In this document: positions 1-33,388 of the stretch, in pieces
Layout: every line of letters begins with the position of its first letter
Position numbering within the stretch: the stretch's first letter is position 1
Notes under the pieces: model-generated
Told to the model about the DNA's origin: nothing
Seen by the model: only the letters and a program-made list of their open reading frames with translations
Databases searched by the model: none
From: Anaerolineae bacterium
GTDB taxonomy: Bacteria > Chloroflexota > Anaerolineae > B4-G1
DNA length: 33,388 bases
Direction of reading: 5' to 3'
NCBI GenBank assembly: GCA_016931785.1
Contig: JAFGED010000403.1
Span: 1-33,388 of the forward strand
Program-made: the position numbers and the translations under genes

Positions 1-105
1 ACACCATTTCCTCACAAGCAGCGTATACGCCCCAGAGAACAAACACACCCGGGGTATGTCTATAGCGGCGAAGTCAACTTGTCCCAAAACTGACACACAC
101 CCAAG

Positions 106-133
106 TTGCCAAACGATTTGATTCAGGTATAAT
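106..133 (+). promoter_or_regulatory. sigma70-type promoter of tRNA-Pro (TTGCCA-N16-TATAAT)
   Basis: TTGCCA at 106-111 and TATAAT at 128-133, 16-nt spacer, 14 nt upstream of the tRNA 5' end. Confidence 0.75.
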
Positions 134-147
134 AACACCGCAATATT

Positions 148-221
148 CGGGGCGTAGCGCAGTTCGGCAGCGCGCACGGATCGGGACCGTGAGGTCCGGG
201 GTTCAAATCCCCGCGCCCCGA
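148..221 (+). tRNA. tRNA-Pro(CGG)
   Basis: Complete cloverleaf: acceptor CGGGGCG/CGCCCCG, D stem GCGC/GCGC, anticodon stem CACGG/CCGTG with loop ATCGGGA (anticodon CGG, G37), T stem CGGGG/CCCCG with TTCAAAT loop, C1-G72 and A73. Confidence 0.95.
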
Positions 222-227
222 CTAGGT

Positions 228-260
228 GAAACTCCCCAGCGCTTTGCGCTGGGGAGTTTC
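228..260 (+). terminator. strong hairpin downstream of tRNA-Pro (no clear U-tract)
   Basis: Perfect 15-bp stem GAAACTCCCCAGCGC-TTT-GCGCTGGGGAGTTTC. Confidence 0.6.
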
Positions 261-357
261 CTAAGGGAAAAGCCTGTGCAATCTTCACTCATCTGCCGTC
301 CCCAAATCCCCCGCTTTGCCATACCCACCACAACGCGGCTTGCTTTTCCACATATGA

Positions 358-376
358 CCCCACTCGACGAGTGGGG
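358..376. terminator. hairpin between tRNA unit and the 3' end of mazG
   Basis: CCCCACTC-GAC-GAGTGGGG 8-bp stem; no strong T-run on either side. Confidence 0.4.
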
Positions 377-384
377 GTTCGCTT

Positions 385-1833
385 TTACGCTGCCAACTTT
401 GCCTCCTGCCACAGCGACTCTAACGCGTCGATGTCCATCGCCGTCATATCCAGGCCGCGCTCGCGGGCCATCCGCTCCATAGCGCGAAAACGGCGCGCAA
501 AGCGTGCGTTCGCTTGCCGCAGCGCCACCTCTGGGTCGACATCCAGCCAACGCGCCCAATTGACCGCTGCAAACAGCAAGTCACCCACCTCGGCCTCGCG
601 TGCCTCCAGTGTAGCGGCAGCCTCGACCTCGGCGACCTCTTCGCGCACCTTGTCGGCCACGCCGGCAGGGTCACTCCAATCGAACCCCACGCGGGCCGCA
701 CGGCGGCTATAGGTATCCGCCTGCTGCAACGCGGGCAGCGCCGCCGGCACGCCATCAAACACCGACCGCTTCTCTCCCTTCTCCTCCCGCTTGAGCTCCT
801 CCCAACGCCGCAGCACCTCGTCTGTGCCGCTGACCTCGCGCCCACCCCACACGTGAGGATGGCGGTGTTTGAGCTTGCCGTCGATGCCGGAGATGACGGC
901 GGGCATCTTGAACTCGCCCTCCTCGGTAGCTATCTGGGTGTGGATCAAAACCTGCAACAACAGGTCGCCCAGCTCCTCCTGCAACGCACACACGTCGCCC
1001 GTGCCGGCCGCGGCGGCATCGATGGTCGCCGCCACCTCGTACGCCTCCTCCAGAAGCGTCCCGCGCAGGCTCTCGTGGGTCTGCTCGCGATCCCAGGGAC
1101 AGCCATCCGGCGCGCGGAGCTGGGCCATCGTCTCCTGCAACCCCTCAAAGCTGGCGACGCCGGGCAGTGACGGCACATACAGCGTGGTCAGGTGCTCGAC
1201 GTCCTGGCGGTCGAGCTCGTACAGCGGCAGACGCACGACCTGTTCTTCCGGCGTTCCGGCGGCGCGCACCAGCGCCACCTCGTGGTCGTCGGGATATTGG
1301 TTCATCAATGTCAGCTTGACGTCGGCAGCCAGGGCCCGGCTATAGAGCTGGGGCAGCAAAGCCGGCAGATCGGGGTTGAGCGGCGGGTGATGGAGCGCCG
1401 CCACCTCCACCGCGTCATATACCTGCAGGCCGGGCAGCGCGTCGATCCGCAGCGCCGTCAGTGTCGGCTCTATAAAGCTCAACCCCTCCACGATACGCAC
1501 GTCCAACCCGGTATCCCCGACCAGTGCAAGCAGACGAGCTACTGCCGCCTCTCCCACCAGCGGGTGGCCTGGCACGGCGTAGGCCACTCCCTCCGGTCGC
1601 CGGCCCAGCCGCAGCACCTCGGCGGCAATGGCCTCATAGACCTGCGAAAAGTCCTCCGCTCCCTCGTAGAGCGCGTCGAAGGAATGCAACGCCAAACCGG
1701 CCGGCAACCCGGCCACGGTTGGATGGCGCTCCGTACGCAGCCACACCTCCCTCGCCGCCTCCAGCACCTCCCATGCCTCTCGCGTCAGATGGCGTGGATC
1801 CCCAGGACCCAGGCCGACAATGGTAATTGACAT
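385..1833 (-). CDS. mazG: MazG family NTP pyrophosphohydrolase with N-terminal tetrapyrrole (SAM-dependent) methylase domain (YabN-like)
   Basis: N-term ITIVGLGPGDPRHLT methylase motif; LRAPDGCPWDREQTHESLRGTLLEEAYEV and second MazG-like repeat at C-term. Confidence 0.95.
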   Translation of the reverse strand: MSITIVGLGPGDPRHLTREAWEVLEAAREVWLRTERHPTVAGLPAGLALHSFDALYEGAEDFSQVYEAIAAEVLRLGRRPEGVAYAVPGHPLVGEAAVARLLALVGDTGLDVRIVEGLSFIEPTLTALRIDALPGLQVYDAVEVAALHHPPLNPDLPALLPQLYSRALAADVKLTLMNQYPDDHEVALVRAAGTPEEQVVRLPLYELDRQDVEHLTTLYVPSLPGVASFEGLQETMAQLRAPDGCPWDREQTHESLRGTLLEEAYEVAATIDAAAAGTGDVCALQEELGDLLLQVLIHTQIATEEGEFKMPAVISGIDGKLKHRHPHVWGGREVSGTDEVLRRWEELKREEKGEKRSVFDGVPAALPALQQADTYSRRAARVGFDWSDPAGVADKVREEVAEVEAAATLEAREAEVGDLLFAAVNWARWLDVDPEVALRQANARFARRFRAMERMARERGLDMTAMDIDALESLWQEAKLAA

Positions 1834-1846
1834 CGGCTTCCCCTTT

Positions 1847-1875
1847 TTGACGGAACATATGTTCTACAGTACAAT
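1847..1875 (+). promoter_or_regulatory. promoter of HTH/LAGLIDADG gene (TTGACG-N17-TACAAT)
   Basis: -35 TTGACG 1847-1852, -10 TACAAT 1870-1875, 17-nt spacer; SD AGGAGGG at 1911-1917 upstream of ATG 1927. Confidence 0.75.
1853..1864. promoter_or_regulatory. candidate LexA/SOS box GAACATATGTTC
   Basis: Perfect palindrome matching the GAAC-N4-GTTC core of Gram-positive-type LexA sites, located in the promoter spacer. Confidence 0.6.
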
Positions 1876-1898
1876 ATCCATGTACGATTCCGTGCGGC

Positions 1899-1927
1899 AT
1901 CATACCACAAAGGAGGGTATCGAGCAA
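1899..1927 (-). promoter_or_regulatory. candidate mazG promoter (TTGCTC-N17-TATGAT), divergent and overlapping
   Basis: Minus strand: TTGCTC (1922-1927) and TATGAT (1899-1904), 17-nt spacer. Confidence 0.5.
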
Positions 1928-3219
1928 TGCCTGCTCACCGAAAGCACATACCAAAGGAAACCTTGCAGCATCTTTACCTGGAACAAGGCCAGAGTCCGAG
2001 GAAAATCGGCCTGCAGCTCGGCTGCGGCGAAACCGCCGTGCGCAAGCGACTGAAGGAATACAACATCCCGATGCGCTCGCGCTCCCGGGCGATTCGCCTG
2101 GGCAAGGGAATCGCCATCGAACGCGAGGCGCTGGTCGAGCTTTACTGGGGCCAGGGCCTTTCCATCCCCGAGGTGTCCGCCCGCCTGGATTGCAGCGAGG
2201 ACGTTATTCGCAGCCGTATGCAGGAGTACGACATCCCCCGCCGCACGTCCTCGGAAAGCGCGCAGTTGAGCCGTGGGATCGACCTGCCCGAGGAATTGGC
2301 GCGGGAGTGGTATACAGGGCAGCAACTCTCGATAGCCGCCATCGCCGAACGGCTCGATTGTAGCGAGACCGCGGTGCGCAACAAGCTGGCCCAATACGGT
2401 ATCGAACGACGAGCGCCGTGGGCACACAACGCGGTCGAGCTGGGCGAGGATGAGCTGAGACGGCTATACGCAGAAGAGGGAATGACCCTGGAAGCCATCG
2501 CCGAGGCTTACGATTGCAGTGCGGCGACGGTGAGCCGAAAGATGAGCAGGTTTGGCATCGCGGCCCGCTCACCCTGGCGCGAGCGCTACCTGCGCCACAA
2601 TTTCAGCGGCGATCCACTGGAGAAAGCCTACCTCGTCGGCTTTCGCCTGGGCGATCTCACCGTGCGCCGCGCCGAACTGTCCATCGAGGTGCTCATGACG
2701 ACAACGTGTCAAGAACAAGTCGACCTGATGTACAAGCTATTCGACCGCTACGGTCACGTTTACGAGCACCACCGGCCGGATAAAAAGGTCTTTATGCAGG
2801 CCCGTCTGGACGACAGCTTCGATTTCCTGCTACCCAAGGAAGACCGCATCCCCGATTGGGTATTGGCGGATACCGAATGTTTCTTCGCTTTCCTCGCCGG
2901 CTACATAGATGCAGATGGCTCAATTCGGATTGCAGGTAACCACAGTGCGCGCCTGGATATTCAAAGCTATGATTCAGGATTTCAAAAGGACACTTGGAAA
3001 CAACTGACAGCCCAAGGATTCTCACTTTCAGAACCCACCATCGTGGTCCCAGCAGGTTATACCAACGCAGCGGGTATCGTCCGCAACAAAGACACCTGGG
3101 GGCTCAACGTACACTGCCGCCGTGAGATAGCTAGACTGCTGCAGTGTTTGATACCCCACCTTAAACACGAAAAACGTCTTGGAGACGCATTAGCAGCCTA
3201 TGCCGTAGTGCGAAAATAA
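1927..3219 (+). CDS. protein with four tandem HTH repeats and a C-terminal LAGLIDADG homing-endonuclease-like domain
   Basis: Four ~53-aa repeats (LYxxxGxSxxxIAxxLDCSExxVRxxLxxYGIxxRS) at aa ~8-222; LAGLIDADG motifs AYLVGFRLGDL (aa 234-244) and LAGYIDADGS (aa 323-332); good SD. Confidence 0.85.
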   Translation: MPAHRKHIPKETLQHLYLEQGQSPRKIGLQLGCGETAVRKRLKEYNIPMRSRSRAIRLGKGIAIEREALVELYWGQGLSIPEVSARLDCSEDVIRSRMQEYDIPRRTSSESAQLSRGIDLPEELAREWYTGQQLSIAAIAERLDCSETAVRNKLAQYGIERRAPWAHNAVELGEDELRRLYAEEGMTLEAIAEAYDCSAATVSRKMSRFGIAARSPWRERYLRHNFSGDPLEKAYLVGFRLGDLTVRRAELSIEVLMTTTCQEQVDLMYKLFDRYGHVYEHHRPDKKVFMQARLDDSFDFLLPKEDRIPDWVLADTECFFAFLAGYIDADGSIRIAGNHSARLDIQSYDSGFQKDTWKQLTAQGFSLSEPTIVVPAGYTNAAGIVRNKDTWGLNVHCRREIARLLQCLIPHLKHEKRLGDALAAYAVVRK

Positions 3220-3248
3220 AAGCGAGGTCGCCAGCGACCTCGCTTTTT
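3218..3248. terminator. bidirectional intrinsic terminator shared by the HTH/LAGLIDADG gene and rplM-rpsI
   Basis: AGCGAGGTCG-CCAG-CGACCTCGCT stem with T-runs on both strands between convergent genes. Confidence 0.85.
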
Positions 3249-3281
3249 GCGCAATTCATATTGCAGAATTAAGCAATTTCC

Positions 3282-3671
3282 TCAACGTTTCGTGTATTGA
3301 GGGGCCTTCCTAGCACGTTTAAGCCCGGGCTTTTTACGTTCCTTGGCCCGCGCGTCGCGGGTGAGATAACCGCCCTTGCGCAGAACGGACCGCAAGTCCG
3401 GATCCACCTTCAACAGCGCTCGCGCGATGGCAAGCTGAACCGCCCTGGCCTGGCCGCCGATTCCCCCACCCCGCACCTGAACGCTGACATTGAATCGATG
3501 CTCCGTCGCCGTCGCCTGAAGCGGCGCTTTGAGCGCGAGCATGTCCATACCTCGAGGGAAAAACTGCTCCGCAGGTTTATCGTTGACGACGATAGAACCA
3601 TCGCCCCCGGGGAAGAGACGCGCTCGAGCGGTAGCGGTCTTGCGCCGTCCAACTGCTTCATAGTACTCCAT
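3282..3671 (-). CDS. rpsI: 30S ribosomal protein uS9
   Basis: YYEAVGRRKTATARARLFPGGDG ... KERKKPGLKRARKAPQYTKR. Confidence 0.97.
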   Translation of the reverse strand: MEYYEAVGRRKTATARARLFPGGDGSIVVNDKPAEQFFPRGMDMLALKAPLQATATEHRFNVSVQVRGGGIGGQARAVQLAIARALLKVDPDLRSVLRKGGYLTRDARAKERKKPGLKRARKAPQYTKR

Positions 3672-3690
3672 ATGCTCTCTCTCCTATCCG

Positions 3691-4131
3691 TTATCCTAAC
3701 TCTAGCGCCTTGGGTTGTTGCGCCTCGTGGGGATGCTCCGGGCCGGCATAGACCTTCAAGTGTCCGAACACCTGCCGCCCCAGCCGATTCTTTGGCAACA
3801 TACCCCGCACCGCGTGCTCGATCACCCGAGTGGGATGCTGCTGGAGCAAGTTGCGCAGCGTGATCTCCTTGAGCCCACCGGGATAGCCCGAGTGTCGATA
3901 ATACATCTTTTGATCCAACTTACGTCCCGTCACGTGCACCTTTTCAGCGTTGACGACGATCACAAAGTCGCCGGCGTCCACCGAAGGCGAGTAGACAGGC
4001 TTGTGCTTGCCACGCAAGACACTCGCTACCTGGGCTGCCAACCGCCCCAAGGTCTGCCCGCTGGCATCCACCACGTACCATTCCCGCTGGACATCTTCTT
4101 CCTTTGTCACATAAGTCTTCTTCACGATCAT
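3691..4131 (-). CDS. rplM: 50S ribosomal protein uL13
   Basis: [30 protein letters not shown]...; adjacent to rpsI. Confidence 0.97.
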
Positions 4132-4187
4132 TTACTCCTAGCTGATAACCTTTCTTCAAATGAAAACGCCGGAATCGGGCCAAGGCC

Positions 4188-4223
4188 GCGTTCAAAAACA
4201 GTTTGCAATTTGTCTTTGAACGC
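4188..4223 (-). promoter_or_regulatory. hairpin in the rplM leader / 3' end of upstream gene
   Basis: 9-bp inverted repeat GCGTTCAAA/TTTGAACGC with an 18-nt loop containing TTGCAA. Confidence 0.4.
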
Positions 4224-4229
4224 CCAAGT

Positions 4230-6014
4230 CTACTGAAAATACCAGAAGGTATTTCGATCGGCCCAGCGCGCATCGACCAGCGTCGCCTCTTCGTAAAGCG
4301 TTTCGTACTCCTCCCCACCATCGGCCCGCACCCTGCGGACCTCTCTGTCGTCCGAATCATCACCCGTGATGGCGGTGTAGATCACGTACCGCCCATCGGA
4401 TGTGAATACGGCGTTCACCAATCCCTCCGCATCGTCGTCCAACTCAACTGGCTCAGCGCCATCTTTGACCTCAACGCTGTACAGCACCGGATCATCTCCG
4501 CTGTCCTCGACCGCCGAAAAGACCAAGGTGCGGTTGTTGGGCGATAGCGCCATCGGTTGAATAGAATCCCAATCCTCCAACAAATAGAACCCCGTATCCT
4601 TGTCCACCGGCGTGACGAACAAGGCGTCCTCGCCATCCCCCTGGTCCTCTATCCTGAGATACAGCATCGAATTGTTGAGAAGGTACGCGCCATCCCTGAG
4701 ATCGACGTCATCACCAGACCACAACTCGACGACGGCGTTGCCGCCGTAATCAGCACTGAGAAGGGTCACGTCTTCGCCCTCCAGAACTACGACGAGTAGT
4801 CTGGCAGGACTCGTGCGGACGGCCTCGAACATAACACCTTCGCCCTCAGCCACCTCGACGCCTTCGCCGCCTGCAACGGGCCGCGCGTACAACGTCCCTT
4901 GGCCGTCATCGTCCCTGACGACATAGTACATATACCGACCGTCCGGGGAAAAGTCCAAACTGATCTCTATTCCCTCTGCAATCGGCTGATCACTCTCTGA
5001 AAGTGCGTAAAGCTGCACCTCGTCGTCATCTTCGTCCTCTCTGATGCTGTAATACAGCTCGCGACCAGTAGGAGGGAACCCAAAGAAGTAGACGCTGGCG
5101 ACCTCGTCGGTGACCTCGACCTCTTCGCCAGAACGTCGTTCCATCAGGAACAACTGGTATTCTCCGCCATCCTCCTGGACATAGGCGACGCGAGAACCAT
5201 CAGACGAAAGCGCAGTCGAACCAAGACCCTCAAACTCATCGAGCAGGACCTCCTCCTTCTGCCGCGCGATATCTACAACGGTCAGCGTCGCTTCGCCGCG
5301 ACTGCTTTCGTCCTTATACAGAAGCGCCGAACCATCGGAGGAAAAGTAGCAATAGTCCGCCTTGGCCAACTGCTCGGATTCCTGTCCAAGCTTGGCAACG
5401 TGGCAGCGCGCCTGACCATCCATGTTCTCGCGCACGGCAAAAAGGCCGGGTTTGATAAAGAAGCCTACCGCCAGACTATCCGCACCGGACTCCAAGACCT
5501 CGATCGGCTCTGCATCCCCGATGCGCATCTGCTGGATCACGATATCATCGTCAAGACGATACCACAAGAACAGGCGATCCGAGTCAGGCAGAAAAGCACC
5601 GTAGCTTCCCCCTATCCTGCTCTGGTACACACCATCCTTGATCAATGGAAAAGATAGATAGGTGCTCTGAACACCCTCTGCCAGCAGAGTCCCCTGGTCC
5701 TGATCCTGCCCCAGTTTCAGCAAGCACAGATCCGCCTCGCCATCCCCGTTTGGGAAGGCGAGCAGGATTTCGTCGCGGCCGCCCAAGCTCGGAAGGACCA
5801 ACAGGGCGACAACTGCGATGCAGACGACGCCCAGGCACAGCAGGACTATGCCACCTATCCCCCCTCCAATGGCTAACCTGTGCCGCTTCAGCATCTCGAC
5901 CGGTGTAGGTTTGGCTGCCACCGCAGCTCGCGGCTCTATCCCAAGCTGGCCTCCACAACCAGCGCAAAACTGCGCGCCCTCACGATTCTCCTGACCGCAA
6001 ACTGGACACAGCAT
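4230..6014 (-). CDS. zinc-ribbon, single-TM, TolB/WD40-like beta-propeller protein
   Basis: N-term MLCPVCGQENREGAQFCAGCGG zinc ribbon, TM segment IGGIVLLCLGVVCIAVVALLVL, repeated SPDGRYM/SSDGSRVAYV/SPNNRTLVF/TSDGRYVIYT motifs. ATG at 6014 has SD AAAGGAGG; the ORF-track start at 6248 overlaps truA and a terminator. Confidence 0.8.
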   Translation of the reverse strand: MLCPVCGQENREGAQFCAGCGGQLGIEPRAAVAAKPTPVEMLKRHRLAIGGGIGGIVLLCLGVVCIAVVALLVLPSLGGRDEILLAFPNGDGEADLCLLKLGQDQDQGTLLAEGVQSTYLSFPLIKDGVYQSRIGGSYGAFLPDSDRLFLWYRLDDDIVIQQMRIGDAEPIEVLESGADSLAVGFFIKPGLFAVRENMDGQARCHVAKLGQESEQLAKADYCYFSSDGSALLYKDESSRGEATLTVVDIARQKEEVLLDEFEGLGSTALSSDGSRVAYVQEDGGEYQLFLMERRSGEEVEVTDEVASVYFFGFPPTGRELYYSIREDEDDDEVQLYALSESDQPIAEGIEISLDFSPDGRYMYYVVRDDDGQGTLYARPVAGGEGVEVAEGEGVMFEAVRTSPARLLVVVLEGEDVTLLSADYGGNAVVELWSGDDVDLRDGAYLLNNSMLYLRIEDQGDGEDALFVTPVDKDTGFYLLEDWDSIQPMALSPNNRTLVFSAVEDSGDDPVLYSVEVKDGAEPVELDDDAEGLVNAVFTSDGRYVIYTAITGDDSDDREVRRVRADGGEEYETLYEEATLVDARWADRNTFWYFQ

Positions 6015-6110
6015 GTTGAGCCTCCTTTCAATCAAACCGCCGATGACTCGTGCCCTAGAGAATCTCAGTATGTAACTACTCAGCCCTGCTTCGCAGTCAC
6101 CTTTCGCGAC

Positions 6111-6181
6111 AAAAAGAGGAGGAAGGCGGGAGGTTCGAGGGCGGCTTCGCCGTCCTCGACCCTCCCATCTCTCCCCTTTTT
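6111..6181. terminator. bidirectional terminator-type hairpin downstream of truA
   Basis: GGGAGG-T-TCGAGG-G-CGGC-TTC-GCCG-T-CCTCGA-C-CCTCCC core (6128-6166), flanked by AAAAA (6111-6115) and TTTTT (6177-6181). Confidence 0.8.
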
Positions 6182-6223
6182 GAGCGAGGACCACTGCTCG
6201 GGCGAACAGCCTGAGTAGATACC

Positions 6224-7018
6224 TCAGTATTTTACTTCCACCAAGCACAGGCCATGCGGGGGAGCCGTCGGTCCGGCCTGGCTGCGATCACGCGACGCCA
6301 GCACCATCGCAAACTCCTCCACCGTCATCTCGCCTCGTCCCACCTGGAGCAGCGTGCCGACGACGCTGCGCACCATATGGTAAAGAAAGGCATTCGCTTC
6401 AATGTCAAAGTTCAACCAGGGCAAGCCCTGAGTGCGCTCATCACAAGCGCAACTGAAGGAGGGCTTCTCCTCCCACTTAGCCGCCAGCACCCGCCGTACG
6501 GTGGTGCGGTCTGGCTTGAACGGCTGCCCGAAAGCAGCAAAGTCATGCTCACCTACGAGCGATCTCGCCGCCTGTTGCATTGCTGCTACATCCAGTGGCG
6601 CAACCACGTGCAGGCTGTACCGCAAGGCCAGAGGCCAGCGCACCGGCGTGTTGCACACCGTGTACCGGTACCGCCTGCTGCGAGCATCGTAGCGCGGGTG
6701 GAAATCCGCCGCGCACTCCTCAAGCTGTAAAAAAGAAACGTCGGCGGGCAAAACTGCGTTCAGTGCCCGCCACAGGTTGTCCAGTCCGTGCCGCCAAGCT
6801 GTGTCAAAAGCGACGACCTGTCCAGTAGCATGTACACCAGCGTCGGTCCGACCCGCCGCCAGAACGGTGACCGCTTCCCGAGTGCTGCCCGTCACCCGAG
6901 CGAGAGCTGCTTCCAACACCTCCTGGACGGTTAAGGCATTGGCCTGACGTTGAAATCCGCTGTACTCCGTCCCATCGTAGGCGACGAGCCCACGCACGCG
7001 CATCGTCGCGCCACCCAC
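6224..7018 (-). CDS. truA: tRNA pseudouridine(38-40) synthase TruA
   Basis: VAYDGTEYSGFQRQ, AAGRTDAGVHATGQV, FLYHMVRSVVGTLLQVGRG. Confidence 0.97.
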   Translation of the reverse strand: MGGATMRVRGLVAYDGTEYSGFQRQANALTVQEVLEAALARVTGSTREAVTVLAAGRTDAGVHATGQVVAFDTAWRHGLDNLWRALNAVLPADVSFLQLEECAADFHPRYDARSRRYRYTVCNTPVRWPLALRYSLHVVAPLDVAAMQQAARSLVGEHDFAAFGQPFKPDRTTVRRVLAAKWEEKPSFSCACDERTQGLPWLNFDIEANAFLYHMVRSVVGTLLQVGRGEMTVEEFAMVLASRDRSQAGPTAPPHGLCLVEVKY

Positions 7019-7021
7019 CGG

Positions 7022-7435
7022 CTACTCTTCAACCAACTCCAGCAACGCCATCGGCGCGGCATCGCCCTTGCGCGGCCCCAACTTGTACATGCGCGTGTAA
7101 CCACCAGGACGGTCCATATAGCGCGGCGCAATCTCCTCAAAGAGCTTTTTCACAACGTCCACGCGCACTCCCTCGGCATCCGTCGCCCAGCGGGCCATGC
7201 GACCAGCCGCCAATCGGCGCGCATGCACACCCCGGCCGGAATCTTCTTCCCCTGCCGCCAGGCCTCGCTTGGCCAGCGTGATCAGTTTCTCCGCCTGCCC
7301 ACGGATAGCCCGAGCTTTCGCCTCGGTCGTCTCAATACGCCCACGATGGAACAACGCCGCCACCAAATTGCGGCGCAGGGCCGTACGATGACCGCAGGAG
7401 CGGCTTAGCTTTCTACCAGCGACGTGGTGTCGCAT
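7022..7435 (-). CDS. rplQ: 50S ribosomal protein bL17
   Basis: MRHHVAGRKLSRSCGHRTALRRNLVAALFHRGRIETTEAKA. Confidence 0.97.
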   Translation of the reverse strand: MRHHVAGRKLSRSCGHRTALRRNLVAALFHRGRIETTEAKARAIRGQAEKLITLAKRGLAAGEEDSGRGVHARRLAAGRMARWATDAEGVRVDVVKKLFEEIAPRYMDRPGGYTRMYKLGPRKGDAAPMALLELVEE

Positions 7436-8380
7436 TTATCCACCTCCACCCTCAATCTCATCCAGGAACCCCCGCTCCTGAAGACAATCTCTCAACTCGT
7501 CCAACGATTTCTGGCCAAAGTTCCGGATAGTCAACAGTGTATCGTCTCCCAACGCTAACATCTCTAGCACTTCGCCCACACTGGTGATGCCAGTGCGTCT
7601 AAGCGCATTGAACACGCGCACGCTCAGATCGAGTTGCTCGATGGGCACCTCATAGATCTCGCGCGGCAGTCCTTCCTCCTCCTCGGCTGGCTCCTCTTCT
7701 TCAAGAGTGAGCCCGGCGACCAACCGCAGGTGAGCCACCAGATTGCGTGCAGCGTACTTGAGAGAATCCAAAGGCGCCATCCGCCCGTCGGTCCAGACCT
7801 CGACAGTCAAACTGTCATAATTGGTCATCTGGCCCACCCGCGCCCGCTCGACATCAAAAGCAACGCGGCGGACAGGGCTGAATATGGCGTCCACAGGCAG
7901 CTCGCCGATGGGCATCCGCCCGCGTTCGTCGGCTCGCATGTAGCCGCGGCCCTGCTCTACCGCAAACTCGATATCAAGACGGGTTTTGGCGGCGTCGACG
8001 GTGAAGAGATAGAGATCCGGATTCAGAATCTCGATCTCCGGCGGAGCTTTGATGTCGCCCGCGGTCACCGTGCCCGCGCCCTGTACCTGCAGGGACATGC
8101 GCATCGGCTCTTCACCATCCATCTTCAGGCGCAATTGCTTAACCTGAAGGATAACCTGCATCACATCTTCCCGCACACCCGGGATAGTTGCGTACTCGTG
8201 CGCAGTGTCAGAGATGCGGATCGAAACCACCGCTGCACCAGGCAGCGAAGAGAGCAACACCCTTCGGAGTGCATTGCCTAGCGTGACCCCGAAACCGCTC
8301 TCTAGCGGACCGATCACGAACCGGCCATAGGTCTGGGAAATTGCATCTGTCTCAACTTTTGGCAAAACTGGGACTGACAA
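7436..8380 (-). CDS. rpoA: DNA-directed RNA polymerase subunit alpha (TTG start)
   Basis: GRFVIGPLESGFGVTLGNALRRVLLSSLPGAA; alpha-CTD LTIRNFGQKSLDEL; GAGGAGG SD before TTG. Confidence 0.97.
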   Translation of the reverse strand: MSVPVLPKVETDAISQTYGRFVIGPLESGFGVTLGNALRRVLLSSLPGAAVVSIRISDTAHEYATIPGVREDVMQVILQVKQLRLKMDGEEPMRMSLQVQGAGTVTAGDIKAPPEIEILNPDLYLFTVDAAKTRLDIEFAVEQGRGYMRADERGRMPIGELPVDAIFSPVRRVAFDVERARVGQMTNYDSLTVEVWTDGRMAPLDSLKYAARNLVAHLRLVAGLTLEEEEPAEEEEGLPREIYEVPIEQLDLSVRVFNALRRTGITSVGEVLEMLALGDDTLLTIRNFGQKSLDELRDCLQERGFLDEIEGGGG

Positions 8381-8442
8381 GCGTCGCCTCCTCTATATCC
8401 GGCTACCCTCTGATCGACATAAGGAACACGCCGTGAACACCC

Positions 8443-9084
8443 CTAGCGTGAATAATACTCTACAATTAACTGCTCGTCCACCGCCAAATCGATGTCTCCT
8501 CGCCCAGGCGTCTGCACCATTCGGGCCGTCATGTTCTTCACATCCAGGCTCAACCAGGTTGGCACCGCCCCCTCGTCCAACTGCTCTGCACGCTCCTTAA
8601 AGTACTCGCTCTTGCGGCTTCCCGCGCGCACCAAGACCGTGTCCTGGGGACGGACAATGTAAGATGGTACATGCGTGCGATGGCCGTTGACGACAAAGTG
8701 CCCATGCTGTACCAACTGGCGCGCCTGAACCCGCGAGTCGGCAAACCCCAACCGATAGACGACGTTGTCCAATCGGCTCTCTAAAAGCGCGAGCAGATTC
8801 TCGCCGGTAAGTCCCGACCGGCGCTCTGCCTCCCGGAAGTAACGCCTAAACTGGCGCTCTAGCACGCCATAAATACGCCGCACCTTTTGCTTTTCACGTA
8901 ACTGCAACGAATAGTCAGAAGGGCGACGGCGGCGAAACCGGGCCATCCGCCCATGCTCACCGGGCGGATAGTCACGTCCCTGCTCGAACGGGCACTTGGT
9001 CGAGAAACAACGATTGCCCTTCAAGAACAACTTTTCTCCTTCACGACGGCACAGCTTGCAAACCGGGCCGGTATATCTGGCCAT
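8443..9084 (-). CDS. rpsD: 30S ribosomal protein uS4
   Basis: [26 protein letters not shown]...; S4 domain [33 protein letters not shown]. Confidence 0.97.
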
Positions 9085-9121
9085 ACTTCTCTCCTAATTC
9101 TAATCCTCTGTATGTATCTGG

Positions 9122-9523
9122 CTACACCCGCCGCCTCTTGGGAGGGCGACAACCGTTATGCGGAATTGGGGTCACATCGGTGATAGAACGCACTTTCAAC
9201 CCCGTTGCCTGGATGGAACGAATCGCCGCTTCACGTCCCGGGCCGGGACCCTTCACGAAAACGTCCACCTCGACCATCCCTTCATCCATGGCCTTCCTGG
9301 CCACCTGCCGGGCGGCCTGTCCGGCGGCAAACGGCGTGCTCTTGCGCGACCCTTTGAACCCGACCATCCCGCCACTGGACCAGCCGAGCACGTTACCCTG
9401 CGGATCGGTGATGGTCACGATCGTGTTGTTGAAAGTCGCGTGGACGTGGGCCTGCCCTCGCGGCACGTTCTTCTTCACCCGGCGCTTTACGCGACGGCGA
9501 TCTGCTTCCTGTCTACGAGCCAT
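9122..9523 (-). CDS. rpsK: 30S ribosomal protein uS11
   Basis: [45 protein letters not shown]. Confidence 0.97.
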
Positions 9524-9535
9524 TCATCCTCCTCA

Positions 9536-9925
9536 CTACTTCTTCTTCATTCCACGCCGACGGCCGCGACCTGCCACCGTCTTCTTGGGGCCGCGCTTCG
9601 TGCGCGCGTTGGTGCGCGTGCGCTGGCCGCGCGCAGGCAGATTGCGGCGGTGACGCAGCCCGCGGTAGCATCCGATGTCAATCAAGCGCCGAATGTTCTG
9701 TTGCACCTCGCGTCGCAGATCACCCTCGACCTGATACTCGCGGTCGATCACCTCACGCAGCGCAGCAACCTCCGCCTCCGTCAGGTCTTTGATCCGCGTA
9801 TCGGGGCTCACGCCGGCCTTTTCGAGAATCTCGCTGCTCATGGCGTGCCCAATACCATAGATGTACGTCAGTCCAACCTCTACCCGCTTATTTCGCGGTA
9901 AGTCTATACCGGCAATACGCGCCAT
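9536..9925 (-). CDS. rpsM: 30S ribosomal protein uS13
   Basis: [30 protein letters not shown]...[24 protein letters not shown]. Confidence 0.97.
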
Positions 9926-9937
9926 ACGTCTTCTCCT

Positions 9938-10051
9938 CTATCCCTGTCGCTGCTTGTGCTTTGGATTCTCACAAATCACGCGCACCACACCACGCCGCCG
10001 AATGACCTTGCACTTTGGACAGCGCCGCTTCACAGAAGGCGATACTCTCAT
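9938..10051 (-). CDS. rpmJ: 50S ribosomal protein bL36 (below the ORF-track length cutoff)
   Basis: Manual minus-strand translation [37 protein letters not shown], 37 aa. Confidence 0.95.
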
Positions 10052-10099
10052 TTTACCACACCTCCCCAAACTCACCTACAAATGTCAGGCTCTCTCGTA

Positions 10100-10867
10100 C
10101 TAGGCTTCCCGACGTGTCAAAATCTCTGCTTCACCATCAGTGATAGCGATCGTATGCTCGAAGTGAGCATTCAGTTTCCCATCACACGACACCACAGCCC
10201 AATGATCGTCCAGCGTCCGGACGTGCCGCGCGCCGACCAACACCATCGGTTCCAGCGCAATGGTCATTCCCTTGCGCAGGCGCACACCCTGTCCCCGGAG
10301 GCCATGGTTAGGCACCTGGGGCTCCTCGTGCATCTTCCGGCCGATACCGTGACCGGTGTACTCACGCACGACGTTGTACCCATGCCCCTCTACGTAAGCC
10401 TGAATGGCAGCGGATACATCGCCGGAGCGGTAGCCCGCCTTAGCAGCAGCGATACCTTCGTAGAGCGCAGCCTCAGTCACCTCCAACAGCCTCTGAGCAT
10501 CCGGGCTGATCTCTCCCACCGGCAGTGTGATCGCCGCATCCCCGTGGTAACCGTCCAGAATGGCCCCTACGTCTATACTGACAATATCCCCTTCTTGCAG
10601 CACCCGCGGGCCGGGAATGCCGTGCACCAGCTCCTCATTCACCGACGCGCAGATGCTGGCCGGGAAAGGATGCACACTGCCGGGGGGATACCCCAGAAAC
10701 GACGGGATCGCATTGTGCCCGCGGATGATCGACTCTGCTGTCTCGTTCAACATCGCCGTCGTCACGCCTGGCGCAACCTGTTCCCGCATCGTATCAAGCA
10801 CCTCGGCCACGACCTGGCCGGCACGGTGCATCTTTTTAATCTCGGCTGCTGACTTTAGGACGATCAA
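10100..10867 (-). CDS. map: type I methionine aminopeptidase
   Basis: MIVLKSAAEIKKMHRAGQVVAEVLD..., GDIVSIDVGAILDGYHGDAA, GHGIGRKMHEEPQVPN. Confidence 0.97.
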   Translation of the reverse strand: MIVLKSAAEIKKMHRAGQVVAEVLDTMREQVAPGVTTAMLNETAESIIRGHNAIPSFLGYPPGSVHPFPASICASVNEELVHGIPGPRVLQEGDIVSIDVGAILDGYHGDAAITLPVGEISPDAQRLLEVTEAALYEGIAAAKAGYRSGDVSAAIQAYVEGHGYNVVREYTGHGIGRKMHEEPQVPNHGLRGQGVRLRKGMTIALEPMVLVGARHVRTLDDHWAVVSCDGKLNAHFEHTIAITDGEAEILTRREA

Positions 10868-10869
10868 CG

Positions 10870-11529
10870 CTATTTCCCAGCCATTTCCAAGACCACTCGC
10901 AGGCTGGCCTGCACGGCCTCAATCGCCTGCTTGCCATCGACCTCGACCAACAAGCCCTTGGCGAAATAATACCCGATCAAGGGCGACGTCTCTTTATGGT
11001 ATGTGTAAAGCCGGTTGCGCACCGTCTCTGTATTATCATCATCCCGCTGATACAACTCGCCGCCGCAAACATCACACACACCCTCGACAGCGGGCGGGTT
11101 GAATACCAAGTTATACACAGCCCCGCAGTTCCGGCAAACCCGGCGGGCCGTCAGCCGCTTGACGATTTCCTCGTCCGCCACCTGAACCAGGGGCACGACC
11201 GTCACGCTTTGCCCGCGCTCAGATAGCGCGCCGTCCAACGCGGCAGCTTGGCTCAACGTCCGCGGGAAGCCATCCAAGATGACCCCCTCCTGGCAATCAG
11301 GCCGGCCGATGCGCTCGACCACCATACCCACCGTCACATCATCGGGCACGAGATCGCCGCGGTCCATGTATCCCTTGGCGAGCAATCCCAACTCCGTCTT
11401 CCGCCCTAGATGATCGCGGAAAAGATCCCCACTCGACACGTGAGGGATGTTCAGGTCTTTGGCCAGCAGCTTGGCCTGCGTCCCTTTCCCAGCGCCCGGC
11501 GGTCCCAGCATCACGACGAAAATACCCAT
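10870..11529 (-). CDS. adk: adenylate kinase (zinc-lid type)
   Basis: GPPGAGKGTQAKLLAKDLNIPHVSSGDLFR; lid CRNCGAVYN...CDVCG. Confidence 0.97.
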   Translation of the reverse strand: MGIFVVMLGPPGAGKGTQAKLLAKDLNIPHVSSGDLFRDHLGRKTELGLLAKGYMDRGDLVPDDVTVGMVVERIGRPDCQEGVILDGFPRTLSQAAALDGALSERGQSVTVVPLVQVADEEIVKRLTARRVCRNCGAVYNLVFNPPAVEGVCDVCGGELYQRDDDNTETVRNRLYTYHKETSPLIGYYFAKGLLVEVDGKQAIEAVQASLRVVLEMAGK

Positions 11530-11543
11530 GGCGTCGGCCTCTA

Positions 11544-12893
11544 TTAAATGAATCCCTCGTAGTGCCGCATCAAGAGCTGGGCTTCCAACTGGCGCATCGT
11601 ATCAAGCACCGTGCCGACTACGATGATCAAGCCAGAGGCCGTGATGAGCAGTGCGTTCGTCCGTATTTGGAGAGTACTATAAAGAACCACGTCCGTGACG
11701 AGAGGCAACACCGCCACAGCACCCAGGAATACCGCTCCCACCAACGTGATCCGCCTATAAACGGAGTTGATAAAGTCAGCCGTCTTTTTGCCCGGCCGGA
11801 TGCCCGGGATAAAGCCTCCCTGTCGCTTCAAGGCATTGGGCAGGTCCTGCTGCTGCACCATCACGTCGGTATAGAAATATGTGAAACCGACGACCGCAGC
11901 AAAATAGAGAGGGATATACCACGCACTCTGCCCCGGTGTAAAGAAGCTGATCACCCCACTGGCAAACTGCCCCACCGACTCGTTATTGACAAAGAACTGA
12001 GCCACGATCCCTGGAAAGGTCAGAATAGCCTGCGCGAAAATCAGCGGGATCATGCCGACCGTGTTGACCCGCAATGGGATGTGGGTGCTCCCACCGCCAT
12101 ACATCTTCATGCCCCGCATGCGCTTGCCATACTGCACCGGGATGCGCCGCTGCCCCTCCTGTACCACGACGATCACAAACATCGTGATAGCCATGATCGC
12201 CAGGATAATGCTCAACAACAACACGCTGATGCCCCCAGACGGGTCCTTATCCAACCCCTGAGACCAGAGAGAGACGATATTCTGCGGGACACCAGATACA
12301 ACACCACCAAAGATAATCAACGAAATACCGTTGCCAATACCTTGCTCCGAGATTAACTCGCCCAACCACATCGCGATCATCGTGCCTGCCACCATCGACA
12401 GCAAAACTGTGACGGTAGGCAGGATATTCTCCACCGCCGTAAAACCAAAGTTGGGCAAGATCTTGACACTGTACGACGAGTTGATGAGCTGAATCGATCC
12501 ATAGCTCTGCAACATCGATAGTGGAATAGTGACGTAATAGATGAGGCGGTTAAGCTTGCGCTGGCCCGATTCCCCCTCCGCCGCCAGACGCTCCAGCGCC
12601 GGAACGATAGGCTGTAACAGTTGGACGATGAGTTGAGCCGTGATGTAGGACTGCACACCGTTCGCCATCACCGAAAAGCGCTCGATCGCTCCGCCGGAAA
12701 GCATATTCAACACGTTAAAGAACTGGCCCGCCCCGGTAGTCTGCGCCAGGAAATCCGCCAGCGCTTCCTGATCCACCCCTGGCACAGGCAGCAAGATCAC
12801 CGCCAGCCGGTAGATAATGAGAATCAACACCGTGTAGAGCAACTTGCGCCGCAGATCGGGCAAAGTCAGCGCATTCCGCAGGGCCTGTATCAT
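11544..12893 (-). CDS. secY: preprotein translocase subunit SecY
   Basis: LRRKLLYTVLILIIYRLAVILLPVPGVD..., multi-TM, RFSVMANGVQSYITAQLIVQLL. Confidence 0.97.
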   Translation of the reverse strand: MIQALRNALTLPDLRRKLLYTVLILIIYRLAVILLPVPGVDQEALADFLAQTTGAGQFFNVLNMLSGGAIERFSVMANGVQSYITAQLIVQLLQPIVPALERLAAEGESGQRKLNRLIYYVTIPLSMLQSYGSIQLINSSYSVKILPNFGFTAVENILPTVTVLLSMVAGTMIAMWLGELISEQGIGNGISLIIFGGVVSGVPQNIVSLWSQGLDKDPSGGISVLLLSIILAIMAITMFVIVVVQEGQRRIPVQYGKRMRGMKMYGGGSTHIPLRVNTVGMIPLIFAQAILTFPGIVAQFFVNNESVGQFASGVISFFTPGQSAWYIPLYFAAVVGFTYFYTDVMVQQQDLPNALKRQGGFIPGIRPGKKTADFINSVYRRITLVGAVFLGAVAVLPLVTDVVLYSTLQIRTNALLITASGLIIVVGTVLDTMRQLEAQLLMRHYEGFI

Positions 12894-12930
12894 CGATTCA
12901 CCCCCAACCCGTCACTGATCGACAAACGTC

Positions 12931-13410
12931 CTACCGTGTCCGATAACCACCCCGCCGCCAGGGCAACTCCTCCACCGTACCCCCGGCGGCCTCGATCTTT
13001 TCCTTGGCGCTGACCGAGAAACGATGCGCCTTCACTTGCAGCGATTTGGTCAGCTCACCACGCCCCAAGATCACCACCAACTCGTCCGCGCTCTTGATGA
13101 TACCCGCGTCGACCAGAGCTTCCGGCGTGACCTCAGATCCTTTCCTGAAACCGGCCAGCCGCTCTATGTTCACCGGCGTGAACTCCACGCGCCACGGATC
13201 ACGGAACCCCACACCCCGTGCAAACGGGAGCTTGCGCACGAGTGGCAACTGACCGCCCTCAAAGTAGGGCTTGACGCCGCCACCGCTGCGCGCGTTTTGC
13301 CCCTTGATACCACGCCCGGCAGTCTTGCCCTGACCGGCCGCGGGGCCACGCCCCACACGCTTGCCCTTCTTGACCGCATTTTCAGCAGGCTTCAGATCGT
13401 GTAACTTCAC
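12931..13410 (-). CDS. rplO: 50S ribosomal protein uL15 (probable GTG start)
   Basis: KLHDLKPAENAVKKGKRVGRGPAAGQGKTAGRGIKGQNARSGG; GGGGGAG SD before GTG 13410 (ORF track starts at 13437). Confidence 0.93.
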   Translation of the reverse strand: MKLHDLKPAENAVKKGKRVGRGPAAGQGKTAGRGIKGQNARSGGGVKPYFEGGQLPLVRKLPFARGVGFRDPWRVEFTPVNIERLAGFRKGSEVTPEALVDAGIIKSADELVVILGRGELTKSLQVKAHRFSVSAKEKIEAAGGTVEELPWRRGGYRTR

Positions 13411-13420
13411 CGCTCTCCCC

Positions 13421-13633
13421 CTACCCAACTTCCTCAACCATCACCAGGTGACTCACCTTGGCGACCATCCCGCGAACGGCAGGCGTATCCTTCTGCTCCA
13501 CCGACTGATGCATCCGGCGCAAACCCAGCGCCTGCAGCGTTCGCTTCTGTTTATATGACTGCCCGATCATGCTCTTGACCAGCGTGACGCGCAGACACTT
13601 TTCCTTCTTTTCAGCCTTTTTCGCGGCACTCAT
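13421..13633 (-). CDS. rpmD: 50S ribosomal protein uL30
   Basis: [59 protein letters not shown] 13633 in ATGA overlap with the rpsE stop. Confidence 0.93.
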
Positions 13634-14169
13634 TTCTCCCGCCTCCAGAACGGCATTACCTTGACCGCAGGCACGCCTCGTTCGCGAGCCATCTCCTCCA
13701 CACGGCGCAGCTGCCCCAGGGCATCCATCGTCGCCCGCACCACGTTCAGGACGTTGGAGCTGCCTCGCGACTTGGTGAGCACGTCGTGCACGCCCGCGGC
13801 CTCCAAGACGGCGCGAACGCCGCCTCCTGCGATCACGCCCGCGCCGGGAGCAGCGGGCTTGAGAAGCACATCTGCACCGCCGCAATGCCCGGTCACCTCG
13901 TGCGGAACCGTGGCCTGGACCAATGCGACGGGATGCATATCACGTCGCGCTCGCTCGGTCGCCTTGCGAATCGCGTCGGGCACGCCACGCGCCTTGCCGA
14001 CCCCAATCCCAACCTGACCACGGTTATCGCCCACCACCGCCGTTACGCGAAAGTTAAAGTGACGACCACCCTTGACGACCTTCGCAACTCGCGTGATGTC
14101 GATGACGCGCTCGTCCAGCTCATCTCGCTCTTCGAAAACCTCACGATCTCGTACGTTCCCTCTGGCCAT
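13630..14169 (-). CDS. rpsE: 30S ribosomal protein uS5
   Basis: [40 protein letters not shown] before ATG 14169. Confidence 0.96.
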
Positions 14170-14179
14170 TCTGCCTCCG

Positions 14180-14545
14180 TTAAAACTCGAGCCCACTCTC
14201 ACGAGCCGCGTCCGCCAAGGCTTTCACACGACCGTGATACTTGTACCCACCCCGATCAAAGATCACCCGCTTGATACCCTGGCCCAGTGCGCGCTCTGCC
14301 AAAACCTTGCCTACCACGCGCGCCTGATCGGTCTTTGCCAGTCCCTTGAGCTGCTTCTTCACCTCCGGGTCAACAGTCGAAGCGGAAACCAGCGTGTGCC
14401 CCTTGCTGTCGTCAACCACCTGAGCATAGATATGGTGCAAACTACGAAATACGTTCAGCCGCGGGCGCTCCGGTGTGCCAACCACGTTCCTTCGCACACG
14501 CCTGTGTCGCCGCAGACGGCTCATTTGACGATCAATCTCTGGCAT
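14180..14545 (-). CDS. rplR: 50S ribosomal protein uL18
   Basis: [59 protein letters not shown]. Confidence 0.96.
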
Positions 14546-14577
14546 AGTAAAAACCTCAACCTCAGCTTGTCAATACT

Positions 14578-15126
14578 CTAGGCAATCTTGCCAGCCTTGC
14601 CAGCCTTGTGCCGGACGTGCTCACCAACGTAGCGAATCCCCTTGCCCTTATAAGGCTCCGGCGGCCGCCAAGCGCGAATCTCCGCTGCTACCTGACCGAC
14701 CAACTCCTTATCGGCCCCATCCACCGTGATCACTTTTGTGCGGGAATCAACCTCGAACTTGATCCCCTCTGGCGGGGCGATGCGCACATTGTGAGAAAAA
14801 CCCAATTGCAGCAGCAAACTCTGATCACCCTGCAAATCGACCCGATACCCCACACCCTGCACTTCCAACTGCTTTTGGAAACCCTGCGTCACACCGATCA
14901 CCATGTTATTCAGCAGCGCCCGCGTCAAACCGTGCAGCGCCCTGTGATGCCGCTGATCGGTTGGGCGACGCACTAGCAACTGACCATCCTCGACCGCCAC
15001 CTCCATATCAGGGTGGAAATCACGAGAAAGGGTGCCCTTGGGCCCCTTGACTATCACATGGTTACCCTTGATATCAACACTCACTCCCTCTTGCAGAGAG
15101 ATAGGCATACGACCAATCCGTGACAT
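14578..15126 (-). CDS. rplF: 50S ribosomal protein uL6
   Basis: MSRIGRMPISLQEGVSVDIKGNHVIVKGPKGTLSR; PEPYKGKGIRYVGEHVRHKAGKAGK; internal ATG at 15126. Confidence 0.96.
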   Translation of the reverse strand: MSRIGRMPISLQEGVSVDIKGNHVIVKGPKGTLSRDFHPDMEVAVEDGQLLVRRPTDQRHHRALHGLTRALLNNMVIGVTQGFQKQLEVQGVGYRVDLQGDQSLLLQLGFSHNVRIAPPEGIKFEVDSRTKVITVDGADKELVGQVAAEIRAWRPPEPYKGKGIRYVGEHVRHKAGKAGKIA

Positions 15127-15139
15127 TACGCGCCTCCAC

Positions 15140-15547
15140 CTACCACACGTAGCACAGCACTTCGCCGCCCACACCCAGACGACGGGCTTGCTGACCAGTC
15201 AACACCCCCTTGGGCGTTGAGAGAATAGCGACCCCCATACCACTCCGCACCCACGGTATCTCCGAGACACGTGTGTACACACGCCGCCCGGGCATGCTCA
15301 CGCGCTTCAGCCCAGCGATGACCGGGTGACGATCTTTCCACTCACCAAAGTATTTGATCTTTATCATCAACTGTGGCTGGGGACGATCGGCCGTCACATG
15401 GTAATCTTCTATGAATCCCTCGTCCTTCAGAATCTTGGCGATCGCCACCTTGATCTTGGACGAAGGCATACTTACGCTCGAGTGATTCACCGCCTGCGCA
15501 TTGCGAATACGCGCTAACATATCGGCTATAGGATCGGATGTCGTCAT
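15140..15547 (-). CDS. rpsH: 30S ribosomal protein uS8
   Basis: [42 protein letters not shown]. Confidence 0.97.
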
Positions 15548-15571
15548 CTGATAAGACCTCTTGTATTTTCC

Positions 15572-15754
15572 TTACCAACTCGATTTTACTACACCGGGGA
15601 TTTCTCCCCGCAAGGCCAGCTCGCGGAAACAAATGCGGCACATTTGAAAGCGGCGGATATAACCCCGCGGTCGGCCACATATCTTGCAGCGATTGCGCAC
15701 TTGCACCTTGTACTCACGTCGTGTCTCTCGAATTGGCATGCATGTTTTCGCCAT
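15572..15754 (-). CDS. rpsN: 30S ribosomal protein uS14, zinc-binding type Z
   Basis: [41 protein letters not shown]. Confidence 0.96.
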
Positions 15755-15794
15755 ACTTTACTTCCCCTATTCCAGGTCACCAGTCTCCGCGAGG

Positions 15795-16340
15795 CTATTG
15801 GCCCCGACGGCGGAACGGCATCCCCAGCAACTCTAAAAGCCGCCGCCCTTCTTCATCCGTATTGGCAGTAGTCACAATACAGATCTCCATACCACGCACT
15901 TTGTCAATTGAATCGTAGCTGATCTCGGGAAACATCAACTGCTCGCGCAACCCAAGTGTAAAGTTCCCGTGCCCATCCAGAGTGTCAGAAACACCTCGGA
16001 AGTCACGCTGACGAGGCAAAGCCACGTTGCACAACCTGTCCAGAAACGCCCACATGCGCTCCCCACGCAGCGTTACCTTGACGCCGATTGCCCGCCCCTC
16101 GCGCAGTTTGAAACTGGCGATGGACTTGCGCGCCCGTGTGATCACCGGATGCTGTCCGGTGATAGTCGCCACATCCTGCACCGCGTGATCCAGGGCCTTG
16201 GCGTCATCCAATGCCTCACCCACCCCTACATTGACGACGATCTTTTGCAGGCGCGGTGCCTCCATGATATTCTGGTATCCGAATTCTTCTATCAACGCGG
16301 GCCGCGTTTCTTCGTAATAAAGCTTTTGCAGACGTTGCAT
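15795..16340 (-). CDS. rplE: 50S ribosomal protein uL5
   Basis: [58 protein letters not shown]. Confidence 0.97.
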
Positions 16341-16368
16341 CAGTTCGCCTTCCTACCTTGACCTAAAT

Positions 16369-16695
16369 CTAGCCGACGACCTCGCCACATGTTTTGCACA
16401 CCCGCACCTTTTGCCCATCTTCATCCAGGGTAAACCCTACACGCGTGGGCTCATCACAGCGCGGGCATACCAGCATCACGTTGGAGATATCGATAGGAGC
16501 CTCAAATTCGATGATACCGGCCTGAACCTCACCACGTCCGGCCCGGACAGCGCGCTGGTGCTTCTTCACGACATTGACGCCGGCAACAACGATCCGATCC
16601 TTCCTCGGCAGCACGCGCTGCACAGTCCCTCGCGCGCCCAGGTCTTCGCCTGAAATGATCTCTACTGTATCGCCCTTCTTAATCTGATTGCCCAC
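16369..16695 (-). CDS. rplX: 50S ribosomal protein uL24 with C-terminal CxxC zinc ribbon
   Basis: IKKGDTVEIISGEDLGARGTVQRVLPRKDRIVVAGVNVVKKH; VCPRC...VCKTC. Confidence 0.96.
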   Translation of the reverse strand: MGNQIKKGDTVEIISGEDLGARGTVQRVLPRKDRIVVAGVNVVKKHQRAVRAGRGEVQAGIIEFEAPIDISNVMLVCPRCDEPTRVGFTLDEDGQKVRVCKTCGEVVG

Positions 16696-16718
16696 CTAAA
16701 TACTCCTACGACCCTAAC

Positions 16719-17090
16719 CTAAAGCACCTCGGGAGCCAGCGAGACGATTTTCATGAAACCCTTCTCTCGCAGCTCTCGAGCTACAGGCCCAAAAATGCGC
16801 GTGCCCTTTGGATTCATAGTCTGTCCATCCAAAAGCACCACTGCGTTATCGTCAAAACGGATGGTGGAGCCATCAAGGCGACGGTACTCTTTGGCTGTGC
16901 GAACGATCACACCCCGTGTCACTTCCCCCTTCTTCACTTGGGCAGTCGGAGTGGACTGTTTCACCGTCACCACGACAATATCGCCCACCCTGCCATACCG
17001 CCTTCTTGACCCACCCATGATGCGTATGACCAGGGCCTCTCGCGCCCCTGTGTTGTCGGCCACTTTTAGATGGCTCTCCTGCTGAATCAT
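16719..17090 (-). CDS. rplN: 50S ribosomal protein uL14
   Basis: [27 protein letters not shown]. Confidence 0.97.
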
Positions 17091-17380
17091 TGCTCGACCT
17101 CCAACACCCCAGGCGCAAGCTCCGGCAACTCCTCAGCATGCTTCACGATCTCTTCCACCTGCCACCGCTTCTCGCGGCTCAAAGGCCGTGATTCCACAAT
17201 GCGCACCAAATCGCCCACATGGCAACCGTTCTGTTCGTCGTGAGCCTTGTACTTTTTCCGCACACGCAACACCTTGCCGTACCGAGAATGGCGCGCCACC
17301 CTCTCGACCTGTACCACCACCGTCTTGTCCATCTTGTCACTTATCACGTGACGCGTCAGCCGCTTACGCCGTTCTTTCAC
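17087..17380 (-). CDS. rpsQ: 30S ribosomal protein uS17
   Basis: [47 protein letters not shown]; 4-nt overlaps with both neighbours. Confidence 0.96.
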
Positions 17381-17604
17381 TGTGCCTCGCCTCCCTCAAC
17401 CTCGATCAACTCGGCGCCCAATTCACGCTCACGAAGAATCGTCTTCATTTGAGCGATGTGACGTTTCACAGCCCTTAGCTGATTGGTATCAGCTAGGCGG
17501 CCCGAAGCTTCATCGCGACGCAGGGCAAAGAGTTGCCGGTAGGCATCATCTAACCGCTCCTGCATTTCCTCTGTAGTCCAAGTGCGAATCTCACGTGCTT
17601 GCAT
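17377..17604 (-). CDS. rpmC: 50S ribosomal protein uL29
   Basis: [61 protein letters not shown]. Confidence 0.95.
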
Positions 17605-17615
17605 ATGACTCAGTC

Positions 17616-18041
17616 CTATTCCTCAGCAGAAACTCCCTCACGCCTGACAAACTGGCATTTGATGGGTAACTTGTGGGCAGCCAAGCGCATCGCCTCACGC
17701 GCCGATTCTTCAGTGACGCCGCTCAGCTCAAACATGACCCGACCAGGCTTGACCACAGCTACGTAGTGATCCACCGCCCCCTTGCCTTTACCCATACGGG
17801 TCTCGGCAGGCTTGGCCGTAACCGGCTTGTCGGGGAAGACGCGGATCCAATACTTTCCGCGCCGCCGCACGAAACGCACGATAGCCCGTCGTGCCGCTTC
17901 AATCTGACGCGCCGTGACCCAAGCGGGCTCTAGCGCCTGCAATCCAAAATCTCCGAAGGCGACCGTCGTCCCGCGAGTGGCCTGCCCCTTCATCCGGCCA
18001 CGAAACTGCTTGCGATACTTTGCCCGCTTTGGTTGTAACAT
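17616..18041 (-). CDS. rplP: 50S ribosomal protein uL16
   Basis: [54 protein letters not shown]. Confidence 0.97.
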
Positions 18042-18087
18042 TCCCTTGCTCCCCTACCTAATCCGGCTCAAATGTCCCAGTTGCACC

Positions 18088-18750
18088 CTAAACGACGAAG
18101 GGTTCCTCCTGCGCCTTGGCCTCCGGCAGCACTTCCCCCATATAGACCCACACCTTGACCCCAATGCGGCCATAGGTCGTGTGCGCCTCTTCCTGAGCGT
18201 AGTGGATATCAGCACGCAGCGTGTGTCGAGGCACTTGCCCTTCGCGCACCGACTGCGCGCGCGCCATCTCGGATCCATGCAGGCGTCCCTTGCACAGCAC
18301 CATCACGCCCTGTGCGCCAGCTCGCATAGCCCCTTGTACGGCTCTCTTCATCGCCCGGTTATGAGAAATACGCCGCTCCAACTGCGAAACGATGTTCTCC
18401 GCCACCAGCTTGGCGTCCAATTCAGGCTGCGTGATCTCCTGCACATCCACAGAAACGTGCTTGCCCGTTATCTCCTCCAACTCGCTACGCAGGATCTTGA
18501 CCGCGGCGCCCTTGCGACCGATGATAATACCCGGTCGCGCCGTCCAAATCGTCACCGACACCTGATTCGGCGAACGCTCGATCTCGATATTGGATATGCC
18601 AGCCTTACCGCTACTCTCCGCGATATAGCGGCGAATCCCAAGATCCTCGTGCAACAGACCGGCATACTCCGCGCCCTCCGCGTACCAACGCGCCTTCCAG
18701 TCACGAATCACACCAAGCCTAAAACCATACGGATGAACTTTACGTCCCAA
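18088..18750 (-). CDS. rpsC: 30S ribosomal protein uS3
   Basis: MGRKVHPYGFRLGVIRDWKARWYAEG; RPGIIIGRKGAAVKILRSELEEITGKHV. Confidence 0.97.
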   Translation of the reverse strand: MGRKVHPYGFRLGVIRDWKARWYAEGAEYAGLLHEDLGIRRYIAESSGKAGISNIEIERSPNQVSVTIWTARPGIIIGRKGAAVKILRSELEEITGKHVSVDVQEITQPELDAKLVAENIVSQLERRISHNRAMKRAVQGAMRAGAQGVMVLCKGRLHGSEMARAQSVREGQVPRHTLRADIHYAQEEAHTTYGRIGVKVWVYMGEVLPEAKAQEEPFVV

Positions 18751-18766
18751 GCCGAGCCTCCTTGCG

Positions 18767-19129
18767 TTACTCTTCTATCTCGCGATCTTCAAGCACTACG
18801 GTGATGTGAGAAGAACGTTTACGAATCGGCCGCCAGCGCCCACGTCCTCCAAAGCGCCGCCGCCAACCCTTCCCTGGCATCAACCCCGGCCCTTCATCGG
18901 CCACGATCGTGGCTACATACAGCTCGTCACGTGGTATCTCAAAGTTCTGCTCTGCATTTGCAATAGCAGAGCGAATCAGCTTTCTAACAGGGTCCGCCGC
19001 CGCATGGGGCAAAAAGTGCAACACGTCCAACGCCTCATCAGCGCTCATCCCACGTACCTGATCAATCACGCGCCGCACCTTGCTCGCCGGCATCGGCACG
19101 TGCTTCGCCCGGGCCAAAACCTGAGTCAT
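18767..19129 (-). CDS. rplV: 50S ribosomal protein uL22
   Basis: VLARAKHVPMPASKVRRVIDQVRGMSADEALDVLHFLPHAAADPVRKLIRSAIANAE; start 19129 or 19138 after a GAGGAGG SD (ORF track extends to 19300 inside rpsS). Confidence 0.93.
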   Translation of the reverse strand: MTQVLARAKHVPMPASKVRRVIDQVRGMSADEALDVLHFLPHAAADPVRKLIRSAIANAEQNFEIPRDELYVATIVADEGPGLMPGKGWRRRFGGRGRWRPIRKRSSHITVVLEDREIEE

Positions 19130-19145
19130 GCTACCCATCTCCTCC

Positions 19146-19439
19146 TCAAATCGGCCGTACCCGGCCCTTCTTTTCCCTGGCAATGTGCCCGCGGAAGGTG
19201 CGCGTGGGCGCAAACTCGCCCAGCTTATGCCCCACCATCTCCTCCGTGATATAGATCGGCACATGTCGCCGGCCGTCGTGAACAGCAATGGTATGCCCAA
19301 TCATGTGCGGGAAAATAGTCGACGCTCGAGACCACGTGCGAACCAGCCGCTTTTCGCCGGTCTGATTCATCCGCTCAATCTTCCGCAACAACTTGGGGTC
19401 CACGTACGGTATAGGTCGCTTTAACGGTGATCGTGACAT
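19146..19439 (-). CDS. rpsS: 30S ribosomal protein uS19
   Basis: [85 protein letters not shown]. Confidence 0.97.
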
Positions 19440-19477
19440 TGCAAAACTCCTAGTCTCTGATCAACAAAATCCCGATT

Positions 19478-20314
19478 CTATCGCCGCCGCTTGCCGCGCC
19501 GGCGCACAATGTACTTGTCGGTAGACTTGTTACGCCGCGTCTTTTTGCCCAACGTCTTCTTGCCCCAAGGCGACTTGGGGCTCGGCATACCGATCGGCGA
19601 CCGTCCCTCACCGCCGCCGTGGGGGTGATCGCGAGGCGTCATCGCCGAACCACGCACCGCCGGGCGGCATCCAAGCCAGCGTTGCCGACCGGCCTTGCCC
19701 AACTTGATGTTGCCGTGATCCACGTTGCCCACCTGGCCCACAGTCGCCATGCACTCCTTGCGCACAAGACGCATCTCGCCACTGGGGAGGCGCAACGTCA
19801 CGTACTCCCCCTCCTTGGCCAGCAACTGCGCCGACGTGCCTGCCGAGCGCACTATCTGACCGCCTCGGCCAGGAGCCAACTCGACGTTATGCACCAACGT
19901 CCCCAGGGGAATGCGCTCCAACGATAACGTATTTCCCACACGAATCTCGGCATCATTGCCGCTCAGCACCACATCACCCACCTGCAACCCCAAGGGGGCG
20001 ATGATGTACCGCTTTTCGCCATCGGCGTACACGAGCAAAGCGATGCGGGCCGAGCGGTTCGGATCGTACTCGATGCTCTTCACCCTTGCAGGAATGTCCA
20101 CCTTATCGCGCTTGAAATCGATCACGCGATATTGGCGTTTGTGTCCGCCACCGCGATGGCGCACAGTGATGCGACCTTGTGCATTACGCCCGGCTTGCTT
20201 GCTCAACGGACGCAGCAAACTGCGCTCCGGATCGGTGCTGGTGATTTCCTCAAAGGTCAAGCCCGTCATCCCCCGTCGACCGGGTGAAGTCGGCTTATAC
20301 GTCTTTACCGGCAT
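19478..20314 (-). CDS. rplB: 50S ribosomal protein uL2
   Basis: [72 protein letters not shown]. Confidence 0.98.
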
Positions 20315-20317
20315 ACT

Positions 20318-20620
20318 TTACACCCCTTCAAACAGGTCTAGCCGCTGGCCTTCCGCCAGGGTAACTACAGCCTTCCGCCATGACGACCGACGCACGAGCC
20401 TGCGGCCACGCCCATATCGCTTGGAGGCCTTGGCCGGTACATTGAGCACTCTGACCGACACAACATCGGCCTCAAAGATCTCCTCAATCGCCCGTTTCAC
20501 ATCGATCTTGTTCGCGCGCTGATCCACCTCAAACGTGTACTGCCCCAGGTCCGAAGCCTGATAGCGCGATTTTTCCGTATCAATGGGTCGGATAATAACT
20601 TTGTAGGGATTCATCGCCAC
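20318..20620 (-). CDS. rplW: 50S ribosomal protein uL23
   Basis: YKVIIRPIDTEKSRYQASDLGQYTFEVDQRANKIDVKRAIEEIFEADVVSV. Confidence 0.96.
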   Translation of the reverse strand: MAMNPYKVIIRPIDTEKSRYQASDLGQYTFEVDQRANKIDVKRAIEEIFEADVVSVRVLNVPAKASKRYGRGRRLVRRSSWRKAVVTLAEGQRLDLFEGV

Positions 20621-21256
20621 CTACTCCAGAATACTCTCAATCACTTCCAACGCGCCCTTGGACATCAACACGTGATCGTATCCCAACAGGTCACGGACAT
20701 TGAGATAGCCGGCTCGCAGTGTCTTGACCCACGGCAGATTGCGCGTCGATTTTTCCACCAACTCGTTCCGGTCCGGCAGCAGGATCAAGACGCGACCAGA
20801 GGTCTTGTTAGCATCCAACCCCAGGTTCGCCAGCACCTTTACGATCTCCTTGGTCCTGGGCGCGTCCATCGCCAGCTCATCCACCACAACGATCTGATCC
20901 CCAGCCACCTTGGCTGACAGTGCTGAGCGCAATGCTGCGCGTCGCATCTTGCGCGGCATCTTTTTGGTGTATGTGCGCGGCAGGGGCCCATGAGCGATCC
21001 CACCACCAACGAACAGGTTGGCATTGCGACTGCCGTGGCGCGCCCGTCCCGTACCCTTCTGTCGATAAAACTTGGCCGTGGTTCGATTGTTCTCACCACG
21101 GGACTTGGCCTTGTGCGTGCCCAACCGGGCATTTGCCATCTGGCGCACAAAAGCCTGGTGCATCAACGAGACGTTGACAGGGGCTTCAAAGATGGCAGGG
21201 CGCAACTCGACCTCGCCGACTTTTTTACCTTTGGTGTTGTACATTGGAACAACCAT
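20621..21256 (-). CDS. rplD: 50S ribosomal protein uL4
   Basis: VPMYNTKGKKVGEVELRPAIFEAPVN; KFYRQKGTGRARHGSRNANLFVGGGIAHGPLPR; ATG 21256 preceded by GAGG SD. Confidence 0.95.
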   Translation of the reverse strand: MVVPMYNTKGKKVGEVELRPAIFEAPVNVSLMHQAFVRQMANARLGTHKAKSRGENNRTTAKFYRQKGTGRARHGSRNANLFVGGGIAHGPLPRTYTKKMPRKMRRAALRSALSAKVAGDQIVVVDELAMDAPRTKEIVKVLANLGLDANKTSGRVLILLPDRNELVEKSTRNLPWVKTLRAGYLNVRDLLGYDHVLMSKGALEVIESILE

Positions 21257-21271
21257 GATTTTCCTCACAGG

Positions 21272-21925
21272 CTACTCGCCGCGTCGCCTCTGCAGCTCCT
21301 TCGACTTGCGAGCTTGTTTGATCATCACCAACCCGCCCTTGGCACCCGGCACGCCGCCGCGTATCGCCAGCAGATTTCGCTCCGGGTCCACCAATTCCAC
21401 GCGCTGACTCTGAGCCGAAACGCGCTTGCCCCCCATACGGCCAGCCATCCGCAGCCCTTTCCACACGCGACCGGGCGTCGCGCAAGCGCCGATGGAACCC
21501 GGCGAGCGCTGTCGGTCTGACTGGCCATGGGTCGTGGGACCGCCGCTAAAGCTATGCCGCTTGACCACGCCGGCGAACCCGCGCCCCTTGGAGGCACCTA
21601 CCACGTCTACCCAGTCACCAACTTCAAAGACATCCACCAGGACGCGCTGTCCCTCCTCCACATCCACTTCCCGCACACGCAACTCTTGCAGGTGTCTTAG
21701 CGGAGGCAAATCGTTGCGCTCCAAGTGACCTTTTTCACCGCCGCTCAAACGTTGAGGCTTTACTTCCTCAAAACCCATTTGCACAGCGGTATACCCATCC
21801 CGCTCAGGCGTCCTGATATGGGTGATGTAGCACGGACCAGCCTCGATGACAGTCACCGGCACCGCCTCGCCGTCCTCATTGAATACCTGCGTCATCCCAA
21901 CTTTTTTACCCAAAATAGCCTTCAC
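21272..21925 (-). CDS. rplC: 50S ribosomal protein uL3 (GTG start)
   Basis: KAILGKKVGMTQVFNEDGEAVPVTVIEAGPCYI; GTG 21925 preceded by GGGGAGG SD; ORF track start 22012 lies in the intercistronic region. Confidence 0.94.
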   Translation of the reverse strand: MKAILGKKVGMTQVFNEDGEAVPVTVIEAGPCYITHIRTPERDGYTAVQMGFEEVKPQRLSGGEKGHLERNDLPPLRHLQELRVREVDVEEGQRVLVDVFEVGDWVDVVGASKGRGFAGVVKRHSFSGGPTTHGQSDRQRSPGSIGACATPGRVWKGLRMAGRMGGKRVSAQSQRVELVDPERNLLAIRGGVPGAKGGLVMIKQARKSKELQRRRGE

Positions 21926-21947
21926 GCCACAACCTCCCCAGGGGATT

Positions 21948-21963
21948 GTTGCCCCCGGGCAAC
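21948..21963 (-). promoter_or_regulatory. hairpin in rplC leader
   Basis: GTTGCC-CCCG-GGCAAC, just upstream of the rplC SD. Confidence 0.45.
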
Positions 21964-21987
21964 ATTTACTGTTTCCCGTCGGTAGGC

Positions 21988-22042
21988 ACAATTTTGGAGG
22001 AGAGAGCTGCAACTTTTCTCCCTCCTCCTCTTTTCAAATTGT
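21988..22042 (-). promoter_or_regulatory. long hairpin in rpsJ-rplC intercistronic region
   Basis: Two-part stem ACAATTT/AAATTGT plus GGAGGAGAGAG/CTCCCTCCTCC (one G:U on the RNA strand); no strong U-tract. Confidence 0.5.
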
Positions 22043-22051
22043 CTCCGTATC

Positions 22052-22360
22052 CTACAGCTTGATTTCGATGTCCACGCCGGCCGGCAGATTCAGCCGCATC
22101 AACGAGTCGATCGTTTTGTTATCCGGCTCGACCACGTCGATCAACCGCTTGTGAGTGCGAATCTCGAAATGCTCGTGCGAGTCTTTGTCGATGAAGGTTG
22201 AGCGACGAACGGTAAAGCGCTCGATCTTGGTCGGCAACGGCACTGGGCCCACTACAGTAGCCCCTGTGCGCTCTGCCGTCTCTACGATACGCTTGGCCGA
22301 TTCATCGAGCACACGATGATCGTATGCCTTGAGCCTGATGCGGATCTTCTGCTTGGCCAT
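22052..22360 (-). CDS. rpsJ: 30S ribosomal protein uS10
   Basis: [51 protein letters not shown]. Confidence 0.97.
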
Positions 22361-22374
22361 AGTTTATTCCTAGA

Positions 22375-23589
22375 CTATTCTATAATCTTTGTGACGACGC
22401 CCGCACCAACGGTCAAGCCACCCTCGCGGACGGCAAAGCGGGAGCCTTCCTCAATGGCGACTGGCTGGATCAGCTTTACTTCCAGGTTCACGCGGTCGCC
22501 GGGCATTACCATCTCTACACCCGCCGGCAGAACGATCTCGCCGGTCACATCCTGCGTCATGAGGTAGAACTGGGGGCGGTAGCCAGTGAAAAAGGCCTTG
22601 TGACGCCCACCCTCGTCCCTGGTCAGAACGTAGACCTCGCTCATAAAGTGCGTGTGAGGCGTGATAGAGCCAGGCTTCGCGACGACCTGACCGCGCTCCA
22701 CCTCATCCCTGTCCACACCACGCAACAGCAGACCTGCATTGTCGCCCGCGACGACCTTATCGAGCGTCTTGCGGAACATCTCCATCGAGGTCACCACCGT
22801 CTTGCGGGTATCCTTCAGCCCCACGATCTCGACCTCGGTCATGGGCACCATCGAGCCACGCTCCACGCGGCCAGTGACCACCGTGCCACGCCCCTTGATC
22901 GAGAACACGTCCTCAACGGGCATCAAGAACGGCTTGTCCTCATCCCGCACGGGTGTGGGAACATACTCGTCGACCACGCGCATCAGCTCCCAGATGGGCT
23001 GATACTCGGGTGCATCTGGATCGGTGCTCTCGCTCGTCAACGCCTGCAGGGCGCTGCCGCGCACGATAGGCGTCTCGTCGCCGGGAAACTCGTAGCTATC
23101 CAGCAACTCGCGCAACTCCAGCTCGACCAGCTCCAGCAACTCCTCGTCCTCCATCAGGTCGACCTTGTTCAAAAAGACCACGATGGCAGGCACGTTGACC
23201 TGGCGAGCGAGAAGCACGTGCTCCCGCGTCTGAGGCATCGGACCATCGGCCGCCGAAACGACCAGGATTGCTCCATCCATCTGTGCCGCGCCGGTGATCA
23301 TGTTCTTGATATAATCCCGGTGACCAGGGCAGTCGATGTGAGCATAGTGCCGATTGTCGGTCTCGTACTCCTGGTGCGAAATGGCCACGGTCAAGATCTT
23401 GGTCGCATCGCGACGGAACATCTTTGCGTCCGCCTTGGCCACCTCGTCATACGACACAGCATTGGCATATCCCTTCAGGGACAACACCTTGGTGATGGCC
23501 GCAGTAAGCGTCGTCTTGCCGTGGTCAATGTGACCGATAGTACCCACATTGATATGAGGCTTTGTACGTTCAAATTTTTCCTTTGCCAT
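22375..23589 (-). CDS. tuf: elongation factor Tu, with non-canonical switch I
   Basis: [69 protein letters not shown]-term [17 protein letters not shown]. Confidence 0.96.
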
Positions 23590-23619
23590 TTTTCGCTCCT
23601 TTCGGATGATGTAACTGTG

Positions 23620-25713
23620 TTACCAGCTCGCGCCATACAAGATGGCTTCCATCCGTTGTTGATCTACCTCTTCGTAATGATGAAATTCCATCGTAAAAGT
23701 GCCCCGCCCTTGCGTCAAACTACGCAGGTCGGTTGCGTACCCAAACATCTTTGCCAGGGTGACAAAAGCGCGCACCGCTTGCGCACCATCCGCTCGAGCC
23801 AGCATCTCTCTGATCTCGGCCCCCCGAGCATTCAGATCCCCCATCACCTCGCCGGTGTATCCATCCGGCACAACCACTTCCAGATCCATCACCGGCTCCA
23901 AAAAGACCGGACTCGCCTTCTCAACCGCCTGGTTGAAGGCCATCGTGCCAGCGACCTTGAAAGCCAACTCCGAGGACGTTTCCTCGTCCATCTCTGCATC
24001 AAGCAGTTGGGCTCGGATGTTCATCAGGCGATAGCCAGCCAACACACCGCTCTCCATCGCCTCGCGGCATCCTCGCTCAACCGCCCCGATGAATCCTCCA
24101 GGCAATATCCGGCCTCGCGTGAGGTCCTCAAAGAGGAACCCCTCATCCCCGGACAGCGGCTCAACCTCCAGCCACACGTGGCCAAAATGCTCTCTACCGC
24201 CGGTCTGTCGGTCGAACACCCCCTCGCCTTTAGCCCGCTGCGTGATCGTCTCGCGGTAGCTGACCCGTGGGCGGCTCACCCGCCCACTTACGTTGAACTC
24301 GCGTAGCAAGCGATCGGTCAGAATCTCGAGGTGCAACTCCCCCATTCCAGAGATGAGTGTCTGGCCGGTGTTCTCGTCGACCTTTATGACAAAGGTGGGA
24401 TCTTCTTCAGCCAGCCGCTGCAAGCCTTCTGCCAGACGATCTTGATCGTCCGCCGTCTTGGGCTCAATCGCCACCGAGATGACGGGCTCCGGGAAAGAGA
24501 TCGATTCCAGGATGATCGGCCCGCTGGGCACACACAGTGTGTCGCCCGTAAAGGTTTCCTTCAGGCCCAGTGTCGCGCCAATGTCTCCGGCGCTCAACTC
24601 TTCGATCTCTTCACGGCGATCGGCGAACATTCGCAGCAACTTGCTGATGCGCTCCTTCCGATTCTTGGTGGCATTACTCACCCTGGAGCCCACCTTCATC
24701 TTGCCGGAATAGACCCGGCAGTAGGCCAATCGGCCAACGTAGGGATCTGTCGCAATTTTAAAGACCAGTGCCGAAAACGGCTCGTTCGGATCAGCGGAGC
24801 GCGCTTCGGGCTTTTGGGTGTAAGGGTTGACCCCCTCCACCGACGGGACATCTAGCGGCGATGGCAAGTAGTCCACCACCGCATCGAGCAGGGGTTGAAC
24901 TCCCTTGTTACGTAACGCCGAGCCACACAGAACCGGATTGAGCTTACCACTCAACGTCGCCTGTCGAAGCGCCTGTCGCAATTGAGCGGCAGAAACTTCC
25001 TGGCCGTCCAGATAGAGCTCCATCAACCCATCGTCGGTCTCGACGATTTGCTCCACGGCCCGCTCGCGTGCCTCGAGCGCGATCGCTTCCAGCTCGGCGG
25101 GTATCTCCGCAAACTCGGGCTTTGCCCCCATCTCGTCCTGCCAGACGACGGCCCGCATCTCGAGCAGGTCAATCGCGCCCCGAAAGCTAGATTCACTGCC
25201 GATAGGCCACTGAATAGCTACAGGGTTTGCAAAAAGCCGCTCGCGGATCGTCTCGACCGCGTGGGCAAAATCGGCGCCCAGCTTGTCCATTTTGTTAACG
25301 AAGGCGACCAACGGCACGCCAAACGCCCGCGCCTGTCGCCACACCGTCTCTGACTGTGGTTCCACCCCGGCGACCGCATCAAAGACGACGACGCCGCCAT
25401 CGAGGACACGCAGGCTGCGCTGCACCTCAGCAGTAAAGTCAATGTGTCCGGGTGTATCCACGATGTTAATCTGATGGCGATGCCCATCACGATCCCAGAA
25501 GCAGGTCACGGCCGCAGCCGTGATCGTGATCCCTCGCTCCCGCTCCTGCGCCATCCAGTCCGTGACCGTCGTTCCCGCATCCACGTTGCCCATACGGTGG
25601 GTGCGCCCGGTGTAAAAAAGAACGCGCTCGGTCGTCGTTGTCTTGCCCGCATCAATGTGGGCAATGATGCCAATGTTCCGTATGTAGCTCAGCGGGTTCT
25701 GTGTGACCATCAC
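23620..25713 (-). CDS. fusA: elongation factor G
   Basis: IRNIGIIAHIDAGKTTTTERVLFYTG; ERERGITIT; VDTPGHIDFTAEV; start GTG 25713 or ATG 25710. Confidence 0.96.
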   Translation of the reverse strand: MMVTQNPLSYIRNIGIIAHIDAGKTTTTERVLFYTGRTHRMGNVDAGTTVTDWMAQERERGITITAAAVTCFWDRDGHRHQINIVDTPGHIDFTAEVQRSLRVLDGGVVVFDAVAGVEPQSETVWRQARAFGVPLVAFVNKMDKLGADFAHAVETIRERLFANPVAIQWPIGSESSFRGAIDLLEMRAVVWQDEMGAKPEFAEIPAELEAIALEARERAVEQIVETDDGLMELYLDGQEVSAAQLRQALRQATLSGKLNPVLCGSALRNKGVQPLLDAVVDYLPSPLDVPSVEGVNPYTQKPEARSADPNEPFSALVFKIATDPYVGRLAYCRVYSGKMKVGSRVSNATKNRKERISKLLRMFADRREEIEELSAGDIGATLGLKETFTGDTLCVPSGPIILESISFPEPVISVAIEPKTADDQDRLAEGLQRLAEEDPTFVIKVDENTGQTLISGMGELHLEILTDRLLREFNVSGRVSRPRVSYRETITQRAKGEGVFDRQTGGREHFGHVWLEVEPLSGDEGFLFEDLTRGRILPGGFIGAVERGCREAMESGVLAGYRLMNIRAQLLDAEMDEETSSELAFKVAGTMAFNQAVEKASPVFLEPVMDLEVVVPDGYTGEVMGDLNARGAEIREMLARADGAQAVRAFVTLAKMFGYATDLRSLTQGRGTFTMEFHHYEEVDQQRMEAILYGASW

Positions 25714-25719
25714 GCGATC

Positions 25720-25799
25720 TAAGATTTGTCGATCTCAGAGTTTCGGATTTCGCGAAAACGAGGGTCCGATCTCCAAATCTTAAACCCGTCAATCCGAAA
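25720..25799 (-). promoter_or_regulatory. interleaved inverted repeats (pseudoknot-capable) between rpsG and fusA
   Basis: Helix A 25741-25749:25791-25799 (tttcggatt/aatccgaaa). Helix B 25720-25728:25774-25782 (taagatttg/caaatctta) plus 25731-25734:25768-25771 (gatc/gatc). Arm order B1-A1-B2-A2. Confidence 0.55.
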
Positions 25800-25802
25800 T
25801 CT

Positions 25803-26273
25803 CTACCACCGGTAGTGGGCAAAGGCACGGTTGGCCTCAGCCATTCGATGCGTATCTTCTCGTTTTTTAACCGCCGTCCCAGTCCCATTCGCCGCCTCCA
25901 TCAGCTCGGAAGCCAATTTCTCGGCCATAGACTTACCAGGACGACTACTAGCCGCAGCCAACAGCCAACGCACCGCCAAGCCAACCCGGCGATGCGGCGG
26001 CACCTCTACCGGAATCTGGTACGTCGAGCCTCCCACGCGCCGGGGTTTGACCTCCAGAACTGGCGAGACGTTCTTCATTGCCTCCTCCAGTACCTCCAGC
26101 GGCTGCCGCTTCATCTGCTCTCCTACGATGTCCATAGCATCGTACATAATACGCGTCGCCGTGCTCTTTTTCCCACCCCGCATAATCTTGTTTATGAAGT
26201 GAGCCACCAGCATACTGCTGTAGCGAGCATCAGGAATGATCTTGCGCCTTGATGGACGATATCGTCGTGGCAT
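25803..26273 (-). CDS. rpsG: 30S ribosomal protein uS7
   Basis: MPRRYRPSRRKIIPDARYSSMLVAHFINKIMRGGKKSTATRIMYDAMDIV. Confidence 0.97.
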   Translation of the reverse strand: MPRRYRPSRRKIIPDARYSSMLVAHFINKIMRGGKKSTATRIMYDAMDIVGEQMKRQPLEVLEEAMKNVSPVLEVKPRRVGGSTYQIPVEVPPHRRVGLAVRWLLAAASSRPGKSMAEKLASELMEAANGTGTAVKKREDTHRMAEANRAFAHYRW

Positions 26274-26297
26274 GATTTACCTGCCTTATACTCCAGA

Positions 26298-26720
26298 TTA
26301 ATTGCCCTTGGGGCGCTTGGTTCCGTACTTGGAGCGCTGCTTGTTACGCCCCTCCACACCCATCGAATCAATCGCACCGCGGATAATGTGGTAACGCACA
26401 CCGGGCAAGTCGGGGACACGCCCACCACGCACCAACACAACCGAGTGCTCCTGCAATGTATGTCCTTCACCAGGGATGTAGGCCGTCACCTCGATGCCAT
26501 TGGTCAATCGCACACGGGCAATCTTGCGCAGCGCCGAGTTAGGCTTCTTTGGCGTCATCGTGCGTACCTGCGTGCACACACCCCGCTTCTGCGGAGCCCC
26601 ACTAGAAGCCACCGAGCGTCGCTGTTTCAAGGAGTTATATCGATATTGCAACGCCGGCGACTTGGACTTGCGTTGCTTGGGCGTTCTTCCCTTGCGTACC
26701 AACTGATTGATGGTGGGCAC
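26298..26720 (-). CDS. rpsL: 30S ribosomal protein uS12 (GTG start)
   Basis: [23 protein letters not shown]...[33 protein letters not shown] 26720 preceded by GGGAGG SD. Confidence 0.96.
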
Positions 26721-26857
26721 ATCTACCTCCCGTTTAACAGTCTCGGCTTGAACATCCCGCGTGCTTATAAATCTCAAGCCCCAGACCCAGTAAAGAAGGC
26801 CACCCACCCCTGCCGATGGCCTCCTCAACGATAAGACAACTTTTTCATTTTAAATGG

Positions 26858-26880
26858 GTGACAGGGACTATGGCTGTCAC
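26858..26880 (-). promoter_or_regulatory. 5'-proximal hairpin in the rpsL operon leader
   Basis: GTGACAG/CTGTCAC 7-bp inverted repeat a few nt after the predicted TSS. Confidence 0.45.
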
Positions 26881-26895
26881 CACTGACGAACGCGC

Positions 26896-26923
26896 ATTGT
26901 ACCATGAAATCGCCAGAAGTCAA
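26896..26923 (-). promoter_or_regulatory. promoter of the rpsL-... operon (TTGACT-N16-TACAAT)
   Basis: -35 at 26918-26923, -10 at 26896-26901 on the minus strand. Confidence 0.75.
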
Positions 26924-26976
26924 CTACCCAGATCGCTTCCTCGGCGACAGTGAATCCAATCTACTTCATACCCGGC

Positions 26977-26999
26977 AAAAAATCGACCGCTGCCGATCG
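26977..26999 (-). terminator. intrinsic terminator of rpoB
   Basis: Minus strand CGATCG-GCAG-CGGTCG-ATTTTTT immediately after the rpoB stop codon. Confidence 0.75.
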
Positions 27000-27003
27000 C
27001 GGG

Positions 27004-30000
27004 CTAATGCTCCTGCTTCCCCAGGCTCAACAGCCCCATCCCCAGGCGAGGCGGCTTGGTCTTTTCCTCATCTCTGCCAAAGTGCAGGACTTCGTCCTCC
27101 TGGGTAATCGCCTCGACCGCCAGGCCAAGGCTCTGCAGCTCCTTCACCAACACCTTAAAAGACGCCGGGACTCCTGGTTCCTGGACGGGTTCGCCCTTTA
27201 CAATAGCCTCATAAGTCTTGACGCGCCCCTGCACGTCGTCCGACTTAATGGTGAGCATTTCCTGAAGCGCATGGGCGGCTCCGTAAGCCTCCAACGCCCA
27301 TACCTCCATCTCGCCGAAACGCTGCCCACCGAACTGGGCCTTGCCACCCAACGGCTGCTGCGTCACCAGACTGTAGGGACCCGTGGAGCGTGCGTGCACC
27401 TTGTCCTCGACCAGGTGAGCCAGCTTCATCATATAGATCACACCGATCGTCACCGGCTGATCAAACGGCTCGCCGGTCTTGCCATCATAGAGGATCATCT
27501 TGCCAAGAATAGGCACCGGCCTGCCGGTCTCCAAGCCCACCTGCATGGCCAGTTGTTCCACGGCTCCATCGTCCAGCTTGGACGTATCTCGCCCCAAGTC
27601 CTCCAACCATATGCGCAGGCAGGTTATCCGCGCATACCGATCCACCTCTACCCGCTCATCCAAGGTGCGTGGGTCATTGTCAAAAGAGAGCAAGTCGTCC
27701 GGCTCGTATCCTCTCTCGCGCAGCCACTCGCGCAGCACGGCGCGCCGGGCATAGACGTACTCCATAGCCAAACGGTCTGCGTCGTAACCGTGCTCCGACA
27801 GCCAAGCCACGATGTAGAGCCGGCGCGCTTCGTCATCATCCCACAACGTCTCCAGGGAATATTCCTGCGCTTTCAGCCAGGCCCAAGCCCGCTCGGAGAT
27901 CTCACCCCAAGCACGATCGATGAGCCAAGCCCGCGCCAACTCCGCTTCAACCTGAACCTCATTCGCGCCATCAAAGACCGGCGTCACAGCGCGGAAACCC
28001 AGTTGACGGGCAGCCCACCCCAGGTGAGTCTCCAGAATCTGCCCGATGTTCATGCGGCCGGGCACACCCAAGGGGTTCAAGATCAGATCAATCGACGTGC
28101 CATCGGGCAAGAAAGGCATATCCTCAACGGGCATCACCTTGGAGATAACGCCCTTGTTGCCATGGCGGCCCGCCATCTTGTCACCCTCGGTGATCTTGCG
28201 CAACTGGGCCACGCCGACGCGCACCATCTTTTCCACGCCCGCCTTGAGGTCGCGATGCTCCTCACGGTCAAAGACCCGAATATCCACCACTTTGCCACGC
28301 TCTCCGTGAGGAAGGCGCAAGCTCGAGTCCTTTACCTCGCGAGCTTTCTCGCCAAAGATAGCCCGCAGTAGCTTTTCCTCGGGACTCAATTCCTTCTCGC
28401 CCTTGGGCGTGATTTTGCCCACCAGAATGTCCAAAGGACCGACTTCCGCGCCAACGCGGACGACGCCCTCTTCGTCCAAATCCTTCAACGCATCATCGCC
28501 CACGTTGGGAATGTCACGCGTGATCTCCTCTGGACCGAGTTTGGTGTCACGAGCCTCAACCTCGTGTTTCTCGATATGGACGGACGTGAATTTGTCATCA
28601 CGCACCAACCGCTCGCTGATGAGAATCGCATCCTCAAAGTTCCCGCCCTCCCAGGACATGAAAGCGCACACCACGTTCTGACCCAACGCCAACTCGCCGC
28701 TCTCAGTAGAGGAACTATCACCGAGCACCTGCCCTGCCTGCACCTGCTGCCCCTTGTGGACGACGGGCCTCTGATCGACACAAGTGCTCTGGTTAGAGCG
28801 CTGATACTTGCGCAGGGGATACACGTGCAGCCCGTCGGCAGCGCGAACCGCGATCTCTTCACCAGTGACGGAAACCACCTCCCCATCGCAATCTGCCAGC
28901 ACCACCTGGCCCGAATCAAGGGCCGCCCGCCACTCCATACCGGTGGACACAAGTGGCGCCTCAGGCTGGATTAACGGCACCGTCTGGCGCTGCATGTTGG
29001 AACCCATCAACGCGCGGTTTGCATCGTCGTGCTCCAGGAAAGGAATCAAGGATGCTGAAATACCCACAATCTGGCACGGAGCGACGTCGACGTAATCGAC
29101 CCTCTCCGGCGGCACGAACACGAACCGCTCGGCATGACGGGCAGAGATGCGCGGATATAAAAAGTGCCCCTTTTCATCCAATGGCGCTGTAGCCTGCGCG
29201 ATCGCGTACTGATCCTCTTTATCCGCAGAGAGGTACAAGGTTTCGTCGCTCACCACAGGCACTACGGGGATATCCTCCACCAAGTCCAGCGAGGCGATCT
29301 GCTTGGCCAGTTTCGGCGTGATCTCCGTCTCTGCCTCGGCCACGACCTTGCCATTCCTCGGATTCACCACGTCCTCCCGCAAGACGTGGCCGGTGAGCGC
29401 CTCGACGGTGGGCTCTACCATGCGGACGACCTTACGATAGGGCGTCTCGATAAAGCCCAAAGAATTGACCCGCGCATGGGTAGCCAGACGGCCAATCAAA
29501 CCGATGTTGGGACCCTCGGGGGTCTCGATGGGGCAGATGCGTCCGTAGTGGCTGTAATGCACGTCACGCACGTCGAACCCCGCCCTCTCACGTCGCAGAC
29601 CGCCAGGACCCAACGCCGAAAGCGTGCGCTTGTGCGTCAGCTCCGTCAACGGATTGGTCTGCTCCATGAACTGCGAGAGCTGGCTCGAGCCAAAGAATTC
29701 GCGGATGGCCGCGACTACCGGCCGAATGTTGATCAGGTTAACCGGCGTCAGCGAGTCGGATTCACGGATCGACATACGCTCCACCACAACCCGCTCCATA
29801 CGGCGCAAGCCTATGCGCAGCTTGTTCTGAACCAGCTCACCCACCGTCTTGACGCGTCGATTGCCCAGGTGGTCGATATCGTCAGCATCCTCGATACCGT
29901 TGTTAATGCGGATCATGTGCTTTACCAGGGCCACCAAGTCGCGCTTTGTAATAGTGCGATGCTCAAGGTCCGTTTCTTGCTTGAGCCGCTGGTTGAGCTT

Positions 30001-30906
30001 ATAGCGCCCCACGCGTTGCAAGTCGTAACGCCTCGGATCGAAGAGCTGCTGCTCCAAATACTCGCGCGCGTTCTCCAACGTGGGAGGATCCCCAGGACGC
30101 ATGCGGCGGTAGAACTCGACCAATGCCTCTTCGGCCAACGTACGCCCATCTCTAGGATCCCATGTCGGCTCCTGCCTAATAGTCGTGGGAATGTACTGGT
30201 GGCCGGGATTACTATCGGCATCCTCGAACAACGCCAGTAGCTCCTCGTCCGTTCCGCCACCCAGGGCGTCATCCCCCGTCCAATCATCGATCGCAGCCAA
30301 GGCCCGCAACAGAATGGTGACGGGCAGGGTGCGCTTGCGGTTAAACTTGACGTTGATGTAGTCGGACTTGCGGGTCTCAAACTCCAGCCAGGCTCCACGG
30401 TCGGGGATCAGCTTGGCCGCGCTGAGACGTCGCCCCGTGACACGATCCTCCTCAACATCAAAGTAGACGCCTGGGGAGCGAATTAACTGGCTGACGACGA
30501 CCCGCTCGGTGCCGTTGACGATAAAAGTACCATTGTCGGTCATCAGTGGAAAGTCGCCGAGAAAGATCTCTGATTCAACGATCTCGCCCGTCTCTCGATT
30601 GTCGAGCACAACCTGGACGTACATCGGGGCCGCATACGTAATATCTCGCTCGAGGCACTCCTCTTCAGAGTACTTGGGTTCCCCAAAGCGATAACCGAGT
30701 TCAAACTGAGCTTCCCGCGCCTTTGAACCGGGAAAGTACAGTTTCAGGTTGCCGTTAAAGCTCTCAATAGGCGAGACCTCGTCAAACAACTGAGCCAGCC
30801 CATCCTCCTGCAGCCAGCGAAAGGATTCAAGCTGAACCTCGATCAGTTGCGGCAGTCTCTCCGTGTTAGTGATACGGGCATATGATTTATTCCCTAAATA
30901 GGCCAC
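27004..30906 (-). CDS. rpoB: DNA-directed RNA polymerase subunit beta
   Basis: [74 protein letters not shown]; 1300 aa. Confidence 0.98.
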
Positions 30907-30969
30907 TAACCTATCCCTTTCCCCATGCGGGTATTAACTTATGTAACCGGGGCAATTTAGCAAATGCAA

Positions 30970-30997
30970 ATTATAACACGAAAAAACAGTTTGTCAA
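30970..30997 (-). promoter_or_regulatory. consensus sigma70 promoter of rpoB (TTGACA-N16-TATAAT)
   Basis: -35 TTGACA 30992-30997, -10 TATAAT 30970-30975 on the minus strand. Confidence 0.85.
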
Positions 30998-31082
30998 AAT
31001 GACCACCATATACGGGTGTGCTTCTGTTTGGGGGTGAAAATACCGTCGGTTACCCAGCTCGTCGTTCTCACCGCGAGGTCGC

Positions 31083-32093
31083 TCATTTAGAGCACCCACG
31101 TGGTGTGTCAGCAGCCAAATCCCGGCGCATTTGTATCAGCACCCGTAACTCCTGAAAGCCCGCCTTTCTTAACATCGCGACCAGTGAGTCGTCGGGATTT
31201 GGCAACAAAACCTCGATCATCTTCTTTGGCGTACCAGGCAAGCTAGATAGTGCCCTCCGCACCAGTATATCCGCAAAACGACCGCCATATTCAGGCGAGA
31301 TCAAAAACTCCAAGCGGTCCGGACGGCCCCTGCACTCACGCAGCACCCGTACAGCCGCACGGACTGCCCCCTCCTCTTCGATCACCCACCAAACCTCACG
31401 CCGTCCCTCAAGAAAATGATCGAGAGCGCGCTCCCAACTCAGATGATAATCCGCCAAACGCAGCTCTAGCAGAGGGCGCTGATACTCTGGAATGACCGCT
31501 TGCACTAAATCGACCAACGCCTTGCTATCGCGGCGCCTTCCGCGACGTAGCGAAGGGCCTCGTGGAATTTCCCCACCCCACGGCAACCCTGCCGGGCGCA
31601 ACATGTGTAGCGTCCGGCTGACCCCTACAAACTGCAACCGTTCGTAGAGCCGACGGGCGACCTGATTATCGGCCTCCACTTCTAATCCCACCCATTGCCC
31701 ACCGAGAGACGCGATTTCATCTAACGCCGCCTCCATCAGCGCACGGGCGATGCCGCGCCCCTGCCAGTCGGGGTGAACCGCCACATTGCCGACGAGAAAT
31801 CCCCTCCTCGCCGGCGTGCGCCTTAGAGAGACGTTACCTACTACGCGGCCTTTCTCGACCCAGACGAAGCCAGGAGGCAAGTCCTCGCTGCTCCATCCAG
31901 TTTGATAGAGCCATCCCCAAAATATCCCCCAGCGAGCAGCGCGACGCATTTCGGCAAGCGCCGCTCGACCGGCCGGGTCCAAGCTGTCGCCAAAGGCGAC
32001 GTCGATCAGCTCGGCGACTGCCCCCAAATCTCGATATGGGTCGAAGGGGCGTACCCCAGTTTGGGCATACCTTTTGCGCATTATAGAGGCCAT
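31083..32093 (-). CDS. GNAT family N-acetyltransferase, probably two GNAT-like halves
   Basis: FLVGNVAVHPDWQGRGIARALMEAALDEI...VEADNQVARRLYERLQFVGV; ORF-track start 32327 overlaps the upstream small ORF, so ATG 32093 is preferred. Confidence 0.8.
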   Translation of the reverse strand: MASIMRKRYAQTGVRPFDPYRDLGAVAELIDVAFGDSLDPAGRAALAEMRRAARWGIFWGWLYQTGWSSEDLPPGFVWVEKGRVVGNVSLRRTPARRGFLVGNVAVHPDWQGRGIARALMEAALDEIASLGGQWVGLEVEADNQVARRLYERLQFVGVSRTLHMLRPAGLPWGGEIPRGPSLRRGRRRDSKALVDLVQAVIPEYQRPLLELRLADYHLSWERALDHFLEGRREVWWVIEEEGAVRAAVRVLRECRGRPDRLEFLISPEYGGRFADILVRRALSSLPGTPKKMIEVLLPNPDDSLVAMLRKAGFQELRVLIQMRRDLAADTPRGCSK

Positions 32094-32121
32094 CACAGAT
32101 AACTTCCTGCCCCTCCGGTTT

Positions 32122-32367
32122 TTAGGCAGCCAGCCTCGTAGACGGCGCACGAGCAATCTGCCAGCGAAGCGTTCGTTCATCCAGCCGCAGCTCAAAAGGC
32201 TGTCCACTCGCCATGACCATAAAGCGCTGCTCGTCTCCCTCTTTCCATCGGCGCCCCACTCCTTCCACAGACAACGTGCGGCCGTGCCACGTGAAACGGC
32301 GCGGCGTGATCTCACCCGTGACGTCAAACTGTGCCTCTACGACGGTCTCTTCATTCACGACTTTCAC
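32122..32367 (-). CDS. small conserved-looking protein of unknown function (DUF6504-like, tentative)
   Basis: GEITPRRFTWHGRTLSVEGVGRRWKEGDEQRFMVMASGQPFELRLDERTLRWQIAR; GTGA overlap with the pncC stop. Confidence 0.6.
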   Translation of the reverse strand: MKVVNEETVVEAQFDVTGEITPRRFTWHGRTLSVEGVGRRWKEGDEQRFMVMASGQPFELRLDERTLRWQIARAPSTRLAA

Positions 32368-32876
32368 AACTGTCCCTCCAAATAGCGCCGCAATAAATCG
32401 AGCACAGCCTCGGCTGAACTTGCCTTGTTCTCCCAGCGATCGAGATGATCGCCTTGGTCATCTTGCCACACATGACGCTCCACCCACGCGCCATCCGGCG
32501 CGGCGAGCGCGACATAGACCAAACCCACAGGCTTTTCTGGCGTGCCGCCATCCGGCCCAGCGACGCCGGTCACGGCCAGCCCGATATCGGAACAAAGAGC
32601 ATTGCGCACTCCTTGAGCCATCTCACGCGCCACCTGCTCGCTCACCGCGCCATACCGCTCCAGTGTACCGCGCCGCACACGGAGGGCGCGCTCCTTGATC
32701 TCGTTGGAATACGAGACCACCGCCCCTTGATAATAAACCGAGCTGCCGGGGACATCGGTGATGCGGTGGCTGACAAGCCCTCCCGTGCACGACTCGGCCA
32801 CCGCCAAGGTCAACCCATGTCGCCTCAGCAACTGCCCGACGACAACCTCAAGCGCACTTTTTTCTGGCGATTCCAT
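32364..32876 (-). CDS. pncC: CinA C-terminal domain / nicotinamide-nucleotide amidohydrolase
   Basis: LTLAVAESCTGGLVSHRITDVPGSSVYYQGAVVSYSNEIK; AVTGVAGPDGGTPEKPVGLVYVAL. Confidence 0.95.
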   Translation of the reverse strand: MESPEKSALEVVVGQLLRRHGLTLAVAESCTGGLVSHRITDVPGSSVYYQGAVVSYSNEIKERALRVRRGTLERYGAVSEQVAREMAQGVRNALCSDIGLAVTGVAGPDGGTPEKPVGLVYVALAAPDGAWVERHVWQDDQGDHLDRWENKASSAEAVLDLLRRYLEGQL

Positions 32877-33308
32877 CAGCTCAGAAATATACTCCAGGTC
32901 AGGCGATTAGACAAGGTATGCGGTCTCGATCAAGAACCACGCGATTCGAATAAATCCAGCCACATACACGTTGGATGAATGGCGGCTGAAAGTTGGTGCA
33001 ACCTATTTATGAATCTTGCGTAATTAGGATGGATCGATGCCTTGAACCACTCGCGCTATCGATGGTCAGCCATTAGCCGACGGGCACGTCTGCAGTTGGG
33101 AGCAAAGGCATTCTCGCCGCACAAGACCGAGAGACGAGAGCGCTCGAACGCACATCGCTGGACCCAAAACGCACAAGGTCGCATTTCGCTATGACCAGCC
33201 CGTGTGCCCCAAGGAACAAACGCACCCTTAGGCGATAGCTAGGCAGCCCTGGGTGGAATATAGTATAATAGGTGGTAACTACTTTGACAATGTTAAATTA
33301 TCCCCACC

Positions 33309-33348
33309 CGGCGCTGCGCGCCGACCTCCCCCGTACAGCGGGGGAGGT
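33309..33348. repeat. tandem GC-rich hairpins (REP/IS-end-like) at window edge
   Basis: CGGCGC-TGC-GCGCCG (33309-33323) directly followed by ACCTCCCCCG-TACAG-CGGGGGAGGT (33324-33348). Confidence 0.6.
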
Positions 33349-33388
33349 ATACCGCCAAGTTATCGAAGCGGCTATCCTCCCCCCGCGT

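Follow-up and report, generated by a model that had tools for sequence, protein, structure and literature searches.

A predicted LexA operator in the promoter of a probable homing endonuclease gene inserted between rpsI and mazG of an Anaerolineae bacterium

The window, by which we mean the whole stretch of 33,388 nucleotides that was analysed (contig JAFGED010000403.1 of the Anaerolineae bacterium assembly GCA_016931785.1), carries rpsI and mazG with a gene of 1.3 kb lying between them in the opposite orientation to both (Table 1). In 15 relatives, 8 of which belong to the family of the host, rpsI is followed directly by mazG in the same direction with a gap of mostly 80-180 bp, and the HTHx4-LAGLIDADG gene of the window is thus an insertion for which these 15 relatives provide the empty sites. 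Between the inserted gene and rpsI lies an inverted repeat (GCGAGGTCGC/GCGACCTCGC) flanked by runs of A and T, which from its sequence may act as a bidirectional terminator-like element separating the two genes. An Rfam search covering the surroundings of the gene and of ten homologue loci gave no intron or riboswitch, the sole match being the tRNA-Pro of the window. A T-box that had been suspected before ileS at one homologue locus (L042) also had no Rfam match.

Table 1 Features of the window between mazG and rpsI
Feature	Position	Strand	Basis
mazG, directly 3' of rpsI in relatives without the insert	385..1833	-	Pfam; synteny
-35 hexamer TTGACG	1847..1852	+	sequence; promoter scan
Predicted LexA box GAACATATGTTC	1853..1864	no strand	sequence; lexA-promoter matrix score
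-10 hexamer TACAAT, 17 bp from the -35	1870..1875	+	sequence; promoter scan; promoter-spacer test
Shine-Dalgarno-like AGGAGGG, 9 nt 5' of the ATG (1927)	1911..1917	+	sequence
HTHx4-LAGLIDADG gene, 430 aa, probable free-standing homing endonuclease	1927..3219	+	Pfam, model, fold search
Four helix-turn-helix units, residues 10-44, 66-100, 122-156 and 174-208	1954..2550	+	Pfam HTH; predicted three-helix units
LAGLIDADG motif 1 YLVGFRLGDL, acid D243	2629..2658	+	invariant in alignments
LAGLIDADG motif 2 LAGYIDADG, acid D330 (E in homologues)	2893..2919	+	alignments; LAGLIDADG_3 sub-threshold
Inverted repeat GCGAGGTCGC/GCGACCTCGC with adjoining runs of A and T	3217..3248	no strand	sequence
rpsI (ribosomal protein S9), convergent with the inserted gene	3282..3671	-	gene calls

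Upstream of the inserted gene positions 1847-1875 read TTGACG-GAACATATGTTC-TACAG-TACAAT with a spacer of 17 bp, and in a promoter scan the TTGACG/TACAAT pair matched 10 of the 12 consensus hexamer bases. The palindrome abuts the -35 hexamer and is contained in the spacer exactly as had been claimed in a preliminary description of this DNA, and the candidate operator therefore overlaps the promoter of the gene. The same description held that the outermost bases of the site do not match a LexA consensus. Within the 14-mer at 1852-1865 (GGAACATATGTTCT) this is true of the G at 1852, a position that is mostly A or C in local lexA boxes, but not of the T at 1865, which fits them (AGAAC..GTTCT).

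The bare pattern GAACN4GTTC occurs at chance level both in the window (1 found against 0.54 expected) and in the host genome, where 44 sites compare with 50 in a reversed control and there is no enrichment, so the pattern alone proves nothing. We scored the site with a 16-mer matrix derived from the lexA promoters of 23 relatives, none of them from the host genome. The window site reaches 21.8 bits (p ~3.4e-8 per position), a score of which about 0.001 occurrences are expected in a sequence of the size of the window and which exceeds that of most of the sites on which the matrix itself was trained. The second-best position in the window scores 14.3 bits.

Among the relatives in which lexA was found 23 of 24 have a box within the spacer between the -35 and -10 of lexA, the promoters following the pattern TTGACAY-AGAACRNATGTTCK-TATAAT, and boxes of this type also occur at lexA in more distant members of the phylum. 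Three genomes contain two lexA genes each with its own box, namely G067 (L143 and L146, where the two copies are adjacent), G196 (L142 and L147) and G109 (L144 and L148), and additional boxes are present 3' of lexA in G006, G010 and G005. The host genome (G000) has one full lexA (C429:3896-4528) located behind mutM in an apparent mutM-lexA operon, the promoter of which (C429:5550) reads TTGACG-CA-GAACATTTGTTC-TTG-TATAAT and has the same 17-bp spacer and the same arrangement as that of the window. The encoded protein scores above the TIGR00498 cut-off with a LexA DNA-binding domain and an S24 peptidase domain, and its translation includes what we take to be the Ala-Gly, Ser and Lys of a self-cleaving LexA. 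Since the box is shared by the lexA promoter of the host and those of its relatives the motif of the host LexA is that of the window, which supports the preliminary proposal of a LexA-type operator. By analogy with the promoter of lexA itself, blocking of the window promoter by LexA is likewise a supported prediction.

The host genome has 13 sites that match AGAACATATGTTCT with no more than two mismatches, and the reversed control has 4. Of the 13, 10 lie between the hexamers of a sigma70-type promoter with a 17-bp spacer, defined here as a pair matching at 8 or more of the 12 hexamer bases, compared with 1.3% of random positions. The genes behind these near-consensus sites include lexA, radA (TIGR00416) and an FtsK-like translocase with two boxes. 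Boxes are also found before a nitrilase-like gene, a gene that lies ahead of a MerR-type regulator, the gene of a TnpB-type nuclease and a radical-SAM DNA-repair-like gene whose resemblance to TIGR03916 does not reach the cut-off. The FtsK/SpoIIIE-like gene lies 3' of lexA and its boxes are at L018 3467 and 3709 (G000:C429), one in a promoter spacer and the other further downstream. The recA gene is split over two contigs, and around its 5' part, which is on C338, we found no box. A recA box is common in LexA regulons and is not universal, so its absence does not exclude the window site from the SOS regulon. Of the genes to which the preliminary description had looked for confirmation, lexA has the box and none was found at recA, and a box is also present at radA.

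In its inverted half-sites, the box at the promoter of lexA itself, the inclusion of radA and the overlap of operator and promoter the predicted regulon is like the Gram-positive-type LexA regulon known from B. subtilis and M. tuberculosis with its GAAC-N4-GTTC sites (PMC3323433). It is unlike that regulon in having the local consensus AGAACRNATGTTCK placed in a 17-bp spacer, in the location of lexA behind mutM, in the lack of a visible recA box and in a gene set that includes mobile-element nucleases, these being the window gene and probably a TnpB. The site before the TnpB-type gene is a LexA-box-like AGCACAAATGTTCT at G000:C316:2026-2039 (L072 2026-2039) that occupies a 17-bp spacer directly upstream. 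The gene itself (L072:728-2074, minus strand) has Cas12f1-like TNB and OrfB_IS605 matches with a putative ATG a few nt past the -10, and it is probably another mobile-element nuclease of the host genome that has a promoter of LexA type. Another LexA-like site (L074 2210, G000:C357) lies in the 17-bp spacer before a putative phage Gp37/Gp68-type gene.

The palindrome could in principle be used by a different repressor with this half-site, such as another LexA-like protein. The host genome does contain two weak matches to the LexA DNA-binding domain besides lexA, and some members of the phylum have two lexA copies, but the window site matches the boxes of the lexA promoter and of clear DNA-repair genes and we regard this explanation as very unlikely.

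No high-scoring box was found between rpsI and mazG in the relatives with the direct rpsI-mazG order, which indicates that the box came along with the inserted gene. The comparison thus lends no support to the suggestion in the preliminary description that one operator could serve mazG as well. An operator serving mazG or both genes, with MazG as part of the SOS response, would be in keeping with the position of the box, which ends ~20 bp short of the ATG of mazG on the opposite strand, and with a promoter-like TTGCTC-17-TATGAT pair that may be read upstream of mazG. Given the box-free gap of the relatives we consider this unlikely as the explanation of the site, and an effect of the box on mazG in the host is possible.

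The protein encoded by the insert has repeated HTH matches in its N-terminal half by Pfam and a LAGLIDADG_3 match of 19.3 bits in its C-terminal half, below the cut-off of 22.5. In an AlphaFold2 model of moderate confidence (pLDDT 76, pTM 0.48) four three-helix units precede a two-motif alpha/beta domain, and the best PDB matches in a Foldseek search were the LAGLIDADG enzymes I-Tsp061I (E 1.2e-6), I-WcaI, PI-PfuI, I-SceI and I-DmoI, with low identity (9-19%) to the solved enzymes of this type. In alignments almost all homologues retain both acids, D243 being invariant and D330 being D or E. As judged from the model and these acids, the product is most likely a free-standing homing endonuclease for which cleavage is predicted. 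It shares with the LAGLIDADG homing endonucleases I-Tsp061I, I-DmoI and I-SceI a predicted two-motif single-chain fold with an acid ending each motif, an insertion beside a conserved gene and a patchy distribution across domains, and it is unlike them in its four N-terminal HTH units, in the lack of a detectable intron or intein and in having its own LexA-type promoter. Phage and plasmid records share the HTH array only, as for instance in an annotated GIY-YIG homing endonuclease of Burkholderia phages. A second and apparently broken HTH-LAGLIDADG copy is present in the host genome (L043/L078, G000:C78:3084-3974), where it follows a truncated gene resembling part of a restriction-modification enzyme, and no Rfam intron family matched there.

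The fold search also returned structures of WhiA, ranked lower, which raises the question as to whether the operator is a real LexA operator controlling a domesticated WhiA-like DNA-binding regulator of the host damage response. WhiA is a widely conserved LAGLIDADG-fold regulator and not a nuclease, with a C-terminal HTH that follows a LAGLIDADG-fold domain without the catalytic acids. It has been described as an HTH domain joined to a homing-endonuclease domain (PMC11701221). The window protein is like WhiA (DUF199) in being a bacterial protein with HTH and a LAGLIDADG fold, and a regulatory role would suit its four HTH units. It is unlike WhiA in that the HTH is N-terminal and four-fold, in that it and almost all homologues retain the acids and in that the gene is neither core nor syntenic, its very patchy spread over bacteria and archaea fitting a mobile gene and not a core regulator. 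We consider a WhiA-like regulator rather unlikely and in our judgement an active homing endonuclease is clearly to be preferred.

Homologues of the HTH-LAGLIDADG gene are rare. With the host genome counted, 2 of 60 near relatives have one, as do 6 of 396 genomes from the class and 3 of 400 from the phylum. A single-sequence search of named genomes found no related proteins, whereas an alignment search yielded 23 homologue loci, distributed over CPR bacteria, DPANN and other archaea, Omnitrophota and Chloroflexota. At 12 homologue loci metG is directly 3' of the homologue and at a thirteenth (L092) the two are fused in frame (metG-type loci L088, L092, L094, L096-L100, L103, L105, L106, L108 and L109), and in 4 others (L101, L102, L104 and L107) lepA takes this place. 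The metG and lepA types are found in CPR bacteria and archaea and the gene often overlaps the start codon of its neighbour. Other neighbours include ileS, arsA-like genes (2) and groEL. The homologue tree is poorly resolved, with bacteria and archaea intermingled among the metG types.

The closest parallel to the window in arrangement is in G610, from another class of the phylum, where a homologue of 39% identity (L081 1278-2726, G610:C150) is convergent with the 3' end of rpsI. This homologue has a perfect box CAGAACACATGTTCTA of 20.7 bits located 24 nt 5' of its ATG, so that box and neighbour both recur, and the lexA of G610 also has a GAACN4GTTC box. Both G610 and the host genome are fragmented MAGs, with contamination of 8% and 5% respectively, and no further homologue was found among the close relatives of G610. 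A weaker box of 13.9 bits adjoins a TATAAT at the homologue of G206. From the per-position probabilities about 0.001 scores at the level of G610 and about 0.06 at that of G206 are expected across all homologue upstream regions searched. These are the only two box-bearing homologues that we found besides the window gene. No box was seen at the in-line homologues upstream of metG, lepA, ileS or arsA nor at the type with groEL as neighbour. Conservation of the palindrome upstream of homologues, which the preliminary description had made a test of its reading, thus extends to one perfect and one weak case, with no box seen at the rest.

The absence of a box from most homologues, together with the chance-level occurrence of bare GAACN4GTTC, is what would be expected of a chance palindrome in a constitutive promoter. 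Against this stand the score of the full 16-mer (p ~3e-8 per position), a placement in the spacer that copies that of lexA exactly and the independent perfect box of a homologue from another class, and we find a chance origin highly improbable. With the palindrome kept as a LexA-type site, it is possible, although we hold this only tentatively, that the HTH-LAGLIDADG lineage occupies the borders of universal translation genes, where the rpsI-antisense members with their own LexA-controlled promoter would couple homing to the recombination-proficient SOS state of the host and the in-line members at metG and lepA would use host transcription.

Taken together we consider it likely that the window gene is a LexA-repressed free-standing homing endonuclease, with both its induction by damage and its cleavage activity being predicted. 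The palindrome would be the operator of the host LexA, which when bound between the -35 and -10 would deny RNA polymerase access until DNA damage led to RecA-stimulated self-cleavage of LexA and release of the promoter. The four-HTH array would then read the DNA and the single-chain two-motif LAGLIDADG domain would cut it. A unit of 1.4 kb, comprising the gene and its own promoter and antisense to its neighbours, would have inserted between rpsI and mazG at a target that probably lies within or close to the conserved 3' end of rpsI. Expression tied to SOS would confine cutting to times of active recombination repair, which would copy the gene into the cut site.

SOS-controlled mobile elements include prophages and the integron integrase. 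The SOS control of the latter is documented (PMC3323433), and our literature search found no LexA-controlled homing endonuclease and no HTH-LAGLIDADG gene at metG. The window gene is like these systems in being a mobile-element gene under host LexA, here by prediction, and unlike them in being a homing endonuclease. From the comparison of lexA promoters the LexA operator and the promoter geometry can also be predicted consistently for a Chloroflexota-like group on which we found little LexA literature. The larger finding is that the gene predicted to be under the LexA box is probably a selfish homing endonuclease, the preliminary description having recognized neither this nor the insertion. 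The spread of a homing endonuclease needs host recombination and, if our interpretation is true, LexA control would offer a simple means of restricting cleavage to times when the recombination machinery is on and of sparing the host otherwise. The gene would then join the SOS-controlled prophages and integrases as a selfish gene that has adopted the damage sensor of its host.
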